Positions 1-64,000 of a DNA stretch of 64,000 nucleotides are shown here, in pieces. The translations under genes were made by a program, and so were the position numbers. A model generated the notes under the pieces. It did not search any database. It was given only the letters and a program-made list of their open reading frames with translations, and was not told the origin of the DNA. Positions within the stretch are counted from its first letter, which is position 1. Each line of letters begins with the position of its first letter. This DNA is from an uncultured Spartobacteria bacterium. GTDB taxonomy: Bacteria > Verrucomicrobiota > Verrucomicrobiia > Chthoniobacterales > Chthoniobacteraceae. The stretch covers positions 1 to 64,000 of the forward strand of contig CAIZLD010000056.1 in assembly GCA_903933715.1 (NCBI GenBank), given 5' to 3'.

Positions 1-27
1 CAGCTTAACAGTAAACTCTAAAAGATT

Positions 28-290
28 GGGCTGAAACGACATTCAGATCGAGCCAAACACAAAGGGTTTGAAGCCCATAGCCGGTGGTTGAGCGGAGCGA
101 CACCACCGGTTTCAATGCGAAACCACGTCTCACCCCAAAGGGGTGGCAGAAAACGAGGCGATGGCTCTGCCACCCCGTTGGGGTGAATTCTTTCCAACAC
201 CTCATCCGGTGGTGTCGCTAACGCTCAACCACCGGCTATGGGCTTCAAACCCTTTGGGTTTGCCTCGATCTGAATGTCGATTCAGCTTGG
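28..290. repeat. palindromic element A, copy 1
   Basis: About 260 bp that folds on itself. The left arm (about 28-109) is the near-perfect reverse complement of the right arm (about 209-290). An inner hairpin is formed by CACCCCAAAGGGGTGGCAGA around 150 and its complement around 175. A second copy lies at 62650-62910 with its centre in the opposite orientation. There is no convincing ORF inside. The two long terminal arms are MITE-like, but no transposase is visible in the window. Confidence 0.85.
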
Positions 291-319
291 GAGCTCGAAT
301 TCTGAAAGGCAGAACAGTC

Positions 320-412
320 GGCAGATTACGCAGATTCCAGAAATGGTTCCGAAGGTCGTCTTTTGTGTATCACCGCTGATTCGTATTAAAAAAAATCTGC
401 GTTCATCTGCGA
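320..412. repeat. element G (GCAGATT) copy 1
   Basis: GCAGATTACGCAGATT at 321-336 is answered by AAATCTGCGTTCATCTGC at 393-410, making a loose hairpin. Related copies lie at 9271, 41633, 42258, 48263 and 53255. The rest of 300-574 holds no gene I can support and no clear promoter. Confidence 0.6.
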
Positions 413-574
413 CTGCTTGCGCGATAGCGGCTTCCTTTCGTGCGAAGCACTTGTTGCAGAGCGCCTAAGGCGATAAATCTGCGGATAGAACCAATTCATT
501 CGTGAAAACGGCCTAGCGATTCCCAAAATCCAGATTGCTTTTTTGGACCTGCAAGATTTAAACTGGCGTTCAAT

Positions 575-973
575 ATGAAGTCCCTCCTCACAATTCTTCT
601 GGCTGTTGCTTTTGGCGCGGTTGCCTATGCCGATATTCAAGCGCCTCCCATGACGGACATGGGCCCGACCCGTAAACTGGGACGGGGGCTTTCCAACATG
701 CTCTTCGGGTTCAACGAACTGCCCGCAACCATCGTCAAGGTCAACAAAAAGGAGGGCAACAGCGCCATTGGTTATGGGGTCACCAAGGGGCTGGGCCGCT
801 CGCTTTTCCGGTTCGGAATCGGCTGGTACGAAATCATCACCTTCGCGGCTCCCTGCTACAAGAGCTCCTATCGCCCGCCCTATCGTTCCAATATTCCCTG
901 GATTAACGGCGGCTTTGAAGAATTCCCGCCCGAGCTCGGATGGAATAGCGCCTACGACTACACCGGTTACTAA
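575..973 (+). CDS. exosortase system-associated TIGR04073-type protein
   Basis: A 132-aa protein with a clear signal peptide (hydrophobic residues 3-15, cleavage near A-Y-A-D at about 19). The core has a K-L-G-R-G-L-S-N-x-L-F-G-F-N-E-L-P motif near residues 32-48 and a later G-R-S-L-F-R-F-G block. I recognise this pattern from the small TIGR04073 family, which co-occurs with exosortase/PEP-CTERM systems in Verrucomicrobiota. Its biochemical role is unknown. It is monocistronic and followed by a strong terminator. A PEP-CTERM-like protein occurs 15 kb away (16248-16952), but no exosortase gene lies in this window. Confidence 0.75.
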   Translation: MKSLLTILLAVAFGAVAYADIQAPPMTDMGPTRKLGRGLSNMLFGFNELPATIVKVNKKEGNSAIGYGVTKGLGRSLFRFGIGWYEIITFAAPCYKSSYRPPYRSNIPWINGGFEEFPPELGWNSAYDYTGY

Positions 974-1020
974 TCCAGCCCGCCACGGAATCAATCTGAT
1001 TTAGATTCTCCTTTTTTATA

Positions 1021-1060
1021 AAGAGGCCTCCGTTTCCTGGCGGAAGCCTCTTTTGCTTTT
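1021..1060 (+). terminator. Rho-independent terminator after the TIGR04073 gene
   Basis: AAGAGGC at 1021 pairs with GCCTCTT near 1045. The stem continues through TCCG/CGGA with one mismatch and is followed by a T-rich tract (TTTTGCTTTT). Confidence 0.75.
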
Positions 1061-1072
1061 ATCCCAATTTCT

Positions 1073-2116
1073 ATGATGCAACTTACCATTCACGATATCG
1101 CCTTTGGCGGAAAAGGCGTTGGCCGAAGCGACGGTCTCGTGGTCTTTGTCCCTTTTGTGATTCCCGGGGAAACCGTCAACGTCGATCTGAAACGCAAAAA
1201 GAAAAACTACGCCGAAGCCAACCTGGTCTCGGTGGAAACCGCTTCGCCGGACCGCGCGATCCCGCAATGCCCGTATTTCGGGCGGTGCGGCGGCTGCGCC
1301 TACCAGCACATCGAATACCCGGCCCAGCTCGCCATCAAAGCCGGGCAGGTCGAGCAAACGCTGCGGCGAGTCGGCAAACAGACCGAAGTGCCGATGCGCC
1401 CGATCATCCCCTCTTCCAAGCCTTACGGCTATCGCAACCGAATCCGCGTGCATGTGATCGAAGGCGTGATCGGCTTTTACGCCCTCGACTCCAACAACCT
1501 CCTGGATATTGAGCAATGCCCGATCGCTTCGGGCGAAGTGAACGAGCGGTTGGCGGGGCTGCGCGCGCGCCGGATGCCCGATGGCGATTACACCCTCTCC
1601 GAGCAGCGCAAAAAAGGGTTCTTCGAGCAGACCAATAACGACGTCGCCCAAAAGATGCTCGATCTGGTCGGAACGCTTCTCACCCCCGGCGGCTCGCTAG
1701 TGGATGCCTATTGCGGAGCGGGGTTCTTTGCCCAGCATCTGCGTGAGCGCTTCGATCAAGTCGTCGGCATTGAAGAGAACGAATACGCCGTGACCCATGC
1801 ACAGTCGCACGCCGCCCCGAACGAGCGTTACCTGGCCGGGGATGTCGGCGAACATCTGGCCCGCGTGCTCACCGAAACCGGCGAGACTTCGCTGATTTTG
1901 GACCCTCCGGCAGCCGGGGTGACCGAGTCGGTTATCCAAGCCATCTTGGATTCGCGGCCCCGGGAGGTGATCTATGTTTCGTGCAATCCGGGAACGCTCG
2001 CGCGCGACCTCGCACGGTTGACCCCTGTTTACCGGCTCGAAAGCGTCACGCCGCTCGACATGTTCCCGCAAACCGCGGAGATCGAAGTGGCGACGCATTT
2101 GATCTTGAGGGATTAG
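1073..2116 (+). CDS. rlmD: class I SAM-dependent RNA m5U methyltransferase (RlmD/TrmA family)
   Basis: A 347-aa protein predicted to methylate C5 of a uridine in rRNA or tRNA. An N-terminal TRAM-like domain (about 1-55) is followed by the Fe-S cluster cysteines of the RlmD type: C66, C72 and C75 (C-P-Y-F-G-R-C-G-G-C), plus a later C-P-I-A near 149. The C-terminal Rossmann domain has the SAM region D-A-Y-C-G-A-G-F-F and the catalytic cysteine motif V-S-C-N-P-G-T-L-A-R-D (C304). ATG codons occur at 1073 and 1076; the first is used here. The exact substrate (23S U1939, U747 or tRNA U54) cannot be fixed from sequence alone. A shared bidirectional terminator separates it from the convergent fucI. 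Confidence 0.85.
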   Translation: MMQLTIHDIAFGGKGVGRSDGLVVFVPFVIPGETVNVDLKRKKKNYAEANLVSVETASPDRAIPQCPYFGRCGGCAYQHIEYPAQLAIKAGQVEQTLRRVGKQTEVPMRPIIPSSKPYGYRNRIRVHVIEGVIGFYALDSNNLLDIEQCPIASGEVNERLAGLRARRMPDGDYTLSEQRKKGFFEQTNNDVAQKMLDLVGTLLTPGGSLVDAYCGAGFFAQHLRERFDQVVGIEENEYAVTHAQSHAAPNERYLAGDVGEHLARVLTETGETSLILDPPAAGVTESVIQAILDSRPREVIYVSCNPGTLARDLARLTPVYRLESVTPLDMFPQTAEIEVATHLILRD

Positions 2117-2127
2117 CCGCAAAAAGG

Positions 2128-2213
2128 GCGCGATGGGCCTTGCTCCGGGCGCGATGGTTAATCTTGGTGGGTTCCATCCTGGTGGATCGCGACCTCCGGG
2201 CGCGATGGGCTCG
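2128..2213. repeat. element F (GGGCGCGATGGG) copy 1
   Basis: GGGCGCGATGG occurs three times (about 2128, 2144 and 2199) around the core GGTGGATCGCGACCT at 2181. Positions 2181-2209 are an exact 29-nt reverse-complement match to 47192-47220, and similar to 63792-63824. Confidence 0.7.
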
Positions 2214-2239
2214 CCATCGGCACTCCCCCAAAAAACAAA

Positions 2240-2275
2240 CAGACGCCACAGGCAGAACCCGTGGCGTCTGTTTTT
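2240..2275. terminator. bidirectional terminator between rlmD-like gene and fucI
   Basis: A perfect 10-bp stem (CAGACGCCAC / GTGGCGTCTG) with an 11-nt loop. It is followed by TTTTT on the plus strand and preceded by an A-rich run that becomes a T-tract on the minus strand. It lies between two convergent genes. Confidence 0.88.
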
Positions 2276-2292
2276 AATGTAATCTCGTTAGC

Positions 2293-4080
2293 TTACTTGT
2301 AAAGCGGGCCAAAGTTTTGGCAGGCGCGGAAGTCGGCGCCTTCCAAATCCGACGTGCCAAAGGCCGCCCAGGTGCTGGGGCGGAAGACCCGCTCTTCGGC
2401 GACGTTGTGCATGTGAACCGGGATGCGCAGCATCGCGGCAAGGGTGATCAAATCCGCCCCGATGTGCCCAAAGCTGATGGCTCCATGGTTGGCGCCCCAG
2501 TTGGCCATGACGCTGTAGACATCGCGGAACGCCCCTTCGCCGGTGACGATCGGCGCGAACCAGGTGGTCGGCCAGGTCGGGCTGGTCCGCTCGTCGAGAA
2601 TCTCATGGACTTTGTCGGGCAGTTCAACGGTGTAACCTTCGGCCAGTTGGATCACGGGTCCGAGGCCTTTGACGAGGTTGAGACGGACCATCGTGACCGG
2701 CATCCCGCCCTTGGATTTGAAGCAGCTCGACCAGCCGCCGCCGGGGAAATACTCGTGGATCGCAGGGCACCATTTGGTCGCGTCAAGGCACGCCTTGGCT
2801 TCGGCTTCGTTGATCTCCCAGAACGGTTTCATCGCCGGCTTGCCGTCTTTCGATTGCTGGCCCGTGCCGTCGAGCGTCGTAGCGCCGGAGTTGATGAGAT
2901 GGATGATGCCTTTGGCCGCCACGCCTTCGAGCTTGTGTCCGCTGACGCGCTCCACCGCTTCGGGGCTCCAGTAGGTGCGCACGTCGGAGAAAATCTGCGA
3001 GGTGTTGGTGAGCAGGTAGTTGAGCAGCATGGAGACGCCGTTGAGGGCGTCGTTTTCCGTCGCGACGACAAACGGGGCGCGGATGCCGTTCCAGTCAAAG
3101 GAGCTGTTGAGGATCGCCTCCATGAAGTCGCCGTTGGGCTGGTAGTCGGTCCATTGCCGCTGACCCTGGAAGCCGGAGAGAATGGCGTGGTGGCCGTTGG
3201 CTTCCTCGGCGAATCCTTTTTCAGCGAGCTTGGGATTGCCAACCATCATGTCGCGAGTAATGAGCGCCATTTTGACGGAAGTTTCCCATTCCGAGTCGAG
3301 CTGCTCGCGGCTGTGCTTGGTCTCGGGCGAGTTGTAATCCTTGCCTTCTTTGCAATTGGCCTTCACCCACGCAATCGCCTGCTGGTATTCCTCTTCGTCG
3401 TAGATTCCCTTGTCGATGCGGCGCAGGAACTCGGTCATATCTTTGCACTCGACGCGCATTCCGAGGAATTCCTCAAAGAACGATTGATCGACAATCGATC
3501 CGGCAATCCCCATCGAGACGTTGCCCATGGAGAGATACGATTTGCCCTTCATCGTGGCCAACGCCACGCCCGCGCGCACGAATTGCAGGATCTTGGCTTC
3601 CACGTCGGCGGGAACCTCTTTGCTGTCGGCGTCTTGAACGTCGCGTCCATAAATGCCGAAGGCGGGAATGCCTTTTTGCGTGTGGCCGGCGAGCACGGCG
3701 GCCAGATAAACCGCGCCGGGCCGTTCGGTGCCGTTGAAGCCCCAGATGGCCTGGGGAAGTTTCGATTCCATGCTCATCGTCTCGGAGCCGTAGCACCAGC
3801 AAGGGGTGACCGAGAGAATGACGCCGACGTTTTCCTTGGCAAATTTCTCCGCGCAGGCGTTGGCTTCCGCCACGCCGCCGATGCAGGTGTCGGCGATGAC
3901 GCACTCGACCGGCTGGCCGTTGATGTAGCGGAGCTTTGAGGAGATCAGGGCCGCGGCGATCCTGGCCATGCCCATCGTCTGCTCTTCCAGCGATTCACGA
4001 ACCCCGCGGCGACGGCCGTCGATGGTGGGGCGGATGCCGACTTTGGGGAAATTTTGGGTGAGAAGAAACGGTGTGCTCAT
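2293..4080 (-). CDS. fucI: L-fucose isomerase
   Basis: A 595-aa cytoplasmic ketol-isomerase converting L-fucose to L-fuculose (also D-arabinose to D-ribulose). Length matches the FucI family. The metal and catalytic residues of the E. coli enzyme have clear counterparts: Glu342 in T-E-N-D-A-L-N-G, Asp366 in S-D-V-R-T-Y-W-S-P and His532 in N-H-G-A-I-S-F-G-H. The N-terminal [10 protein letters not shown] motif is also typical. It is transcribed divergently from an AraC-type regulator with an inverted repeat between them. No fuculokinase, aldolase or fucose permease is adjacent, so the rest of the pathway must be elsewhere. Confidence 0.95.
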
Positions 4081-4118
4081 AATCGAGAGATGTTAGTGAT
4101 TCTGAAGGGTGGGTTGGA

Positions 4119-4141
4119 CGATTCGGAGGCGTTCCGAGTCG
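4119..4141. promoter_or_regulatory. candidate operator in the fucI / AraC divergent promoter region
   Basis: An inverted repeat CGATTCGGA-N5-TCCGAGTCG (one mismatched pair, G-T when transcribed) lies in the 170-bp gap between fucI and the regulator gene. The position suits a regulator-binding site. This is inference; AraC proteins more often bind direct repeats. Confidence 0.35.
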
Positions 4142-4250
4142 ATTTTTTGATCCTGAGCGGTGGGGGAGATTTCCGCAATGGCCCGGATTGACCATCGGAT
4201 GTCATTTATTGACTTGTTTGAAGCGGCCATTTCGCCCCAGAATCCCGCTG

Positions 4251-5120
4251 ATGCCCATTCCCGCCGAACCGAATTATTTCAGCGCCCAGGTGTCCGACGC
4301 CCGGCGGTTCTATCTGGAACTCAACCCGGGGCGGCGCGGGGTGCGGCGGCAGATCACCGTGACCAGCGGCGGCTGGGAGCGTTGCCGATCGGATTACGAA
4401 ATCCACCGAAGCGGCTTCGCCTGCCCGATCATCGAATTTGTCGCGCGCGGCTCGGGAACGCTGACCCTTGGGGAGCGGCAATACGAGCTGCGCCCCGGGG
4501 CCGTTTTTGTCTATGGGCCGGAAACACGCCATCGCATCAAGACCAGCCCGGAGTTGGCGATGAAAAAATATTTTGTGGCGTTTGAAGGCGGAGACGAACT
4601 GTTGCGCGAATGTCAGATTTTGCCCGGAACCGTTCTCCAAACCATGCACCCGGAGCAAATCCAGCAGGTTTTCGACGATTTGATCGCGCATGGGCTCAGC
4701 GATCACGCCCATCGGTCGCGGATGTGCCAGATCGCGCTGCAATACCTCGTCATGAAAATCGCCGATGATGCCGTTGTCCACGGGCCAAGCGACACGGCCG
4801 CAACGGCTACGTATCAGCGCTGCCGCCAATTCATCGAGGAAAATTATCTCTCGGTCCAGTCTTTGAGCGAAGTCGCCGCCGGGTGCCATCTCGACCGCGC
4901 CTATTTGTGCCGGCTTTTCAAGCGGTTCCGCCGCCAGACCCCTTTTCAATACCTGCAAAACCTCAAAATGAACCGGGCGGTGGAGCTGCTCCAAAACGGC
5001 GGGCGATCGGTCAAGCAAGCCGCCCAGGAGCTTGGGTTTGGCGATCCGTATAATTTTTCGCGGACCTTCAAGCGCATCTTCGGCATCTCGCCCCAGCAGA
5101 TGCTCAAGCCCGAGGAATAG
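4251..5120 (+). CDS. AraC family transcriptional regulator
   Basis: A 289-aa regulator. The N-terminal half is a cupin-like sensor domain (about 20-130; G-E-R-Q-Y-E-L-R-P-G-A-V-F-V-Y-G-P is the typical barrel strand). The C-terminal ~100 residues are a double helix-turn-helix of the AraC type: L-S-E-V-A-A-G-C-H-L-D-R-A-Y-L-C-R-L-F-K for the first helix pair, and V-K-Q-A-A-Q-E-L-G-F-G-D-P-Y-N-F-S-R-T-F-K for the second. I chose ATG 4251 because an upstream ATG at 4188 would add 21 unrelated residues. It is divergent from fucI, so a sugar-responsive activator of fucI is the natural guess. It nearly abuts the convergent DUF4340 gene (7-bp gap). Confidence 0.88.
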   Translation: MPIPAEPNYFSAQVSDARRFYLELNPGRRGVRRQITVTSGGWERCRSDYEIHRSGFACPIIEFVARGSGTLTLGERQYELRPGAVFVYGPETRHRIKTSPELAMKKYFVAFEGGDELLRECQILPGTVLQTMHPEQIQQVFDDLIAHGLSDHAHRSRMCQIALQYLVMKIADDAVVHGPSDTAATATYQRCRQFIEENYLSVQSLSEVAAGCHLDRAYLCRLFKRFRRQTPFQYLQNLKMNRAVELLQNGGRSVKQAAQELGFGDPYNFSRTFKRIFGISPQQMLKPEE

Positions 5121-5127
5121 GGCGACG

Positions 5128-6933
5128 CTATTTAACCGGCGCTTCGACCAACGGCAGTCTCAACGCGCTGGCATCCGGCGATGCGACCCGAAAGACCGCA
5201 TCCGGGTCCCCTTCGAGCCACCCAAGGCACGAGGAATCGGGTTCGGAAACGCCCAGCATTAGTTTAATGACCACGCCCGCCTGGGTCTTGAATTCAACGG
5301 TCTCCGCAAGCACCGGCAGTTCAGGCGGGCGGCTCATCCATTGCATCGTCTTGAGCGTGGAGAGGGTATTCAGCAAGCTCTGGAGATTAATGCGGTTCAG
5401 CATTCCCGGAATCGACCCTTCATCCGCAGCCCATTGCCCCTCCCTGATCACCAGCGATACCGGGGGGCGCGGGACGCCTTCGGTGTAGGGAGTCACATCC
5501 AACCCGGTGATTTCCCCGGGAGCGAACGCAAAAATTTTCAACGAACGCCAGAGGACCGGGTCGAGTGCAATTTCATCCAGCACCGACCGGTTCACCGAGA
5601 CAATGAACGGTTCCCCTTCCAGGCGGGCGTAGACGTTGTCCCCCTCGGTTTTTCCAAACGCGAGCGTCAGGATCGGCTCTTCTCCGGCTTGCGTTTCGGC
5701 GGTGTTTTCCGAAGCATACGAGGAGAACGTCACGCGCAATTGCGGCTGGTCAAACCCGTATTGAGCCAGGTCGGCGGCGACATCGGTGACAAAAGCGGTG
5801 ACCCGGCGCGTTTGCAACTTTTTGACAAGCTCCAAAACTTTGGCGGAATGGGCCGGCCGGGGGCTCGACACCGCTCCGGGCGTCTCAACGCGCAGCATCC
5901 AATCCTCCTCGTGACGTTGCAAGAGCAGCGGCGGCTTGCCCGCGGGACGCACGGTAATCCGGTCAACGAGATCGAGATTGATCTCCAGCAGCCGATGGTC
6001 GCGCAACCCGTTGGGGGCAAGCGCAAGGATGTTTTCGGATTCCTTGGGGAGCAGCAAGATCGCTCCGCGCGTGGAAAGCCGGGCATAAACCCCGCCGGTT
6101 TTTTCGTCACGGGCTCCGAGGTCCAGCACAACCGGCTGGTTGCCGCCGTTCGTTTCAAACGTGACACTGCCGCGAGGTTCGCTCAATCCGTAGCTGTTCA
6201 AATTGGCGCTGTGATCGGGTTGAAATGCGGTAATTTGAGTTCCGAGTACGCTGTCCAAAAAAGCGGCAACTCTGGCGTCGTCGGCGCGAGCTTTCAGCGG
6301 CTTGGATATCCCCCAGCGCCCGGATTGACGTGCCAGCTGGATCTCGCCCGCGGCGGTCTTGACCGTCACCCTGTTGACGCCGGCGGAATCGAAATCGGCC
6401 AGCCGGTGATCTCGGAATTCGTCCGGTTTGCGAACGATCAGATTGCGCAATTCGCTGCTGACCACCGACACGTTGTTATTCCCTTCGAGCCGGGCATAGA
6501 TCTTCCCTTCCACTGCGGTCTCCTTGCCAATAAGAAGCTCGGCCGGCATCTCCTCGCCCAGCAACTTGAGGCGGATCGCCGGTTTCGCCACGCCAAAATT
6601 TTTCAAGAGCTTTTTGTCGATGGTGCGCCCCTCGGCGACCGGCTCTTTTTGGAGCGACTCGCACCGGGCCAACAGCTCCGCCACCGCGTTCTGGTCGGCC
6701 CGGTCTTTCACGGGGGCTTCCATCATCCATTGGTTGCCCCGTTTGCGCAGTTCGACTTTGTCCTCGTTGCTCGTCAGCGTGATCCCCTCCACGCTGTTGC
6801 GGTCGAAGAGCAGCATGAAATGTTCGCGCGCGCCAATCTGCCAACTTTTGGGCAGGTCTTTTTCATAAACAAAAATGAACCCGAGCAGCACCCCTGTGAG
6901 GGCGAGTAAAAGAAGCGTGATTTTGGTGCTCAT
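5128..6933 (-). CDS. DUF4340 domain-containing protein of a Gld-like ABC cluster
   Basis: A 601-aa protein with one N-terminal membrane segment (about 5-24); the remainder is predicted to be outside the cytoplasmic membrane. It contains repeated W-x-x-x-x-P units with the spacing seen in DUF4340 proteins (for example W-M-M-E-A-P-V-K near 70 and W-G-I-S-K-P near 210), each followed by a V-x-x-L-L-x-x-L helix. It is last in the order ATPase, permease, GldG-like, DUF4340, the usual order of this cluster in Verrucomicrobiota and Planctomycetota. The molecular function of the domain is not established; an extracytoplasmic partner of the transporter is an inference from context. Confidence 0.85.
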   Translation of the reverse strand: MSTKITLLLLALTGVLLGFIFVYEKDLPKSWQIGAREHFMLLFDRNSVEGITLTSNEDKVELRKRGNQWMMEAPVKDRADQNAVAELLARCESLQKEPVAEGRTIDKKLLKNFGVAKPAIRLKLLGEEMPAELLIGKETAVEGKIYARLEGNNNVSVVSSELRNLIVRKPDEFRDHRLADFDSAGVNRVTVKTAAGEIQLARQSGRWGISKPLKARADDARVAAFLDSVLGTQITAFQPDHSANLNSYGLSEPRGSVTFETNGGNQPVVLDLGARDEKTGGVYARLSTRGAILLLPKESENILALAPNGLRDHRLLEINLDLVDRITVRPAGKPPLLLQRHEEDWMLRVETPGAVSSPRPAHSAKVLELVKKLQTRRVTAFVTDVAADLAQYGFDQPQLRVTFSSYASENTAETQAGEEPILTLAFGKTEGDNVYARLEGEPFIVSVNRSVLDEIALDPVLWRSLKIFAFAPGEITGLDVTPYTEGVPRPPVSLVIREGQWAADEGSIPGMLNRINLQSLLNTLSTLKTMQWMSRPPELPVLAETVEFKTQAGVVIKLMLGVSEPDSSCLGWLEGDPDAVFRVASPDASALRLPLVEAPVK

Positions 6934-6983
6934 TTGGGAAAAAGATTATAGTGAGAGTAGACTATAGGCATTTTCTGTCGGGA

Positions 6984-7020
6984 TCTATTATCTATCGTCT
7001 ATCGTCTATCATCTATCGTC
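6984..7020. repeat. 7-bp tandem repeat (TCTATCG)x5
   Basis: Five consecutive heptamers: TCTATTA, TCTATCG, TCTATCG, TCTATCA and TCTATCG. They overlap the stop codon of the GldG-like gene (7013-7015) and fill part of its 79-bp gap to the DUF4340 gene. Confidence 0.8.
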
Positions 7021-8491
7021 TCCTCTTCAGCCAGACCAACGTTCCAAATACGATGGGGAAGGCGGGGATCGCGATCATGACCCACAGGGCTATCGAGCTG
7101 ATTTGCGCCTGCGTCAAGCTCAGTGCGAGATTGCGCACCGGTTTGGGAGCGATGCCGATCAGTTCCTCGCGGGCAAGCAGCCAGTTGATGCCGCTCAAGA
7201 CGAAGTCGAGGTCGGCCTCGGTCAGAACGCTGTTGGTGATAAAGGACGCGTTGCCGATCACAATCAAGCGGGAGGAATCAACCCGGACCCGGTCTTCGCT
7301 GATTCCCCCCTTCTCGGCGGAAGCGGCAACCACGGGATTGATATGATCCTCCCGGGGATCAAAGAAAACCCCGGAGCTGGCGGCGGTGGCGTAACGGGCT
7401 TCACCCCAGAACCCTTTGGAAGCCTGGATGAGCGGCTTCAATTTGATGTCGCTCGCCTTGACCCGCTCCGCGTCAAGCCCCAGCGATTGAGTAGCTCCGC
7501 CCTGGAAACTGGCTGTGACATTGCCAAGCCGTTTGGTGATGGGAGAGCCGGGAACGAAATCGCCGGTGATTTCCTTCAAAATCCCGGTGACCATGCCGCT
7601 GGCGAGCTTGAGCGGCATGGTTCGCATCACCTGGTCGCCGTGGACGGTGATGCCGAGATCAGCCAGGAAGGCAGAGAGCTTGGGCGTATCGGAGCCGGGA
7701 TTCAAAAAGATCCAGATGCGGCCCCGCTTTTCCCAATACGAGCGCAGGGCGAGAAGCTCGGTGTCGCTGAAGTCGTATTTGGGGGCGATGATGAAGAGCG
7801 TTTTGGTATCGGGCGGAACGGCTTCCACATCGCTCAATTTCAGCGGCTCGATCTTGATGTTCTGCCGCTCGATGTACGATTTGAGCCCGTCGAGCGACGG
7901 ATCGGAATCCAAAGCGGTCTCCCCATGGCCCAAAAGGGTGTGGATTTTGTTTACGTTCTCTTCGGAAATTTCAATCAGCGCGGAAGTGAGCGCTTCCTCC
8001 CCCTTGAACGCCTTCAGGCGCGGCTTGTCGACGGGGCTGAAGCTCGGCTCGTATTCCGCCATGCTCGCGGCGTTGACGAATTTGCTGCGGCCGTCGTAGT
8101 CGATGATGACGACGTTGTCGTTATCGCGCAGTTTGTATTGGGTGGCGACCTCACGCGCCCGGGCCATCGCCATAAACGGATCGACCACCTCGACATCGAT
8201 CATTTTTTTGGACGCAAAGGCGTATTCCTTGAGCAGGCTGGTGACATCCTGGGCGATATCCGACCCGCCAGAAAAAAAGACAATGAGATGGGTCGGCTTT
8301 TTCAGGTTCGAAACCACCCGCCTGGTTTGCGAACTGAGGCTGTATTTCTGGTCCCGCGAAAAATCCCAGCGTTTGTAATGTTGGAACCCCAGGTAATTGA
8401 CAATCCCGAACAACAGGAAAAACAAGACGACCTGGAGGAACACGTTGGCGCCGATTTTGGAGCGCGAGATGGACGATCTTTTCTGATCCAT
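7013..8491 (-). CDS. GldG-like ABC transporter auxiliary protein
   Basis: A 492-aa protein with an N-terminal membrane helix (about 15-33) and a C-terminal helix (about 464-487) followed by K-R-R-R. The large extracytoplasmic region is of the ABC-type uncharacterised/GldG family (Y-S-L-S-S-Q-T-R-R-V near 48-57; L-L-G-H-G-E near 187). In Flavobacterium, GldG works with GldA and GldF in gliding. In non-gliding phyla its role is unknown. The start lies 2 bp after the permease stop, so co-translation is likely. Confidence 0.88.
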   Translation of the reverse strand: MDQKRSSISRSKIGANVFLQVVLFFLLFGIVNYLGFQHYKRWDFSRDQKYSLSSQTRRVVSNLKKPTHLIVFFSGGSDIAQDVTSLLKEYAFASKKMIDVEVVDPFMAMARAREVATQYKLRDNDNVVIIDYDGRSKFVNAASMAEYEPSFSPVDKPRLKAFKGEEALTSALIEISEENVNKIHTLLGHGETALDSDPSLDGLKSYIERQNIKIEPLKLSDVEAVPPDTKTLFIIAPKYDFSDTELLALRSYWEKRGRIWIFLNPGSDTPKLSAFLADLGITVHGDQVMRTMPLKLASGMVTGILKEITGDFVPGSPITKRLGNVTASFQGGATQSLGLDAERVKASDIKLKPLIQASKGFWGEARYATAASSGVFFDPREDHINPVVAASAEKGGISEDRVRVDSSRLIVIGNASFITNSVLTEADLDFVLSGINWLLAREELIGIAPKPVRNLALSLTQAQISSIALWVMIAIPAFPIVFGTLVWLKRRR

Positions 8492-8493
8492 AT

Positions 8494-9249
8494 TTAAGAT
8501 TTCCAGCGGCGATATTGAAACACCTGGTGGGTCAACCCAAGCATGAGCAGCGTGCCCGAAAGGTAAAAGACGAATCGGCGGGAATCGATGAGCCCTTTGG
8601 AGAACTCGCCCATGTGTTCAAGCGTGGAAAAATAACCGGTGGCCATCCGGAACGCGGGCGATACGTTCGGGGTGAAAAAGGCCAGCAATCCCCCAAAGAA
8701 AAACAGGGTGATCAATGACAGGGAGATCACGGCGGCGACCATCTGGTTTTGGGTCAATACCGACGCAAAACAGCCTAGCGAAATAAAGAGCATCCCAATC
8801 ATGAGGACCATGAGATAGCTCCCCCAGTAAGCTCCGATCGCGTTGGCAGCGTCCGTTTTGACCACGTGCTCGAAGGTGACAAAATATAGGAGCGTCGGCA
8901 GCCAGAGCACGATGTAAAAAGCCAGCGCGCCGCCAAATTTCGAAAGGACCACCTGCCAATCCCGCACCGGGGCGGTCATCAACGTTTCAATGGTTCCCAA
9001 TTTGAACTCCTCGGCGTAGACGCGCATCGTGATGGGCGGAAAAATGAGGATGAACCCGATCCAGAACGGCACGGAATTAAAAAAGGCCTCGATGATCGTC
9101 AGTTCCGTGGCCCCGCGCGAGAGATACGTCACGCTGCTGTAAAAGCAAAACCCGGTCAACAGCAGGAAAAAGCAAAGGACGATGTAGGCGATGGGCGAAT
9201 AAAAGTAAGACTTTATTTCGCGGGAAAGGAGCGTGAGAAATTTGGTCAT
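8494..9249 (-). CDS. ABC-2 type transporter permease (GldF-like)
   Basis: A 251-aa integral membrane protein with about six hydrophobic helices: the first after K-S-Y-F-Y-S-P-I-A-Y (about 18-37), others near 55-75, 105-125, 140-165, 170-190 and 220-240. It pairs with the ATPase upstream and the GldG-like protein downstream. The 18 bp around its start codon (9232-9249) are duplicated exactly at 9470-9487, so the segment between was probably inserted next to this start and displaced the gene from its ATPase partner. The original gap would have been about 13 bp; it is now about 250 bp. Confidence 0.9.
   Translation of the reverse strand: MTKFLTLLSREIKSYFYSPIAYIVLCFFLLLTGFCFYSSVTYLSRGATELTIIEAFFNSVPFWIGFILIFPPITMRVYAEEFKLGTIETLMTAPVRDWQVVLSKFGGALAFYIVLWLPTLLYFVTFEHVVKTDAANAIGAYWGSYLMVLMIGMLFISLGCFASVLTQNQMVAAVISLSLITLFFFGGLLAFFTPNVSPAFRMATGYFSTLEHMGEFSKGLIDSRRFVFYLSGTLLMLGLTHQVFQYRRWKS
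9232..9249. repeat. 18-bp direct repeat, left copy (permease start)
   Basis: CGTGAGAAATTTGGTCAT. It covers the first codons of the permease gene and is repeated identically at 9470-9487 on the far side of elements G and C. Confidence 0.9.
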
Positions 9250-9270
9250 GGGCGGGGAATCAAAGAGTTG

Positions 9271-9296
9271 TTCCGCAGATTAGCGCAGATTTTTTT
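9271..9296. repeat. element G copy 2
   Basis: CCGCAGATTAGCGCAGATTT followed by a T run. It sits next to element C copy 1 inside the duplicated interval. Confidence 0.6.
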
Positions 9297-9300
9297 GGGT

Positions 9301-9455
9301 TCTCGTTCCCAATCTCCTGATTGGGAACGCAAGTCTCCCGGAAACTCTGTTTCCCTTGCGCCTGCCAGACCACGCAACGCCGTCCTGCCTTCCACGGGCT
9401 GCGAAGCTGGAGCTTCGGAGACAAGAGCGTTCCCAATCTGGAGATTGGGAACGAG
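9301..9455. repeat. element C (CGTTCCCAATCTCCTGATTG) copy 1
   Basis: An about 155-bp element bounded by CTCGTTCCCAATCTCCTGAT on the left and CAATCTGGAGATTGGGAACG on the right, which are mutually inverted. Inner short hairpins (GGAAACTCTGTTTCC; GAAGCTGGAGCTTC) lie between. Other copies are at 53285-53438 and 58694-58846. Confidence 0.8.
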
Positions 9456-9469
9456 GGCGCATCAGGCAT

Positions 9470-9487
9470 CGTGAGAAATTTGGTCAT
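9470..9487. repeat. 18-bp direct repeat, right copy
   Basis: CGTGAGAAATTTGGTCAT, identical to 9232-9249. It creates a spurious second M-T-K-F-L-T start 13 bp beyond the ATPase stop codon. Probably the remnant of the original permease start. Confidence 0.9.
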
Positions 9488-9500
9488 TTCGGAAAAAAAT

Positions 9501-10445
9501 TCAGGCTTCGTCGTCGTCGAGCGTCATTTCCACAAAGACATCCTCCAGCGTGGCGCGGCGGCGGGAAAGCTCCCGCACCGTCCAATGCCGGTCGGTGGCA
9601 AGCCGCCAGATTTCCTCGCGTGGATCAGATTGCGAATCGGTGCGGAGGGTAAAGACGCTCCAGGCTTCCTCGGTTTCGACGCTCACTTCTTTCACGCCCG
9701 CAATCTTGCCCAGTTCCGCCGCGCCGTCGTCCGCGCCGGTTTGGGCTTCGAACCGAATCCCCCCGGCGGCGCGCATGTCGTTGACGAGGTTCTCCGGGGT
9801 ATCGGCGGCTTCAATTTTCCCTTTATTAATGATGACCACGCGCGAACAGGTCATTTCCACTTCCGAGAGAATGTGGGTGGAAAGCAGGATGGTGTGATGG
9901 CGGCCCAGGTTCCGGATCAGCTCCCGCACCTGCCGGATCTGGTTGGGGTCGAGCCCGATGGTCGGTTCATCGAGAATCAGCAAATCGGGCGAATGCAGCA
10001 GGGCGTCGGCCAGGCCGACCCGCTGGCGGTATCCCTTGGAAAGAGTGCCGATAATCCGGTTCTCCATTTCCTTGAGGTTGCACAACTCTTTGACGTCGCC
10101 GACCCGCTCCCGCTGGCGGCGACCGGTGATTTCCTTCAACGCGGCCCGGTAATTAAGGTATTCGGTCACGCGCATTTCGGTGTAAAGCGGGACGTTCTCC
10201 GGCATATAGCCGAGGTGTTGCCGGGCCTGGAGCGATTGGGCAAAGACGTCGAACCCGGCGATGGAAGCGCGGCCGGATGTGGCCGGCATGTAGCTCGAAA
10301 GGATGCGCATCGTCGTCGATTTCCCCGCGCCATTGGGCCCCAGAAAGCCGACGATCTCCCCTTTCTCGACTTCAAAGCTCAGGTCGTTGATGGCGGTGAA
10401 GCCCGCATAGCGTTTCGTCAGGTTTTCGACTTTAATCATTGGCAT
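9501..10445 (-). CDS. ABC transporter ATP-binding protein (GldA-like)
   Basis: A 314-aa nucleotide-binding subunit that powers the adjacent permease. Walker A is G-P-N-G-A-G-K-S-T-T (about 37-46), the signature is L-S-K-G-Y-R-Q-R-V-G near 135, and Walker B is L-L-I-L-D-E-P-T near 153-160, with the switch His in L-L-S-T-H-I-L-S. A C-terminal domain of about 90 residues follows, as in GldA/NatA-type ATPases. It is first in the four-gene cluster; its 3' end is followed by a repeat-filled 250-bp gap that interrupts the otherwise tight operon. Confidence 0.92.
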   Translation of the reverse strand: MPMIKVENLTKRYAGFTAINDLSFEVEKGEIVGFLGPNGAGKSTTMRILSSYMPATSGRASIAGFDVFAQSLQARQHLGYMPENVPLYTEMRVTEYLNYRAALKEITGRRQRERVGDVKELCNLKEMENRIIGTLSKGYRQRVGLADALLHSPDLLILDEPTIGLDPNQIRQVRELIRNLGRHHTILLSTHILSEVEMTCSRVVIINKGKIEAADTPENLVNDMRAAGGIRFEAQTGADDGAAELGKIAGVKEVSVETEEAWSVFTLRTDSQSDPREEIWRLATDRHWTVRELSRRRATLEDVFVEMTLDDDEA

Positions 10446-10533
10446 GGGTGAATCCCTCGGGAGGAAATCAGGCCCGCCCAGCCGAAGGAGGGGTGATATT
10501 AAACCGGAAAACCGCCGGTTGCATGGAAATTTT

Positions 10534-10547
10534 TACCGGGATGTCAC
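10534..10547. repeat. 14-bp direct repeat, left copy
   Basis: TACCGGGATGTCAC, identical to 10668-10681. The right copy is the last codons and stop of the HtrA gene; the left copy is non-coding and lies on the other side of element E copy 1. Confidence 0.8.
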
Positions 10548-10583
10548 CTATCCACTTCCCATGCCGATACGAATAGGAATTTG

Positions 10584-10659
10584 TTTCTCGCAAAGACGCA
10601 AAGACGCAAAGGAAAGACAAGCCTGCTCTTCTTTGCGCCTTTGCGTCTTTGCGAGAGAT
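10584..10659. repeat. element E (GCAAAGACGCAAAG) copy 1
   Basis: A hairpin of about 76 bp: TTTCTCGCAAAGACGCAAAG at the left is complementary to CTTTGCGTCTTTGCGAGAGA at the right, with a loop of about 20 nt. Related copies are at 15027-15110 and 53154-53212. Confidence 0.8.
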
Positions 10660-10666
10660 TAAAAAA

Positions 10667-11815
10667 CTACCGGGATGTCACGCTCACGGTTTGAATCTGC
10701 TGCACCACCCGGTCATTCACCTGCCGGACCACGCCCACGGTCAAATCGACCGACGCGTTTCGCTGGGCTCGATTCAGGAGCGACTCCACCTCTTCCGGGC
10801 TGTTGACTTCGTAGCGGCCCAACCGGTAGATCACCAACCCCCGTTGCAAGCCGCTGCGTGCCGCCGGGCTGCCCGGTTCCACATCGGAAATCAGCACCCC
10901 GGTTCCGGCAGGGACTCCCAACGCCTCGCTTAAATCAGGCGTCAGCAGTTGCAGCGTGAGCCCCAGCATGCGCCGGGCGGCTTGGGTCAGGTCGGAACCG
11001 TTTGCCTTGGGACGATTCTGGGCGGCTTTTTTGAACTGCTCCACTTTTTCCGCCACCGTCTTGGCCGGAATCGCAAAACCGATCCCTTGGGTGGGAACCC
11101 CCTGTGGCGTGTAGGCCATTTTTGCCGAGGCGACCCCGACCAGTTTGCCCGCGAGGTCGATCAGCGGCCCGCCGCTGTTGCCCGGATTAATGGCGGCGTC
11201 GGTCTGGAGCAAACCTTCGTATTCGGTGTTGTTGAGTGAAAGGGTGCGGTTGGTGGCGCTGAGGATGCCCCGGGCCACCGAATGCCCGTAGCCCAGCGGA
11301 TTTCCGACGACCAGCAACGTCTGGCCGAGCAAATTGGGTGAGATATCTTTGAGCGAAATGAACGGAAGCGGCGTTTTGCTTTCGATCTTGAGGAGCGCGA
11401 GGTCGGCAGATGGATCGCCGGTGACATACCGGGCACTATAGGTTTTCCCATCGGAAGTCGTGACCTGGATTTTGAGGTCTTCGGCCCGCTCGACCACATG
11501 TTCATTCGTCACAATGTAGCCGGAAGGATCGACAATAAACCCGGAGCCAAGACTTCTTACCGGCGAGCGCACTTCCCGCCGGGGAGCGACTTGTTCCCCA
11601 AAGAACTGGTTGATGAAATCTTCGTAGGGATCACGGACGGCCCGGCGGACGATCCGTTCCGTGTTGACGTTCACGACCGCCGGAAGCGCCTTGGCCGCTG
11701 CCACCACGGACGGCTCGCTGGCCGGATCGGCCGACTCGGCAAAAACCGGCACGGACAACAGGGAAAAAAGCGCAAAAGCCAGCAACCTGGGCAAGAACAA
11801 GGGAGTCAATTTCAT
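10667..11815 (-). CDS. HtrA/Deg-type trypsin-like serine protease with PDZ domain
   Basis: A 382-aa periplasmic protease/chaperone. A signal peptide covers about 1-26 (V-F-A-E-S cleavage region). The catalytic triad is visible: His106 in T-N-E-H-V-V, Asp138 in S-A-D-L-A-L-L and Ser214 in N-P-G-N-S-G-G-P-L. One PDZ domain follows at about 285-375. With a single PDZ it resembles DegS/HtrA more than the two-PDZ DegP. It is first of two such proteases in the window (the other is cut at the right edge). The last 14 bp of coding sequence are duplicated downstream at 10534-10547. Confidence 0.93.
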   Translation of the reverse strand: MKLTPLFLPRLLAFALFSLLSVPVFAESADPASEPSVVAAAKALPAVVNVNTERIVRRAVRDPYEDFINQFFGEQVAPRREVRSPVRSLGSGFIVDPSGYIVTNEHVVERAEDLKIQVTTSDGKTYSARYVTGDPSADLALLKIESKTPLPFISLKDISPNLLGQTLLVVGNPLGYGHSVARGILSATNRTLSLNNTEYEGLLQTDAAINPGNSGGPLIDLAGKLVGVASAKMAYTPQGVPTQGIGFAIPAKTVAEKVEQFKKAAQNRPKANGSDLTQAARRMLGLTLQLLTPDLSEALGVPAGTGVLISDVEPGSPAARSGLQRGLVIYRLGRYEVNSPEEVESLLNRAQRNASVDLTVGVVRQVNDRVVQQIQTVSVTSR

Positions 11816-11917
11816 GGAAAAAGGTTATTGGCTCTGACAACCGAACCGCCGGTTCGCTCAAATTTTAGTGCCCGGCCTAACCTCGGATACAGTTAAAGAT
11901 GGTGTGAACCATGAGGG

Positions 11918-12126
11918 CTTCAGCGCCAAAGGCGCGGCCTTATACCAGCCCAGCCTGAAGGGCTGGGTCTTTGGTGTGGGTTACGCAGGGCTGTAAGCCC
12001 GCACCATCCTCCTCTGGCATTGCATGGTGCGGGCTTACAGCCCTTTTCCTACGGGCATGGAAGATCATGGGCCTGCGCTTCGCTCCGACCCATGCTGGTA
12101 TGGGGCCGCGCCGTTGGCGCTGAATG
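11918..12126. repeat. palindromic element B, copy 1
   Basis: A 209-bp palindrome. The left arm TTCAGCGCCAAAGGCGCGG is complementary to the right end CCGCGCCGTTGGCGCTGAA. An inner stem runs from CAGGGCTGTAAGCCCGCACC to GGTGCGGGCTTACAGCCCTT. It fills most of the 400-bp gap between the HtrA gene and sucA. A second copy is at 58448-58646. Apart from this element I see no gene in 11816-12218, and no promoter I would defend. Confidence 0.85.
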
Positions 12127-12218
12127 AGAAAATCCGCAACACCTCCCATACTTCCCTCATTATTTCGCTTCGCTTGCGGAGACAAATGGCTATATTCCAG
12201 CGGTAGCCGTTTTTCACC

Positions 12219-15011
12219 ATGAGGACATCGCTCGTAAACGCTTTTAACGCCGGGCTTTTGGATGAGACTTATCAACAGTGGAAGCGCGATCCCGCCTCGG
12301 TGGACGCCACATGGTCCGCTTTCTTCGAAGGATTTGAACTCGGCTCGACCCCTTCCGCTGGAGCCGCCCCCGTCATCGCCCCCTCTCCCGTGCCGGAAGC
12401 CGAAATGGGCGGCATGGCTCCGATCCCGGCCATTCCCGCCGGGATGCGCCCCGAACTGCCGCTGCAAACCCGCGTGGACGGTTTGGTCTACGCCTATCGC
12501 ACCCTGGGGCACACCCTTGCCCAGATCGACCCGCTCCGGGATACCCGCCCCGAACAGCCGCTCTTGAGCTTGCGGGAACTCGGGTTTAGCGAAAAAGACC
12601 TCGATCTCACCGTCGCCTCCAAGTTTTTCCGGGGCGGGGAATCGATGCGCCTTCGCGAGCTGATCGAAGCGCTGCGCCAGATTTACTGCGGCTCGGTGGG
12701 CGCCGAGTTCATGCACATCCAGAACCCGCGCGTGCGCAACTGGATTCGCGACCGCATCGAAACCCGTCCGCTGGAAAACAGCGTCGCGCCGGAAATCCAG
12801 AAGGCGATCCTGCGCGAGCTTTTGGAGGCGGAGAGCTTCGAGCATTTTCTCCACACCCGGTATGTCGGCCAAAAGCGGTTTTCGCTCGAAGGGGGCGAAT
12901 CGTTGATGGTCATTTTGCAAACCGTCCTGGAGCAATGCCCCGAGCGCGGAGTCGAGGAGATCGTGATGGGAATGGCCCACCGGGGCCGCCTGACGGTTTT
13001 GGCCAATTTCCTGCGCAAATCGCTTCGAACCATTTTTAGCGAGTTTAGCGAAAATTTCATCCCCAACCTTGCGGGAGGAGACGGCGACGTTAAATACCAC
13101 CTCGGGTATGAATCCAGGCGCCAAACCGGCAGCGGCAAGGAAATCGAAATCCGGCTGGCTTCCAATCCCAGCCATCTGGAAGCCGCCGATGCGGTCGTCG
13201 AAGGGGCTACCCGCGCCCGTCAACGGGTCCGGGGCGATACGGAAAACCGGACCAAGGTGCTCCCCGTCTTGATCCATGGCGACGCCGCCTTTGCGGGACA
13301 AGGGGTGGTGGCTGAAGTCTTGAACCTCTCGCAGCTCCCCGGCTACCTTGTGGGCGGGACGGTTCACATCATCGTCAACAACCAGATCGGCTTCACGACG
13401 CTGCCCGCCGATGCCCGCTCCTCCACCTATGCCACCGATGTGGCAAAGATGATCGAAGCTCCTATTTTCCACGTCAATGGGGACGATCCGCTTGCCGTCC
13501 GGTTCGTCACCGAACTGGCGTTTGCCTTCCGCCAGCAATTCCGGCGCGACGCCGTGATCGACATGGTCTGTTATCGCCGTTACGGACACAACGAAGGGGA
13601 CGAGCCGATCTTCACGCAGCCGGATCTTTACGCCGTCATCAACGAGCATCCTTCGGTAGGCAAAATCTTCACCAAAAAACTGGTCGATTCCGCGATTTTG
13701 AGCGACGAGGAAGCCGCCGCGCTGGATGACGAATACGAGAAGAAGCTCGAAACGACGCTCGAAGAGGTCCGCCAAGCCACCGCCCAGCCGGCGGATCGCC
13801 TGGCCGATTCCACCGCCATTTTCCAGCCTCCCTACTCGCACGAGCCGGTCAAAACCGCCGTTTCCAAGTCGGTGATCGACCAGACTGTCAAGGCGCTGAC
13901 GACCGTGCCGGAGGGGTTCCATATTTTGCCGAAGCTCCAGCGGCTTCTGCTGGATCGCCGCGCCAAGTCGCACGCCGCGGGCGGCCCGTATGACTGGGCA
14001 TTTGCCGAGGCGCTGGCGTTCGGATCGCTCCTACTGGAGGGGACGCCGGTGCGGCTCTCCGGCCAGGACAGCCAGCGCGGCACCTTTAGCCAACGCCACG
14101 CGGTTCTCTACGATGCGCAGACCCGCGCCACCTACGCTCCGCTCAAGCATATCAGCGAAACACAGGCCCAGTTCTGCAACTACAACTCCCTCCTCTCCGA
14201 GGCCGCCGTGCTCGGGTTCGACTACGGCTACTCGCTCCATTACCCAACCCTGCTCTGCATCTGGGAAGCGCAATTTGGCGATTTTGCGAACGGCGCGCAG
14301 GTGGTCATTGATCAATTCATCGCCTCGGCGGAATCCAAATGGCAGCGTCCGAGCGGCATCGTTCTGCTCCTGCCGCATGGCTACGAGGGGCAAGGCCCGG
14401 ACCACTCCAGCGGACGCATGGAGCGGTTCCTCCAGCTTTGCGCGGAGGATAATATCCAAGTCGCCGACCTGACCACCCCGGCCCAATATTTCCACATTCT
14501 GCGCCGCCAGATGAAGCGTCCGTTCCGCAAACCGCTCATCATCTTTTCTCCAAAGAGCCTGTTGCGAGCCGAGGCGTGCGTCTCGATGCTCGCCGATTTC
14601 ACAAAAGACCGGTTCCATGAAATCCTGCCGGGGCCGCTGCTCGGGAGCGCCGAAGAAGTCGAGCGGATCATCTTCTGCACCGGCAAGGTCTATTACGACT
14701 TGCTCGCTAAACGGCAGGCGCTTAACCGCGCTGATACCGCGTTCATCCGCATCGAACAGCTTTATCCGCTTCACACCGATGCCATCAAAGAAGCCATTGC
14801 CGCGTATCCGAAGGCCAAGAAATTCATCTGGTGCCAGGAAGAGCCGCGCAACATGGGGGCTTGGACGTTCATTTCCCCCCGGCTTGCTTCCATTGTGGGC
14901 CACCACCTCGCCTATGCCGGACGCGGCGAAGCGGCCAGCACCGCAGTCGGCGCAATGGCCCTCCACAAAATCGAACTTAAAGAATTTCTCGAAGAAGCGT
15001 TTGCAAATTGA
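12219..15011 (+). CDS. sucA: 2-oxoglutarate dehydrogenase E1 component
   Basis: A 930-aa thiamine-diphosphate decarboxylase of the TCA cycle. The N-terminal segment N-A-G-L-L-D-E-T-Y-Q-Q-W-K (about 10-22) is the E2-binding leader typical of OdhA/SucA. The TPP core shows G-M-A-H-R-G-R-L near 249 and G-D-A-A-F-A-G-Q-G near 353, with N-N-Q-I-G-F-T-T completing the cofactor motif. The transketolase-like C-terminal half contains H-G-Y-E-G-Q-G-P-D-H-S-S-G-R. The E2 gene follows after 116 bp containing element E copy 2. No lpd (E3) is adjacent. Confidence 0.95.
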   Translation: MRTSLVNAFNAGLLDETYQQWKRDPASVDATWSAFFEGFELGSTPSAGAAPVIAPSPVPEAEMGGMAPIPAIPAGMRPELPLQTRVDGLVYAYRTLGHTLAQIDPLRDTRPEQPLLSLRELGFSEKDLDLTVASKFFRGGESMRLRELIEALRQIYCGSVGAEFMHIQNPRVRNWIRDRIETRPLENSVAPEIQKAILRELLEAESFEHFLHTRYVGQKRFSLEGGESLMVILQTVLEQCPERGVEEIVMGMAHRGRLTVLANFLRKSLRTIFSEFSENFIPNLAGGDGDVKYHLGYESRRQTGSGKEIEIRLASNPSHLEAADAVVEGATRARQRVRGDTENRTKVLPVLIHGDAAFAGQGVVAEVLNLSQLPGYLVGGTVHIIVNNQIGFTTLPADARSSTYATDVAKMIEAPIFHVNGDDPLAVRFVTELAFAFRQQFRRDAVIDMVCYRRYGHNEGDEPIFTQPDLYAVINEHPSVGKIFTKKLVDSAILSDEEAAALDDEYEKKLETTLEEVRQATAQPADRLADSTAIFQPPYSHEPVKTAVSKSVIDQTVKALTTVPEGFHILPKLQRLLLDRRAKSHAAGGPYDWAFAEALAFGSLLLEGTPVRLSGQDSQRGTFSQRHAVLYDAQTRATYAPLKHISETQAQFCNYNSLLSEAAVLGFDYGYSLHYPTLLCIWEAQFGDFANGAQVVIDQFIASAESKWQRPSGIVLLLPHGYEGQGPDHSSGRMERFLQLCAEDNIQVADLTTPAQYFHILRRQMKRPFRKPLIIFSPKSLLRAEACVSMLADFTKDRFHEILPGPLLGSAEEVERIIFCTGKVYYDLLAKRQALNRADTAFIRIEQLYPLHTDAIKEAIAAYPKAKKFIWCQEEPRNMGAWTFISPRLASIVGHHLAYAGRGEAASTAVGAMALHKIELKEFLEEAFAN

Positions 15012-15026
15012 AAACACCGAAGATGT

Positions 15027-15110
15027 TTCACGCAAAGCCGCAAAGCCGCAAAGAAAGAGATGGCCGCCACGCATTTCTACTCTTTGCGCCTTTGCGTCTT
15101 TGCGTGAGAT
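15027..15110. repeat. element E copy 2
   Basis: TTTCACGCAAAGCCGCAAAG at the left is complementary to CTTTGCGTCTTTGCGTGAGA at the right. It occupies most of the sucA-sucB spacer, and could act as an mRNA hairpin between E1 and E2. Confidence 0.75.
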
Positions 15111-15127
15111 AAAATAATTTTCTCCTT

Positions 15128-16141
15128 ATGAGCTTTGAAATCAAAATCCCCTCGGTTGGCGAATCGATCGTAAGCGGCGTGCTATCCGTCTGGCACAAGC
15201 AGGACGGGGAGACCGTGGCCCCCGGAGATGTTCTCTTCACGCTGGAAACCGACAAAGTCTCCACCGAGATCACCGCCGAAAAAGCGGGCGTGCTCCATAT
15301 TCTCGTCCCGCAGGGGGAAGAGGTTAAAATCGGCGCGGTGGTGGGGACGATTGGCGAAGCTTCCGGCGAACCGGCCGCCCCGGCTCCGCAACCGGAGAAG
15401 AAACCGGAGCCGCTCCCCCAGCCTGAAAAGAAAGCTGCGCCCGAGCGGTTCACCCGCAAAAAGATGTCGCCGTTGCGGCGCAAAATCGCCGCCCAGCTCG
15501 TGATGGCGCAGCAAACCGCGGCCATCCTGACCACCTTCAACGAGTGCGACATGAGCGCAGTGATGGAGTTGCGCAACCGCCTTAAAGACGATTTCACCAA
15601 GGAGCGCGGTGTAAAACTTGGCTTTATGTCATTTTTTATCAAAGCGACCGTCGCCGCGCTCAAAGCCGTCCCGGCGGTCAATAGCCGGATCGACGGCGAA
15701 GACCTGATTTTAAACGAATATTTTGATATCGGTGTCGCCGTCGGGACCGAACGCGGGCTGGTGGTGCCGGTGATCCGCGATGCGGATCGCAAAGATTTCG
15801 CCCAGCTCGAAAAAGACCTCGTCGTCTACGCCCAGAGCGCCCGCGACGGCAAACTGCGCGTCGAAGATTTGCAAGGCGGCGTTTTTACCATTTCCAATGG
15901 CGGAGTCTACGGCTCGCTTCTGAGCACGCCGATCCTCAACCCGCCCCAAAGCGGGATTCTGGGCCTGCACAAGATCATGGAACGGCCGATCGCCGTCAAC
16001 GGCCAGATCGTGATCCGACCCATGATGAACCTCGCCCTGAGCTACGACCACCGCGTGATCGACGGCAAGGAAGCAGTCACCTTCCTCATCAAAGTGAAGG
16101 AAGCGATCGAAGACCCGGCCCGGCTGCTGCTGGCTTTGTAG
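15128..16141 (+). CDS. sucB: 2-oxoacid dehydrogenase E2 (dihydrolipoamide succinyltransferase), short form
   Basis: A 337-aa E2 subunit. The lipoyl domain (1-75) carries the lipoylated Lys43 in E-T-D-K-V-S-T-E. A Pro/Glu/Lys-rich linker (about 76-107) leads directly into the acyltransferase core, starting at M-S-P-L-R-R-K-I-A. The core ends with the catalytic D-H-R-V-I-D-G motif (His308, Asp312). The roughly 40-residue peripheral subunit-binding domain that normally docks E3 between linker and core is not visible, which explains the length below the usual 400 or so. Placement behind sucA supports the succinyltransferase assignment. Confidence 0.9.
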
Positions 16142-16165
16142 AACCCGCATCGGCGTTCCGGTATG

Positions 16166-16194
16166 CAAAAGAGTCGCGGCTTGCACCGCGACTC
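16166..16194 (-). terminator. terminator between sucB and the PEP-CTERM-like gene
   Basis: A perfect 9-bp stem GAGTCGCGG / CCGCGACTC with a 6-nt loop. On the minus strand it is followed by TTTTGC, so it best serves the minus-strand gene ending at 16248; it may also stop sucB transcripts. Confidence 0.6.
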
Positions 16195-16247
16195 GATCTA
16201 TTGAAATTGGCACGCGACCGGCCCCCGCCGAACTGCGCGCACTTCCC

Positions 16248-16952
16248 TCATGATGCTCTTGCAAAAAGCCGTTGATATTGGGTGCGGCGCAGGAGCGCAC
16301 CCCCAAAACTTAATCCGATAAGAAGGGCAATCGCCCAACTCGTATTGACCTCGGGAGCCATGGCGATACCGCCCCCGTTAAGGTTTTCGCTGCCATTAAA
16401 GGCGCTGGTCGCATTTCCGTTCCCCTGATCCTGAACCCAGTAGGAAGAGTCCAGGACGGTTTTATCGGAATTAAGCAATGCCAGCTTGCCTTGCTTCAAG
16501 AAGTATTCGGTGGTGGCTTTATCCTCGGCGACCGAGGTCAGCGTTACAGAGTAATAACCTTCTGTGAACGATTGTGGCTGGAACGTAAACAGCTTGCCCA
16601 AACCCCCAGCGTATTGCTGATTAAACTGCGAACTTGGCACCGAGAGCGTCGTCAGGACTGAATTGCCGTTCACGTTGCCACCCAAACCCGAATAGAGCGT
16701 GAACACCAGCGGCGCCACGGTATTGTTGTGGATTTTCGCGTCAAACAAGGCGGAGTCGAAAGTCACCCCATTGGCGGCGAAATAGCTCGCCCCTGCCGCA
16801 GTCACTCCAAAGTTCCATGCCCGCGGGCTGTTCACGTTGACCGGATTATTGGCCCCGGTCTGATCAATGGCGATGATCAGGTTGGCCGAGAGGTGATCTG
16901 CAGCCCCCAAGCCCAGGAGAACGGCTGCTGCGATGAGTATTTTTGTGTTCAT
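16248..16952 (-). CDS. PEP-CTERM-like secreted/anchored protein of unknown function
   Basis: A 234-aa protein with a signal peptide (1-24). The Asn/Ser/Thr-rich body has no catalytic motif I recognise. Its C-terminus has the exosortase-sorting layout: P-E-V (200-202), a hydrophobic helix (about 204-220) and basic R-R (222-223). The variant P-E-V-N-T is not the canonical P-E-P, so it is a probable rather than certain exosortase substrate. It is transcribed from its own strong promoter (16995-17023) and closed by a hairpin terminator. The tail R-T-Q-Y-Q-R-L-F-A-R-A-S is longer than usual for this signal. Confidence 0.65.
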   Translation of the reverse strand: MNTKILIAAAVLLGLGAADHLSANLIIAIDQTGANNPVNVNSPRAWNFGVTAAGASYFAANGVTFDSALFDAKIHNNTVAPLVFTLYSGLGGNVNGNSVLTTLSVPSSQFNQQYAGGLGKLFTFQPQSFTEGYYSVTLTSVAEDKATTEYFLKQGKLALLNSDKTVLDSSYWVQDQGNGNATSAFNGSENLNGGGIAMAPEVNTSWAIALLIGLSFGGALLRRTQYQRLFARAS

Positions 16953-16994
16953 ATCATTCTGTTTGCTAATGCGTTGTCTGTTTATCTATAAGCC

Positions 16995-17023
16995 TTTGTA
17001 TTTGCGACGCCGTCTCATGTCAA
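16995..17023 (-). promoter_or_regulatory. sigma70-type promoter for the PEP-CTERM-like gene
   Basis: Reading the minus strand, a perfect -35 TTGACA (17018-17023) lies 17 bp from TACAAA (16995-17000). The start codon is about 43 bp downstream of the -10. Confidence 0.6.
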
Positions 17024-17123
17024 CCTTTTCTGCGAAAAATTTAAGATTTTTTAAGGTTTTCCGGGAAACCCCGCCTTCTCGCTTCACAACCGTTCCTTTC
17101 GACGCCATCCTTGAAGCCTCGTT

Positions 17124-18353
17124 ATGAACGTCGAAGTGATCAATACCGGCACCGAAATCCTCCTTGGCAGCGTTCTGAACACGCATCTGGCGACCCTGGC
17201 CCGGGGGCTTTTCCCGCTGGGGTTGCGCATCGATTGCCAGGTCACCGTCCCGGATGGCGATGCGATCCGGGAAGCTCTTTATACTGCCCTGGGCCGGGCC
17301 GAACTGGTGATTGCCACCGGGGGGTTGGGACCGACCACCGACGATATCACGCGCGAGATCACCGCCGAGTTGCTGGAGCGGCCATTGCGGTTTCATGCCG
17401 AGATCATGGACGAAATCGCCGCCCGGTTCGCAGCGCGCGGCCTCGTCGTGACCGAACGGGTAAGCCGCCAGGCTCAAGTCCCCCAAGGAGCGACGGTTTT
17501 GCCCAATGAACATGGCACCGCTCCCGGCCTCTATTTGCGGTGTGAACGGGATGGCAGGGAGCGTCACCTTTTCCTGCTTCCCGGGCCACCACGCGAACTG
17601 AAGCCGATGTTCGAAAATTTTGTGCTCCCCATCGTGCAGCAGCTCGTCCCGCCGAGTGCGGTGGAATGCCGCGTTTACCATGCATTAAATATTGGAGAAT
17701 CCCAGGTGGAAGAGCGGGTCGGAAAGCAATTGCTCGCGATTCCCGGCCTGGAGCTTGGCTACTGTGCCCGGCCCGGCGAGGTGGATATCCGTTGTATTGG
17801 CACCAAAGCGGTATTGGCAGCCGCTGAGAAAATCATTCTTGAGGCATTGGGCCAAGAGATCGTCACTCGCGACGGGCTGCCGCTGGACCAAGCCGTCGTC
17901 GAGCGGCTCGCGCAACGCAAGGAAAGCCTGGCCACGGCTGAATCGTGCACCGGGGGTGCCATTGCCCACCGCGTCACCAATATTTCAGGCGCATCCGCCG
18001 TGTTCCTGGCCGGATACGTCACCTATTCCAATGAAGCCAAGGCGCGGGATCTGGGCGTCCCGCCGGATCTGATCGCCCAACACGGAGCGGTGAGCCTGGA
18101 GGTCGCCGCCGCCATGGCCGAAGGCGCTCTTCGCCGGGCGGGAACCGATTGGGCGCTCGCCACCACCGGGATCGCCGGTCCCACGGGCGGCACTCCGGAA
18201 AAACCGGTCGGCACCGTCTGCATTGCCCTGGCCCGGCGCGGCGGCCCGACCCAACTCCAGCGACACCGGTTTTTCCGTGATCGGGAAGTTTTTAAAGACC
18301 AAACCGCACGCACGGCGCTTGCGCTGCTCCTAAAGACCATCAATAATTCCTGA
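17124..18353 (+). CDS. cinA: CinA family protein (nicotinamide-nucleotide amidase type)
   Basis: A 409-aa two-domain protein. The N-terminal MoCF-like domain (about 1-170) starts N-T-G-T-E-I-L-L-G and contains T-G-G-L-G-P-T-T-D-D. The C-terminal CinA domain (about 250-405) has A-E-S-C-T-G-G and T-G-I-A-G-P-T-G-G, the active-site region of NMN deamidases. Family members recycle pyridine nucleotides, with ADP-ribose pyrophosphatase activity in the first domain. It lies 9 bp upstream of the manC-like gene on the same strand, so co-transcription is likely although the functions are unrelated. Confidence 0.93.
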   Translation: MNVEVINTGTEILLGSVLNTHLATLARGLFPLGLRIDCQVTVPDGDAIREALYTALGRAELVIATGGLGPTTDDITREITAELLERPLRFHAEIMDEIAARFAARGLVVTERVSRQAQVPQGATVLPNEHGTAPGLYLRCERDGRERHLFLLPGPPRELKPMFENFVLPIVQQLVPPSAVECRVYHALNIGESQVEERVGKQLLAIPGLELGYCARPGEVDIRCIGTKAVLAAAEKIILEALGQEIVTRDGLPLDQAVVERLAQRKESLATAESCTGGAIAHRVTNISGASAVFLAGYVTYSNEAKARDLGVPPDLIAQHGAVSLEVAAAMAEGALRRAGTDWALATTGIAGPTGGTPEKPVGTVCIALARRGGPTQLQRHRFFRDREVFKDQTARTALALLLKTINNS

Positions 18354-18362
18354 CCCTTTTTT

Positions 18363-19451
18363 ATGAGATACGCTCTGATTGTCGCCGGCGGTTCCGGCAC
18401 CCGCCTTTGGCCGATGAGCCGGGCCTGCCTGCCCAAACAGCTCATCCCGTTCATCCACGGCAAAAGCCTGCTCCAACTCGCCTTTGAACGGCTCGAAGGG
18501 TTGGTTCCCGCCGAAAACCGCTACATCTGCGCCAGCCAGGGCCATGCCGACCTCATCTGCAACGCCCTCCAACTGCCAAAGGAGCAATTCCTGGGGGAAC
18601 CGGTGGGCCGTGACACCCTTAATGCCGTTGGATACAGCGCCGCTGTCATTGCCCAACGCGATCCGGAGGCGGTGATCGCGGTTTTCACCGCCGACCACAT
18701 CATTGAACCGGTTGACCAGTTTTTAAAAATCGTCGAACAAGGATTCCAACTGGCCGAATCGCAGCCCAAAACCCTCGTCACATTCGGCATCGCGCCCACA
18801 GAAGCCGCCACCGGCTATGGCTATCTGCAATTGGGAAAACCGCTCAACGGCGAAGCCCGGGTTGTCGAAAACTTTAAGGAAAAACCGGCCCTGGAACTCG
18901 CGCGCGACTACTTCGCCGCCGGGATGCAGCGTTACCTCTGGAACAGCGGAATGTTCGTCTGGCGCGCCTCCACTTTGCTGGACTGCATCAACCGCTACGA
19001 ACCGGCCAACGCCGAGGGGATCCGCGCGATTGCGGAAGCCTGGGACACGCCCCGCCGCGACGGGGTTCTCCAGACGGTCTTTCCCTCGCTCAAGAAGGTC
19101 AGCGTCGATTTTGCGGTCATGGAACCGGCCTCGCGGGATGCGCGGGTGCAAGTCGCCGCCATCCCGATGCCACTCACCTGGCTGGATGTCGGTTCTTGGC
19201 CGATGTTTGGCGAAACCTGCCCGCGCGATGAAAAAGGCAACGCCATCGCCGCCAAGAGCTTGCTCCTGGAGACTGAGGGAACCCTCGCCGCATCCAGCGA
19301 TCCGCAGCATCTCATCACCACGATCGGCTGCCGCGACCTGATTATCATTCACACCCCCGACGCCACCCTCGTCTGCCACAAAGACCATGCCGAAAGTATC
19401 AAAGAGATGCACCGGCAGGTCGGCGAACTCTTTGGCCAGGAAAAAATTTAA
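18363..19451 (+). CDS. manC: mannose-1-phosphate guanylyltransferase
   Basis: A 362-aa nucleotidyltransferase making GDP-mannose from GTP and mannose 1-phosphate. The N-terminal signature is A-G-G-S-G-T-R-L-W-P-M-S-R (about 8-20), followed by L-P-K-Q; F-T-A-D-H-I-I is the metal/nucleotide loop near 104. The length corresponds to the monofunctional enzyme without the C-terminal cupin isomerase domain of bifunctional ManC. GDP-mannose feeds polysaccharide, glycoprotein or GDP-fucose synthesis; no glycan cluster surrounds it here. Confidence 0.92.
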   Translation: MRYALIVAGGSGTRLWPMSRACLPKQLIPFIHGKSLLQLAFERLEGLVPAENRYICASQGHADLICNALQLPKEQFLGEPVGRDTLNAVGYSAAVIAQRDPEAVIAVFTADHIIEPVDQFLKIVEQGFQLAESQPKTLVTFGIAPTEAATGYGYLQLGKPLNGEARVVENFKEKPALELARDYFAAGMQRYLWNSGMFVWRASTLLDCINRYEPANAEGIRAIAEAWDTPRRDGVLQTVFPSLKKVSVDFAVMEPASRDARVQVAAIPMPLTWLDVGSWPMFGETCPRDEKGNAIAAKSLLLETEGTLAASSDPQHLITTIGCRDLIIIHTPDATLVCHKDHAESIKEMHRQVGELFGQEKI

Positions 19452-19519
19452 ACTGGCGCACTCCTTTTTTTAAGAATCTCAGCTTGTGAACCGGCGACCC
19501 GTTCACTAAACACTCATCT

Positions 19520-20647
19520 ATGTTGGAACATAACTGGTTGATCTCCAAACGGCTCAAAGGACTGATGCTTCTCCTCTTGCTGACAGGCTTTGCCCAAATC
19601 TTGCAAGCTGCGGAAGAAAACGCCACCACCCCCATCAAAAACAGTCCCGATTCCACCACCGAACCGGTGGAAATAAAAACCTCCTCCCCGGCGAGCGATT
19701 TCCCCAGTTTTGCCGATGCCGTTTCCAAGGCGGAAACCTGGGTGATGGAATCGAGCCTGGCTCCCGAAGCCGTCAAAACCTTCCTTTCGAACCACCCCAA
19801 CGAGATCCAGTGGACCAAGGAACACCCGTTGCACCTCAATGCGTTTGCCCTCGTGCTGGCGATCCTTGTCCGAATGTGCTGCAGCGATACTCCCCAAATC
19901 CCCAAAGCGAGGATTCCGCAGGTTGCCCCCCAACCGGGCATGAGGAAAAAGAATCAACCCGCGGAACCCAAAAACCCCGCTGCTCCCGCCAAGCCCGCCG
20001 CACCGCCGGAGCCGGACAAAAACCCGTTTCACCGAGTGCTCGACGAAACGCTCAAATCGCCCGTCACCCCAGCCCGGGACACATTCATTGTGCAGACCTT
20101 TTTACGTTGGGCCGCGGCCGAACCCCGGCCTTCTTATCAATGGGCGCTGGGGATTGAAGATACCGCGATGGGCCGCCGCCTCTATACCGAAGGCCTTCTC
20201 GCCGAAGAAGCCAAGGATTCGCCCGCCGCATTTGACCTCGCGTTGAGCGTTCTGCCCCCCGAGCTACAAGACAACGTCATTGATGCGATCGTGCGCCAGT
20301 GGACTCGCAAAGCCCCTCAAACCGCGGCCGAAAAAATCGCCTCCCTTCCCTCGGGCACCCCGGTCTTGCAAACCGCCATCGCCGCATTGATCGAGACCTG
20401 GGCCGCCCTGGATCTCGAAGCGGCTCATCAATGGCTTGTGGCCCTTCCGATCAACCTGTTTCGGGATCTTGCCCTTTCGGTTTTCATCCAGCGCCTGATG
20501 CTCGAGTCGCCCGAATCGGCCGCCGCATGGGTGGAATCGATAGCAAATGACCAGGTCCGGCAGCAAGTGGCCGGGATGGTCGCGCGGAAATGGCAACTCT
20601 CCAACTCTGAAGCCGCCCAGGCTTGGGCCGAAAAAGCGGGGGTCTAA
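19520..20647 (+). CDS. secreted helical-repeat protein of unknown function
   Basis: A 375-aa protein with a signal peptide (hydrophobic 14-28), a second hydrophobic stretch at about 109-118, and a Pro/Ala-rich linker (about 140-172). The C-terminal 200 residues have degenerate helical repeats built on A-x-x-W and L-P (for example A-A-E-K-I-A-S-L-P-S-G, A-A-H-Q-W-L-V-A-L-P, S-A-A-A-W-V-E-S-I). Proteins with this Trp/Ala pattern are common in Verrucomicrobiota, but I know no assigned function. A TPR/HEAT-like scaffold outside the cytoplasm is an inference. Confidence 0.7.
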   Translation: MLEHNWLISKRLKGLMLLLLLTGFAQILQAAEENATTPIKNSPDSTTEPVEIKTSSPASDFPSFADAVSKAETWVMESSLAPEAVKTFLSNHPNEIQWTKEHPLHLNAFALVLAILVRMCCSDTPQIPKARIPQVAPQPGMRKKNQPAEPKNPAAPAKPAAPPEPDKNPFHRVLDETLKSPVTPARDTFIVQTFLRWAAAEPRPSYQWALGIEDTAMGRRLYTEGLLAEEAKDSPAAFDLALSVLPPELQDNVIDAIVRQWTRKAPQTAAEKIASLPSGTPVLQTAIAALIETWAALDLEAAHQWLVALPINLFRDLALSVFIQRLMLESPESAAAWVESIANDQVRQQVAGMVARKWQLSNSEAAQAWAEKAGV

Positions 20648-20667
20648 TCTGCTTTTTAGAGCTTAAT

Positions 20668-20685
20668 TTCTTGCACCGGAGGCAA
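20668..20685. repeat. inverted near-copy of the tRNA-Pro anticodon arm
   Basis: TTCTTGCACCGGAGGCAA is complementary to 20763-20780 inside the tRNA at 17 of 18 positions. A perfect 16-bp palindrome, AAGCGATATATCGCTT, follows at 20690-20705. Confidence 0.7.
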
Positions 20686-20734
20686 AAGTAAGCGATATAT
20701 CGCTTCCCCTGCGATCCGCAGGAAGGAAAAAAGT

Positions 20735-20811
20735 CGGGCTGTGGCTCAGCTTGGTAGAGCGCTTGCCTCGGGTGCAAGAAGTCGCAGGTTCGAATCCTGT
20801 CAGCCCGACCA
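20735..20811 (+). tRNA. tRNA-Pro (CGG)
   Basis: A 77-nt cloverleaf. The acceptor stem CGGGCTG pairs with CAGCCCG, followed by discriminator A and an encoded CCA. The D arm is GCTC/GAGC. The anticodon stem CTTGC/GCAAG encloses loop CTCGGGT, with anticodon CGG at 20769-20771. The T arm GCAGG-TTCGAAT-CCTGT has the standard TTCGAAT loop. It sits alone between two secreted-protein genes. Confidence 0.97.
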
Positions 20812-20924
20812 TTTTTCCCAATCGCCGGTAACCCAGACACCACTTGGGACCGCAACTCAAATCCCGCAGCAGTTTTCAGCTCCCTGCTTGCTTGCAGTGC
20901 CGAACGTGCTTAAAATTGCGTCTC

Positions 20925-21869
20925 GTGTTTAACCGTCGTTTTCTCCTCGCCGTTTTGCTTTGCGCAGCGGCATGCCTCCCGGTCCCTCCGACCGCATCGG
21001 CCGTTACAGAGGCGCAGAAAACGCCCGCCCCTTCCCGCTCGAAGGCATCCCCCTCTCCCAAAAAAAGCGTTTCTTCCCAATCCACCAAGAAAAAGAAGAA
21101 AAAAGCCAAGCCCAAACCGGCCACCAAAAAACGGGCGGCACCCACCTCGCAACCGGAACGCCGGGCCGAACCGCAGCCGGAGAAAAAACCGGATTCCGAG
21201 CCGGTCAAACGTCTGCCCCCCGGGTTTTCCACGCCCGCTCCCAAACCGGCCGGCCAAGGCAGCGCGATCGTGGTGGAAAAATCCGGCGCGGCCGAAGAAG
21301 AACCGGCTCCCACGCCCGAACCGGAGTCATCCCACTGGTGGTGGCCGTTTGGCCATTCCGAATACAAATATCTCACCCCGGCGGTCCGAAACGCGATTGA
21401 TGACGCCCACGTCACGCGGCATCGCTGGCGCTACATCGTGGTCCACAATTCCGGGACGCGGCAGGGCAACGCCAAGGCGTTCGATTACTACCACCGCAAG
21501 GTCCGTAAAATGCCCAATGGGCTGGCTTATCATTTTGTGATCGGCAACGGCACGTCGTCAGGCAATGGAAAGGTGGAGATCGGCCCCCGCTGGGCCCGGC
21601 AGATCAACGGCGGCCATGTCCACTCGGATTATCTGAACAGCATTGCGCTCGGCGTTTGTCTGGTGGGCGATTATAATCGTGACAAGCCGACACCCGAGCA
21701 GTTGGAAGCGTTGGACGAATTGATCCGTTACCTCCGGCACCGGGTCGGCAAAACCGATCACCAGCTTGCGATCGTGAAAGCACACCGCGACATCAACCCG
21801 CCCCAGTGGCCCACCGATTGCCCCGGCGACCGGTTCCCCTACCCGTGGCTCCATTCCCACTTCGACTAA
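20925..21869 (+). CDS. N-acetylmuramoyl-L-alanine amidase (Amidase_2/PGRP type)
   Basis: A 314-aa cell-wall hydrolase. I chose GTG 20925 because it gives a clean signal peptide (F-N-R-R then a hydrophobic core and A-S-A); the upstream ATG at 20844 would add 27 residues without one. Residues about 35-135 are a Lys/Pro/Ser-rich linker, possibly wall-associated. The catalytic domain has the zinc-ligand regions of Amidase_2: V-V-H-N-S-G-T, L-A-Y-H-F-V-I-G and the final K-A-H-R-D-I-N-P-P with P-T-D-C-P-G. It is expected to cleave the lactyl-Ala bond of peptidoglycan. Confidence 0.88.
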   Translation: MFNRRFLLAVLLCAAACLPVPPTASAVTEAQKTPAPSRSKASPSPKKSVSSQSTKKKKKKAKPKPATKKRAAPTSQPERRAEPQPEKKPDSEPVKRLPPGFSTPAPKPAGQGSAIVVEKSGAAEEEPAPTPEPESSHWWWPFGHSEYKYLTPAVRNAIDDAHVTRHRWRYIVVHNSGTRQGNAKAFDYYHRKVRKMPNGLAYHFVIGNGTSSGNGKVEIGPRWARQINGGHVHSDYLNSIALGVCLVGDYNRDKPTPEQLEALDELIRYLRHRVGKTDHQLAIVKAHRDINPPQWPTDCPGDRFPYPWLHSHFD

Positions 21870-21880
21870 AATAGGAGCTT

Positions 21881-22798
21881 ATGAATCTTCCAAGCCGTCC
21901 AAAAATCGGGATTACCGGGGCTTCCGGGTTCGTCGGATCGGCGGTCGTGCAGGCACTCAATGAGGCCGGTTATGCGTGTATCGCGTTTTCCCGTAATCCG
22001 CACCGCGCGGTAAAAGGCTGCGAGGAGACCCGCAAATTTATGCCGGGAGAACTCCCCAATGTGGACGGATTGGAAGCGGTGGTGCATCTCGCAGGCGAGT
22101 CGATTTTTGGGCTTCCAACGGCCGAAAAATTGCGGCGCATCATGGAAAGCCGCCGCGAAGGAACCCGCTCGCTGGTCGATGCATTGCTGGCAGCGGGCAG
22201 GAATGGCCCGAAATGCCTCGTCAGCGCCTCTGCAATCGGTTTCTACGGCTCCAGAGGGGAGGAACCGGTCGATGAAAACACCCCGGCCGGGAAAGGCTTT
22301 CTTTCCGAGGTCTCCCAAGTCTGGGAAACGGAAGCGATCCGGGCGGCATCGGGCGGGGTGCGGGTGGTCATTTTGCGCTTCGGGGTGGTGCTCGGCGAGA
22401 CCGGAGGGATGATGCAAAAGCTGCGCCCGCTCTTCCGGCTAGGGTTGGGAGCGGCGCTGGGCACGGGACGCCAATGGGTTTCCTGGGTGGACGTGCGGGA
22501 CGTGGCGCGCCTGACGCTCTTTGCGATTGAAAATCCGCAAGTTCGCGGCGTGCTCAACGCCTGTTCTCCGGTGCCGTTGCGCAACAGCGATTTCACCTGG
22601 GCGCTGGCCCGCCGCTTTCATCGCCGGGCAGTATTGACAGCCCCGGCCTGGGTGATTCGAACCATCTTCGGCCCGCTCTCCGGCGCGTTCCTCGACAGCC
22701 AGCGGGTTTTGCCCCATCGGGCGGAGGCGTTGGGTTTCCGATTTGAGCACCGGGGCGTCTGGGAGCCGGAAAACCCGCGCGACAAGGCGAGCCCATAA
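21881..22798 (+). CDS. TIGR01777 family SDR epimerase/dehydratase-like protein
   Basis: A 305-aa NAD(P)-binding Rossmann protein of the extended SDR group. The dinucleotide motif is G-I-T-G-A-S-G-F-V-G (about 10-19); V-H-L-A-G-E-S-I follows near 67, and S-A-S-A-I-G-F-Y-G-S provides the active-site serine and tyrosine. This is the YfcH/SulA-like group, whose substrate is unknown. It starts 11 bp after the amidase gene and ends about 30 bp before the shared terminator region with the ribosomal cluster. Confidence 0.9.
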   Translation: MNLPSRPKIGITGASGFVGSAVVQALNEAGYACIAFSRNPHRAVKGCEETRKFMPGELPNVDGLEAVVHLAGESIFGLPTAEKLRRIMESRREGTRSLVDALLAAGRNGPKCLVSASAIGFYGSRGEEPVDENTPAGKGFLSEVSQVWETEAIRAASGGVRVVILRFGVVLGETGGMMQKLRPLFRLGLGAALGTGRQWVSWVDVRDVARLTLFAIENPQVRGVLNACSPVPLRNSDFTWALARRFHRRAVLTAPAWVIRTIFGPLSGAFLDSQRVLPHRAEALGFRFEHRGVWEPENPRDKASP

Positions 22799-22829
22799 GT
22801 CCCATACCTCCCATAAGTCCCTGCGCAAC

Positions 22830-22858
22830 AAAAAGGCCGGAGGAAAATCCCCCGGCCT
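22830..22858 (-). terminator. terminator of the ribosomal protein cluster
   Basis: On the minus strand AGGCCGG/CCGGCCT forms a stem with an internal GGGA..TCC extension and is followed by five Ts. It lies 20 bp past the rpsD stop. It shows that transcription stops here without rpoA or rplQ. Confidence 0.82.
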
Positions 22859-22879
22859 CTTTGACAAATGATGCTGCGC

Positions 22880-23491
22880 TTACCGCGAGTAGAGTTCGAC
22901 GATGAGCTGTTCGTTGACGATCGGAGCGATCTCTTCCTTGGTCGGAATACGCGAGACGGTTCCGCTGAAGTTTGCCTTGTCCGCTTCGAGCCAATCCGGC
23001 ACGGGAGCGATCTGGGTGAGTTCGAGGAAACGGGCCGCGAGGCTCCGGGAAGCCGGCTTGTCTTTGACCGCGACTTTGTCGCCGGGACGGACGGTGAAGG
23101 AGGAGATGTTCACCTTCTTGCCGTTCACGGTGATGTGGCCGTGGGAGACAAACTGACGGGCCGCCGAACGGGAGTTGGCGAAGCCGAGCTTGTAAACGAC
23201 GTTGTCCAGACGGGTCTCCAGGAGCTGGAGAAGGATTTCGCCGGTGACGCCACGACGGGTCAACGCGATCTGGAAGTAGCGGCGGAACTGCCGTTCGAGA
23301 ACGCCGTATTGATAACGGAGTTTCTGCTTTTCGGCGAGGGCCAGGGCGTATTCAGATTGTTTGCGGCGCGATCCTTTGGGACCGTGCATGCCGGGACCGT
23401 AGTTCTTGCGCTCCATCGCCTTGGAGGGGCCAAAAATGGCGACTCCGAAACGGCGGCTGATTTTGGATTTAGGACCAGTATAACGAGCCAT
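22880..23491 (-). CDS. rpsD: 30S ribosomal protein S4
   Basis: A 203-aa primary 16S rRNA-binding protein. The N-terminus M-A-R-Y-T-G-P-K lacks the zinc cysteines found in some S4 proteins. The S4 RNA-binding domain is at about 90-150 (R-L-D-N-V-V-Y-K-L-G-F; V-S-H-G-H-I-T-V-N-G-K). In many bacteria S4 also represses the alpha operon. Here it is the last gene of the cluster; rpoA and rplQ, which usually follow, are absent and a terminator comes next. Confidence 0.97.
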   Translation of the reverse strand: MARYTGPKSKISRRFGVAIFGPSKAMERKNYGPGMHGPKGSRRKQSEYALALAEKQKLRYQYGVLERQFRRYFQIALTRRGVTGEILLQLLETRLDNVVYKLGFANSRSAARQFVSHGHITVNGKKVNISSFTVRPGDKVAVKDKPASRSLAARFLELTQIAPVPDWLEADKANFSGTVSRIPTKEEIAPIVNEQLIVELYSR

Positions 23492-23508
23492 AAAATAGGA
23501 TGTTCAGA

Positions 23509-24111
23509 TCAGACGCGGCGTTGTTTCGGCGGACGGCAGCCGTTGTGGGGAACCGGCGTCACGTCCCGGATCACTGTGATATCGAGGCCGATGGCTTGCA
23601 TGGCGCGCACGGCGGACTCACGTCCGGCTCCGGGCCCCTTGACTCGCACTTCGACTTCTTTAAGTCCATGCCCCATCGCCTGGCGGCAGGCGTCCTGGGC
23701 GACCATCTGGGCGGCATAAGCGGTGCTCTTGCGGGAACCGTGGAACCCGACTTTGCCTGCGCTCGACCAGCCGATCACCGCGCCGTTGAGGTCGGTAATG
23801 CTGACGATGGTGTTATTGAAGCTCGCCTGGACGTGCGCGATGCCGGTGTGCACGTTTTTGGCGCCTTTGGCTTTGATGATCTTGACCGGCTCGATCACGT
23901 TGGGATCAAGAGAGAAGACTTCCTCTTTCTTGACTTCGGGAGCGGCGGCTGCGGCTGCAGCGGCGGCTGTTTTCTTGGACGCCTTGGGCGCCTTCTTTTT
24001 TGCGGCCCCTTCTGGAGCCGGCGTTGCCGCCGGGGTTGCCGCTTCGGGAGCCACCGGAGCAGTCGCTTCAGGAGCGACAGGTGTCACGGGTGCATTGGTT
24101 TCTTCTGCCAT
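23509..24111 (-). CDS. rpsK: 30S ribosomal protein S11 with N-terminal extension
   Basis: A 200-aa protein, against about 129 aa for most S11. The conserved S11 body begins around residue 82 ([18 protein letters not shown]) and ends in the usual [11 protein letters not shown]. Residues 1-65 are low complexity: Pro/Ala/Glu-rich repeats (A-P-E-A) then a Lys/Ala stretch with a run of ten Ala. There is no internal Met to give a conventional start, so the extension is probably real. It sits between rpsM and rpsD. Confidence 0.95.
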
Positions 24112-24129
24112 AGTGTCTTGAGTAAAGTG

Positions 24130-24513
24130 TTATTTCTTGTCCTTCGCGCGCTGCACGCCGACGGTCTTGCGCGGGCCTTTGCGGGTGCGGGCGTTGGTGC
24201 CGGTGCGCTGGCCGCGAACGGGCAAACCACGGCGATGACGGATGCCGCGATAGCTGTTGATCGCCTGAAGGCGCTTGAGGTTGCTCTGGATATCCCGGCG
24301 CAGGTCGCCCTCGATCAAGAGGTTGTTGGCGGTGATGGCCTGGATGATCTGGTTGATTTGCTCAACCGAGAGATCCTTGGCGCGAATGTCGCCGTTGATG
24401 TTGGCTTGTTCGAGGATCTTCTTCGCCCAGGACGGCCCGATGCCGTAAATGTAGGGAAGGGAGGCCTCAATGCGTTTGTCGCCGGGAATTTCAACTCCGA
24501 GTAGTCGTGGCAT
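24130..24513 (-). CDS. rpsM: 30S ribosomal protein S13
   Basis: A 127-aa small-subunit head protein contacting the P-site tRNA and the central bridge. The N-terminus is [25 protein letters not shown] is the conserved C-terminal block, and the basic tail ends R-A-K-D-K-K. It lies in the alpha-type section, 42 bp after rpmJ. Confidence 0.97.
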
Positions 24514-24555
24514 AAATCTAAATGTTTCTAAATAACGTGGGGACGCTTGGGGCTC

Positions 24556-24669
24556 CTAGCCTTGGCGCTGCTTGTGCCGTGCGTTTTTGCACAGAACGCG
24601 AACGACGTTTTTGCGCTTCACGATCTTGCAGGACTCACACAGTCGTTTTACCGATGCTCTAACTTTCAT
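24556..24669 (-). CDS. rpmJ: 50S ribosomal protein L36 (zinc-binding form)
   Basis: A 37-aa protein, [15 protein letters not shown] and onward. C11, C14, C27 and H32 give the C-C-C-H zinc ribbon of the zinc-dependent form. It lies between infA and rpsM as in other bacteria. The 126-bp gap before it is the longest inside the ribosomal cluster and contains an 11-nt GC-rich hairpin (CCCTC/GAGGG) but no clear promoter. Confidence 0.95.
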
Positions 24670-24795
24670 ATTGCTGTTTTTGACTAAATTTTCACACCCT
24701 CGGAGGGCTTGTTTTCGGACCGCTTTTGGGGACAAAAAAACGCCCGGGTGGAATTACTTTTTGCCAACTCTTCCCCGGAGCGACTTTAAAATCTG

Positions 24796-25014
24796 TTACT
24801 TTTGCCTAAAGGTTATTCGCCCTTTGGACAAGTCGTAAGGGGACATTTCTACCAGAACTTTGTCGCCTGGCAAGATCCGAATGAAATGTAACCTCATTTT
24901 TCCTGAAATATGGGCCAAAATCCGATGGCCGTTGGGCAACTCGATACGAAACATGCTATTCGGGAGCAGGTCAACGACTTTTCCCTCTACTTCGATTGCG
25001 TTGTTCCGGGCCAT
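24796..25014 (-). CDS. infA: translation initiation factor IF-1
   Basis: A 72-aa OB-fold protein that occupies the A site during initiation. It starts [11 protein letters not shown] and ends in R-I-T-F-R-Q-K; the H-I-S-G-K-M-R block is conserved. Its first 28 bp overlap the 3' end of map in another frame, so it is probably translationally coupled. Confidence 0.97.
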
Positions 25015-25751
25015 GTCAGAATTTCGGGTTCCCCGTGCGTAATGAGCACGGTGTGTTCAAAGTGTGCCGATGGCTTACCGTCTGCGGTGACAACTGTCCA
25101 GCCATCTTCGAGAATCCGCACGCCGCACACTCCCATATTGACCATCGGCTCGATCGCCAGGGTCATGCCGGCCTTGAGCCGCGGCCCGGTGCGCGGATGT
25201 CCGAAATTGGGCACTTGCGGTTCTTCATGGAGTTTGCGCCCGACGCCGTGGCCGACAAATTCCCGAACCACGCTGAACCCGTGCGCGGTAACGGTTTGTT
25301 CGACGGCCGAACCGATATCGCCCAAGCGCCCGCCATCGACGGCAAAGGCAATGGCCCGCCGCAACGCTTCTTCGCTGACCTGCAAAAGCTTCTGCACCGC
25401 CGGGTCAACCGCCCCGACCGGCACGCTGGTCGCCGTGTCCCCCACCCAACCGCCTTTGATGACGCCAATGTCGAGCTTGACAATATCGCCGTATTGGATT
25501 TTACGCGAGCTTCCGATCCCGTGGACAACCTCGTCGTTAACGGAGACGCAAATATTTCCGGAAAAACCGCGATAGCCCAAGAACGCGCTGTGCCCGCCGG
25601 TTTCGGAGATGAATTGCGCGGCCGCTTGGTCAATTTCTTTGGTCGTGATGCCGGGACGAATAATGGCTGCGGTTTTTTGGAGCACCTCACCGGTGGCTCG
25701 ACCCGCAATCCGCATTTTTTCGATTTCCTTGGCGGTCTTGATGGGAATCAT
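24987..25751 (-). CDS. map: methionine aminopeptidase type I
   Basis: A 254-aa enzyme that removes the N-terminal Met from nascent proteins. Metal-binding residues are in [14 protein letters not shown] and G-H-G-V-G-R-K-L-H, with the Glu of L-A-I-E-P-M-V. I use ATG 25751 (M-I-P-I-K-T), which overlaps the adk stop by 4 bp; a longer reading at 25832 is only adk sequence in another frame. The order secY-adk-map-infA is conserved in many bacteria. Confidence 0.95.
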
Positions 25752-26407
25752 AACGAATATTTTGACGGATCCAATGCGGCGGCGATTTCGGCAAAAACCT
25801 GGTCGGGGCTCTCCGCTGCACTCAAAGGCCAAAGCAGCCCCCGTTTTTGGTAATAGGCAACGAGCGGTTCGGTATTTTCGCGATATTCAACCAGCCGATG
25901 TTCGAGCACTTCGGGGGTATCATCGGCACGGCGGCCCAATGCGCCTCCGCATCCGGGGCAAACCGACTGTCCCGGGGCGAGATGCAAGTTAGCTGAAAAA
26001 CTTTGTCCGCATTGGCCGCAGGTCACGCGGTTCATCACGCGCTCGAAAATGGTTTCGTCGCTCACGTCGAAAAAGAAGACGATATCCAAGGCGGACCGCT
26101 TTTGGGAGACTGTTTTTTCCAAAGCCTCTGCCTGGACGAGTGTCCGGGGGAATCCGTCGAACACAAATTTGCGAGGATGCTCAGAGAGCCAACGACGGAC
26201 CAACTCAATCACGGTCGCGTCGGGAACCATGAAACCGTTACGGGTCAACCGTTCAGCTTCGATCCCGAGCGCGGTTTGCCGCCGGAGTTCTTCCCGTAAC
26301 ATTGCGCCGGGTGAAGCGGTTTCCAAACCAAAACGGGCCTTGATCTTCTGCGCCTGGGTTCCTTTTCCGGAAGCCGGCGGACCCAAAAGAACGATCCGCG
26401 TTTTCAC
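25748..26407 (-). CDS. adk: adenylate kinase
   Basis: A 219-aa enzyme balancing ATP, ADP and AMP. The P-loop is G-P-P-A-S-G-K-G-T-Q (about 8-17), and F-V-F-D-G-F-P-R-T is the AMP-binding motif. The LID carries four cysteines (C-G-Q-C and C-P-G-C), indicating a structural zinc as in Gram-positive-type enzymes. It directly abuts secY and overlaps map by 4 bp. Confidence 0.96.
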   Translation of the reverse strand: MKTRIVLLGPPASGKGTQAQKIKARFGLETASPGAMLREELRRQTALGIEAERLTRNGFMVPDATVIELVRRWLSEHPRKFVFDGFPRTLVQAEALEKTVSQKRSALDIVFFFDVSDETIFERVMNRVTCGQCGQSFSANLHLAPGQSVCPGCGGALGRRADDTPEVLEHRLVEYRENTEPLVAYYQKRGLLWPLSAAESPDQVFAEIAAALDPSKYSL

Positions 26408-27916
26408 CTAGCGATAGCCTTGAGCCAGGAAAATGACGACGGCAATAAGCACCAGGGCAGCCAAGGCAACGTAGGCCCAAAGCAACCCGCCTTGCTCGAC
26501 GGCTTCACCGAAACCGGACGGGCTGCGTTCAAAACGTCCCCGCAGACGGCCCTTGCGCAGGAATCCGTCGTAGTGGCGTTGAATGAGATGGGTCTCGACC
26601 TGGCGCATGGTATCGAGCACAACGCCGACCATAATCAGCAAGCTGGTGCCGCCGAAGAACGAGGCCGCCATGTAGGGAACGCCCAAAGCCCGGGACAACA
26701 ATTGGGGCAGAATGGCAATGATCGTGAGGAACACCGCCCCCGCAAAGGTCAGGCGGGTCATTGAAAAATCAAGGTAATCCGCCGTCGGCTTGCCGGGACG
26801 AACGCCGGGGATATAGCCGCCGTATTTTTTGAGGTCTTCGGCGATCTGCTGGGGCTGGAACTGTGTCGCCACCCAGAAATAGCTGAAGAAGAAAATCATC
26901 GCGCCGTAAACACAGTAGTGGACGGGGCCATCAACAAGGTTTTGGGCGATTTTCTGCGCCAGTTCACTCTGGCGAAGGAACGGAATCTGAACGATCTGCG
27001 ACGGGAACATCAGGAGCGCCTGACCGAAGATGATCGGCATGACACCCGCGTAGTTTACCTTCAAAGGCATGTATTGCGTGCCGCCGCCGGTCTGTTTGCG
27101 ACCGACCACGCGCTTGGCGTACTGGACAGCGATTTTACGCTGCGCCTGGGTGACGCAGATAACGGCAGCCACAACGAGTACGAAGAAAGCGATCATGGCC
27201 ACAAGCACCATCGGCTGCACTTGGCCCTGCTGCCCCTCCTCGGGGATGAAGGTACGCCAAACTTGGATCAAGCCGGCGGGCAGGCGGGCAACAATGCCGA
27301 TCGTAATGATCAGCGACATGCCGTTGCCAATGCCCCGCTCGGTGATTTGATCGCCGATCCACATCAGGAACATCGTCCCGGCGGTCAGCGTGATCACGGC
27401 TGAAAAGAGGAACCCAAACCCTTCATTGACCACCAAATGACGTCCGAGCCGGGCGATGGTTTGCTCAATGCCGGGCAGGAACGGGTTGGAAGCGGGATTC
27501 TGGAACGAAAGCGCAAGGGCGTAGCCTTGACCGATACAGAGGGCGATCGTCGCGTAGCGCGTGAACTGCATGATCTTTTGCCGTCCACCGTCTTCCTTCG
27601 AAAGCTTTGCCAGCTTCGGGATCACAGCCGTCAACAACTGCATCATAATCGATGCGCTGATGTACGGCATCACCCCCAGGGAAAATACCGCGCAGTTCTC
27701 CATGGCACCACCGCTGAAGAGATTGAAAAGAGCGGCAAAGCTGCCGCCCGCGGAATGTTTTGCCTCGAAATTAAACCAGGCATGAAGCACGGAGGCATCA
27801 ATCCCGGGACAGGTGACGGCCGCGCCAAGGCGCACCACCACCAGCAGGATCAACGTGAAGAGCACCCGATTCCGGAGTTCCGGAATCTTAAATGTGTTGG
27901 TAAAGGCCGAGATCAT
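26408..27916 (-). CDS. secY: preprotein translocase subunit SecY
   Basis: A 502-aa channel protein with ten expected membrane helices; longer than the E. coli protein (443 aa), mainly in periplasmic loops such as residues 40-70 and 145-170. The plug region is near A-V-F-S-L-G-V-M-P-Y-I-S-A-S-I. The cytoplasmic loop R-K-I-A-V-Q-Y-A-K-R-V-V-G-R-K is the ribosome-docking site. It follows rplO in the spc-type section and directly abuts adk. Confidence 0.96.
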   Translation of the reverse strand: MISAFTNTFKIPELRNRVLFTLILLVVVRLGAAVTCPGIDASVLHAWFNFEAKHSAGGSFAALFNLFSGGAMENCAVFSLGVMPYISASIMMQLLTAVIPKLAKLSKEDGGRQKIMQFTRYATIALCIGQGYALALSFQNPASNPFLPGIEQTIARLGRHLVVNEGFGFLFSAVITLTAGTMFLMWIGDQITERGIGNGMSLIITIGIVARLPAGLIQVWRTFIPEEGQQGQVQPMVLVAMIAFFVLVVAAVICVTQAQRKIAVQYAKRVVGRKQTGGGTQYMPLKVNYAGVMPIIFGQALLMFPSQIVQIPFLRQSELAQKIAQNLVDGPVHYCVYGAMIFFFSYFWVATQFQPQQIAEDLKKYGGYIPGVRPGKPTADYLDFSMTRLTFAGAVFLTIIAILPQLLSRALGVPYMAASFFGGTSLLIMVGVVLDTMRQVETHLIQRHYDGFLRKGRLRGRFERSPSGFGEAVEQGGLLWAYVALAALVLIAVVIFLAQGYR

Positions 27917-27934
27917 GCAAGCGAGATCCCCCGC

Positions 27935-28387
27935 TTACTGCGCCGCTGCAGCTTCCACGCTGCCGCCCGCATTTTTGATTTTTTCCACCGCCGCCGCGCT
28001 GACCTTGTCAACTGCAACGACTAATTTCTTGGTGAGATCTCCGTTGGCCAAAACCTTGACCGCTTCGTAGGGACGACGGATCAAATTTTTCTCCAAAAGC
28101 GACGCTTCATTGACAGTTGCGCCGTCTTCAAAAGCATTAAGCAGGCCGACGTTGACGGTCGCGTAGACGGTCTTGAAGGCGGTATTGTTGAAGCCGCGCT
28201 TAGGCAAACGCCGAATGAGCGGCATCTGGCCGCCTTCGAACCCGAGGCGGAGCGATCCACCCGAACGGGCTTTCTGGCCTTTGTGACCTTTGCCGGAAGT
28301 TTTACCGTGGCCGGAGCTTTCGCCGCATCCAAGACGCTTGACGCGATGTTTGGAGCCGGGACGAGGCTTTAATGTCTCAAGATTCAT
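27935..28387 (-). CDS. rplO: 50S ribosomal protein L15
   Basis: A 150-aa late-assembly large-subunit protein. The Gly/Lys-rich N-terminus (K-R-L-G-C-G-E-S-S-G-H-G-K-T-S-G-K-G-H-K) is diagnostic. It starts only 3 bp after rpsE; no rpmD (L30) lies between, unlike the usual rpsE-rpmD-rplO order. The Ala-rich C-terminus ends V-E-A-A-A-A-Q. Confidence 0.96.
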   Translation of the reverse strand: MNLETLKPRPGSKHRVKRLGCGESSGHGKTSGKGHKGQKARSGGSLRLGFEGGQMPLIRRLPKRGFNNTAFKTVYATVNVGLLNAFEDGATVNEASLLEKNLIRRPYEAVKVLANGDLTKKLVVAVDKVSAAAVEKIKNAGGSVEAAAAQ

Positions 28388-28390
28388 GGA

Positions 28391-28945
28391 TTAAGCAGGG
28401 ATGGCGACTTCCTTTTTGGAAGAGGAGATGCCGCGGATTTTGTAAATGTCTTCGCGCAAACGGAGCGATTTGAGGGCGGCGAGAGTCGCCTTGACGACGT
28501 TGGCGTGGTTGTTGGAACCCAACGATTTCGCCAGCACGTCTTTGATCCCCGCCGCTTCGATGACGGCGCGAACGCCGCCTCCCGCGATGATGCCGGTTCC
28601 GGGCGAGGCCGGACGCAGGAGCACCCGTCCGCCACCGAATTCGCCGACGGCTTCATGGGGAATTGTGTTATTGTGAATGGCCACGGCACCGAGATCTTTC
28701 TTGGCGGCGTCGGAAGCTTTGCGAATGGCTTCGGAGACCTCGTTGGCCTTGCCGAATCCGTAGCCGACTTTGCCGGCTTTATTGCCCGTTACGATCAGGG
28801 CGCTAAAGCTAAAGCGACGGCCACCTTTGACGACCTTGGCGCAACGATTGATGAAGACCACCTTTTCGGTAAGATCCGACTTGGGCTCGTTGTCGCGATT
28901 GCGGTCGCCGCGACGGTCGTTTCTGCGTTGATTGGGAGCTGCCAT
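28391..28945 (-). CDS. rpsE: 30S ribosomal protein S5
   Basis: A 184-aa protein with a double-stranded RNA-binding-like fold, involved in decoding accuracy. The motif [13 protein letters not shown] is at about 38-50, and [10 protein letters not shown] is conserved. The N-terminal 25 residues are Arg/Asn/Asp-rich ([12 protein letters not shown]) and longer than in E. coli. Confidence 0.97.
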
Positions 28946-28947
28946 AA

Positions 28948-29304
28948 TTAGAATTCTAGTCCGGCTTCACGCGCGGCATCGGCCAGCGCCTTGATTTTGC
29001 CATGGTATTGGAAACCACCGCGATCGAATACGACTTTGCTGACCTTGGCGCTCTTGCTGCGCTCTGCGACCAGTTTGCCGATGGTGATTGCCGTGGCGCA
29101 GTTGGCGCGCAGGGATTTGTCCCCTTCCAGGCTCTTTTCAGTGGTGGCGGCGGCCGCCAGGGTGCGCCCGGCAACGTCGTCAATCACTTGGGCATAAATG
29201 TTCTTGCCCGAAAAGTGGACTGCCAACCGGGGACGTTCTGCCGTGCCGGTGATCCGCTTGCGGAGCCGAGCATGGCGCATTTTAATTTTTTCCAGAGAAG
29301 CCAT
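28948..29304 (-). CDS. rplR: 50S ribosomal protein L18
   Basis: A 118-aa 5S rRNA-binding protein. [18 protein letters not shown] is the conserved core and [10 protein letters not shown] lies near the C-terminus. It lies 6 bp after rplF and 2 bp before rpsE. Confidence 0.97.
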
Positions 29305-29310
29305 ACGAAA

Positions 29311-29850
29311 TTATTGAACGGTTTTACCTTCCTTGCGGACGATTTGTTCCCCGGCGTAACGCACACCCTTGCCCTTGTAAGGTTCTGGCGGATAATACGC
29401 GCGGATATCTGCCGCGACCTGACCGACAACTTTTTTGTCGATCCCTTCGATCTTGATTTTGGTGTTTTCGGCGACGGTGATCTTGATCCCTTCAGGGATT
29501 GGGAAAAGCACCGGGTGTGAAAATCCGAGGCTCAGGTTAAGCACCTTGCCTTGGAGAGCGGCTTTGAAGCCGACCCCCTGGATTTCGAGATCCTTGACGA
29601 ATCCTGCGGAAACGCCGACCACCATGTTGGCGACCAGGGCGCGGGAAAGTCCGTGAAGGGCGCGCACGCTGCGGAGTTCGCTGGCGCGCTCGACGACAAT
29701 CGATGAGTTTTCGATCCGGGCGCTGATCTGCTTGGGAAGCGTCCATTCGAGTTTGCCTTTGGGCCCCTCGACTTTAACCCCGCCTTCCGGCGAGACGGCG
29801 ACCTTTACCGAAGTCGGCAGATCAATGATTTTTTTTCCAATTCGCGACAT
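29311..29850 (-). CDS. rplF: 50S ribosomal protein L6
   Basis: A 179-aa two-domain protein near the factor-binding region. It starts M-S-R-I-G-K-K and ends with P-E-P-Y-K-G-K-G-V-R-Y, the L6 signature near the C-terminus. This start is one of the few in the cluster with a visible Shine-Dalgarno-like GAGGAAA. Confidence 0.97.
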   Translation of the reverse strand: MSRIGKKIIDLPTSVKVAVSPEGGVKVEGPKGKLEWTLPKQISARIENSSIVVERASELRSVRALHGLSRALVANMVVGVSAGFVKDLEIQGVGFKAALQGKVLNLSLGFSHPVLFPIPEGIKITVAENTKIKIEGIDKKVVGQVAADIRAYYPPEPYKGKGVRYAGEQIVRKEGKTVQ

Positions 29851-29865
29851 ACAAATTTCCTCGGA

Positions 29866-30264
29866 TTACCAAACGTAGGCGAGCAATTCGCCGCCGACAT
29901 TTTGTTTTTTAGCTTCGCGGCCCGTAAGAATCCCCCGGGGCGTGGAGAGGATGGAAATCCCGAGTCCGCCGAGCACGCGCGGAATTTCTTGGGAACCGAC
30001 ATAACGGCGAAGGCCGGGCTTGCTGACCCGCTTCAGACCGGTGATGGCCGGGGTGCGGTTGACAAACTTGTTCGCAATTCGAATTTCAGGGAAAGCGCCC
30101 TTGGTGTCGATTTCGTAGCCTGCGATGTACCCTTCCTGCTTGAGGATTCGGGCAATCTCGACTTTGACCTTGGAGTAAGGGGCGTTGGTTTCAGCTTTTT
30201 TCGCCACCGCGCTGTTGCGCAGACGCGTGAGGAAATCGGCAATGGGATCGGACAGTTGGCTCAT
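29866..30264 (-). CDS. rpsH: 30S ribosomal protein S8
   Basis: A 132-aa 16S-binding protein; D-P-I-A-D-F-L-T-R-L-R-N-S is the N-terminal signature and S-T-P-R-G-I-L-T-G-R-E-A the C-terminal one. It starts 8 bp after rplE; rpsN (S14), normally between rplE and rpsH, is absent. Confidence 0.97.
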   Translation of the reverse strand: MSQLSDPIADFLTRLRNSAVAKKAETNAPYSKVKVEIARILKQEGYIAGYEIDTKGAFPEIRIANKFVNRTPAITGLKRVSKPGLRRYVGSQEIPRVLGGLGISILSTPRGILTGREAKKQNVGGELLAYVW

Positions 30265-30272
30265 ATCAGTAA

Positions 30273-30848
30273 TTAGGCGGCCGCACTACCGGCAGGTTTC
30301 TTCGCCTTATCGGTGAAGGGAACCCCCAGTTCGACCAGCAACGCCTTGGCCTCTGCGTTATTCTTGGCGCTGGTAACGATTGTAATATCAAACCCGACGT
30401 TTCTTTTGATTTTGTCGAGTTCCACTTCAGGGAAAATACTCTGGTCGGTTACGCCCAGTGTATAGTTGCCCTGACCGTCAAATGCTTTGGGCGAGATGCC
30501 GCGAAAATCGCGAATCCGCGGGAGCGCGGTCTTGATGAGACGCTCCAGAAATTCATACATCCGGGCTCCACGCAGGGTGACTTTGGCGCCGATCGCCTGT
30601 TTGTCGCGCAGCTTGAAGTTGGAAATGCTCTTTTTGGCGCGGGTTTCCGAAGGTTTCTGCCCGGTGATGAGCGAAAGCTCAGCCTTGGCGTCTTCGAGAG
30701 CCTGTTTGACGTCGGAGGACGATCCAACGCAGGTGTTCACGACCACCTTTTTGATCGCTGGAATCTGATGCAGGTTCGAGTAGCCAAGCTTCTCTTTGAG
30801 CGCCGGGATGACCCGTTCCTTATAGTCTGTGTAAAATTCTACTGCCAT
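30273..30848 (-). CDS. rplE: 50S ribosomal protein L5
   Basis: A 191-aa 5S rRNA-binding protein contacting P-site tRNA. Conserved blocks are S-N-L-H-Q-I-P-A-I-K-K-V-V-V-N, T-G-Q-K-P and R-D-F-R-G-I-S-P-K-A-F-D-G-Q-G-N-Y. It has a short Lys/Ala-rich tail (K-P-A-G-S-A-A-A). Confidence 0.97.
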   Translation of the reverse strand: MAVEFYTDYKERVIPALKEKLGYSNLHQIPAIKKVVVNTCVGSSSDVKQALEDAKAELSLITGQKPSETRAKKSISNFKLRDKQAIGAKVTLRGARMYEFLERLIKTALPRIRDFRGISPKAFDGQGNYTLGVTDQSIFPEVELDKIKRNVGFDITIVTSAKNNAEAKALLVELGVPFTDKAKKPAGSAAA

Positions 30849-30860
30849 ATGCTAAATCGG

Positions 30861-31130
30861 CTAGGATGCCGCCTTCCCTTTCTTTGCCTCTTTCTTCACC
30901 TTCTCGACGACCTTTACGTTGGAAACCTGAATGGGCCCTTCGCGTTCGATGATCGCTCCCTGGGGGCGGTCCTGGGATTTGCGGGTGTGCTTTTTGATCA
31001 AGCGCACGCCTTCGACGAGCACTTGGCTTTTTTTGGAGAGAACCTGGAGGACTTTCCCGGTCGCGCCTTTATGGTTGCCGGAAATGACCTCGATTTGGTC
31101 GCCCTTCTTAACGTGAAATTTCTGGATCAT
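30861..31130 (-). CDS. rplX: 50S ribosomal protein L24
   Basis: An 89-aa assembly-initiator protein with the KOW motif ([20 protein letters not shown]). It overlaps the end of rplN by 4 bp. Confidence 0.96.
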
Positions 31131-31492
31131 AGTACTTCGGGAGCGAGTGAAACGATCTTCATGAAATTGCGTTCGCGCAGTTCGCGAGCGACGGGGCCGA
31201 AGATACGGGTGCCACGCGGATTGAGATCTTTGTCGATGATGACGATGGCGTTGTTGTCGAAGCGGAGGTACGAACCGTCTTCACGGCGCACCGGTTGCCG
31301 GGTCCTGACCACAACGGCACGGACGACGTCCCCTTTCTTGACGGTTCCACCGTGTGAGGCTTCGCGGATGTGGGCGGTGATGATGTCGCCTACGCGGGCA
31401 AATTTGGTCGGCTTGCCGATGACGCCGATCATCTTGGCCATGCGGGCGCCTGTGTTATCGGCTACGTCGATTCTGGTACGGATCTGGAGCAT
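31127..31492 (-). CDS. rplN: 50S ribosomal protein L14
   Basis: A 121-aa protein at the intersubunit bridge. It starts [28 protein letters not shown] is the conserved C-terminal block. Confidence 0.97.
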
Positions 31493-31518
31493 ATTGCTAA
31501 AGGGATGGCGAGATTACA

Positions 31519-31797
31519 CTAATGCTTAAGGATTTCAACAATCCTCCAGCATTTTAATTTGCTGATGGGACGCGTCTCCATGATGCGGACGGTATCGCCC
31601 ACTTGTGCCTTGTTTTCCTCGTCGTGAGCATGGAATTTCTTCACTTGCTTGACGATTTTGCCAAATTTGGCATGCGGCACGCGCGTTACCGTCTCGATGA
31701 CGGCTGTTTTGTTCATCTTGCTGGAAACCACCTGCCCGACGCGGGTCTTGCGCAAATTGCGGGCAGCTTGGGTCGCTTCTGTTTGATTCTCAGTCAT
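31519..31797 (-). CDS. rpsQ: 30S ribosomal protein S17
   Basis: A 92-aa OB-fold 16S-binding protein. R-K-T-R-V-G-Q-V-V-S-S-K-M-N-K-T is the N-terminal signature and G-D-T-V-R-I-M-E-T-R-P-I-S-K the C-terminal one. Confidence 0.96.
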   Translation of the reverse strand: MTENQTEATQAARNLRKTRVGQVVSSKMNKTAVIETVTRVPHAKFGKIVKQVKKFHAHDEENKAQVGDTVRIMETRPISKLKCWRIVEILKH

Positions 31798-31809
31798 TTG
31801 GCTTGTGGC

Positions 31810-32007
31810 TTAGGCCGTCTGGCCGCTGCGCTGGGATAGGACCGTTTCAACGCGGGCGATCTCGCGGCGGATCTCACGGATCTGGCTCGGTTTTTCGAGT
31901 TGACCGGTCTGCTGTTGGAGCCGGAGGTTAAAACTCTCCTGGTTGAGTTCGCGTTTGCGGGCTTGGAGCTCGTCAACGCTCAGTTCTTTGATTTCTTTGA
32001 TCTTCAT
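31810..32007 (-). CDS. rpmC: 50S ribosomal protein L29
   Basis: A 65-aa helical protein at the polypeptide exit. The typical features E-L-N-Q-E-S-F-N-L-R-L-Q-Q-Q-T-G-Q-L and R-R-E-I-A-R-V-E-T are present. Confidence 0.95.
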   Translation of the reverse strand: MKIKEIKELSVDELQARKRELNQESFNLRLQQQTGQLEKPSQIREIRREIARVETVLSQRSGQTA

Positions 32008-32017
32008 ACCAGGTAAA

Positions 32018-32449
32018 TTATGCGGCGGCGGGTGCGACGCGGTGACGGGTCAGGAATTTGGTGCGAATCGGAAGTTTCGTGGCGGCCAAGCGAAGGGATT
32101 CGCGGGCGACGGTTTCCGAAATTCCGTCCAATTCAAAAAGAATATTGCCGGGGCGAACGACAGCCACCCAGTATTCGGGCTGGCCTTTGCCTTTACCCAT
32201 TCGGGTCTCCGGCGGGCGGGCGGTCACCGATTTGTCCGGGAACACGCGGATCCAGAGTTTGCCTTTGCGTTTCATGTTGCGGGTGAGCGCAACACGGGCG
32301 GCTTCGATCTGGGTGTTGGTGATCCAGGCGCGCTCCAGGGTTTGCAGCGCGTAAGCCCCAAAATCAATGGTCACGTTGCGGGAAGCAACTCCGGTGCGGC
32401 TACCCCGCTGCGTCTTCCGGTACTTCACGCGTTTTGGCATCAATGGCAT
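32018..32449 (-). CDS. rplP: 50S ribosomal protein L16
   Basis: A 143-aa protein near the peptidyl-transferase centre and A-site tRNA. It starts [26 protein letters not shown] is the diagnostic block. A GAGGAG sequence precedes its start. It lies 40 bp after rpsC. Confidence 0.97.
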
Positions 32450-32489
32450 AGTGAGTCTCCTCTAAAAATGGGTTGCGAAAAGTTTCGGG

Positions 32490-33149
32490 TTAGGCGCTTT
32501 TCGCGGGTTGGGCTTCAACCGGCGCGGCCTCGGGCTTGCAGAGCCAAACCTTGATGCCGATTTTTCCGTAAACGGTATTGGCTTCAGAGAAGCCGTAGTC
32601 GATCGGGGTGCGCAGGGTGTGAAGCGGCACTTTCCCTTCATGATAACGCTCGGCGCGGGAGATTTCAGCCCCGCCCAAACGACCGGCGCAACGGACTTTG
32701 ATTCCCATCGCTCCGAAGTCCATGGTGGTCTGGACCGCTTTTTTCATGGCTCGGCGGAAGGAGATGCGGCGTTCGATTTGAAGGGCGATGTTTTCGGAAA
32801 CCAACTGGGCGTCGAGTTCAGGAGTCTTGATTTCCTGGATGTCGATTTTGACCTGTTTGCCACCAGACATGGTGCCGATTTCTTCGGTCATCTTCTCAAT
32901 CTCGGAACCTTTGCGGCCAATCACGATGCCGGGGCGCGCGGTGAAGATGGTGACGCGAAGGCTGTTCCAGGCGCGCTCGATCACGATCTTGGCGACAGCG
33001 GCTTGGGCCAGCTTCTTTTTGACGTGATTGCGGATTTTCAGATCCGCATGGAGGAATTCCGGGAAATCCTTCGGTGAGGCATACCACCGTGAGCGCCAGT
33101 CGCGGTTGAGGGCGAGGCGATAGCCGATTGGATTAACTTTCTGACCCAT
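32490..33149 (-). CDS. rpsC: 30S ribosomal protein S3
   Basis: A 219-aa mRNA-entry protein with helicase function. The N-terminus is [11 protein letters not shown]; the KH-2 domain has V-I-G-R-K-G-S-E-I. The Ala/Pro/Glu-rich C-terminal tail is [10 protein letters not shown]. The start is joined to the rplV stop as TAA-TTT-ATG. Confidence 0.97.
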
Positions 33150-33152
33150 AAA

Positions 33153-33548
33153 TTATTTACTCCCCTTCGTAGCTGCTTTGGCGGCGGTTTTTTTGGCGCC
33201 GCGCTTGGAAATTTCGATCTCGTCGGTCAGCACGATGCGGATGTGCGAGGAGCGCTTGAGAATCGGTCCGGCGCTGCCGCGGGCTTTGGGCTGAAACCGC
33301 TTGGCTGTCGGGCCTTCGCCCACCATCGCTTCTTTAACGACGAGGGTATCGGCACGCAAATTGGCGTTGTTCTCGGCGTTTGCGATGGCGCTTTTGAGCG
33401 TCTTTGCAACCATCACCGCGGCCTTCTTGGGGCTGAACGCGAGGAGGTCGAGAGCGCTCGCGGCCGGCAAGCCCTGGATTTCACGCGTCACTTCCCGGGC
33501 TTTGAAAGCCGAGATATGCGCATATTTGTATGTCGATAGGATCTGCAT
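33153..33548 (-). CDS. rplV: 50S ribosomal protein L22
   Basis: A 131-aa protein lining the exit tunnel. K-A-R-E-V-T-R-E-I-Q-G is near the N-terminus and the tunnel loop is R-F-Q-P-K-A-R-G-S-A-G-P. In E. coli it follows rpsS directly; here a secreted coiled-coil gene separates the two. The Lys/Ala tail ends K-A-A-T-K-G-S-K. Confidence 0.97.
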   Translation of the reverse strand: MQILSTYKYAHISAFKAREVTREIQGLPAASALDLLAFSPKKAAVMVAKTLKSAIANAENNANLRADTLVVKEAMVGEGPTAKRFQPKARGSAGPILKRSSHIRIVLTDEIEISKRGAKKTAAKAATKGSK

Positions 33549-33560
33549 GTTAGTTAAACT

Positions 33561-34355
33561 TTACTGGGTCTCCACCATCAGGCGGTCACCCACTTTAATT
33601 TTATTCTTCTCCGAATCCAGACTTTGTATCACTGCTCCGCAAATTTTTTCCCGAACGTCGACGACTCTCACGGTTCCGATGATGTGATCATCCCGAACCA
33701 CTTTGAATGGCATCCCGATCCGAACTCCCTGGCGGCTTCCCATGTTGGCGACCACTAAGGAGAGTTCCTCTTTAATGCTCACGACCATGCCGTTGGTTAG
33801 TGTTCCTTCGCCTGGCGCCTTTTTTGCGTCGGGTCCGGATTGGCTCCCCGGAATCCCGAGGGCCTCGGAGACGCTTCTCAACCGGGCTTCGAGGGCGAGC
33901 CGTGCCTGGGCGTCGTCGGTTGTCGCCACTTTAGTGTAACGCAAAACCGCCTCGCTCAACTGCACCAGTTCGTCCGCGAGCTTGTCTTTCTCGCTTTGAA
34001 CGAGTTGGAGATCGCGCACTGCCTTGAGGAGCCGTTGCTCAAGCTTCTCTTTGTCGCCGCTGAGTCCTTCGACTCCGAGCGCCGCCATTCGCTGCTTAAG
34101 CTCCGCCACCTCCCGCCGGAATACTTCGGCCTCGCTGTTGGAGACAGCCAGGCTTTCGGTGAGCGATTTGATCGCTTCTTGCGCTTCCGCCAATTGCCGC
34201 TTGAGAACTTTGTTCTCCGCCACAACCGTCGCAAGCGTCACCTTTGCTTCCGATACTTCTATGTCTGAATCTGAGAAAGAACTACCCTCAATGGCAGCCA
34301 ACCCTCTTGTTAGCGCCAGTATCACCACGCCTGCCGTTAGAGCAGGACGCAGCAT
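33561..34355 (-). CDS. secreted coiled-coil protein inserted in the S10 ribosomal operon
   Basis: A 264-aa protein that is not ribosomal. Residues 1-21 look like a signal peptide (L-R-P-A-L-T-A-G-V-V-I-L-A-L then A-A cleavage region). Residues about 38-165 are a long heptad-rich coiled coil (for example E-N-K-V-L-K-R-Q-L-A-E-A-Q-E). A linker with P-G-E-G leads to a beta-rich C-terminal domain (186-262) with N-M-G-S-R-Q-G-V-R-I-G-M-P-F-K-V and a final V-G-D-R-L-M-V. That G-x3-G-V-x2-G pattern resembles FlgT-C/MreC-like beta domains. It sits 3 bp after rpsS and 12 bp before rplV on the same strand. Function unknown; I know of no ribosomal role for such a protein. Confidence 0.85.
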   Translation of the reverse strand: MLRPALTAGVVILALTRGLAAIEGSSFSDSDIEVSEAKVTLATVVAENKVLKRQLAEAQEAIKSLTESLAVSNSEAEVFRREVAELKQRMAALGVEGLSGDKEKLEQRLLKAVRDLQLVQSEKDKLADELVQLSEAVLRYTKVATTDDAQARLALEARLRSVSEALGIPGSQSGPDAKKAPGEGTLTNGMVVSIKEELSLVVANMGSRQGVRIGMPFKVVRDDHIIGTVRVVDVREKICGAVIQSLDSEKNKIKVGDRLMVETQ

Positions 34356-34358
34356 AAA

Positions 34359-34637
34359 TTATTTGGTTACTTTGGCGGTGTGCGCCCCGTGTTTCTTGAA
34401 CACGCGGGTCGGCGAAAATTCGCCGAGCTTGTGACCGACCATGTTTTCAGTCACGAACACCGAGTTAAAAATTTTCCCGTTATGGACGAGGAACGTGTGT
34501 CCCACGAAGTCCGGCGTGATCATCGAGGCGCGCGACCAAGTCTTGATCGGCTTCTTGACTCCGGCTGCTGCCATCTTATCGATTTTCTCGAGCAGATGAA
34601 GCTCTACGTACGGCCCTTTTTTAAGTGATCTTCCCAT
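34359..34637 (-). CDS. rpsS: 30S ribosomal protein S19
   Basis: A 92-aa small-subunit head protein. It starts [28 protein letters not shown] is diagnostic. Its stop is joined to the inserted coiled-coil gene as TAA-TTT-ATG. Confidence 0.97.
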
Positions 34638-34640
34638 ATG

Positions 34641-35483
34641 CTACTTCTTCGCGTTACGGCGCTGGACAATGAAATTGCTGCTAGCCTTGTGCTTGCGGCG
34701 GGTCTTGAAGCCCTTGGCGAGCTGGCCCCACGGGCTCATCGGATGATGGCGTCCGCCACCGCCCTTGGACTTGCCTTGACCGCCACCCATCGGGTGATCG
34801 ACCGGGTTCATGACCATACCGCGGACGTGGGAGCGTTTCCCCAGCCACCGGGTGCGACCGGCTTTGCCTGCGGAGACGTTCATGTGCTCGATGTTGCCGA
34901 CCTGGCCCATCGTCGCATAGGCTTGTTCGTTGATTTTGCGAATTTCGCCGGACGGCATTTTCACCAGGGCGTAACCGGCTTCACGGTTGCTCAAAATTCC
35001 CTGTTGACCCGCGCTCCGGGCGATCTGACCGCCCTTGCCGGGGATCAGTTCGATATTGTGAATGGCGGAACCGAGCGGGATGTTCTTCAAGGGAAGCGCA
35101 TTGCCCACTTCGGGCGCGGCGTTTTCACCGGAAGAGACTTTCATCCCGACCGTCAGGCCATTGGGAGCGAGGATATAGCTCTTGACGCCATCGGTGTATT
35201 CGATAAGCGCGATGCGGGCGGTGCGATTGGGGTCGTATTCAATCCCGATCACTTCGGCCACGACGCCAAATTTGCGGCGCTTGAAATCGATGAGACGGTA
35301 CTTCTGTTTGTGACCGCCGCCGATGTGGCGCATGGTCATCCGTCCGCGGTTGTTGCGGCCGCCGGATTTTTTCAGGGTAACGACCAAGCTTTTTTCGGGC
35401 TTGGATTTGGTGATCTCCTCGAACGACGGGAGCGCTTTATAGCGCTGCGCCGGGGTTAAAGGACGGAAAGTTTTGAGTGCCAT
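34641..35483 (-). CDS. rplB: 50S ribosomal protein L2
   Basis: A 280-aa essential protein of subunit association and the peptidyl-transferase region. The C-terminal signature [14 protein letters not shown] contains the functional His. N-terminal S-G-G-R-N-N-R-G-R is conserved. Confidence 0.97.
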
Positions 35484-35508
35484 AGTCGGTTTTGCTCAGG
35501 TGAAAGGC

Positions 35509-35793
35509 TTACGCCAGTTCGATTTTTTCCCCGGCTTTAAGGGTCACGATGGCTTTTTTCCAGTGGGCGGTGCGGCCCGCATCGGCGCGGCGTTCGCGGC
35601 GCTTCTTGCCAGCGTAGTTGCAGGTGTTAACGGCGGTTACCGTTTTGCCGAAAAGCTTCTCGATGGCGTGCTTGATCTGGATCTTGTTCGCTTTCGGGGA
35701 AACCCGGAAAACGTACTTGCCGAGGCTGTCGCCGAGGATGGTTGCCTTTTCGGTAAAGGCGATGGTCTGAATCAAATCGTGCGGATCGTTCAT
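35509..35793 (-). CDS. rplW: 50S ribosomal protein L23
   Basis: A 94-aa exit-site protein that docks trigger factor and SRP. Conserved blocks are Y-V-F-R-V-S-P-K-A-N-K-I-Q-I-K-H-A-I-E and V-N-T-C-N-Y-A-G-K-K-R. It overlaps rplD by 4 bp. Confidence 0.96.
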   Translation of the reverse strand: MNDPHDLIQTIAFTEKATILGDSLGKYVFRVSPKANKIQIKHAIEKLFGKTVTAVNTCNYAGKKRRERRADAGRTAHWKKAIVTLKAGEKIELA

Positions 35794-36401
35794 TTCTGCG
35801 TCCTTTCTGCCAGTTTGCTCAACGCGTCTTTGGTGATGACGATCTTCTTGTAGGCGAGAAGGTCTTCGGTGTTCACGTCAGCCGCCGTGACGAGGCGGGT
35901 CGGTTGAACATTGCGCGCGGACATAAATGTGGTTTCGTCGAAGTCGGTGGAGACGATGAGCGTTTTTTCGACGCCGACGTTTTCCTTGACCCAGCCGACG
36001 AAGGCTTTGGTTTTCGGGGTGAGAATCGCAAAATTCTCGATCACCAGAACGTCTCCGGCAACGATGCGGGAGCTCAAGGCCTTGCGAAGGGCCAGCCGGC
36101 GAACCGACTTGGTGACTTTCTTGGAGTAATCGCGGGGCTTGGGTCCGAAAACCACACCGCCGCCGGTCCAGACGACCGAAGATTTGTAGCCGGCGCGGGC
36201 CCGTCCGGTGCCCTTTTGGCGCCAGGGTTTGGAGCCGGAAAGATTGACGTCCGCTTTGGATTTTGTGCAGGCGGTGCCGCTGCGGCGAGCCGCACGCATG
36301 GCCACGACCACGTCGTGAACGGCCTGGGTGCCGATGCCGTTTTCGATGACGACCAGATTGGCCGCCTTTGCTGCTTCAACTGAAAGAACGGTTGCGCTCA
36401 T
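35790..36401 (-). CDS. rplD: 50S ribosomal protein L4
   Basis: A 203-aa exit-tunnel protein; in E. coli it also represses the S10 operon. W-R-Q-K-G-T-G-R-A-R-A-G is the rRNA-binding loop and F-G-P-K-P-R-D-Y is conserved. It overlaps rplC by 1 bp (TAATG). Confidence 0.97.
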   Translation of the reverse strand: MSATVLSVEAAKAANLVVIENGIGTQAVHDVVVAMRAARRSGTACTKSKADVNLSGSKPWRQKGTGRARAGYKSSVVWTGGGVVFGPKPRDYSKKVTKSVRRLALRKALSSRIVAGDVLVIENFAILTPKTKAFVGWVKENVGVEKTLIVSTDFDETTFMSARNVQPTRLVTAADVNTEDLLAYKKIVITKDALSKLAERTQK

Positions 36402-37051
36402 TACTTAACCTCCGCGGGAAGTGGGGATTTTTTGGCCGGACGAACAACGACATAGCCGCCGTTGGCTCCGGGGATTGCGCCGCGAATCAAGAGAACCTGT
36501 TCGGCATCGCGCACTTGGACAATTTGGAGATTTTGAACGGTGATCCGCTCATCGCCCATGTGACCGGGCATGCCATGGTTCTTCCAGACACGGCCTGGGG
36601 TGGAACGGCACCCGACTGCACCGGTGCGACGATGCATCATCGAACCGTGGGACATTGGTTGACGGGAGTAACCATGCCTTTTAATAGCACCTTGGAAACC
36701 TTTACCCTTGGACTGCCCAATGACGTCAACGATCTGACCGGCTTGGAAATGGTTGGCGCTCAGGTTCAGTTCACCTTCCACTTTATCAGTGGCAGCGAGG
36801 CGGAATTCGCCCACGAGTCTTTTCGGTTCGGAGCCGACCTTTTTACAGACGCCCACCTCTGCCTTCGACAAACGCGACTCCTTTTGGGTGTCGAAGCCGA
36901 CTTGAATGGCCGAGTAGCCGTCTTTTTCAACGGTCTTGACCTGGAGCAGCGTATTGCCGCCCACGGCGACGACGGTCACGGGGATAATGCGCCCCTTCTC
37001 GTCGTACACTCGGGTCATCCCGATTTTTTTTCCTAACAGTCCGTATTTCAT
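36401..37051 (-). CDS. rplC: 50S ribosomal protein L3
   Basis: A 216-aa early-assembly protein. G-K-K-I-G-M-T-R-V is at the N-terminus; the loop K-G-K-G-F-Q-G-A-I-K-R-H and R-R-T-G-A-V-G are diagnostic. Confidence 0.97.
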   Translation of the reverse strand: MKYGLLGKKIGMTRVYDEKGRIIPVTVVAVGGNTLLQVKTVEKDGYSAIQVGFDTQKESRLSKAEVGVCKKVGSEPKRLVGEFRLAATDKVEGELNLSANHFQAGQIVDVIGQSKGKGFQGAIKRHGYSRQPMSHGSMMHRRTGAVGCRSTPGRVWKNHGMPGHMGDERITVQNLQIVQVRDAEQVLLIRGAIPGANGGYVVVRPAKKSPLPAEVK

Positions 37052-37076
37052 TGCGTTCCTAGTTCATGAACACCGA

Positions 37077-37388
37077 TCAGATCTTGATGGTAATATCAAC
37101 ACCCGCCGGGAGGTTCAGCTTCTTGAGTTCGTCCACCGTCTTCGCGGTCGGTTCGATGATGTCCAGCAACCGTTTATGGGTGCGGATTTCGAACTGTTCC
37201 ATGGATTTTTTATCCACGTGCGGAGAACGGTTAACAGTGAATTTTTCGATCCGGGTAGGGAGCGGGATCGGTCCAGCCACTTTCGCGCCGGTGCGCTTGG
37301 CGGTTTCGACGATGTCCATTGAGGATTGATCGAGCATTCGGTAATCGAAGGCTTTAAGCCGGATGCGAATTCGTTGGCCGTTTGTCAT
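37077..37388 (-). CDS. rpsJ: 30S ribosomal protein S10
   Basis: A 103-aa protein, also the NusE antitermination factor. [10 protein letters not shown] is at the start and G-P-I-P-L-P-T-R in the middle. It follows fusA by 17 bp, so the usual tuf gene between them is missing here. Confidence 0.97.
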
Positions 37389-37405
37389 ACTAAAATTGAG
37401 TTAAA

Positions 37406-39559
37406 TTAAGAACCTTTCTGGTCGAGGACCGCCGCAAGGACGCTTGCGGGAACCTGCTCAAAGTGGGAGGGCTCCATGGAGTAGGAAGAACGCCCACGGG
37501 AAAGCGACCGGATGGCCGTGGAGTAACCGAACATTTCGGCGAGCGGCACTTCGGCATGAACGGCCGAGAGGTTGCCTTTCGCTTCCATGCTCTGGATGCG
37601 TCCGCGACGGCGGTTGAGATCGCCGAGAATGTCGCCCTGATATTCTTCAGGAGTGAGGTTCTCAACTTTCATGATCGGTTCGAGCAGAATCGCCTTGGCT
37701 TTCTTGAACCCGTCTTTGGCAGCGAAGATGGCCGCCATTTTGAACGCCATTTCGTTGGAATCGACTTCGTGGAACGATCCGTCGATGATGTCGATGTTGA
37801 CGTCAATGACCGGGTAGCCGCCGACCACGCCGTTGAGGACGGCCTCTTCGAGACCTTTCTTGACGGCCGGGATGAAATCTTTCGGGATCGAGCCGCCCAC
37901 GGTTTTGTTCTCGATGGTGATGCCTTTGCCGCGCTCGTTGGGTTTGACCCTGACGACAACGTGACCGTATTGACCGCGACCGCCGGACTGTTTGACCAGC
38001 TTGCCTTCGCCGACGGATTCGCCGGTGATGGTTTCGCGGTAGGCGATTTGCGGCTTGCCGGAATTCGCCTCGACCTTGAACTCACGAAGCATGCGGTCGC
38101 GAATGATTTCGAGATGCAGTTCGCCCATGCCGGCGATGATCGTCTGGCCGGTTTCCTCGTTGGTGTAAACGCGGAACGTCGGATCTTCTTCAGCTAGACG
38201 CTGGAGAGCGATGGACATCTTTTCCTGGTCGATCTTCGTCTTCGGCTCAACCGCCATCGAGATAACGGTATCCGGGAAGGTCGGCGGTTCGAGAAGGACC
38301 GGGTGATCTTCGTCGCAAAGCGTGTCGCCCGTGGTGATGTTTTTGATGCCGACGATGGCGGCGATGTCACCCGAGTAGCAGACGTCGATGTCTTCGCGCT
38401 TGTCAGCCTGGATCTGGATGAGGCGGCTAATGCGCTCGCGCTTATTGGTGCGAGGATTGTAAACGGTGTCGCCCTTGGCAAGTTTGCCGGAGTAAACCCG
38501 GAAGAAAACGAGCTTGCCGACGAACGGATCGCTCCAAAGCTTGAATGCCAGCGAGCAGAATTTTGCGTTATCGTCTGCGGCAACAATGATCTCTTCGCCG
38601 GTATCGGGGTTCTGGCCACGGGCCGGAATGGTCTCGAGCGGGCTGGGCAGATAATCGACCACGGCATCGACGAGGTATTGGACGCCCTTGTTCTTGAAGG
38701 CGGAACCGCCCACGACAGGAACCAGTTTGTTGGCGATGGTTTGGCGGCGAATGGCTTGCTTGAGAACTTCGACCGTGATCGGTTTTTCCTCAAGGAAGAG
38801 CATCCCGACTTCATCATCGAGATCAGCAACGGCGCTCACGAGACCTTCGTAAGCCGCATCGATCATCTCCTTGTGCTCGGCGGGAATCTCCTCAACCGAG
38901 TAGGTGGAACCCCACTGGTCGTTGTCGGAGTAAACAATCGCCTTCTTGTTGATGACGTCGAGCTGGCCCTTGAGATAATCTTCGCGGCCCAGCGGAATGA
39001 GAATCGGCCACGCATTCGCACCGAGCTTGGTGCGCATGTCGTTGACGGCGTTATCAAAGTTGGCGCCGGTGCGGTCCATCTTGTTGACGAACGCGATCCG
39101 CGGCACACCATACTTTGTAGCTTGACGCCAGACGGTTTCGGACTGGGGTTGAACCCCGGCCACACCGCAGAACACGGCAACCGCGCCGTCGAGGACACGC
39201 AAGGAGCGCTCCACTTCGGCCGTGAAGTCCACGTGCCCGGGAGTGTCGATGATGTTGACGCGCTGTTTGATGCCTTCGAAAAGTTTGACAACCCCTTCTT
39301 GCTTTGTTTGTTGCCAGAAGCAAGTGGTGGCGGCGGAAGTGATCGTGATGCCACGTTCGCGCTCCTGCTCCATCCAGTCGGTGGCGGTGGTGCCTTCATG
39401 CACTTCACCGATCTTGTGGATCATCCCTGTATAGAAAAGGATACGCTCGGTGAGGGTGGTTTTACCCGCATCGATGTGCGCGGCGATCCCGATGTTGCGG
39501 GTCCGCTCTAGAGGATAGGCCCGATCGGGCGAGTTGGGATTGGAAGCAGTTTCAGCCAC
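37406..39559 (-). CDS. fusA: elongation factor G
   Basis: A 717-aa translocation GTPase. The G1 motif is [11 protein letters not shown]2/G3 are [10 protein letters not shown] and D-T-P-G-H-V-D-F, and the G4 motif is N-K-M-D-R. Full length with all five domains. It is third in the str-type section, followed directly by rpsJ. Confidence 0.97.
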
Positions 39560-39574
39560 GGCGTGAATAATAAG

Positions 39575-40048
39575 TTAGAATCGGAAGTGTGCGAACGCGC
39601 GATTGGCTTGAGCCATCTTGTGCGTGTCGTCGCGTTTCTTGATCGCGTTGCCTTGTCCGGCAGCGGCTTCTTTCAATTCGCTGGCGAGGGCGTCAATCAT
39701 CGGGACGCTCTTGCGCTTGAGAGCAAAAGTGACGATCCAGCGCATGGCGAGAGCCAACTGGCGGGGCACGGGAACCTCCATCGGAACCTGATAGGTCGCA
39801 CCACCGACGCGGCGGGATTTGACTTCCAGGCGGGGTTTGACGTTATCGATCGCCTTGTTGAGCGTTTCGAGCGGATCAACCGCATCGGAACCCTCGCGGG
39901 TTTTTTCGATCGCGCCGTAAACAATCCGTTCTGCAATGGATTTCTTACCGCTCTCCATGATGGTGTTGATCAGGCGGGCAACCAAAGGGCTGCCGTAGCG
40001 GCTGTCAAACTTCTCAACTTTTTTGATGACTCTGCGACGACGAGACAT
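39575..40048 (-). CDS. rpsG: 30S ribosomal protein S7
   Basis: A 157-aa 16S 3'-domain organiser and, in E. coli, str-operon repressor. M-S-R-R-R-R-V-I-K is at the start; R-V-G-G-A-T-Y-Q-V-P-M-E-V and the C-terminal A-N-R-A-F-A-H-F-R-F are conserved. Confidence 0.97.
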   Translation of the reverse strand: MSRRRRVIKKVEKFDSRYGSPLVARLINTIMESGKKSIAERIVYGAIEKTREGSDAVDPLETLNKAIDNVKPRLEVKSRRVGGATYQVPMEVPVPRQLALAMRWIVTFALKRKSVPMIDALASELKEAAAGQGNAIKKRDDTHKMAQANRAFAHFRF

Positions 40049-40054
40049 AGTAAA

Positions 40055-40471
40055 TTATTTCTTTTTACCGCCCTTACCCTTGGCTGCGGCTTCTTGACCG
40101 GGTTTCGGACGCTTGGCGCCGTATTTGGAACGTGAACGACGACGGCCGTCCACCCCGAGGGCGTCGAGGGTGCCGCGGACGATATGATAACGGACGCCGG
40201 GAAGATCTTTCACACGGCCGCCACGAACGAGCACAATCGAGTGCTCCTGGAGGTTGTGCCCTTCGCCAGGAATATAGGCAATAACTTCCTGACCGTTGGT
40301 CAACCGAACTTTGGCGACTTTACGGAGTGCCGAGTTGGGCTTTTTGGGAGTACGGGTCATGACCTGCACGCACACCCCACGGCGCTGCGGGCAATTGACA
40401 AGTGCGGGTGATTTGGATTTCACCGTCACCTGATTGCGTCCCTTGCGGACAAGCTGGTTGATCGTTGGCAT
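40055..40471 (-). CDS. rpsL: 30S ribosomal protein S12
   Basis: A 138-aa decoding-centre protein. It starts [23 protein letters not shown] contains the streptomycin-contact lysine, unmutated. The tail is Lys-rich. First gene of the 17.6-kb ribosomal cluster; a promoter and a leader hairpin lie upstream. Confidence 0.97.
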
Positions 40472-40507
40472 TGTTAATTCAAAAAAAGTTTCCCGATTTC
40501 CGGGGAC

Positions 40508-40531
40508 TAAAAAGCCCGCTTTTCAGCAGGG
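40508..40531 (-). promoter_or_regulatory. possible attenuator hairpin in the rpsL leader
   Basis: On the minus strand CCCTGCT-GAAA-AGCGGG (one bulge, GAAA tetraloop) is followed by CTTTTT. This is terminator-like, and lies about 37 bp upstream of the rpsL start. Confidence 0.4.
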
Positions 40532-40565
40532 ATTCCACATCCACTACTGGCTGCGGGGAGCGCGA

Positions 40566-40593
40566 ACTGTAGACGAATCAAGCTATGGCGCAA
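40566..40593 (-). promoter_or_regulatory. rpsLp: candidate promoter of the ribosomal cluster
   Basis: On the minus strand, TTGCGC (40588-40593), a 16-bp spacer and TACAGT (40566-40571). The position, about 95 bp before rpsL and before the leader hairpin, is sensible, but matches are imperfect. Confidence 0.35.
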
Positions 40594-40871
40594 GTTTTTT
40601 CTCTCGCGCCAACTGCATTTTTCGCCACCGCTGTCACTTTAAGCTGCCCCCGGAAGGTAAGCCCAAGCTTGGCGGGACGGTTCTTTTATCGCAGAAGGTT
40701 TGTTTCTGCAAGGGGTGTTTTGTTTTTTTTCTTCATTTCGATCACGAAAGGCTCGTTGAACGCTTTTTCCGGGTATTTTCAGTGTCACTGGGCCGATTTT
40801 GCTGCCCCGTTTGCTTGGCGGAGCCGGTTTGGACGCTTGCAAACTCTTTGTGCCCTCGGATAATGTTTCTT

Positions 40872-41621
40872 ATGAGTTTGGATTTAAACACGCTTCTCGA
40901 AGGCTGGCCGCATGAGCCGGGGCAGATTCGCGTCCGCAAAATCAACGGCAATGACGGAAAAGAAAAAATCCAGCTTCGCATTGATCTGGGACTGATCCAA
41001 ATGGAGATGGCGGGCCGCCCCGACGGGCTGCGCCCCCATGGAAGCGAATCGCTCCTTCACTGGCACCGCAAACGGGCGCGCCGGGCGGCTGCCGCCGAGC
41101 TCCCTTTTTCTTTGGACGCAGAGGAGTGTGGAGAGCTTCAGCAGGAGGCGATCCAGTTTTATCATCGTTACGTTGCCCTTTTTGAACTGGGCGATTATGA
41201 AAGGGTGATCCAGGACACCGAGCGCAACCTCGATCTTTTTTCATTTGTCACCAAACACGCTGAGCGGGAGGAATTTGCATGGGGGCTGGAGCAGTTCCGC
41301 CCTTATGTGCTGATGATGCGCACTCGGGCCAGGGCTTCTTTGAGCCTGGATCGCAACGAGATCCCGGCAGCCATTAAAGAAATCGAGTTGGGCCGCAACA
41401 AAATCCTGAAGCTGCTCAAAGAGCGTCCGGAACCGGCCGATTCCAGCGCGGAAACGGAGTTCCTGGCCGAGTGGCTGGAGGAATTGCAGCGTAAACGCCC
41501 CCTTTCCAAGCTTGAAATCATGCAAAAGGAGATGGATCAGGCGATCGCCACCGAGGCTTACGAGCGGGCGGCGCAATTACGCGATGCCATGCACGATCTG
41601 CGCAAATCAAAAGCAAAATAA
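40872..41621 (+). CDS. UvrB/UvrC-motif domain protein
   Basis: A 249-aa soluble protein. The N-terminal half has no family I recognise (it begins M-S-L-D-L-N-T-L-L-E-G-W-P-H-E-P-G-Q). Residues about 90-180 look helical, TPR-like. The C-terminal 35 residues form a UVR motif (L-E-I-M-Q-K-E-M-D-Q-A-I-A-T-E-A-Y-E-R-A), the coiled hairpin used by UvrB/UvrC and McsA-type proteins for protein contact. I chose ATG 40872 because a GGA lies at reasonable spacing; ATG 40863 (three residues longer) is possible. It is divergent from rpsL. Confidence 0.8.
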   Translation: MSLDLNTLLEGWPHEPGQIRVRKINGNDGKEKIQLRIDLGLIQMEMAGRPDGLRPHGSESLLHWHRKRARRAAAAELPFSLDAEECGELQQEAIQFYHRYVALFELGDYERVIQDTERNLDLFSFVTKHAEREEFAWGLEQFRPYVLMMRTRARASLSLDRNEIPAAIKEIELGRNKILKLLKERPEPADSSAETEFLAEWLEELQRKRPLSKLEIMQKEMDQAIATEAYERAAQLRDAMHDLRKSKAK

Positions 41622-41632
41622 AGGAAGAAGGT

Positions 41633-41656
41633 CCGCGGATTTACGCTGATTTTCAG
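41633..41656. repeat. degenerate element G copy
   Basis: CCGCGGATTTACGCTGATTT resembles the GCAGATTnnGCAGATT core. It lies between the convergent UVR-motif and recO genes. Confidence 0.4.
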
Positions 41657-41684
41657 AAGAAGCGCACCGAATGACGGGACTGCT

Positions 41685-42224
41685 TTACAACCCGTTCTCC
41701 GGCAGTTTCTCCATGAGCCGCCGCCGGGAGTCCGGCAAATGATGGCAGACGCGCGAAAGGGCCGCGTGGGCGTTCCCTTCAATGTGGATCCCCAGCAGCC
41801 GAGCCAATTCGCTCTCAAAATGCAGCAATGCCCGGCGATTGGGGATGGCATTTTCCAAGTATTTAAAAGCCCGGCACAGGAGGTCGAACAATTCCGGCAC
41901 CGGCTGTTCGGGTTCAGTCATCAACTCCATTAACTCGACAAAATAGGAGGCCATTTCCACGCGCGAATAATCGCGGCGCAATCCCTCAAACGAATTGCGA
42001 AGCGTTACTTCGCGGAGGGTGTGAATTTCACTGCGGCGGCTTCTCACAAAGGCGATTTCGGTTTCAAAAAAAAGATCGATCCCGCCCGCGAACGGACTCT
42101 TGGGACGCAGCGCGCCGCGAGCCATGGTCTTGAGCTTGCCAAAGTCGCACGTAAGCCAAGTCACCACCAGGCTCGTGTCCGAGAATTTGGTGCGGCGAAG
42201 CAGGAGGGCGGCGGTGCTTTCCAT
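41685..42224 (-). CDS. recO: DNA repair protein RecO
   Basis: A 179-aa recombination mediator that loads RecA with RecR. I chose ATG 42224 (M-E-S-T-A-A-L-L-L-R-R-T-K), because the longer frame from 42293 reads through element G. The N-terminal OB fold has T-K-F-S-D-T-S-L-V-V-T-W; M-A-R-G-A-L-R-P-K-S-P is conserved. It is shorter than the ~240-aa E. coli protein and ends soon after the helical part, without a clear zinc-finger cysteine set. Confidence 0.85.
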   Translation of the reverse strand: MESTAALLLRRTKFSDTSLVVTWLTCDFGKLKTMARGALRPKSPFAGGIDLFFETEIAFVRSRRSEIHTLREVTLRNSFEGLRRDYSRVEMASYFVELMELMTEPEQPVPELFDLLCRAFKYLENAIPNRRALLHFESELARLLGIHIEGNAHAALSRVCHHLPDSRRRLMEKLPENGL

Positions 42225-42257
42225 GAAGATAAATCTTAGCACGAAAAAGGAAGAGAA

Positions 42258-42290
42258 TCCGCAGATTGCGCAGATGAACGCAGATTTTTT
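42258..42290. repeat. element G copy 3
   Basis: CCGCAGATTGCGCAGATGAA followed by CGCAGATTTTTT, just upstream of recO. Confidence 0.6.
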
Positions 42291-42400
42291 CAATCAAAAT
42301 GAGCAGTGATACTCAAAGATAGCTAATTTCTGGAAATCTTGCGGATTCCTCTTTTATTCGTGAACACGATGTAGCAGATCTTGGATTAAAAAAACGCTTT

Positions 42401-42433
42401 CTTTTTTTGCGCATTTTGCGCTTTTTTGCGGTT
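42401..42433. repeat. element H copy 1, left of gluQ
   Basis: CTTTTTTTGCGCATTTTGCG and the following TTTTTTGCGG. It is the reverse complement of 43300-43332 with about two mismatches, so the pair brackets the gluQ gene. Confidence 0.75.
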
Positions 42434-42444
42434 AAATCCTTCTC

Positions 42445-43296
42445 ATGCCTGTTTACCGCGGCCGCATCGCTCCCTCCCCCACCGGGTTTCTCCACCTTGG
42501 GCATGCGCGGACCTTCTGGATTACCCAGGAACGTGCCCGCCAGGCCGGGGGAAGTCTCGTATTGAGGGTGGAGGATATTGACGGACCCCGATGCAGACCG
42601 GAGTTCAACCACGCCCTGATAGAAGATCTCCGCTGGTTTGGGTTTGAGTGGCAGGAAGGCCCGGATTGTGGCGGCCCTTTTGCTCCCTATTTGCAAAGCG
42701 AGCGAAGAGGACGGCATCTCGACGGGCTCGAACGCTTGCGCGCGAGCGGGTGGATTTACCCTTGCCAATGCTCCCGGCGCGATCTGCTCGACGCGCCTCG
42801 CGCGCCCCATGCCGAAGATGAGGAACCGATTTACCCCGGCCATTGCCGACCCAAGGAAGCTTCTTTCGTTGCGCCAGAGGGCGATTTCCATTGGCGATTC
42901 CGGGTGCCCGAAGGGGAAGAGATGCGTTTTACTGACGGGGCGCTCGGCCTGCAAACCGCCGTTGCGGGAGTCGATTTTGGCGATTTCGTGGTCTGGCGCA
43001 GGGACGGCGTCCCGGCCTACCAACTCGCGGTGGTCCTGGATGATGCGGCGATGGGAATCACCGAGGTGGTCCGCGGATCGGATTTGCTGGTTTCAACTTT
43101 CCGGCAACTGCTCCTGTACCGGGCGCTCGGGCTGACACCGCCCGAGTTCTATCACACGGCTCTTTTGACCGACCCGGTTACGGGGCTTCGATTGGCCAAA
43201 CGGCACGCTGCCTTGAGCCTGGGGCAGCTCCGGGCATCGGGAAATTCGCCCGAGACGCTCCGAAGTTCTTGGGCTTGCCCTAAAAACGGCCTTTGA
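42445..43296 (+). CDS. gluQ: glutamyl-Q tRNA(Asp) synthetase
   Basis: A 283-aa truncated GluRS paralogue that glutamylates queuosine-34 of tRNA(Asp). The class I signature is P-S-P-T-G-F-L-H-L-G-H-A (about 10-21; HIGH equivalent H-L-G-H). The second signature is replaced by L-A-K-R-H-A-A, as expected for GluQRS. Zinc-ligand cysteines are in Y-P-C-Q-C-S and Y-P-G-H-C. The anticodon-binding domain of true GluRS is absent. Flanked by inverted element H copies. Confidence 0.93.
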   Translation: MPVYRGRIAPSPTGFLHLGHARTFWITQERARQAGGSLVLRVEDIDGPRCRPEFNHALIEDLRWFGFEWQEGPDCGGPFAPYLQSERRGRHLDGLERLRASGWIYPCQCSRRDLLDAPRAPHAEDEEPIYPGHCRPKEASFVAPEGDFHWRFRVPEGEEMRFTDGALGLQTAVAGVDFGDFVVWRRDGVPAYQLAVVLDDAAMGITEVVRGSDLLVSTFRQLLLYRALGLTPPEFYHTALLTDPVTGLRLAKRHAALSLGQLRASGNSPETLRSSWACPKNGL

Positions 43297-43299
43297 AAT

Positions 43300-43332
43300 A
43301 ACCGCAAAAAAGCGCAAATGGCGCAAAAAAAG
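43300..43332. repeat. element H copy 2, right of gluQ
   Basis: AACCGCAAAAAAGCGCAAAT and the following GGCGCAAAAAAAG. Inverted partner of 42401-42433. Confidence 0.75.
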
Positions 43333-43415
43333 AGTTCTCTTGCAAAAACGTCTTTGGGTCGAATCTCACCCCGTGGGTGAATCTGCGTGGGTCAAAAACG
43401 AGCCGCTGATCCTAT

Positions 43416-44714
43416 TTACAATCCCGACGGGACCGATTTGAGCCGGTCCTCCCAACGGGTCAGCAAATGGATGACGGCGTTGGTGCCGAATTTATAGGAA
43501 TTGATAATGTGGGGGAGCTCCAACCCGCGATAATAAATATCGAGACGCTGGAACATCGCGAGATCGGTATAGAGCAGGTCACCTGAACCCGGACCGCCCG
43601 GAGTCTTGTCGATCTGCCATTTTTCATCGATCGCCATGCGCCACATGTCGCCGTAATCGTTGGCGGTGTAAATGATCGCGACTTCCTCGCCAAACTTCAG
43701 CGCGTAAATGGGTTCTTTGTAAAAGTTGAGCCCGGGCTGGGGCGATTTGATCTCAGGATAGTAAAGGTTCTTGGTATAAATCGGGTAGTTTTCGGGGAGC
43801 AGCTCCCAATCTTTATCCGCATCCGGGATCACCCGGCGCATTTCCCGGCGGAACGCCAGGTCAAACCGGGAACGGCGGCCCGGCAAGGAACTGTCGCCCC
43901 AGATGCACCCCCCAAGCTGGATGTATTTTTGGAGATTCTGCACTTCCCGCTCTGTCAGCACGAAATTGCGATGGCCGGTGAAGAAAATGAATGGCGGTTT
44001 TTTGACGAAAATATCGTCGCTGGAAAGATCAAGCGGCTCGGCAATGGCGTTGGCCTTGATCTTGCCCTTGGAAAACATCACCATGAACCGGAGCAGGTTG
44101 GGGAGACTTCCCTTCACGATGCGCCCGTCTTTGATGATGCTGGTGGAAGCCCAATCGCCCCCACGGGCCGGATCGGAGGGATCGCCGTATTTGGCGAGAT
44201 AGGCGACAAACTCAAATTCGCGCTCTTTGGTTTTGTCGCTTCCGAGCCCCACTCCTTTACCCTTGCTCCAACCGCCCGTGAATTGCTTGATTGCCTGCTG
44301 CTGTTTGAGGCTCAACTGCTGGGTCTTTATCTTGATTTCAGCGATTTTGCCCGGAGCGACGGCGGCGGGCTGTGCCGGGGCGACAACCACCGGGGCCACA
44401 AACATCGGGGCGTTCGCGTTTTCCGTGCGGATCGTTTCAGTAAGAGCCTTGTTTTGAACCGTCGGTTGCTGAATATTCTGGTTCTGCGGCGGAGGCGGAG
44501 GCGGGGGTGCCGTCTGCTGTTCCTGAACGAATTTGCCGTTCCCATCGCCGCCGGTGAAGTCTGCGGGAGGTGCGCTGCTCTGGATAATCACGGCGCTCCC
44601 GAGCATCAAGACGAGAAATAGATGCAGAATGACGGAAATGGTGAAGAAGCGGGAATTGAAAAGCCGGGCTTGCAACCGCCGGATCGCTTCGCTCTTGCTG
44701 TGGATGAAAGACAT
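43416..44714 (-). CDS. DUF4159 domain-containing membrane-anchored protein
   Basis: A 432-aa protein. One N-terminal membrane helix (about 25-47) is followed by a periplasmic linker with a run of seven prolines (TonB-like, about 70-77) and Ala/Pro-rich sequence to about 128. The C-terminal DUF4159 domain (about 165-425) has Y-A-K-Y-G-D-P-S-D-P, then F-I-F-F-T-G-H-R-N-F and a Gly-rich G-G-C-I-W-G-D-S-S. In related gene sets DUF4159 proteins accompany MoxR/DUF58 clusters; no such cluster is here. The function is not established. Divergent from the polyprenyl synthase gene. Confidence 0.85.
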   Translation of the reverse strand: MSFIHSKSEAIRRLQARLFNSRFFTISVILHLFLVLMLGSAVIIQSSAPPADFTGGDGNGKFVQEQQTAPPPPPPPQNQNIQQPTVQNKALTETIRTENANAPMFVAPVVVAPAQPAAVAPGKIAEIKIKTQQLSLKQQQAIKQFTGGWSKGKGVGLGSDKTKEREFEFVAYLAKYGDPSDPARGGDWASTSIIKDGRIVKGSLPNLLRFMVMFSKGKIKANAIAEPLDLSSDDIFVKKPPFIFFTGHRNFVLTEREVQNLQKYIQLGGCIWGDSSLPGRRSRFDLAFRREMRRVIPDADKDWELLPENYPIYTKNLYYPEIKSPQPGLNFYKEPIYALKFGEEVAIIYTANDYGDMWRMAIDEKWQIDKTPGGPGSGDLLYTDLAMFQRLDIYYRGLELPHIINSYKFGTNAVIHLLTRWEDRLKSVPSGL

Positions 44715-44841
44715 AGGGGAACCGTTGAATTAAAAAGGAGGAACGGGCAAAAACTAAAGGAGCACCGGGGGGTTTGCCAACAGTTTTCGATGAAAAAAAC
44801 AAGAGGCAACTTCGCGGCGCATCTTTGAATAGTCTCTCCCG

Positions 44842-45903
44842 GTGCGGATTGACTTTCAAGCCCCGATCTCTATTTTTAGCCAACCCGTGAAAAACCTGCC
44901 GAGGCCCACTTCCCAAGCCAAGAACATCCCGAAAGAGATCAAAGCCGCCTTTGAATTGATCTCTGAGCCGCTCGCAAATGTTGAACAGCGCATCCGAGCC
45001 CAAGCCCGCGAATTCGATCCCGCCGTGGAGGGGTACGTCGCCTATGCCTGCGAATCCAACGGCAAACGGCTGCGCCCCGCGCTGACACTGCTCGCCGCCG
45101 GAGCCACCGGTCCCATCCAACCGCACCACCTCGATCTGGCGGTGATTCTGGAGTTGATCCACGCCGCCTCGCTGGTGCACGACGACATCATGGACGGGGC
45201 GGAACTGCGCCGCAACCAGCCCACTTCCAACGCGAAATGGGGCAACGCCATCAGCGTGCTTCTGGGCGACTGCATGTTTGCCCACGCGCTCAAACTTTCG
45301 ACTCATTTTACGAAAGCCGAGATCGCCCGCAGCATTGCCAATGCTTCCTCGGACGTTTGCTCGGGCGAGATCATCCAGACCCAGCGCCGCTTTGATTTGA
45401 ATTTGAGCGTGCCCGATTACTTCAAAATCATCGAGATGAAGACGGCGGCTCTGTTTGCCGCAGCGACGGAGTTGGGGGCGATGCTTAACGATTGCACGCC
45501 GGAAACGGCCGCCGCGATGCGGGCGTTCGGGCTCAAGCTCGGCACCGCTTACCAGATTTACGACGACTGCCTGGACATCGCGGGCGACGAGAGCAAAGCG
45601 GGCAAGACCCTCGGCAGCGATCTCCAGAAAGGGAAGCTCACCCTGCCGGTCCTCCTCCTGCTCCAGAACGCCTCGGAACCGGACCGCGCCCGCTGGAGCC
45701 AGGCGATCCTTTCCGGCGAGGAAACCGCCGCACTGGTCGAGGCGACCCGCCGTTCGGGGGCGCTCTCGCAAACCATCGAAACCGCGCGCAAGCTGTTGAG
45801 CGAAGCCGTTGAGAGTCTCTCGATCCTCCCCTCCAACCCCCACCGCAACGGCTTGCAAGACCTCTGCAAATCAGTGGACCGATTGCTCAAACAATTCGCG
45901 TAG
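44842..45903 (+). CDS. polyprenyl diphosphate synthase (IspB/octaprenyl type)
   Basis: An up to 353-aa trans-prenyltransferase that elongates isoprenoid diphosphates for quinone side chains. G-K-R-L-R-P-A-L is the substrate-binding lead-in. The first Asp-rich motif is L-V-H-D-D-I-M-D and the second Y-D-D-C-L-D. The start is uncertain: GTG 44842 or GTG 44887 (15 residues shorter). Product length cannot be read from sequence with confidence. It fits with menaquinone synthesis together with the MenG/UbiE gene at 57752. Confidence 0.9.
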   Translation: MRIDFQAPISIFSQPVKNLPRPTSQAKNIPKEIKAAFELISEPLANVEQRIRAQAREFDPAVEGYVAYACESNGKRLRPALTLLAAGATGPIQPHHLDLAVILELIHAASLVHDDIMDGAELRRNQPTSNAKWGNAISVLLGDCMFAHALKLSTHFTKAEIARSIANASSDVCSGEIIQTQRRFDLNLSVPDYFKIIEMKTAALFAAATELGAMLNDCTPETAAAMRAFGLKLGTAYQIYDDCLDIAGDESKAGKTLGSDLQKGKLTLPVLLLLQNASEPDRARWSQAILSGEETAALVEATRRSGALSQTIETARKLLSEAVESLSILPSNPHRNGLQDLCKSVDRLLKQFA

Positions 45904-45946
45904 AGTTGACAACCCCCTCTCCGATAAAGAAACTCCCCGGCTCTCC

Positions 45947-47167
45947 ATGAGTGTGATTGTCCAAAAATACGGCGGAACTTCCGTTGGCGACCCGACCCGA
46001 ATCCTTAATGTCGCCCGGCGGGTCGTCGCGACACAACAAGCCGGCCATCAAGTGGTCGTGGTGGTCTCCGCCATGTCCGGCGTAACCGACGCTTTGATCA
46101 AGCTGGCCCGGGAAGTTTCCAGCGGCGGGACCCCGCCCGAACGGGAGATGGATATGCTGCTCGCCACCGGGGAACAAACCACGATCGCCCTCACCGCGAT
46201 GGCGATTCAAAGCCTGGGGCACAAAGCGGTCTCACTGACCGGCGCGCAAGCGGGCATTGTTACCGACGGCCTCCATACGAAGGCCAAAATCCGGGATATT
46301 TCGCCGCGCAAAGTTCAACATTTTCTCAAGGAGGGTAACATCGTCGTCATCGCCGGATTCCAGGGCGAGACCGACGACGGCCAGACCACCACCTTGGGCC
46401 GGGGCGGATCGGACCTCACGGCGATCGCCATCGCCGCCGCCATCAAGGCCGACCTGTGCCAGATTTTCACCGATGTGGAAGGCGTCTACACCTGCGACCC
46501 GCGCGTGGTGAAGACCGCTCGCAAAATGGACGAGCTCTCCTACGACGAGATGCTTGAAATGGCCAGCTCCGGCTCCAAAGTCATGCAATCGCGCTCGGTC
46601 GAGTTCGCCAAAAAATTCGGCGTCCCCTTTGAGGTGCGCAGTTCATTCAACAATAATCCGGGAACCCTCGTTAAAGAAGAAACCATGAGCATGGAGCAAG
46701 TTGTCATCCGTGGCGTGTCCATTGAACGCAATCAGGCCAAAGTCACCCTCCGGCAAGTGGCCGACAAGCCCGGCATCGCCTCGCAGGTTTTCAAAGCCAT
46801 TGCCAACGCGGGGATCGCGGTCGATATGATCGTCCAAAACGTTTCGCTGGCCGGGACGACCGACATTTCGTTCACGCTCAACAAAGACGATCTGCCGAAG
46901 GCGCAAAAAGCGCTCGAACCGCTGACCGACGGCTTGGGCAAGGCGGTCAGCGCCCAGGATGGCATCGCCAAATTGAGCGTCGTCGGCATCGGCATGCGCT
47001 CGCACTCGGGCGTCGCCGCGAAGGTGTTTGAAGCATTGAGCTTGGGCGGGATCAATATCCAGATGATCTCCACTTCGGAAATCAAAATCGCCGTGGTGGT
47101 GGACGAAGACAAGATCACCGAGGCCGCGAATCTCGTTCACGAAGCGTTCGGTTTGAGCGCGGAGTAA
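45947..47167 (+). CDS. lysC: aspartate kinase
   Basis: A 406-aa enzyme phosphorylating Asp, the first step to Lys, Met, Thr and diaminopimelate. K-Y-G-G-T-S-V-G-D is the N-terminal motif; F-T-D-V-E-G-V-Y-T-C-D-P follows. Two C-terminal ACT domains (about 263-330 and 342-405) indicate allosteric feedback. ATG 45947 is chosen; an upstream frame overlaps the preceding gene's sequence. Confidence 0.95.
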   Translation: MSVIVQKYGGTSVGDPTRILNVARRVVATQQAGHQVVVVVSAMSGVTDALIKLAREVSSGGTPPEREMDMLLATGEQTTIALTAMAIQSLGHKAVSLTGAQAGIVTDGLHTKAKIRDISPRKVQHFLKEGNIVVIAGFQGETDDGQTTTLGRGGSDLTAIAIAAAIKADLCQIFTDVEGVYTCDPRVVKTARKMDELSYDEMLEMASSGSKVMQSRSVEFAKKFGVPFEVRSSFNNNPGTLVKEETMSMEQVVIRGVSIERNQAKVTLRQVADKPGIASQVFKAIANAGIAVDMIVQNVSLAGTTDISFTLNKDDLPKAQKALEPLTDGLGKAVSAQDGIAKLSVVGIGMRSHSGVAAKVFEALSLGGINIQMISTSEIKIAVVVDEDKITEAANLVHEAFGLSAE

Positions 47168-47180
47168 CGGGGAGATGATG

Positions 47181-47225
47181 GTGGGCATCAGCCCATCGCG
47201 CCCGGAGGTCGCGATCCACCTGAGC
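47181..47225. repeat. element F copy 2 (inverted)
   Basis: Contains CCCATCGCGCCCGGAGGTCG and the following GCGATCCACC: an exact 29-nt reverse-complement match to 2181-2209. It fills the gap between the aspartate kinase and CruF-like genes. Confidence 0.75.
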
Positions 47226-47241
47226 TATTGCCACTCTTCCA

Positions 47242-48012
47242 ATGAATTCGCGCACCGCTGCCCATTTCCAGGCGCTCTCTTCGCTGCTTTGGCCGCTGTT
47301 TTTGGTCTGGAGCGTTCTGGGGGTTATGGTGATGCCGCTCCATCCGTGGAGTTTGAGCCAGGAGGCAATCCGGGAAGATGTGGCTAATCCCGGTCTGCGG
47401 GATGCGCTGTTGCTGCTTTTCCAAAGCTACGACGCGCTCTGGGTTTTCCTCGCCGCCGCCGTTGCTTACTCCCACACCGCCGCATGCGAAGGATTGCCCG
47501 CCGCTCGCCGCGGCGCTTTGCTCGGTCTGGGAGGAGCCGCCCTCCTTTGCGGAGCCGATGCGCTGACCGGATGGCCGCTCGGTCCCCTCGCCTACACCGA
47601 TCTCCTCGGGAAACGCATCGCCCACCTGCTCCCGCTAGCGGTGCCGCTTTTGTGGCTGACGATTTTTCTGTGCAGCCGCGCCACGGTTTTGATGCTGCCC
47701 CGGGCGATTCAATGGCCGCGCTGGCAGGTGGCGCTTGGCACGGCGCTCCTGGTATGGCTGACCGACTTCAATCTGGAGCCGGTCGCGTGGAAAGTCCGCG
47801 CCTGGTGGATTTGGTATCCGGGGGAGGCCAATCCCCCGGCAATACCGCCCATGCAAAATTTCGCCGTCTGGTTTTGCGCCGCTTTTTTGTGGGCAATCGC
47901 GATCCGCCCCTCGAATCGCGTTCCCGTTTTTACGGGGAATCGTTGGAAACCGGTCGTGATCTTGGGTTTATTGAATCTGCTGGCCCTTGCCTTCCACTGG
48001 CTGCGCTGGTAG
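47242..48012 (+). CDS. CruF-like carotenoid biosynthesis membrane protein (DUF422)
   Basis: A 256-aa polytopic membrane protein with about seven hydrophobic helices. The conserved block G-W-P-L-G-P-L-A-Y-T-D-L-L-G-K-R (about 110-125), followed by a helix with P-L-L-W-L and later D-F-N-L-E-P-V-A, and W-x-W-Y-P-G, is the DUF422/CruF pattern (2'-hydratase of gamma-carotene-type pigments, among others). No other carotenoid gene lies in the window, so the assignment rests on motif recognition. Confidence 0.7.
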   Translation: MNSRTAAHFQALSSLLWPLFLVWSVLGVMVMPLHPWSLSQEAIREDVANPGLRDALLLLFQSYDALWVFLAAAVAYSHTAACEGLPAARRGALLGLGGAALLCGADALTGWPLGPLAYTDLLGKRIAHLLPLAVPLLWLTIFLCSRATVLMLPRAIQWPRWQVALGTALLVWLTDFNLEPVAWKVRAWWIWYPGEANPPAIPPMQNFAVWFCAAFLWAIAIRPSNRVPVFTGNRWKPVVILGLLNLLALAFHWLRW

Positions 48013-48021
48013 ACCATTCCC

Positions 48022-48261
48022 ATGAGAACCGGCCCCCTGACCACGTTCCTCCGCAAACTGCGCAACGTGCCCCCGGTTTCTCGCGTTGAAGGCGGGATGG
48101 CCAAGCAGTGGATCAAACGGCGCTTGCTCGCGGTCTTCCCGGAGCTGCGCAATCACCCGGACGAGCTGGAAGCGTTTTATCAGGAACTCGATCTCGAACC
48201 GCGCCGGGGCGAACATACCGGCGATCCGTATATCTACTTCGACCTGAAATTGCCGAAGTAA
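48022..48261 (+). CDS. small conserved-looking hypothetical protein
   Basis: A 79-aa basic protein with G-G-M-A-K-Q-W-I-K-R-R-L-L near residue 25-37 and a Y-I-Y-F-D-L-K-L tail. No signal peptide or membrane segment. It starts 9 bp after the CruF-like gene and is probably co-transcribed. The function is unknown to me. Confidence 0.65.
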   Translation: MRTGPLTTFLRKLRNVPPVSRVEGGMAKQWIKRRLLAVFPELRNHPDELEAFYQELDLEPRRGEHTGDPYIYFDLKLPK

Positions 48262-48262
48262 G

Positions 48263-48327
48263 AGATCCGCAGATTGCGCAGATGAACGCAGATTTTTTAA
48301 TCGGCGAAAATCTGCGTAATCTGAGGA
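48263..48327. repeat. element G copy 4 (hairpin)
   Basis: CCGCAGATTGCGCAGATGAA is answered by AAAATCTGCGTAATCTGAGG. It lies between a plus-strand gene end and the convergent kinase gene, and may act as a terminator-like hairpin. Confidence 0.65.
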
Positions 48328-48352
48328 TAACCTCTTTGCCTTTCTGTGCGGC

Positions 48353-49630
48353 TCATCCTATTCCCGGCAGCCGGACGATGAAGGTCGAACCGACGCCGAG
48401 TTCGCTCTCGGCGCGGACGTTCCCGCCGTGGATTTGCACGATATGCTTGACGATTGAGAGCCCCAGGCCGGTGCCGCCCAAGGCGCGGCTGCGGGCTTTG
48501 TCGGCCCGGTAAAAGCGTTCGAAAACATGGGGCAGATCCGCCGCCGGAATGCCGCTCCCGGTGTCGGTCACGCGCAGCTCGACCTCGCTGCCCAAGGCTC
48601 CGTCGGTGCGCCGAGCCCGTTCCGCCCGCAACCGAACGGAGCCGCTTGCCGGCGTGTATTTGAGGGCGTTTTCCAGCAAATTATTGAAGACCTGTTCGAG
48701 CCGGAAAGCGTCGGCGCAAACGGTCGGCAACTCGCCGCCGAGTTCCACGCCAAACCGGATTTCCTTGAGCTGGAATTTGAGTTTCCAATCGACTTCAATT
48801 CCGCGAAGAAACTCGGCGAGGTTGAGCGGCGCGAGGATTGGCTCGTCCTGGCGCGATTCGAGCCGGGCGATGGTGAGGAGGTCTTCGACCAAGGCGTTGA
48901 GCCGGGTGGAATGTTTCGAGAGGACGAGGAGCGTTTCGGCAACCTCGTCCCGCGGAAGCTCGGGATTTTCGCGCAACAGTTCCACATACCCCTGGAAAAT
49001 GGAAAGCGGGGTGCGCAATTCATGGGAGACGTTGGCGACGAAATCGCGCCGCACTTGTTCGAGTTCCTTGATGCGGGTGATGTCGTGGAAGGTGGCCGCG
49101 ACCCCTTGGATTGCCCCCGCGCTATCGCGAACGGGGGCGGCGCTCATCCCCAAACAGCGGGTGGGAAAGGAAAGGGATATTTCGCTAAACTGGGCTTCCC
49201 CGGTGCTCATCGCCTTTCGCAAAACCCCTTCGATGGCGGCGTCCCGAAGAGTTTGGAGGGTGCCTTTGCCGACCGGCCCGCTTTTCAAATTGAAGAGGGC
49301 GATTAAGGAGTCGTTGGCGAGACGGATCACCCGCTGGTTGTCGATCACCATCACCCCTTCCACCATGCTGGCCAGGATGGCTTGGAGATTGAACCCTTCG
49401 CGCGAAATCTGGCTTTCGAGACGGTCCCGCTGGAGGATCAGTTTTTCCAAGCCGAGCCCGATGCGCTGCAACGGTTTTTCGCCATGCAGAATAAAGCTGG
49501 AAGGACGCCCCCCGGTTTCGATGGCTTCGATCATCCGCTCAATGGCGCGCCACTGGTCGCGGGCATGCTTTCGATGCCGCAAAAAAAGAATCGCGATGAC
49601 AAGAAAGGCGCTAAAAAGAAACCAGTTCAT
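48353..49630 (-). CDS. PhoR-type sensor histidine kinase
   Basis: A 425-aa membrane kinase. One N-terminal helix (about 3-17) is followed by a helical linker and a PAS domain (about 80-190, S-M-V-E-G-V-M-V-I-D). The H-box is V-S-H-E-L-R-T-P-L (His203) and the N, G1 and G2 boxes are N-A-L-K-Y-T-P, D-T-G-S-G-I-P and G-G-T-G-L-G-L. ATG 49630 is preferred to 49672 because the longer frame reads element H. The response regulator gene lies just upstream. Confidence 0.93.
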   Translation of the reverse strand: MNWFLFSAFLVIAILFLRHRKHARDQWRAIERMIEAIETGGRPSSFILHGEKPLQRIGLGLEKLILQRDRLESQISREGFNLQAILASMVEGVMVIDNQRVIRLANDSLIALFNLKSGPVGKGTLQTLRDAAIEGVLRKAMSTGEAQFSEISLSFPTRCLGMSAAPVRDSAGAIQGVAATFHDITRIKELEQVRRDFVANVSHELRTPLSIFQGYVELLRENPELPRDEVAETLLVLSKHSTRLNALVEDLLTIARLESRQDEPILAPLNLAEFLRGIEVDWKLKFQLKEIRFGVELGGELPTVCADAFRLEQVFNNLLENALKYTPASGSVRLRAERARRTDGALGSEVELRVTDTGSGIPAADLPHVFERFYRADKARSRALGGTGLGLSIVKHIVQIHGGNVRAESELGVGSTFIVRLPGIG

Positions 49631-49645
49631 CAGGAGAAAAGGAGG

Positions 49646-49674
49646 AGCCGCAAAAAGGCGCAAAAAGCACAAAA
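49646..49674. repeat. element H copy 3
   Basis: AGCCGCAAAAAGGCGCAAAA then AGCAC, an inverted partner of 49730-49758. The pair bounds the short response regulator-kinase spacer. Confidence 0.6.
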
Positions 49675-49729
49675 GAGCGAAGCGACCGTTTTAAAAAACA
49701 GGAGGAATTGAGTCGGATGGAACGTTATA

Positions 49730-49758
49730 TTTTTGCGCATCTTGTGCCTTTTTGCGGC
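49730..49758. repeat. element H copy 4
   Basis: TTTTTGCGCATCTTGTGCCT then TTTTGCGGC. Inverted relative to 49646-49674. Confidence 0.6.
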
Positions 49759-49763
49759 TTCTC

Positions 49764-50444
49764 TCAGTCCGTAATCCGGTAGCCAAAGCCGCGCACCGTT
49801 TCAATGCGATCGGCCTCCGCCCCGAGCTTCTCCCGGACGCGACGGATATGGGTGTCCACGGTCCGGGTGTCGATGGCGCTCTCGTACCCCCAGACCTCGT
49901 TGAGCAATGTCTCGCGCGACTGCACCCGCCCACGCCGTTCCATCAGCAACGTGAGCAATTTTAATTCCGTCGCGGTGAAATCGACCGGCTTGCCCGCGAC
50001 GGTCACTTGAAAGCGGGCCCGGTCGATCACGATTTGATGCAGGCACAACAAATCCGCCGCCGCCGCATTTTGATCCCCGCGCCGCAGCACGCTCTTGATG
50101 CGGAGCACGAGTTCCCGGGGGCTGAACGGTTTGGTGACGTAGTCGTCCGCTCCAAGCTCCAGGCCGACGATGCGGTCCACTTCCTCGGCTTTGGCCGTGA
50201 GCATGATGATCGGAATCCCGGAGGTGACCGGATCGGCTTTGAGCAAGCGGCAGACTTCCAGGCCGGACATCCCCGGCAGCATCAAGTCGAGTACGAGCAA
50301 ATCGGGAAGCTCCGAGCGGGCGAGCTCCCGCGCCGAAGGGCCGTCCCCGGCTTTGATTACCTCAAATCCGGCGGCGCGCAGATTGGCGCTTACGAGGTTC
50401 AACACATCGGGCTCGTCGTCGGCCACCAGGATTTTCGAGATCAT
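49764..50444 (-). CDS. PhoB-type response regulator
   Basis: A 226-aa OmpR/PhoB family regulator. The receiver domain has acidic pair D9/D10, phosphoacceptor Asp53 in L-L-V-L-D-L-M-L-P and switch Lys in T-K-P-F-S-P-R-E. The C-terminal winged helix (about 130-225) ends G-Y-R-I-T-D, with R-T-V-D-T-H-I-R-R-V-R as recognition region. It precedes the PhoR-like kinase. Together with the CHAD/CYTH pair next door, a phosphate-related role is plausible but not shown. Confidence 0.93.
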   Translation of the reverse strand: MISKILVADDEPDVLNLVSANLRAAGFEVIKAGDGPSARELARSELPDLLVLDLMLPGMSGLEVCRLLKADPVTSGIPIIMLTAKAEEVDRIVGLELGADDYVTKPFSPRELVLRIKSVLRRGDQNAAAADLLCLHQIVIDRARFQVTVAGKPVDFTATELKLLTLLMERRGRVQSRETLLNEVWGYESAIDTRTVDTHIRRVREKLGAEADRIETVRGFGYRITD

Positions 50445-50479
50445 AGGGAATTCTTTTCCCTTAACACTCGCCCGGTCAT

Positions 50480-51364
50480 TTAGAAAGCACGGAAATATTG
50501 GCCGGCGAAATCAGCCGGTTTTTCGGCATAAAACCGGTCGCCCCGCTTCATGGCTTCCGCCTGAAGCGCGGGAAGGCGGACGTCGATGGCGGCGATCAAC
50601 TGAGCTGTTTGCAGGGTGGGCGAATGGGCGGCGAGGGTCTCGCGCAAGACCGCCAGGTCATGGACCTCGCCAGCCGCTTCGCCCATCGCGTCGATCTCCG
50701 CAATCCGCGTTTCGGCGGATGGGGCCAAATAGACCTGGACGATCCGCAGGTGATACCAGAGTTCCTTGACCTTCTTTCTCCAGGCATGAAACGCCAAAAT
50801 CTCGGAGTTCTCTTTTTGCGCAACCCGCAATGCTTTGCGGCCTTTGCTATAGGTCCGGCGGATTTCCTCCGCGAGATTTTTGACCCTGATCGCACCGAGC
50901 GACCAGTCCCCGACCCGCTTGCGCGCGAGCCCGAGCCGTTTGCGGACGCGGCGGCGGGAATCGGCGGCTTCGCTGGATAGTTCCAGCGCGGCGGCTTCCA
51001 ATTCGCCCCGGATTTCCGCGAAATCTTGTAAAGGCAGCTTAGAATTTTTAACCAGAGCGTCAAAAGTGTGGAGCTGGACCTCTGCATCCCGCAACGAGGC
51101 CAGCAAACGCCCGGCGTTGCGGAAGGCCCGCATCTCGCGCCGGTAGCTTTCCCGGCCAAGTTCCGGCGCGAGCAACCGCACCAAGGCTCGCAGTTTTTTG
51201 AGCGATTTGCGGGTTTCATGAACCGCCCGGCGCGTATCCGGGTTGTGGTCAAGCTGGCGGCAAGCGGCGTCGAGATGACGCCGGGCCAGGCGGCGCATTC
51301 CCGTGGAAATACCCTCGCCGGTTTTCAGGATTCCCTGCCCTTGGTCGGTTTTGGCCTGTTTCAT
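50480..51364 (-). CDS. CHAD domain-containing protein
   Basis: A 294-aa helical protein. The conserved histidines typical of CHAD are seen in V-H-E-T-R-K-S-L-K-K-L-R (about 47-58) and F-H-A-W-R-K-K-V-K-E-L-W. CHAD binds polyphosphate by a basic, His-rich surface. It overlaps the CYTH gene by 4 bp (ATGA), so the two are translationally coupled. Confidence 0.9.
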   Translation of the reverse strand: MKQAKTDQGQGILKTGEGISTGMRRLARRHLDAACRQLDHNPDTRRAVHETRKSLKKLRALVRLLAPELGRESYRREMRAFRNAGRLLASLRDAEVQLHTFDALVKNSKLPLQDFAEIRGELEAAALELSSEAADSRRRVRKRLGLARKRVGDWSLGAIRVKNLAEEIRRTYSKGRKALRVAQKENSEILAFHAWRKKVKELWYHLRIVQVYLAPSAETRIAEIDAMGEAAGEVHDLAVLRETLAAHSPTLQTAQLIAAIDVRLPALQAEAMKRGDRFYAEKPADFAGQYFRAF

Positions 51365-51816
51365 TCGCGGGCCAGGTTGCGATTGCTGTATTCGGGGTTG
51401 CCGCTGATCTCCTGGGCAAACCAGCCGGGCGGGATAAAAGCCGCTGCCGCGGCTTCGGTCTCAAATTCAACTTCCGCCACGATGAGCCCCTGGTTGGTGC
51501 GCTCGTAAACATCGATTTCAACGAGATGCCCACGGTACGGAATTTCATGGCGGCGCTTGACCAGGCGACGACCGGCTGTGAGCGGCCAAAGGGTTTCGAA
51601 CTGGACATCGGAAAGCTCGATCTCGTGCTCCTCGCGGACGATTCCCAGCCCCCGTTTGCAGGTGAGAAACGCCTTCTCTCCTTTTTTGCGCAACCGCACC
51701 TGGAGCCCATGGGGTTCGGTCGCCAGATATCCCTGTTCGATGCGGAAGCCGCCGTTCTGATCGAAATCAGGCGGCAACGTTTTCAGAAGAAATTTCCGTT
51801 CGATTTCCTGGCCCAT
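51361..51816 (-). CDS. CYTH domain protein (triphosphate tunnel metalloenzyme)
   Basis: A 151-aa protein starting G-Q-E-I-E-R-K-F-L-L, which carries the E-x-E-x-K metal/phosphate motif of the family. R-L-R-K-K-G and E-V-E-F-E-T-E are further tunnel residues. Family members hydrolyse inorganic triphosphate or are class IV adenylate cyclases; the coupling to CHAD favours triphosphatase/polyphosphate chemistry. Confidence 0.92.
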   Translation of the reverse strand: MGQEIERKFLLKTLPPDFDQNGGFRIEQGYLATEPHGLQVRLRKKGEKAFLTCKRGLGIVREEHEIELSDVQFETLWPLTAGRRLVKRRHEIPYRGHLVEIDVYERTNQGLIVAEVEFETEAAAAAFIPPGWFAQEISGNPEYSNRNLARE

Positions 51817-51906
51817 CGGTTATTCTTACCTTGGTAAAATGAGGAGTTGTAACGCACCCCAGAATCGCAACAATACCGGCCACAACCAAGCCAAGAATCG
51901 ATCGAG

Positions 51907-53088
51907 ATGAAAAAACGCGTCCTCATTCTTTCCGCCAGTGCCGGGACGGGGCATGTTCGAGCCGGTGACGCCCTGGCCAAGAGCTTTGCCCTGCAATCTG
52001 AGGTGGAAGCGGTGGAACACCTCGACGCGCTCGATTACACCAACAAGCTGTTTCACAATTTCTACTCCAAGCTCTACCTGAAGCTGGTGAAGTCAGCCCC
52101 GGAGGTGCTGGGCTGGGCTTACAAAGCCAGCGATGAGCCTTGGAAAACCGATGTGATGCGCTTGCGGCTGGACCGGCTCCAATCGCAAAAGCTGGTTCGT
52201 TTTATCCGGAATTTTCGCCCGGACATCGTGATTTGCACCCATTTCATGCCGACCGGGATCATTGCTCATCTGATCGAAAAAGGGGTGATCCAGACGCACC
52301 TTTCCGTGGTGGTCACCGACATGGATATGCATGCCATGTGGCTCTCGCGCACCTTCCACCGCTATTTCGTGGCTTTGGACGAAACCAAAGCCCACTTGCT
52401 GGCGCTGGGGCTGCCCGAGGAGCGGATCACGGTTTCCGGTATTCCGATCGATCCGGTGTTTGCCCAACCGGCGGATCGGTCGCTGGTTCGCCGGAATCTG
52501 GGGCTGGACCCGGACCGGTTTACGCTCCTTTTTTCAGCGGGCGCCTATGGGGTCAGCCCGGCGGAATTTGTGGTCGCCAAGCTCATGCAGTTGCGTCACC
52601 AGGTGCAGACGGTGGTGATTTGCGGCAAAAATCCCGATCTTCTGACCCGTGTGCAAGCCTTGGTCGGGGAGAACCCGGATTTTAAAGTGTTTGGGTATAC
52701 CCGGAAGATCGACGAATGGATGAAGGCTTCGGATCTTTATTTGGGCAAACCGGGCGGCCTGACGACCTCTGAGGCGCTCGCCTGCGGACTTCCGATGGCG
52801 ATTTTGAGCCCGATCCCCGGTCAGGAGGAGCGCAACAGCGATCATCTGCTCGAAGCGGGAGCCGCCATCAAATGCAATGAAATGACGACCATTGCTTACA
52901 AAATCGATCAGCTCCTGGACGATCCGGTGCGATTGGAGGCGATGCGCCAATCCGCCCGGCAGATGGGCCGTCCCGATTCGGCCGCAAAGATCGTGCGGAC
53001 TTTGCTGGAGGACAATCTTCCGCCACTGCAAATCGACGCGGAAAAACGGGAGCAAATCGCCGAAGCGGCAGCGGGCGAGATTCCGTAA
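51907..53088 (+). CDS. MGDG synthase-type glycosyltransferase
   Basis: A 393-aa GT-B enzyme. The N-terminal motif L-S-A-S-A-G-T-G-H-V-R-A-G-D-A-L (about 8-23) is the MGDG/processive diacylglycerol glycosyltransferase family start. C-terminal donor-binding residues are in G-K-P-G-G-L-T-T-S-E-A-L-A (about 280-292) and P-I-P-G-Q-E-E-R-N. Probable product: glycolipids such as glucosyl- or galactosyl-diacylglycerol. Divergent from the CYTH gene with 90 bp between. Confidence 0.9.
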   Translation: MKKRVLILSASAGTGHVRAGDALAKSFALQSEVEAVEHLDALDYTNKLFHNFYSKLYLKLVKSAPEVLGWAYKASDEPWKTDVMRLRLDRLQSQKLVRFIRNFRPDIVICTHFMPTGIIAHLIEKGVIQTHLSVVVTDMDMHAMWLSRTFHRYFVALDETKAHLLALGLPEERITVSGIPIDPVFAQPADRSLVRRNLGLDPDRFTLLFSAGAYGVSPAEFVVAKLMQLRHQVQTVVICGKNPDLLTRVQALVGENPDFKVFGYTRKIDEWMKASDLYLGKPGGLTTSEALACGLPMAILSPIPGQEERNSDHLLEAGAAIKCNEMTTIAYKIDQLLDDPVRLEAMRQSARQMGRPDSAAKIVRTLLEDNLPPLQIDAEKREQIAEAAAGEIP

Positions 53089-53153
53089 GGCGAGCCTTGG
53101 TCCGTGTTCACGAGGCCATTCTGGTTGATGCCAAAACCGGGAAAATTGGTTTT

Positions 53154-53212
53154 GTTTCTCGCAAAGACGCAAAGGCGCAAAGGAAAGGCAAGCCTGCTCT
53201 TCTTTGCGGCTT
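53154..53212. repeat. element E copy 3
   Basis: TTTCTCGCAAAGACGCAAAG continuing to CTTCTTTGCGGC; nearly the same as 10584-10640, but the right arm is cut off. First of several repeats packed into 53089-53459. Confidence 0.75.
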
Positions 53213-53215
53213 TCG

Positions 53216-53250
53216 TTCCTCGTTCCCAATCAGAGGAAACAACGAGGGGG
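53216..53250. repeat. partial element C
   Basis: CCTCGTTCCCAATCAGAGG then AAACAACGAGG: a short version of element C directly after element E copy 3. Confidence 0.5.
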
Positions 53251-53254
53251 GTGT

Positions 53255-53283
53255 CCGCAGATTTCGCAGATTAACGCAGATTG
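53255..53283. repeat. element G copy 5
   Basis: CCGCAGATTTCGCAGATTAA then CGCAGATT, between two element C pieces. Confidence 0.6.
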
Positions 53284-53284
53284 T

Positions 53285-53438
53285 CCTCGTTCCCAATCTC
53301 CTGATTGGGAATGCCCTTGCCTGCGAAACTCTGTTTCGTAAAGCCCGGCCTGGCGAACGCGCACGGACCAATTTGGTGCGTATGGGGAAACTGAGTTTCC
53401 AAGCCGCTTGCGTTCCCAATCAGAGATTGGGAACGAGA
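53285..53438. repeat. element C copy 2
   Basis: Left end CTCGTTCCCAATCTCCTGAT and right end AATCAGAGATTGGGAACGAG are inverted. An inner hairpin GCGAAACTCTGTTTCG is present. There is no gene in 53089-53459. Confidence 0.8.
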
Positions 53439-53459
53439 TAAAAGACGCCAGCGGGCTCT

Positions 53460-53888
53460 CTAACTGAACGTCAGGTTTTTGACGCCCGAGACTCCGGCGG
53501 CATTGAGGACGTCCATGATCCGCTCGTGGCGGGTTTCGGAGTCGGGATGCAGGATGACCGGATCTTTGCTGTCGAACTGCTCAATGGTGCTTTTGAAAAA
53601 CTCGCGCAATGCGGTCAAATCTTTGTCGGTGGCGCTTCCGTACACCTGTTTGTTGACGGAAACCCGGCCATCGGCGGTGATGTCCACCATGATGGGGGTG
53701 GGCGGGATTTGGGCTGAAGTCGAAGCGCCGCTGGGCGATTTGCTGCCCGGCAGGTTCATGTTCAGTTCCCGCTCGGCGACTTGCGACCCGGCGCTCGCCA
53801 TAAAAAAGAGCATGAGCACGAAGACCACGTCCACCATGGGGGCGATCTGAAATCCCACGTCTCCATCTTCACTGCCTACGGATGCCAT
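53460..53888 (-). CDS. exbD: ExbD/TolR family biopolymer transport protein (second)
   Basis: A 142-aa protein with one N-terminal membrane helix (about 14-34, preceded by F-Q-I-A-P-M-V-D-V-V-F-V-L, where the Asp is the proton-relay residue). A periplasmic C-terminal domain follows. It is the last gene of the TPR-ExbB-ExbD-ExbD operon, 12 bp after the first ExbD gene. Confidence 0.9.
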   Translation of the reverse strand: MASVGSEDGDVGFQIAPMVDVVFVLMLFFMASAGSQVAERELNMNLPGSKSPSGASTSAQIPPTPIMVDITADGRVSVNKQVYGSATDKDLTALREFFKSTIEQFDSKDPVILHPDSETRHERIMDVLNAAGVSGVKNLTFS

Positions 53889-53900
53889 ATGATTTAAAAG

Positions 53901-54380
53901 TTATTCGGTTTTCTTCCCGCCGTTTTTATCGACGACAGAGAAGGTGACGTTGGCGACGCCTGCGGTGCCGACGGCTTTGAGGATTTCTTTCTCAAACTCG
54001 TAACGCACGGCGCGGTCGGCCCGGATGAGCACGCGGGTCATCGGGTTTTTGTCCAGCGCCTTTTGGAGCACCGGGATCAAATCGCCGGGAGTGGGGTATT
54101 TCTGGCTGTCGACTTCGATCGACCCCATGTTGCTGATCGTCACCCAGCTTACGTTGACGATGACTTGACCGGGGTTTTTCTTCGGTTCCTTGGCCTCTTT
54201 CGCGACGGCCAGATCGATCCCGCGGTTGCTTTGCAGAACTTCCGTGGAGCTGATTGACATGAAGAAGACGAGCAACACCAGCAGAATGTCGATCATCGGA
54301 GCGATCTGAAACTCCGGGTCTTCTTCGGGCGGGTTGCGCATGGAAGCGCGCGCCGCCTTGCCTTTAGTATTGTGATGCAT
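53901..54380 (-). CDS. exbD: ExbD/TolR family biopolymer transport protein (first)
   Basis: A 159-aa protein. F-Q-I-A-P-M-I-D-I-L-L-V-L-L (about 24-37) contains the conserved Asp of the stator helix. The periplasmic part has V-L-I-R-A-D-R-A-V-R-Y. Two ExbD paralogues per ExbB suggest a heteromeric proton-driven complex. Confidence 0.92.
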   Translation of the reverse strand: MHHNTKGKAARASMRNPPEEDPEFQIAPMIDILLVLLVFFMSISSTEVLQSNRGIDLAVAKEAKEPKKNPGQVIVNVSWVTISNMGSIEVDSQKYPTPGDLIPVLQKALDKNPMTRVLIRADRAVRYEFEKEILKAVGTAGVANVTFSVVDKNGGKKTE

Positions 54381-54415
54381 GGGGAGACAAGTTTATCCGT
54401 CGCAGGCCGCTGCTC

Positions 54416-55327
54416 TTACTGTTCCCACTGCAAGGTGGCGTTGCAATGCGGGCACGGATTCTGTCCGGCATTGATTGCGCCGTTGCAGATGGGGCAGTTG
54501 GTGGTGAGGGCCGCGGAAACTTTGCGCGATTGGTTTGCGCCGACGGCCGCGCCCCCGGTACCTGCGCTGAAAGTCTCGCCCACCTGGATGCCGGAAAGCT
54601 CTTCGAACGGGAGGTCGCGAACGAGGCCGTTGACGATATCGTCGATTTCGACGATGGCCATCTGAGCCTTGTTACGGAAGACATAATAAGAGACGAATGC
54701 CGGAATAGCGATGAACAGACCGCTCGCCGTGGCGAGCAAAACTTCACCGATCTTCCCGGACAACGCGCGAGGGTCGGAAATACCGGACCCGGCCAAGACG
54801 GCGAACGCCCCGATCATCCCGATAACCGTTCCGAGCAGACCGATCATGGGCGAAACGACCCCGATGACCGAAAGGTAGCTGTTGCGGGTGCGGAGAATCG
54901 TGGCTTCACGGAGGCTGTATTCGGCCAAGGCGTCTTCAACGGCTTCTTTGCCGCGGCCCAACCGGCTCAACCCGGCTTTGAGGACGTTCGCCAGATAGTT
55001 CTTGTTGGCGTCGCAGGTGGCCCAGGCTTCCTGGTAGTTGCCGGCGTTCAAAGTGGCGCGAATGGCTTCCACCAAGGTGGGCGGCGCGAGTTTCGCCACG
55101 CGGAGGGTCAGGATGTTCTGGATGACGAAGGTCACCATCGTTACAGAGGTGCCGAAAATGATCAACCAGATCGACATGATCAGCGGGCCGCCGTCCTTGA
55201 TGGTTTGCCATACCGTGGCTTGCTCATGGGTGGCTTCTTCGGCGGCTTCCTGGGCAAAACCGGTGGAGGCGGCGATCAATAGAAGGCTCAGGCTAAGGGC
55301 GAATGGGAGGAATTTACGGGTTTTCAT
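54416..55327 (-). CDS. exbB: MotA/TolQ/ExbB proton channel protein with C-terminal zinc ribbon
   Basis: A 303-aa protein. An N-terminal signal-like sequence (1-26, ending G-F-A-Q) is followed by three membrane helices (about 47-72, 150-180 and 200-220), with the TolQ/ExbB core L-G-T-V-I-G-M-I. It ends in two C-x2-C pairs, C278-C281 and C292-C295, a zinc ribbon not normally present in ExbB. It energises the ExbD pair downstream by the proton gradient. Confidence 0.92.
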   Translation of the reverse strand: MKTRKFLPFALSLSLLLIAASTGFAQEAAEEATHEQATVWQTIKDGGPLIMSIWLIIFGTSVTMVTFVIQNILTLRVAKLAPPTLVEAIRATLNAGNYQEAWATCDANKNYLANVLKAGLSRLGRGKEAVEDALAEYSLREATILRTRNSYLSVIGVVSPMIGLLGTVIGMIGAFAVLAGSGISDPRALSGKIGEVLLATASGLFIAIPAFVSYYVFRNKAQMAIVEIDDIVNGLVRDLPFEELSGIQVGETFSAGTGGAAVGANQSRKVSAALTTNCPICNGAINAGQNPCPHCNATLQWEQ

Positions 55328-55393
55328 GGTCGGTTGAACAAGAGTGGATGGCGGAAAAATGGTTTTTTAGATTTTTGGGGAAAACTGGGGAAA

Positions 55394-56170
55394 TCAGGGA
55401 ACGGCTAGGGCGGGGTCATTTTTGCGCAGGGCGTCCGCCTTTTCTTGGGCGGCGGCTGCGGCGCTGCGATCTTGCGGGAAGAGCGTGACAGTACGCAAAT
55501 AATTTTCTAACGCAATCGGAAATTGCTTTTCAGCTTCAGCGATCTGACCGAGGAGCAGAAAGGTCTGGCTGTAGACGGCGCCAAGAGCAACGGAAGCCGA
55601 TTTTTCCTTCAACGCCTTTGCCGCAATCGGTTCGAGCTTTGCCTTGGCTTCGCTGTATTTCTGGCGAGCCACGGCGATCCGGGCCATGCCGACCTCGGTC
55701 TGGTCCGACCCGGAGCCGGGATAGAATTTCTTGAATTCCGCGTAAGCGGCTTCGGCTTCCGTCAATTTATTCAGGGCGACGTAGATATCCCCCACCTGGC
55801 TGGCGGCTTTCTGGGCCCAATCCACGGGGAGTCCCTTGAATTTGTCGGCCACGCCTTTGATGGCGGGCAATGCTTTGGCGTAATCTCCGGCTTCGTAGGC
55901 TTTTTGGGCAGCCGTGAAATCGGCAGGGGCTTCTTTTTCCACCTTGAGGACGTTGGCCATCGGGTAGCCCATGACGCCCCCGGCTGTTCCCGCGGGAATC
56001 TGGATGGTGGCGCCGGTTGAACCCAAAACCTGGGTATTCTGGACTCTGCCGTCTTTGGTAAATAAACGGTCCTGTGCATCCACGCCGCCAACCACGCCCC
56101 AAAGGGCCAGGAAGGCGAAGCCGAGTGCAAAAAGGCGTTGCCGGGAGGAATTACTGCATCTTAGCTTCAT
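55394..56170 (-). CDS. secreted tetratricopeptide-repeat protein of an Exb operon
   Basis: A 258-aa protein. ATG 56170 is used (M-K-L-R-C-S-N-S-S-R), giving a signal peptide ending near V-D-A-Q. A short beta domain (about 40-75: D-G-R-V-Q-N-T-Q-V-L-G) precedes TPR-like helices (Y-E-A-G-D-Y-A-K-A-L-P; A-Y-A-E-F-K-K-F-Y-P-G). It is first of the ExbB/ExbD/ExbD operon, so a periplasmic partner of that complex is a fair inference. Confidence 0.82.
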   Translation of the reverse strand: MKLRCSNSSRQRLFALGFAFLALWGVVGGVDAQDRLFTKDGRVQNTQVLGSTGATIQIPAGTAGGVMGYPMANVLKVEKEAPADFTAAQKAYEAGDYAKALPAIKGVADKFKGLPVDWAQKAASQVGDIYVALNKLTEAEAAYAEFKKFYPGSGSDQTEVGMARIAVARQKYSEAKAKLEPIAAKALKEKSASVALGAVYSQTFLLLGQIAEAEKQFPIALENYLRTVTLFPQDRSAAAAAQEKADALRKNDPALAVP

Positions 56171-56238
56171 TTTTTCGGAATTGATGTTAAGTAAAGAGTT
56201 CGCCGAAATCAACTGTAACCCGCAAACATTTTTAAATC

Positions 56239-57750
56239 ATGGTCAACCTGCTTCGTAAACACCAGCAACCCCTGATGATCTTCATCACTGTCGTGATCAT
56301 CATCGCCTTCGTGGTGTTCTATAATGGAAATAGTTCTGCCAAACATCGTGGACTGCAACAAGGATTCAGGATCTATGGACGAAACTATTCCCAAGAGGAA
56401 ATTCAACGCAAGGTGCGCCAGTTTAGCGTGGCGATGCGGGCCGGGCTGGGCGAGTTGGTTTATGGGCTGACCGGCAACCCCAACTCGGAGCAGGCCGTGG
56501 AAAACTTTGTCTGGAACAGCTTTGTGCTCGATCACGAGGCCGAACGGCTCGGGATCACCGCCAACACCGGCGAAGTGGTCGCGGCGATGGAAAAGCTGCC
56601 GCCGTTCCAAACCAATGGCGCTTTTGATCCATCCAAATACCAGGGTTTTCTGGACAACCTACTGCGCCCCAACGGCTTCACCGCGCAGCAGCTTGAGGAT
56701 TTGGTGCGCGATCAGCTTCGCCTTGAAAAGCTGGTGGCGCTGGTGGGCAGCACGGCGGAGATCACCCCGGCGGAATTCCGCGCCAGTTATATCCAGGAGC
56801 ACCAGAAAATGCATCTCTCGGTGATCCGGTTCGATCTGGCCGGGTTCAAAGCCCAGGTCCAGCCTGCGGAAGACGAAATCAAGAAAGTTTACGAGGAGCG
56901 CAAAGCAAGTCTCAATACGGGTGAAAAACGGACGATCAGCTACGTGCAAATCGATCTGAATGGCGAGCAAAAGGCGCTCAAGGGGAAGGAGTTGGTGGAT
57001 GCGCGCCAAGCCCTGGCCGATCGCGCCAGCGACTTTGGACAGGCGATGCTCGATCCCAAGGCGAATTTCGTCGAAACCGCCAGGAAGATGGGTCTCCAAG
57101 TCAAGACGACCCCGGAATTTGCCCAGGCACAGCCTCCGGCCGAGCTATCCCAGGCTCCCGAGTTGGCTGCCGCCGCATTTCAGCTCACCGAGAAGGAACC
57201 GACCAGCGACGCCCTTTCGGTTGGCAATGGCTACATCATTTTGCATCTCGAAAAAGTGATCCCCAGCCGTCCGCTGACGTTTGAGGAAGCCCGGCCGCAA
57301 GTGGTCGAGCAGATCAAGGCCGAACGCGGCAATCAGCTTCTCATTTCCAAAGCCAACGAAGCGGCGGAAAAAATCGCCGCGGCGCTCAAGGCCGGCAAAT
57401 CGTTCGCCGATGCCGCTGCGGAAGCCGGTCAAAAGGTGGAAACGCTCCCGGCGTTCTCCCTTTCCGAACCGCTGGAAGGGCAAGCCAATTTCCAGGAAAT
57501 CGTCTCCAAAGCGGTGGAACTCGGCGAGGGCGAACTGAGCGCGCTTACTCCGGTCGAAAACGGCGCCTTTATCGTTCACCTCGACAAGCGCGACCCGATC
57601 GACGAAGCCCAGTTCCAGAAAGATCAAAAAACTCAAATGGCCAGTGCGCGGATGGGCAAAAATTACGTGGCATTCCACGAATGGCTTCAATCGCGCCGGA
57701 AATCGGCCGATATCAAAAACATCGGGCCGCAACGGAGCGTCCAGGAATAA
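56239..57750 (+). CDS. SurA/PpiD-like peptidyl-prolyl isomerase
   Basis: A 503-aa protein with one N-terminal membrane helix (about 12-30) and a periplasmic body. The SurA-N chaperone domain (about 50-190, with V-E-N-F-V-W-N-S-F-V-L-D-H-E-A-E-R-L) leads to parvulin-like regions (about 225-380), with little conservation of parvulin catalytic residues that I can see. It resembles PpiD, a holdase at the SecYEG exit. The methyltransferase gene begins with TTG 1 bp after its stop. Confidence 0.85.
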   Translation: MVNLLRKHQQPLMIFITVVIIIAFVVFYNGNSSAKHRGLQQGFRIYGRNYSQEEIQRKVRQFSVAMRAGLGELVYGLTGNPNSEQAVENFVWNSFVLDHEAERLGITANTGEVVAAMEKLPPFQTNGAFDPSKYQGFLDNLLRPNGFTAQQLEDLVRDQLRLEKLVALVGSTAEITPAEFRASYIQEHQKMHLSVIRFDLAGFKAQVQPAEDEIKKVYEERKASLNTGEKRTISYVQIDLNGEQKALKGKELVDARQALADRASDFGQAMLDPKANFVETARKMGLQVKTTPEFAQAQPPAELSQAPELAAAAFQLTEKEPTSDALSVGNGYIILHLEKVIPSRPLTFEEARPQVVEQIKAERGNQLLISKANEAAEKIAAALKAGKSFADAAAEAGQKVETLPAFSLSEPLEGQANFQEIVSKAVELGEGELSALTPVENGAFIVHLDKRDPIDEAQFQKDQKTQMASARMGKNYVAFHEWLQSRRKSADIKNIGPQRSVQE

Positions 57751-57751
57751 G

Positions 57752-58423
57752 TTGCAAGAACCGCGATTCGTCCAAGGTTTGTTCGGAGCCATTGCGCGCC
57801 GGTATGACCTGGCCAACCACCTCTTAAGCGGCGGGCTGGATTTTTTCTGGCGCCGCCGCGCAGCCCGGATCGTCCGGAGTTGGCAGCCGGAGCGGATTCT
57901 CGATCTCGCCACCGGCAGCGGCGACGTGGCGCTCTCGCTGCGGCGGGCGTGCCCGGAGGCAAACATTATCGGCGCGGATTTCTGCGTGCCGATGTTGCGG
58001 CAAGCCCGGAGCAAAAACTCCGGGCCGGTGGTGGCCGCCGATGGATTGGCACTGCCGTTCGCGGCGGAAAGTTTTGATGTCGTGACGGTCGCGTTCGGGT
58101 TGCGCAACATGGCATCGTGGCCGGGAGCGCTTGCGCAAATGCGCCGCGTATTGAGGCCCGGCGGTCACGTCCTCATCCTCGATTTCTCGGTGCCGCCCGC
58201 GCCGTTGCGCTGGATTTATCGTCCCTACCTGCACCATGTGCTTCCATGGATCGCCGGGTGGCTGACGGGCGAGCGGGGCGCTTACGAATATTTGGGGGAA
58301 TCGATTGAGCGGTTCCCTGCCGGGGAGGCGATGTGCCAACTACTGCGAGAGGCCGGGTTTGCACAGCCCACCGCCGAACGGCTCACGGGCGGGATTGTTT
58401 CGCTTTATACAGGACGGGTTTAA
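57752..58423 (+). CDS. menG: demethylmenaquinone/ubiquinone C-methyltransferase (MenG/UbiE)
   Basis: A 223-aa SAM-dependent methyltransferase. The start is TTG 57752 (Q-E-P-R-F-V-Q-G-L-F), because the longer frame overlaps the PpiD-like gene. I-A-R-R-Y-D-L-A-N-H-L-L-S-G-G is the family signature; D-L-A-T-G-S-G-D is SAM motif I and F-G-L-R-N-M near 115 is typical. It completes quinone synthesis; the polyprenyl synthase at 44842 supplies side chains. Confidence 0.9.
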   Translation: MQEPRFVQGLFGAIARRYDLANHLLSGGLDFFWRRRAARIVRSWQPERILDLATGSGDVALSLRRACPEANIIGADFCVPMLRQARSKNSGPVVAADGLALPFAAESFDVVTVAFGLRNMASWPGALAQMRRVLRPGGHVLILDFSVPPAPLRWIYRPYLHHVLPWIAGWLTGERGAYEYLGESIERFPAGEAMCQLLREAGFAQPTAERLTGGIVSLYTGRV

Positions 58424-58447
58424 GAGGAGTCGCCCAACCCGATGCAA

Positions 58448-58646
58448 TTTAGCGCCAAAGGCGCGGCTCCATACCAGCCTAGGGCAACGCCCTAGGTCTT
58501 TGATTTACAACAAGCTTAGGGCTGAAGGCCCGCACCATGCGTCACTATGGTGCGGGCCTTCAGCCCTGATACGTTAGGTCGAAATTCCTGGGCCTCCGCT
58601 TCGCTCCGACCCAGGCTGGTATGGTGTCGGGCCGTTGGCCCTGAAG
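58448..58646. repeat. palindromic element B, copy 2
   Basis: Left arm TTTAGCGCCAAAGGCGCGGC; right end GGCCGTTGGCCCTGAAG; inner stem CTGAAGGCCCGCACCAT / ATGGTGCGGGCCTTCAG. Same build as 11918-12126. Confidence 0.85.
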
Positions 58647-58693
58647 ATTGCGGCAAGGATGAAAAAAGCCGCTTTTATTCTTCTCTTCCAAAA

Positions 58694-58846
58694 CTCTCTT
58701 CTCGTTCCAAAACTCCATTTTGGAACGCACTTGGAGCCGCAACTCCATTGCGGCGATTGGTTTTTGGACGGCCATCGCGTTTGCTTCGGGCAATCGAGTT
58801 GCCGAAAACAATGTCGTTCCCAAATGGAGTTTGGGAACGAGAGAAG
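58694..58846. repeat. element C copy 3
   Basis: Left end CTCGTTCCAAAACTCCATTT and right end AAATGGAGTTTGGGAACGAG are inverted; internal small hairpins are present. With element B copy 2 it fills the 445-bp gap between menG and the helicase gene; no gene is seen there. Confidence 0.75.
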
Positions 58847-58868
58847 TCTTATTTTTTGCAAAGGGCTG

Positions 58869-60890
58869 TTACTTCACCCGCTCCACCGCCGCGCGCATGG
58901 CCGCAAAGCGTGATTTAACGACGGGAGCTTCGACCGGGGCACTTAGCATTTTTTGCAGGTCGATGCGCTCAAGTAATGCCGGGTCGAGCTCTTTGATAAA
59001 GCTGCTCGGGTTGCACGGAACCACGCCGCCGAAACGAAACCGGTTGAAGCAGTAGGTCATCGTGAGCGTTTTCTGCGCCCGCGTGATGCCGACGTAAAGC
59101 AACCGCCGTTCTTCGTCGAGCGTCCCTTCGACTTTGGATCGGTCGTGTGGCAGAATTCCCTCCTCCAATCCGACCAGGTAACAGTGCGGAAATTCCAACC
59201 CCTTTGAAGCGTGGAGCGTGATGAGCATGACGCCGCTCCCCTGCTCTTTATCTTTCTCGTCTTCCTCTTTTTCCTGCCGCAACGCCATGCTGTCGAGGTA
59301 GCCGCGCAAGCCGTCGGTGGAATTCTCGCTAAACCGGCCAAATCCCTCGATCACATCGCGCACACCGCTCTCCCGCTTGTGCGCTTCGTCTGGCGTTTTG
59401 CAGGAGCGGCGCAGGTCTTCGTAGTAGCCGGACTCGGCAATGAGCGATCGAAAAAGCGCGACTTGATCAACCAGCGGTTCGTTGAGCTTGGTCTCCCAAT
59501 GGTCCATCTGCGAAACAAACGCGGCGATGGCGGCTGCCGCTTTCGGGGTGACGGTGCGTTGCAGCTCGGGCAACTGCAATCCTTGGAAAAGGCTGCATTT
59601 GTGCCGAATGCTCAGGTCGAGCGCCCGCTCCACCACGGCGGCGCTGATGCCGCGCGGCGGAGTGTTGATGATACGCAGCAAACTGACGTCATCATCGGCA
59701 TTGAGGGCGCAGGCGGCATAGGCGAGGACGTCTTTGACCTCGCGCCGGTCAAAGAAGCTCTTGCCGCCGACGATTTTGTAAGGGATCTGCCGTTCGCGGA
59801 ACGCTTCCTCCAACAGCCGGGACTGGGCGTTCATGCGGAAGAGGACGGCGAAGTGCTCAAACTCCAGCACTTCTTCCACCTTGCGCCGCTGGATTTCGTT
59901 GGCGATGAACTCGGCTTCCTCCCGGTCGTTGGGGGCTTGAACCAGCCGGATTTTGTCGCCCTCCCCTTTGCCGCTCCAGAGTTTTTTGGGCCGACGGCGC
60001 GGGTTGTTTTTGATCAGCGCATTGGCGGTGTTGAGGATCGCGTTGGTGCTCCGGTAGTTCTGCTCCAGCTTGATGACGGTGGGGTTGGGGAAGTGCTGTT
60101 CGAACTCCAGAATGTTGGAGACTTCCGCGCCACGCCAGCCGTAGATCGATTGGTCGTCGTCGCCGACGACGGCCACGTTGGGCGGACTCCCCTCCTCGTT
60201 TTTTGCCAGGTAGCCGACCATTTCGAGTTGGAGCCGGTTCGTGTCCTGGAATTCGTCCACCATGAGATAGCGGTAGCGCCGTTGCCACCGCTGGCGGACA
60301 TCCGGGTGCTCGCTGAGCAATTTGACGGTCAAGAGAAGCAGATCGTCGAAATCGACGGCGTTGAGCGCTTTCAGCTCCACCTGATAACGGGCGAAGACGG
60401 AGCCGATCAGGGTTTTTTCGTCCTGGGGAGCGTTCCAGCCGTTGTTCTTGGCCTTGCTGATCAACGATTTGGCGAGGTTGGGCTCCAGTTTTTCACCGAT
60501 CGCCGCCGTTTTGGTGATGATCTTCTTGATGAGCCCGTTTTGATCCCCTTCATCATAGATGGTGAAATTCTTTTTGTAGCCGAGCTTCTCGATATCGGTG
60601 CGCAAAATCCGCACGCAAAGGGAATGGAAGGTGGACATCGTCACCCGCTTGGCCACTTCTTTATCGACCATGCCCGCCAGGCGTTCGCGCATTTCGGTGG
60701 CGGCTTTGTTGGTGAAAGTGAGGGCCAGGATCGACTCGGGAGCAACCCCCTGCGCCAGCATGTAGGCGATCCGGACGGTGATCACGCGGGTTTTGCCGGT
60801 GCCCGCACCCGCAAGGATGAGCAACGGGCCTTCCAGGGTGGTGGCGGCGTGACGCTGGGGGTCGTTGAGATCAAAAAGGCGGAAAGACAT
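58869..60890 (-). CDS. UvrD/Rep/PcrA-type ATP-dependent DNA helicase
   Basis: A 673-aa superfamily 1A helicase. Walker A is A-G-A-G-T-G-K-T-R (about 27-35), motif Ia A-L-T-F-T-N-K-A-A, motif II V-D-E-F-Q-D-T-N, motif III G-D-D-D-Q-S-I-Y-G-W-R-G, and motif VI Y-V-G-I-T-R-A-Q. C-terminal tail short. Translocates 3' to 5' in repair and replication restart. Alone on its strand and preceded by a short unremarkable gap. Confidence 0.95.
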   Translation of the reverse strand: MSFRLFDLNDPQRHAATTLEGPLLILAGAGTGKTRVITVRIAYMLAQGVAPESILALTFTNKAATEMRERLAGMVDKEVAKRVTMSTFHSLCVRILRTDIEKLGYKKNFTIYDEGDQNGLIKKIITKTAAIGEKLEPNLAKSLISKAKNNGWNAPQDEKTLIGSVFARYQVELKALNAVDFDDLLLLTVKLLSEHPDVRQRWQRRYRYLMVDEFQDTNRLQLEMVGYLAKNEEGSPPNVAVVGDDDQSIYGWRGAEVSNILEFEQHFPNPTVIKLEQNYRSTNAILNTANALIKNNPRRRPKKLWSGKGEGDKIRLVQAPNDREEAEFIANEIQRRKVEEVLEFEHFAVLFRMNAQSRLLEEAFRERQIPYKIVGGKSFFDRREVKDVLAYAACALNADDDVSLLRIINTPPRGISAAVVERALDLSIRHKCSLFQGLQLPELQRTVTPKAAAAIAAFVSQMDHWETKLNEPLVDQVALFRSLIAESGYYEDLRRSCKTPDEAHKRESGVRDVIEGFGRFSENSTDGLRGYLDSMALRQEKEEDEKDKEQGSGVMLITLHASKGLEFPHCYLVGLEEGILPHDRSKVEGTLDEERRLLYVGITRAQKTLTMTYCFNRFRFGGVVPCNPSSFIKELDPALLERIDLQKMLSAPVEAPVVKSRFAAMRAAVERVK

Positions 60891-60984
60891 GAGGCAGGGC
60901 TTTGCGGGCCGCGAACTCTAGCTGCAAACCGCCTTCGCCGCACGCTTTTTCCCGCGAAAAGCCCAAGACACCTGGCCATCGGCG

Positions 60985-61548
60985 TTACTTGCTTTTATTG
61001 AGCAAGGCGCGTACGTCGTCGATCGATTTGAGTTCATGCAAATCGCCCCGGTAGCCATTGTTGGCGGCTTGTTCGGGGGTCAGCGAGGTGTTCATTTTCT
61101 CGCGTTCTTTGCCCCGGAAATCCCGGGTGGGCACGGTGCCGGTTTCATATCGCTTTTGCGCGTCCCGATCCGATTTTACCGGGGCGGATTTCGCCGCTTC
61201 GCTGTTTTTAGGCAACACGAGCCGCGAGCGCGAGGTGAGGTTGGCTTCGGTGGTGGAGTATTTGAAATCACCCAGCCAAAACGATTTTTCCCCCTTGAAA
61301 CTGCCGGTGAGATATTCCTTGGGATTAAACTTCTGCGAAAAAGAAAAGCTCTTGGCATCTGTGGAGCCGCGACTCCGGGTTTGGAACGCTTTTAATCCAA
61401 ATGCCTTGCTTCGCTCAAGGTCGAAGCTCTGGTTCAGGTCGGGGTGGATCATCTTTTCCATCCGGCTTTCCTGCTGTTGAGCTTGGACCGCGCCGCCGGG
61501 GTACAATGCGCCCATCAAGAACAACGGGATGAGCAGGAGGGGGCGCAT
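60985..61548 (-). CDS. secreted hypothetical protein
   Basis: A 187-aa protein. ATG 61548 gives a signal peptide (R-P-L-L-L-I-P-L-F-L, then V-Q-A-Q). The mature part is Ser/Lys/Phe-rich (K-A-F-G-L-K-A-F-Q-T; G-S-F-K-G-E-K-S-F-W) with a charged C-terminus. No known domain recognised. Divergent from the acyltransferase gene with 82 bp between. Confidence 0.7.
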   Translation of the reverse strand: MRPLLLIPLFLMGALYPGGAVQAQQQESRMEKMIHPDLNQSFDLERSKAFGLKAFQTRSRGSTDAKSFSFSQKFNPKEYLTGSFKGEKSFWLGDFKYSTTEANLTSRSRLVLPKNSEAAKSAPVKSDRDAQKRYETGTVPTRDFRGKEREKMNTSLTPEQAANNGYRGDLHELKSIDDVRALLNKSK

Positions 61549-61630
61549 GGGGTGGATATTCCTGCCATATTTAAACGCCGCTTGCAAGTCTGGCAATCCG
61601 GGCGGCACTGGGGTATACGTGGGGAAAGTT

Positions 61631-62266
61631 ATGCCTTTTTTGCGGCAGTTCATTCCAGGTCTGGTGTTTTTTTTGATGCGCGCGCTCGCGTTGACGCTCC
61701 GCTTTCGGGTGGACGACCGGTGTGGGATCACGCACGGGGCGATGCGGCCTTTTATCGGAGCTTTGTGGCATAACCGGCTGCTCGTCGTCCCGATCGCCTA
61801 CCGCCGGTTTTGCCGGAATCGGCGCGGCCACTGCCTGACCAGCCCCAGCAAGGACGGGGCGATTATCGCCGGGGTGATGGACCGCTTTGGCATCGGCAGC
61901 GTGCGGGGATCGAGTTCCCGAAGGGGAGCCTCGGCGATGCGGGAACTGACGTCGGTTCTCGAAGCGGGGGACGACGTCGCCATCACGCCCGATGGACCCC
62001 GAGGCCCGAAATACCGAATCAGCCCCGGCATCATCAAACTCTCCCAGCTCACCGGAATCCCGGTGATGCCGATCCATGTCCATTACTCAAGTTTCTGGGA
62101 ACTCAAAAGCTGGGATGCTTTTCGAATCCCGAAACCGTTCTCGCGGATCGACATTATTTTTGGACCGCTCTATGAGGTGGACCCGACGGCAAGCGACGAG
62201 GCGTTTGAAACCGAACGCTGCCGCCTGGAAGCCGCCATGATGGCGGGCAACGATCGTCTTGTTTAA
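61631..62266 (+). CDS. DUF374 lysophospholipid acyltransferase-like protein
   Basis: A 211-aa membrane-associated protein. ATG 61631 (P-F-L-R-Q-F) follows the family; the longer frame is not needed. The acyltransferase-like H-N-R-L-L-V-V-P-I near 49, R-G-S-S-S-R-R-G-A near 95 and the D-G-P-R-G-P-K-Y motif near 122 are the DUF374 pattern. Role: probably acylation of a glycolipid such as lipid A, by homology only. Confidence 0.87.
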   Translation: MPFLRQFIPGLVFFLMRALALTLRFRVDDRCGITHGAMRPFIGALWHNRLLVVPIAYRRFCRNRRGHCLTSPSKDGAIIAGVMDRFGIGSVRGSSSRRGASAMRELTSVLEAGDDVAITPDGPRGPKYRISPGIIKLSQLTGIPVMPIHVHYSSFWELKSWDAFRIPKPFSRIDIIFGPLYEVDPTASDEAFETERCRLEAAMMAGNDRLV

Positions 62267-62268
62267 CC

Positions 62269-62649
62269 ATGAGCCCAATGCGTTTATTCCGTTGGATCGC
62301 GCTGGCTGCGGTGTCTTGCGCCGCGATGCCTGCGGGGGCCGCTCCTGAAGCAGCCGCCACTCCAGTTGCAATCACCACGCCAACTCCGGCGGCCACGCCC
62401 AAGGCACGCCCTTTTCCGTTTCAAAGCGTGGTCATCTCGGTCGATGCGGCAGCAAAAAGCTTCCGCATGGGCAAAAAGATCGTCCACCAAGTCTATATCG
62501 TGCCAACAACGCGTGTTATGAACGGCGATGGGACTCCGGGAACATTTGAGAGCCTGAAACCGGGCGTGGAGGTCCGGGGCGCAGTCCGCAAACGGGTTAA
62601 TGGCGATTACGAAGCGGTTTCGGTGAAGATCGGCCCCAAGCCGGATTAG
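62269..62649 (+). CDS. small secreted protein of unknown function
   Basis: A 126-aa protein with a signal peptide (W-I-A-L-A-A-V-S-C, then A-G-A), an Ala/Pro/Thr linker to about 50, and a C-terminal domain (F-Q-S-V-V-I-S-V-D-A-A-A-K; L-K-P-G-V-E-V-R-G-A-V) that looks like a small OB/beta-barrel. It starts 2 bp after the acyltransferase stop, so it is probably co-transcribed. No function known to me. Confidence 0.7.
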   Translation: MSPMRLFRWIALAAVSCAAMPAGAAPEAAATPVAITTPTPAATPKARPFPFQSVVISVDAAAKSFRMGKKIVHQVYIVPTTRVMNGDGTPGTFESLKPGVEVRGAVRKRVNGDYEAVSVKIGPKPD

Positions 62650-62910
62650 GCTGAATTGACATTCAGATCGAGCCAAACCCAAAGGGTTTGAAGCCCATAG
62701 CCGGTGGTTGAGCGTTAGCGACACCACCGGATGAGGTGTTTGAAAGAATTCACCCCAAAGGGGTGGCAGAAAACGAGGCGATGGCCTCTGCCACCCCTTT
62801 GGGGTGAGAAGCGGTTTTGCATTGAACCGGTGGTGTCGCTAACGCTCAACCACCGGCTATTTGCTGGCAACCCTTCGGGTTGCGGCGGCTTTTGAATGTC
62901 GATTCTGCTT
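62650..62910. repeat. palindromic element A, copy 2
   Basis: Begins immediately after the stop of the preceding gene. Same arms as 28-290 (GGCTGAATTGACATTCAGAT on the left, mirrored near 62895-62910), but the middle is inverted relative to copy 1. It fills the gap before the convergent pyrF. Confidence 0.88.
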
Positions 62911-62927
62911 AGTGCGTTCCAAAACAC

Positions 62928-63653
62928 TTATACGGCAAACACCGACGCGATTTCCGCCTGGATCGCCTGCGCTGCGGCACGGGGATCGGCAGCATTGCGG
63001 ATCGGGCGACCCACCACGATATAGTCTGCCCCGGCTTGGAATGCGGCGCTCGGCGTGACAATCCGCTTCTGGTCGTCAGCGGGCCGATTTTCCACCGGAC
63101 GGATGCCGGGGGAAATAATCAAGAGACGATCGCCGAGGCTTTCGCGCAACCGGGCGGCTTCCAGGCCGGAAGAGATCACCCCCGCGCAACCGGCTTCCAA
63201 GGCGCGCTTGGCCCGCGAAAGGACCAGTTCGGCGGTGTCACAGGCAAATCCGAGATCGGCCAAATCCCCCTGATCGAGGCTGGTCAGCACGGTTACGCCC
63301 AAAATCTTTACACCGCTCCCGGCGGAAACAGCGGCTTCCATGATTCCCTGGTTGCCATGCACGGTGCAGAACTCCACGGGGCGGCCTTTGAGGGCAGCCA
63401 CGGCCCGCTTGACGGTCTCTGGGACATCGAAAAATTTCAGGTCAACGAAGATTTTCTTTCCTTGCAAGGCGAGCCAATCGAGCAACTCGAAATACCCCCC
63501 CGCCATGAACAGCTCCAAGCCGATTTTGTAAAACCGGACCGCGTCGCCAAGCTGCAAAACCAGCGCCTTGGCCTCGTCCACGCTTTGCACGTCGAGGGCG
63601 AAAATGAGGCGTTCGGCGGGCGGGATCGGCTTGGTGGATAAATGCGTGCTCAT
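62928..63653 (-). CDS. pyrF: orotidine 5'-phosphate decarboxylase
   Basis: A 241-aa last enzyme of UMP synthesis. ATG 63653 (M-S-T-H-L-S-T-K) is chosen. I-F-A-L-D-V is near the start; the catalytic D-L-K-F-F-D-V-P-E-T is at about 67-76; the phosphate loop is V-V-G-R-P-I-R. Group I type length. No other pyr gene is adjacent. Confidence 0.94.
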   Translation of the reverse strand: MSTHLSTKPIPPAERLIFALDVQSVDEAKALVLQLGDAVRFYKIGLELFMAGGYFELLDWLALQGKKIFVDLKFFDVPETVKRAVAALKGRPVEFCTVHGNQGIMEAAVSAGSGVKILGVTVLTSLDQGDLADLGFACDTAELVLSRAKRALEAGCAGVISSGLEAARLRESLGDRLLIISPGIRPVENRPADDQKRIVTPSAAFQAGADYIVVGRPIRNAADPRAAAQAIQAEIASVFAV

Positions 63654-63767
63654 GTGGTTGAGCCTGATTATCCAGAACCAAAGCGCCTTGGCAAGCCGGG
63701 GAAATTTCAGCTCGCGTTCGCTGTTTTGGAATCGTCCGCGGAGCGGCCGATCCACCAGCCAGCACAA

Positions 63768-63830
63768 CATGGATCGCGATCTCGGCGGCAAGGTGGATCG
63801 CGACCTTGCTCCGGGCGCGATGGGGGCGCC
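63768..63830. repeat. element F copy 3
   Basis: Contains GGTGGATCGCGACCTTGCTC then CGGGCGCGATGGG. Related to 2128-2213 and 47181-47225. Lies between pyrF and the partial protease gene. Confidence 0.7.
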
Positions 63831-63833
63831 CCC

Positions 63834-64000
63834 TTACTTGCCCGTGATCGTGAGGAACCGGCTCTGGCCTTCGCCCCAGACGCGCAACAGCAACGGCTCG
63901 CCCGGTTTTGCCGACTTGCTTAACATTGTCGCATCGGCGGCATTCTGCACCGGTTTGCGGTTGATTTCGGTGATCACGAATCCCTGGCGCAACCCGGCCC
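63834..64000 (-). CDS. 3' end of an HtrA/Do-type serine protease (PDZ domain), cut by the window edge
   Basis: The last 55 codons of a minus-strand gene. Residues read L-R-Q-G-F-V-I-T-E-I-N-R-K-P-V, then M-L-S-K-S, and end F-L-T-I-T-G-K before TAA (63834-63836). This is the last part of a PDZ domain as found at the C-terminus of Do-like proteases. The catalytic domain lies beyond position 64000, so the assignment is by similarity of the tail only. Confidence 0.65.
   Translation of the reverse strand, partial: AGLRQGFVITEINRKPVQNAADATMLSKSAKPGEPLLLRVWGEGQSRFLTITGK

Follow-up and report, generated by a model that had tools for sequence, protein, structure and literature searches.

The junction between the ATPase and permease genes of a Gld-like operon carries a 220-bp insert bracketed by two exact copies of an 18-bp sequence, and our comparisons support the view that, among the relatives examined, this genome alone has the insert and the second copy. 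We propose, with a probability of roughly one half, that a repeat of the family here called C was captured at this junction together with a G-type hairpin and that the 18-bp duplication was made by DNA repair. The intergenic space of many environmental bacteria is full of short hairpin repeats, which raises the question of how these spread. The present junction is legible in dozens of relatives and displays several unrelated repeat families as well as a clean duplication at one insertion; the insertion step therefore becomes testable as a fixed footprint, a repair-type duplication or tandem copying.

The junction and its insert

The window, that is, the whole stretch of 64,000 nucleotides analysed, contains the exact 18-mer CGTGAGAAATTTGGTCAT at both edges of the insert. 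The features around the junction are listed below.

8494-9249, minus strand: ABC-2 permease, GldF-like, under the curated cut-off
9232-9249, minus strand: copy 1 of the 18-mer, the native permease start (six codons, MTKFLT)
9250-9469: insert between both 18-mer copies, 220 bp
9250-9270: spacer adjoining the permease start, 21 bp, CAACTCTTTGATTCCCCGCCC on the minus strand; may belong to the native spacer (weak, by-eye comparison with G003 and L006)
9260-9487, minus strand: 75-codon frame from the ATG of copy 2
about 9271-9296: lone arm of a G-type hairpin, CCGCAGATTAGCGCAGATT, partner arm absent
about 9302-9455: element C, a putative REP/TIRYT-type double-hairpin repeat, 154 bp
9304-9329: hairpin 1 of C, CGTTCCCAATCTCCTGATTGGGAACG
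9428-9453: hairpin 2 of C, CGTTCCCAATCTGGAGATTGGGAACG
9456-9469: 14-bp filler from C to copy 2, unique among the sequences compared
9470-9487, minus strand: copy 2 of the 18-mer, separated by 13 bp from the stop of the ATPase gene
9501-10445, minus strand: ABC transporter ATPase, GldA-like, under the curated cut-off
10534-10681: second flanked repeat, a CGCAAAG-type hairpin (about 10586-10656) between exact 14-bp copies of TACCGGGATGTCAC

The two 18-bp copies and the 13-bp distance between the ATPase stop and copy 2 (9488-9500) are as given in the initial annotation, and no unique direct repeat within 800 bp in the window is longer than the 18-mer. When up to three mismatches are allowed, CGTGAGAAATTTGGTCAT has two matches in the window where 0.07 are expected, and none of 100 shuffles gave two, which rules out a chance match. 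An assembly artefact might be considered given that the genome is a draft of 77 contigs and that several copies of C are close to the end of a contig, but the copies are separated by filler that is unique among the sequences compared and they lie inside a 98-kb contig, so that chance and artefact taken together are extremely improbable. The label "Gld-like" is likewise fair, as the best NCBIfam matches of the operon proteins are GldA, GldF and GldG and the operon resembles gldA-gldF-gldG, though all three proteins score below the equivalog cut-offs for a gliding-motility Gld transporter (GldA 320.9 against 402.6, GldF 156 against 288.5 and GldG 62.4 against 389.85 bits).

Elements G and C had both been placed between the two copies. 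C is indeed present, but G is represented by one arm of the CCGCAGATT hairpin and not by a whole element. Three stretches outside C (the 14-bp filler, 24 bp by the permease, and the G arm with its flank) occur at this locus only among the sequences compared, and a search of the same sequences for a donor site, using the filler, returned nothing besides its own locus. The sequence AACTCTTTGATTCCCCGCCC, now beside the permease, may be part of the native spacer. Read as RNA, the insert strand has a folding energy of -106.9 kcal/mol (z -5.27) and none of 200 shuffles was equally stable. A terminator role was set aside, as the search for it returned two sites against 1.4 expected, one of them being hairpin 2 of C.

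Copy 2 could also have been kept or selected because it provides a start codon close to where the ATPase gene stops, with ribosomes reading the 75-codon frame and re-starting at the permease. The frame from 9487 to 9260 does stop 10 bp ahead of the permease ATG; however, a frame as long or longer was found in 1071 of 5000 shuffled inserts, so that a protected frame is not significant, and such a role is silent on the origin of copy 2. We regard this explanation as improbable.

At the second flanked repeat, the copies of TACCGGGATGTCAC lie at 10534-10547 and 10668-10681, and the end of a trypsin-like gene falls within the right copy. Four microRNA-family matches in Rfam, far under their gathering scores, all fall over this neighbouring hairpin (10.57-10.67 kb) and are taken as chance matches to a hairpin. 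Elsewhere in the window, a CGCAAAG hairpin lies at 14990-15150 in a sucA-sucB-like spacer (names by eye), which is short and empty in G001 and holds another repeat family in G004 (comparison including L134, 14240-14310), and a long hairpin repeat (CCGGTGGTTGAGC...) is found near both window ends (24-286 and 62644-62881).

The junction in relatives

Four congeneric genomes (G001-G004) were compared with the genome under study (G000), which the names of its closest relatives place among Chthoniobacterales-like Verrucomicrobiota. The nearest relatives share about 80% protein identity in the permease, and because of this distance the pre-insertion sequence itself is not seen. The junction is uninterrupted in two congeners, with spacers of 20 bp in G003 and 25 bp in G004, whereas in G001 it is occupied by an arm-type element of another kind that contains a C hairpin, and in G002 by a complete G-type hairpin. 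A spacer with both 18-bp copies is thus not shared by the congeners, two of them being tight and two carrying other repeats. The single-copy 13-bp junction that had been predicted was in turn found in no relative examined, and the specific idea that an ancestral junction of 13 bp underwent target duplication is unproven.

A wider set of 79 named relative loci was taken, in 73 of which the ATPase and permease genes are adjacent; L031, L032, L033 and L045 correspond to G002, G003, G001 and G004 and are not independent of the congeners, and a comparison of L073 with L074 gives a score of 1.0 in the region covered. None of the 73 adjacent junctions has the 18-mer in its ATPase-permease spacer. Spacer length is below 60 bp in 43 junctions, 60-119 bp in four and at least 120 bp in 26, and by eye most of the long spacers contain hairpin repeats from several unrelated families. 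Three of them (L049, L059 and L069) hold an apparent four-helix IVP gene between TGGAGTAA-like arms, with HMM confirmation for L059. The flanks of L069 are 93-94% identical to those of L050, L053 and L067, whose junction repeat differs greatly, and this contrast, together with the varied spacer repeats, points to the junction as a site of rapid turnover.

Element C and its flanking duplications

The palindrome CGTTCCCAATCTNNNGATTGGGAACG of element C occurs in all five genomes of the genus, with 21 forward and 20 reverse matches in this genome, while the reversed-pattern control gave none. At least two hairpins are present in 22 of 36 C elements of this genome, giving the multi-copy, inverted-pair arrangement of TIRtron/TIRYT repeats. 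As in TIRYTs, C hairpins are located on both sides (1644 and 2274) of a transposase gene (L143:1703-2281). The encoded protein matches NF047646 of NCBIfam (E 7e-33) and no Pfam family at 1e-3; when it was searched for a HUH motif and a catalytic tyrosine, THFHAI and LDYLHHNPVRAG were visible by eye. Matches to Y1_Tnp in G003:C485 and G001:C102 also lie between C-type matches. The GTAG at the hairpin foot that characterizes GTAG REPs and REPINs is absent, by reading, from 9302-9455. Because the palindrome is genus-wide and brackets a transposase, C is filed with the TIRtron/TIRYT or REPIN-like repeats without a GTAG tag and, judged from sequence, is a REP/TIRYT-type repeat linked to a REP-associated tyrosine transposase. 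An end of a separate MITE, CTAGTGGG(N)TGTCA, was seen in 17 of 33 C-type loci of this genome (L143-L175), with three complete copies of 266-274 bp.

In this genome, 36 C elements with flanks of 100 bp were searched for exact direct repeats of at least 13 bp across them, with 1260 mismatched flank pairs as control. Five elements are straddled by such repeats where 0.36 are expected; the repeats measure 13, 18, 18, 27 and 34 bp, the junction studied here being one of the 18s, and they stand 0-61 bp from C. No flanking repeat was found at the other 31 elements, nor at 43 of 44 C elements in G001-G004, in which the single straddled element does not exceed the control (1.26 expected). A general, genus-wide rule that C insertion duplicates its target is therefore unsupported; the five of 36 here against one of 44 in congeners indicate that C insertion is now and then accompanied by duplication, plainly so in this genome.

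Two of the sites bear directly on gene starts. At L164, C lies between two copies of about 23 bp (13 bp exact, one indel) that include a coaBC-like start codon (name by eye), and this site is empty in all four congeners. At L161 (G000:C42), the repeat spans a tilS-like start (name by eye); G003 and G004 have no C element there, and G002 and G001 have inserts of their own at this position. By eye, the tilS-like gene at L161 could now begin in the C-element loop with a new N-terminus.

These sites could be read as true target-site duplications, in which the transposase of C cuts with a long stagger, the repeats are its footprint and the fillers are carried donor flanks. The geometry of a C element between two copies of a flanking sequence X (X-C-X) recurs at several sites, with empty counterparts in congeners, and imperfect repeat extensions at L161 and L167 approach C (by eye). 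Nevertheless, the repeats differ widely in length and in how far they stand from C, most C copies have no repeats, and the related IS200/IS605-type transposases are reported, in the available part of PMC2817692, to make no larger target duplications. This variation in length and position, together with the behaviour of the IS200/IS605 relatives, argues against a stagger set by a transposase, and we consider a true target-site duplication unlikely. A target-site duplication of fixed length was rejected for C, given exact lengths of 13-34 bp and gaps of 0-61 bp at 5/36 elements.

Tandem copying was weighed as well, since C might have been duplicated along with its flank, as in REPIN clusters, with subsequent loss of one unit. 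Tandem units do exist at L148 (246-bp spacing) and in an X-C-X-C-X array at L219, and REPIN clusters that repeat with their flanks have been described (PMC3116915, in the part available). However, this route needs two events, and at L164, where on either side of C the repeat takes in the native start and spacer of native appearance, duplication at insertion fits at least equally well; we judge tandem copying, too, to be unlikely, though a genuine alternative.

Beyond the 36-element count, a 464-kb scan yielded a further straddled case, L230, whose repeat measures 36 bp. The scan gave 32 unique direct repeats with a length of at least 14 bp; 11 of these surround a repeat-family motif, compared with 129 of 1720 random intervals (7.5%), the 11 being not independent because several belong to one local tandem array (L217). 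Among eight arm-type elements, which had been located with a strict search pattern, one is flanked by a repeat (14 bp).

How the duplication may have arisen

The proposal that a C-type repeat was captured and the duplication made by repair would proceed as follows. The repeat would enter the ATPase-permease junction either accompanied by a G-type hairpin or within one, a single arm of which is left, and the same event would duplicate the 18 bp with which the permease gene begins. Two repair routes could achieve this: either two offset nicks would be filled and the ends joined with the captured repeat between them, or a repair polymerase would re-copy nearby sequence. We infer repair rather than a transposase stagger because the sister sites differ in how long the duplicated stretch is and how far it lies from C, and either route would explain both the variable repeats and the unmatched filler. 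Ku was found in G000, G001 and G004 but not in G002 and G003; since this genome has Ku, end-joining may be available, its presence being no proof of use.

Duplication of a gene start leaves both neighbour genes whole, and selection would presumably favour such survivors. The intactness of both genes would thus explain the survival of such insertions in tight operon junctions.

The idea that this is an insertion with target duplication accordingly holds in part. The insert is seen in this genome alone among those examined, C is multi-copy and similar duplications exist at other C copies, but an ordinary target-site duplication does not agree with the varying lengths and gaps, nor with the many C elements that have no repeat. 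The broader suggestion that the repeats are mobile or spread by a repair process agrees with our results as regards mobility in a broad sense, and it was right to leave repair open.

The G arm and related hairpin elements

Most of the intergenic GxxExxY (PF13366) and 23S-IVP (PF05635) genes viewed in the genus (L176-L191) lie, by eye, between inverted arms of short repeated units, and the arm sequences differ from copy to copy; the phylum loci (L251-L309) mostly show the same arrangement. The exceptions are L191, a sub-threshold IVP match without such arms, and some others, among them L184 and L190, which are ambiguous by eye. The units measure 9 nt (also 8) where the gene is GxxExxY and 7 nt where it is IVP. 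When genus and phylum were combined, 34 of the 40 GxxExxY loci given and 33 of the 35 IVP loci were usable for an arm test. Arms with an alignment score of at least 15 were found at 30 of these GxxExxY loci and 21 of the IVP loci, a score reached by 4.9% and 3.3% of mismatched pairs, respectively; some high-scoring arms, e.g., those of L264 and L269, are simple palindromes. A stricter cut at the 99th percentile of mismatched pairs, used first, was passed by 7 of 27 GxxExxY and 0 of 28 IVP loci, so few because the arms of different loci resemble each other. In the phylum sample, PF13366 was found in 69 and PF05635 in 100 of 145 genomes.

The insert holds one G arm only, not the pair of arms of a GxxExxY hairpin element. 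The paired form is found in the same genome at L179, where a GxxExxY gene lies between G-type arms, and for this reason the best reading of the insert's arm is one half of a GxxExxY-type element that has no gene. A literature search returned no report of GxxExxY or IVP genes between tandem-unit arms, which, from the portions of the sources available, is no proof of absence from print. Somewhat more speculatively, the G arm could be the remnant of an undescribed class of mobile hairpins in Verrucomicrobiota that carry, between inverted arms of short tandem units, a small gene for GxxExxY, a PD-(D/E)XK family, or for the four-helix IVP, with an arm unit of 9 nt or 7 nt by family, and that share operon-junction hot spots with TIRYT repeats. 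Joint insertion would then duplicate a variable target stretch, here the gene start, with the operon kept intact. The link between arm period and encoded protein would help to assign repeats to the proteins that move them.

Comparison with known systems

Long or variable target duplications are a feature of certain insertion sequences, namely IS1549 and the IS1202 group. The junction resembles these in having variable-length direct repeats on both sides of an insert; unlike them, the insert has no transposase gene and the repeats need not abut the element. The intervening sequences of 23S rRNA encode the four-helix IVP and have hairpin arms around the gene. Arms around an IVP gene are likewise present at the ATPase-permease junction of three relatives (L059 by HMM), but these elements lie between protein genes and not in rRNA, and their arms consist of units of about 7 nt.

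Parallels are also offered by repeat families associated with tyrosine transposases. TIRtrons/TIRYTs are families of inverted repeats, in many cases dimeric and self-complementary in part; they border a RAYT-like tyrosine transposase gene, and further copies lie elsewhere in the genome without it (Di Nocera et al., 2013, PMC3733652, in the part available). C is like them in flanking a tyrosine transposase and in also occurring without one. It differs in that the copy in the window is without the GGGGWSAS motif (by eye) and in its flanking duplications of at least 13 bp, of which the available portions of that report make no mention. REPINs and GTAG REPs are intergenic and multi-copy, with two inverted hairpins per unit, a REP-associated tyrosine transposase and tandem clusters that include flanks (Bertels and Rainey, 2011, PMC3116915, again as far as the available part describes them). 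Although the C copy is by eye without the GTAG tag at the hairpin foot, C shares with REPINs the inverted double hairpin, the intergenic and multi-copy occurrence, the link to a transposase and the tandem clusters.

Follow-up and report, generated by a model that had tools for sequence, protein, structure and literature searches.

Few stretches of gene order are as well conserved among bacteria as that of the S10 operon. Non-ribosomal genes have nevertheless long been known inside ribosomal operons, namely secY, adk, map and rpoA. Here, we describe a gene that, like these four, is a conserved non-ribosomal member of the S10-spc-alpha region; unlike them, it encodes a predicted exported protein and sits in the S10 part, next to rplV. 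It has been seen so far in one phylum, the Verrucomicrobiota, which our survey covered.

Two known families resemble the encoded 264-residue protein in part. With the C-terminal domain of FlgT (FlgT_C, PF16538), a periplasmic flagellar ring protein, it shares a small β-barrel and a motif of the type N-x-G-x-x-x-G-V-x-x-G. With MreC (PF04085) it shares a plan of anchor or signal, coiled coil and barrel; MreC has two barrels, whereas the 264-residue protein has one. A conserved PVC signature protein whose function is unassigned, CT421.2, occurs in Verrucomicrobia and Lentisphaerae as well as in Chlamydiae and Planctomycetes, and measures 53 to about 80 residues (PMC3444138). CT421.2 is too short for the signal, coil and barrel of the rplV-linked protein, and we rejected identity between the two, CT421.2 being much smaller and a different protein. 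A search of the open-access literature for the gene, or for an insertion between rpsS and rplV, found no description of either.

The gene and its neighbors

The window, by which we mean the whole 64-kb stretch of DNA that was analyzed, contains a ribosomal protein cluster in the order fusA, rpsJ, rplC, rplD, rplW, rplB, rpsS, the gene described here, rplV, rpsC and rplP, followed by rpmC, rpsQ, rplN, rplX, rplE and rpsH (Table 1). The gene has an ATG start and 264 codons and is read from 34355 to 33561 on the minus strand. An earlier note on this DNA had placed an open reading frame between rpsS and rplV, with gaps of 3 and 12 bp, and had described its product as having a signal-like N-terminus, coiled-coil helices, a β-rich C-terminus and a GSRQGVRIGMP motif. 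We confirmed the open reading frame and both gaps, and all four protein features are present, export being a prediction. By direct search, the host genome holds one copy of the gene.

Table 1. Features of the locus and of the encoded protein, in window coordinates
Feature	Coordinates	Strand	Details
Gene for predicted exported coiled-coil/barrel protein	33561..34355	-	264 aa; between rpsS and rplV
rpsS (uS19)	34359..34637	-	upstream neighbor, 3 bp from gene; Pfam S19 E=3e-36
rplV (uL22)	33153..33548	-	downstream neighbor, 12 bp from gene; Pfam L22 E=5e-36
fusA-S10-spc ribosomal protein cluster	29866..39559	-	
Signal-peptide-like N-terminus, about residues 1-22 (MLRPALTAGVVILALTRGLAAI)	34290..34355	-	hydropathy and charge check
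Helical/coiled-coil region, residues 29-165	33861..34271	-	AlphaFold model; coiled-coil Pfam/NCBIfam matches
Six-strand small β-barrel, residues about 185-262, FlgT_C/MreC-like	33570..33803	-	AlphaFold, Foldseek, Pfam

Within the genus, dN/dS of the gene is 0.10-0.16, against 0.02-0.10 for rpsS and 0.04-0.18 for rplV. The gene is under purifying selection, with values above those of rpsS and inside the range of rplV, and we therefore regard it as a functional protein gene. That the open reading frame did not arise by chance follows from these ratios, from its constant place across the order and from the restriction of the insertion to the rpsS-rplV junction. The only structured RNA found within the window was a tRNA-Pro (cgg) gene at 20735-20811.

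Conservation within the order and the class

The earlier note had suggested a conserved position between rpsS and rplV, and this was borne out far more broadly than first proposed, as the phylum-wide census below makes clear. Across the order Chthoniobacterales, 169 of 197 genomes gave a match to the gene. At whole-genome loci, rpsS and rplV flanked the gene in 49 of 49 cases, and an artefact of assembly or annotation was rejected on this basis. Named loci of the order showed the same arrangement (78 of 80, the remaining two lacking one neighbor at a contig edge), among them that of the cultured Chthoniobacter flavus Ellin428. All strong matches examined in the other orders of this class again sit between rpsS and rplV, and weak matches at other loci are paralogues. 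Placement at unrelated loci in close relatives would have spoken against a link with the ribosomal genes; we checked for it and found relocation only in one distant genus, which belongs to another class.

Two genomes of the order, each of 0.9 Mb, are without the gene. A loss of this kind suits an accessory of the envelope better than it suits a ribosome factor. The DNA left between their rpsS and rplV genes, about 313 and 148 bp long, is apparently non-coding (loci L094 and L096), and a search of both genomes for a remnant of the gene found no credible one.

A phylum-wide census and the link with rplV

For the census, 145 genomes that were at least 90% complete were drawn evenly across Verrucomicrobiota. 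In 80 of them, the gene immediately precedes rplV and is read from the same strand. Of these 80 loci, 46 have rpsS joined in an intact S10 operon and 33 are split, with the gene heading the rplV half and rpsS elsewhere; in one, rpsS was not found. The same junction recurs in other classes, in families f59, f61, f66, f69, f71, f84 and f85. In a further set of families, the S10 cluster is interrupted just past rpsS, and there the gene was found directly before rplV in 12 of the 16 genomes examined. A profile made without these split-operon members still detects 12 of 12, with E-values from 1e-7 to 4e-26. Since the gene stays with rplV when the operon splits, the link with rplV is what is conserved. 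In many genomes of other classes, the break in the cluster falls precisely at the rpsS-rplV junction, with the halves apart; this is so in 50 of the 145 census genomes (loci such as L118-L121, L127-L130, L142, L147, L148, L150, L151 and L154).

The remaining 65 census genomes have no gene beside rplV, so the gene is dispensable or replaceable. In 44 of these, rpsS and rplV are adjacent, and the gene was therefore lost, never gained, or has diverged past detection elsewhere. The junction itself stands out among S10 clusters: the spacing between rpsS and rplV exceeds 300 bp at 51 of 84 loci, a sample partly picked via the gene itself, as compared with 0 of 702 intervals at ten other S10 junctions.

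Barrel-domain distances track the distances that separate ribosomal proteins (Mantel r 0.71, 0 of 999 permutations), a correlation that fits vertical descent of the gene and makes horizontal transfer unlikely as the main mode. The place directly upstream of rplV probably dates from the common ancestor of the phylum.

Such persistence could be a matter of history. An envelope gene may have been inserted once before rplV, and its removal or movement may then have become costly as rplV translation came to depend on the abutting or overlapping gene, with no functional link between ribosome and envelope. At many loci the gene does abut or overlap rplV (gap 0 or -1), as such dependence would predict. 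The many genomes in which rpsS and rplV are contiguous without the gene make this account less likely, since the site can evidently be vacated, yet attachment to rplV persists in 33 genomes where rpsS is split off. On balance, we consider purely historical retention less likely than not, though it is the leading alternative.

Relocated copies

In most members of the distant genus with relocated copies (g140), the sole copy of the gene lies away from the ribosomal cluster. Four of nine genomes carry it directly after a gene for an AcrB-type RND permease, upstream of which are AcrA-like and MarR-like genes (L259, L261, L263 and L265); in three other genomes, an FtsH gene is close by on the opposite strand. 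AcrB and FtsH were assigned by NCBIfam, and the AcrA-like and MarR-like genes by eye. Placement in an RND efflux operon fits an envelope role, although the four copies may stem from a single event in one genus.

Architecture and predicted fold

The AlphaFold model of the 264-residue protein (pLDDT 86, pTM 0.44 for the full model) comprises helices at residues 29-92, 102-143 and 149-165, followed by six β-strands at 189-261; residues 10-16 form a low-confidence helix. Gly94, at a helix break, is invariant across the order. Most members follow the same plan of a signal or anchor, then a coiled coil, then a small β-barrel. A simple hydropathy rule, applied to 71 aligned members, found a hydrophobic N-terminal segment in 66, with an AXA-like site in 63 and a lipobox-like motif in a few; an internal control segment passed the same rule in 1 of 61 cases. 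Nearly all members are thus predicted from sequence to carry an export signal or anchor, and the protein to be exported to the periplasm.

A short form of 111-127 residues, found within families f21, f23, f40, f44, f46 and f49, consists of signal and barrel without the coiled coil, so that the barrel is the sole part retained besides the signal. AlphaFold models it as a barrel alone (pLDDT 83). At the other extreme, a 558-residue form (L069:3986-5662) has a long low-complexity insert rich in K, D, P and A ahead of its coiled coil.

Against Pfam and NCBIfam, the 264-residue protein gave generic coiled-coil matches and one weak match to FlgT_C, of 13.2 bits (E 0.13), below the Pfam cut-off of 27 bits. 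A single-sequence search of the PDB with the same protein gave nothing useful. Across the 71 members, FlgT_C was the commonest Pfam match outside coiled coils, seen in 21 with a best, still weak, E-value of 6e-5. By Foldseek, the top ranks for the full model went to an LPHT ring that includes FlgT, to MreC and to FlgT, followed by N-terminal barrels of rotary ATPases; the short model matched the same fold classes with weaker E-values. These sequence and structure matches support the proposal that the C-terminal domain is FlgT_C/MreC-like. The small barrel is a common fold class, however, and the likeness therefore shows resemblance and not function.

None of the known proteins fits as an identity. 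The matches to FlgT (8z5n and 3w1e) bear out the barrel, but the same class matches the ATPase barrels and is not specific, and the other FlgT domains are absent from the 264-residue protein. A search of the host genome for FlgI, in which positive controls were detected, found none, and a flagellar FlgT was rejected for this want of a flagellar context. MreC was matched by Foldseek (2j5u and 7eft); its Pfam profile gave no match to the 264-residue protein and weak matches in 4 of the 71 members (best 1.8e-3). A genuine, separate MreC is encoded in the same genome (C56:69333, E 3e-39), for which reason the gene was rejected as an MreC replacement; MreC was found in 13 of 13 genomes searched. 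Likewise, the 264-residue protein has no Pfam match to the periplasmic chaperone OmpH/Skp (PF03938), and identity with Skp was rejected, a separate OmpH being present at C5:33756.

The fold and the export signals also bear on two readings that tie the product more directly to the ribosome. The first is a cytosolic factor that associates with ribosomes or assists their assembly, for which position beside uL22 and uS19 is the sole support. Against it, members across the family are predicted to have export signals or anchors, a few of lipobox-like form, the closest folds include the periplasmic FlgT and MreC, many lineages are without the gene, and relocated copies adjoin genes of an RND efflux pump; a cytosolic ribosome factor is, in our judgment, highly improbable. 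The second follows the export-sensing logic known from SecM-type systems. As in a SecM/VemP-like leader, translation and export of the cistron would govern how rplV and the downstream genes are translated, and ribosomal protein synthesis would thereby respond to export capacity. A predicted exported protein is indeed encoded directly upstream of rplV, often touching it, and the conserved link is with rplV and not with rpsS. The folded barrel, however, runs to the C-terminus, the alignments show no conserved short arrest-like motif, and protein length is highly variable, which together leave a leader of this type with little probability.

Expression

Codon adaptation, relative to ribosomal genes, was 0.47 for the gene and 0.57-0.77 for the adjoining ribosomal genes and fusA, with a mean of 0.57 for the other open reading frames of the window; this comparison draws on window genes alone, and the other open reading frames were called naively. 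Over 42 loci, adaptation of the gene was again low (mean z -2.3), falling under every ribosomal gene in 26. A Shine-Dalgarno-like 4-mer precedes the start in 17 of 70 members. The claim in the earlier note that an envelope protein is expressed here at ribosomal-protein levels is thus unsupported. That codon usage is untuned for high expression counts in favor of historical retention, and low adaptation could reflect weak, even marginal, expression.

From the end of rpsS to the start of rplV, no terminator-like site was found on the strand of the gene. From short spacing alone, we infer co-transcription with rplV. The gene is probably co-transcribed with its neighbors but translated less.

A possible role in the envelope

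We lean toward a reading in which the gene encodes a barrel-headed scaffold or adaptor that is exported to the periplasm and whose supply follows the ribosomal operon. This reading builds on the observed position, homology, vertical inheritance and purifying selection of the gene, together with the predicted export and fold of its product. The protein would be vertically inherited and periplasmic. It would begin with a signal peptide, in place of which some lineages have a membrane anchor or a lipobox, continue into a coiled coil whose length varies, and end in the FlgT_C/MreC-like barrel as its functional head. It may oligomerize at the periplasmic face of the inner membrane and act there as a scaffold or adaptor, its barrel bound to a partner in the envelope. 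Because the gene lies directly upstream of rplV, it would be transcribed together with rplV-rpsC-rplP, and supply of the protein would track the growth-rate-dependent output of that operon, weaker codon usage holding its amount under the level of ribosomal proteins. Both the scaffold or adaptor role and the scaling with growth rate are what we infer from this combination.

The long-standing retention before rplV suggests an old, undescribed tie of ribosome making to envelope building, and we hypothesize that envelope growth is linked to ribosome output. In its strongest form, which we put forward tentatively and with some doubt, a phylum-wide periplasmic family at the head of rplV-rpsC-rplP would have its supply functionally tied to ribosome synthesis, so that the part of the envelope it serves would scale with the growth rate, and its export might in turn feed back on rplV translation. 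Over much of the phylum, a gene for a predicted exported protein has been retained inside or beside the S10 operon, and it stays with rplV in genomes whose operon is broken. Should this tie prove functional, it would be a case in which the coupling of envelope growth to ribosome production is open to direct test. The gene can also serve as a genomic marker at the level of the phylum, and it is a candidate for localization and deletion studies in tractable verrucomicrobia. One such species is Verrucomicrobium spinosum, for which publication of a saturated transposon library is recorded (PMC12283558).

A paralogous family

The paralogue family, represented in the host genome by a diverged member on another contig, C51 (L081:3557-4378), shares with the rplV-linked protein a membrane-anchored coiled coil and a similar C-terminal domain. 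It differs in its motif, AVNxxWNFVVLNxG, and in its place, which is not beside ribosomal genes at the loci examined. The neighbors of the host-genome paralogue (hisF, ilvC region) gave no hint of function. The family is widespread, its members having a membrane anchor, a coiled coil and a C-terminal barrel of the WNFVVLN type, and in f15 genomes the paralogue occurs as tandem pairs (for example, G227:C2:407379-408787).
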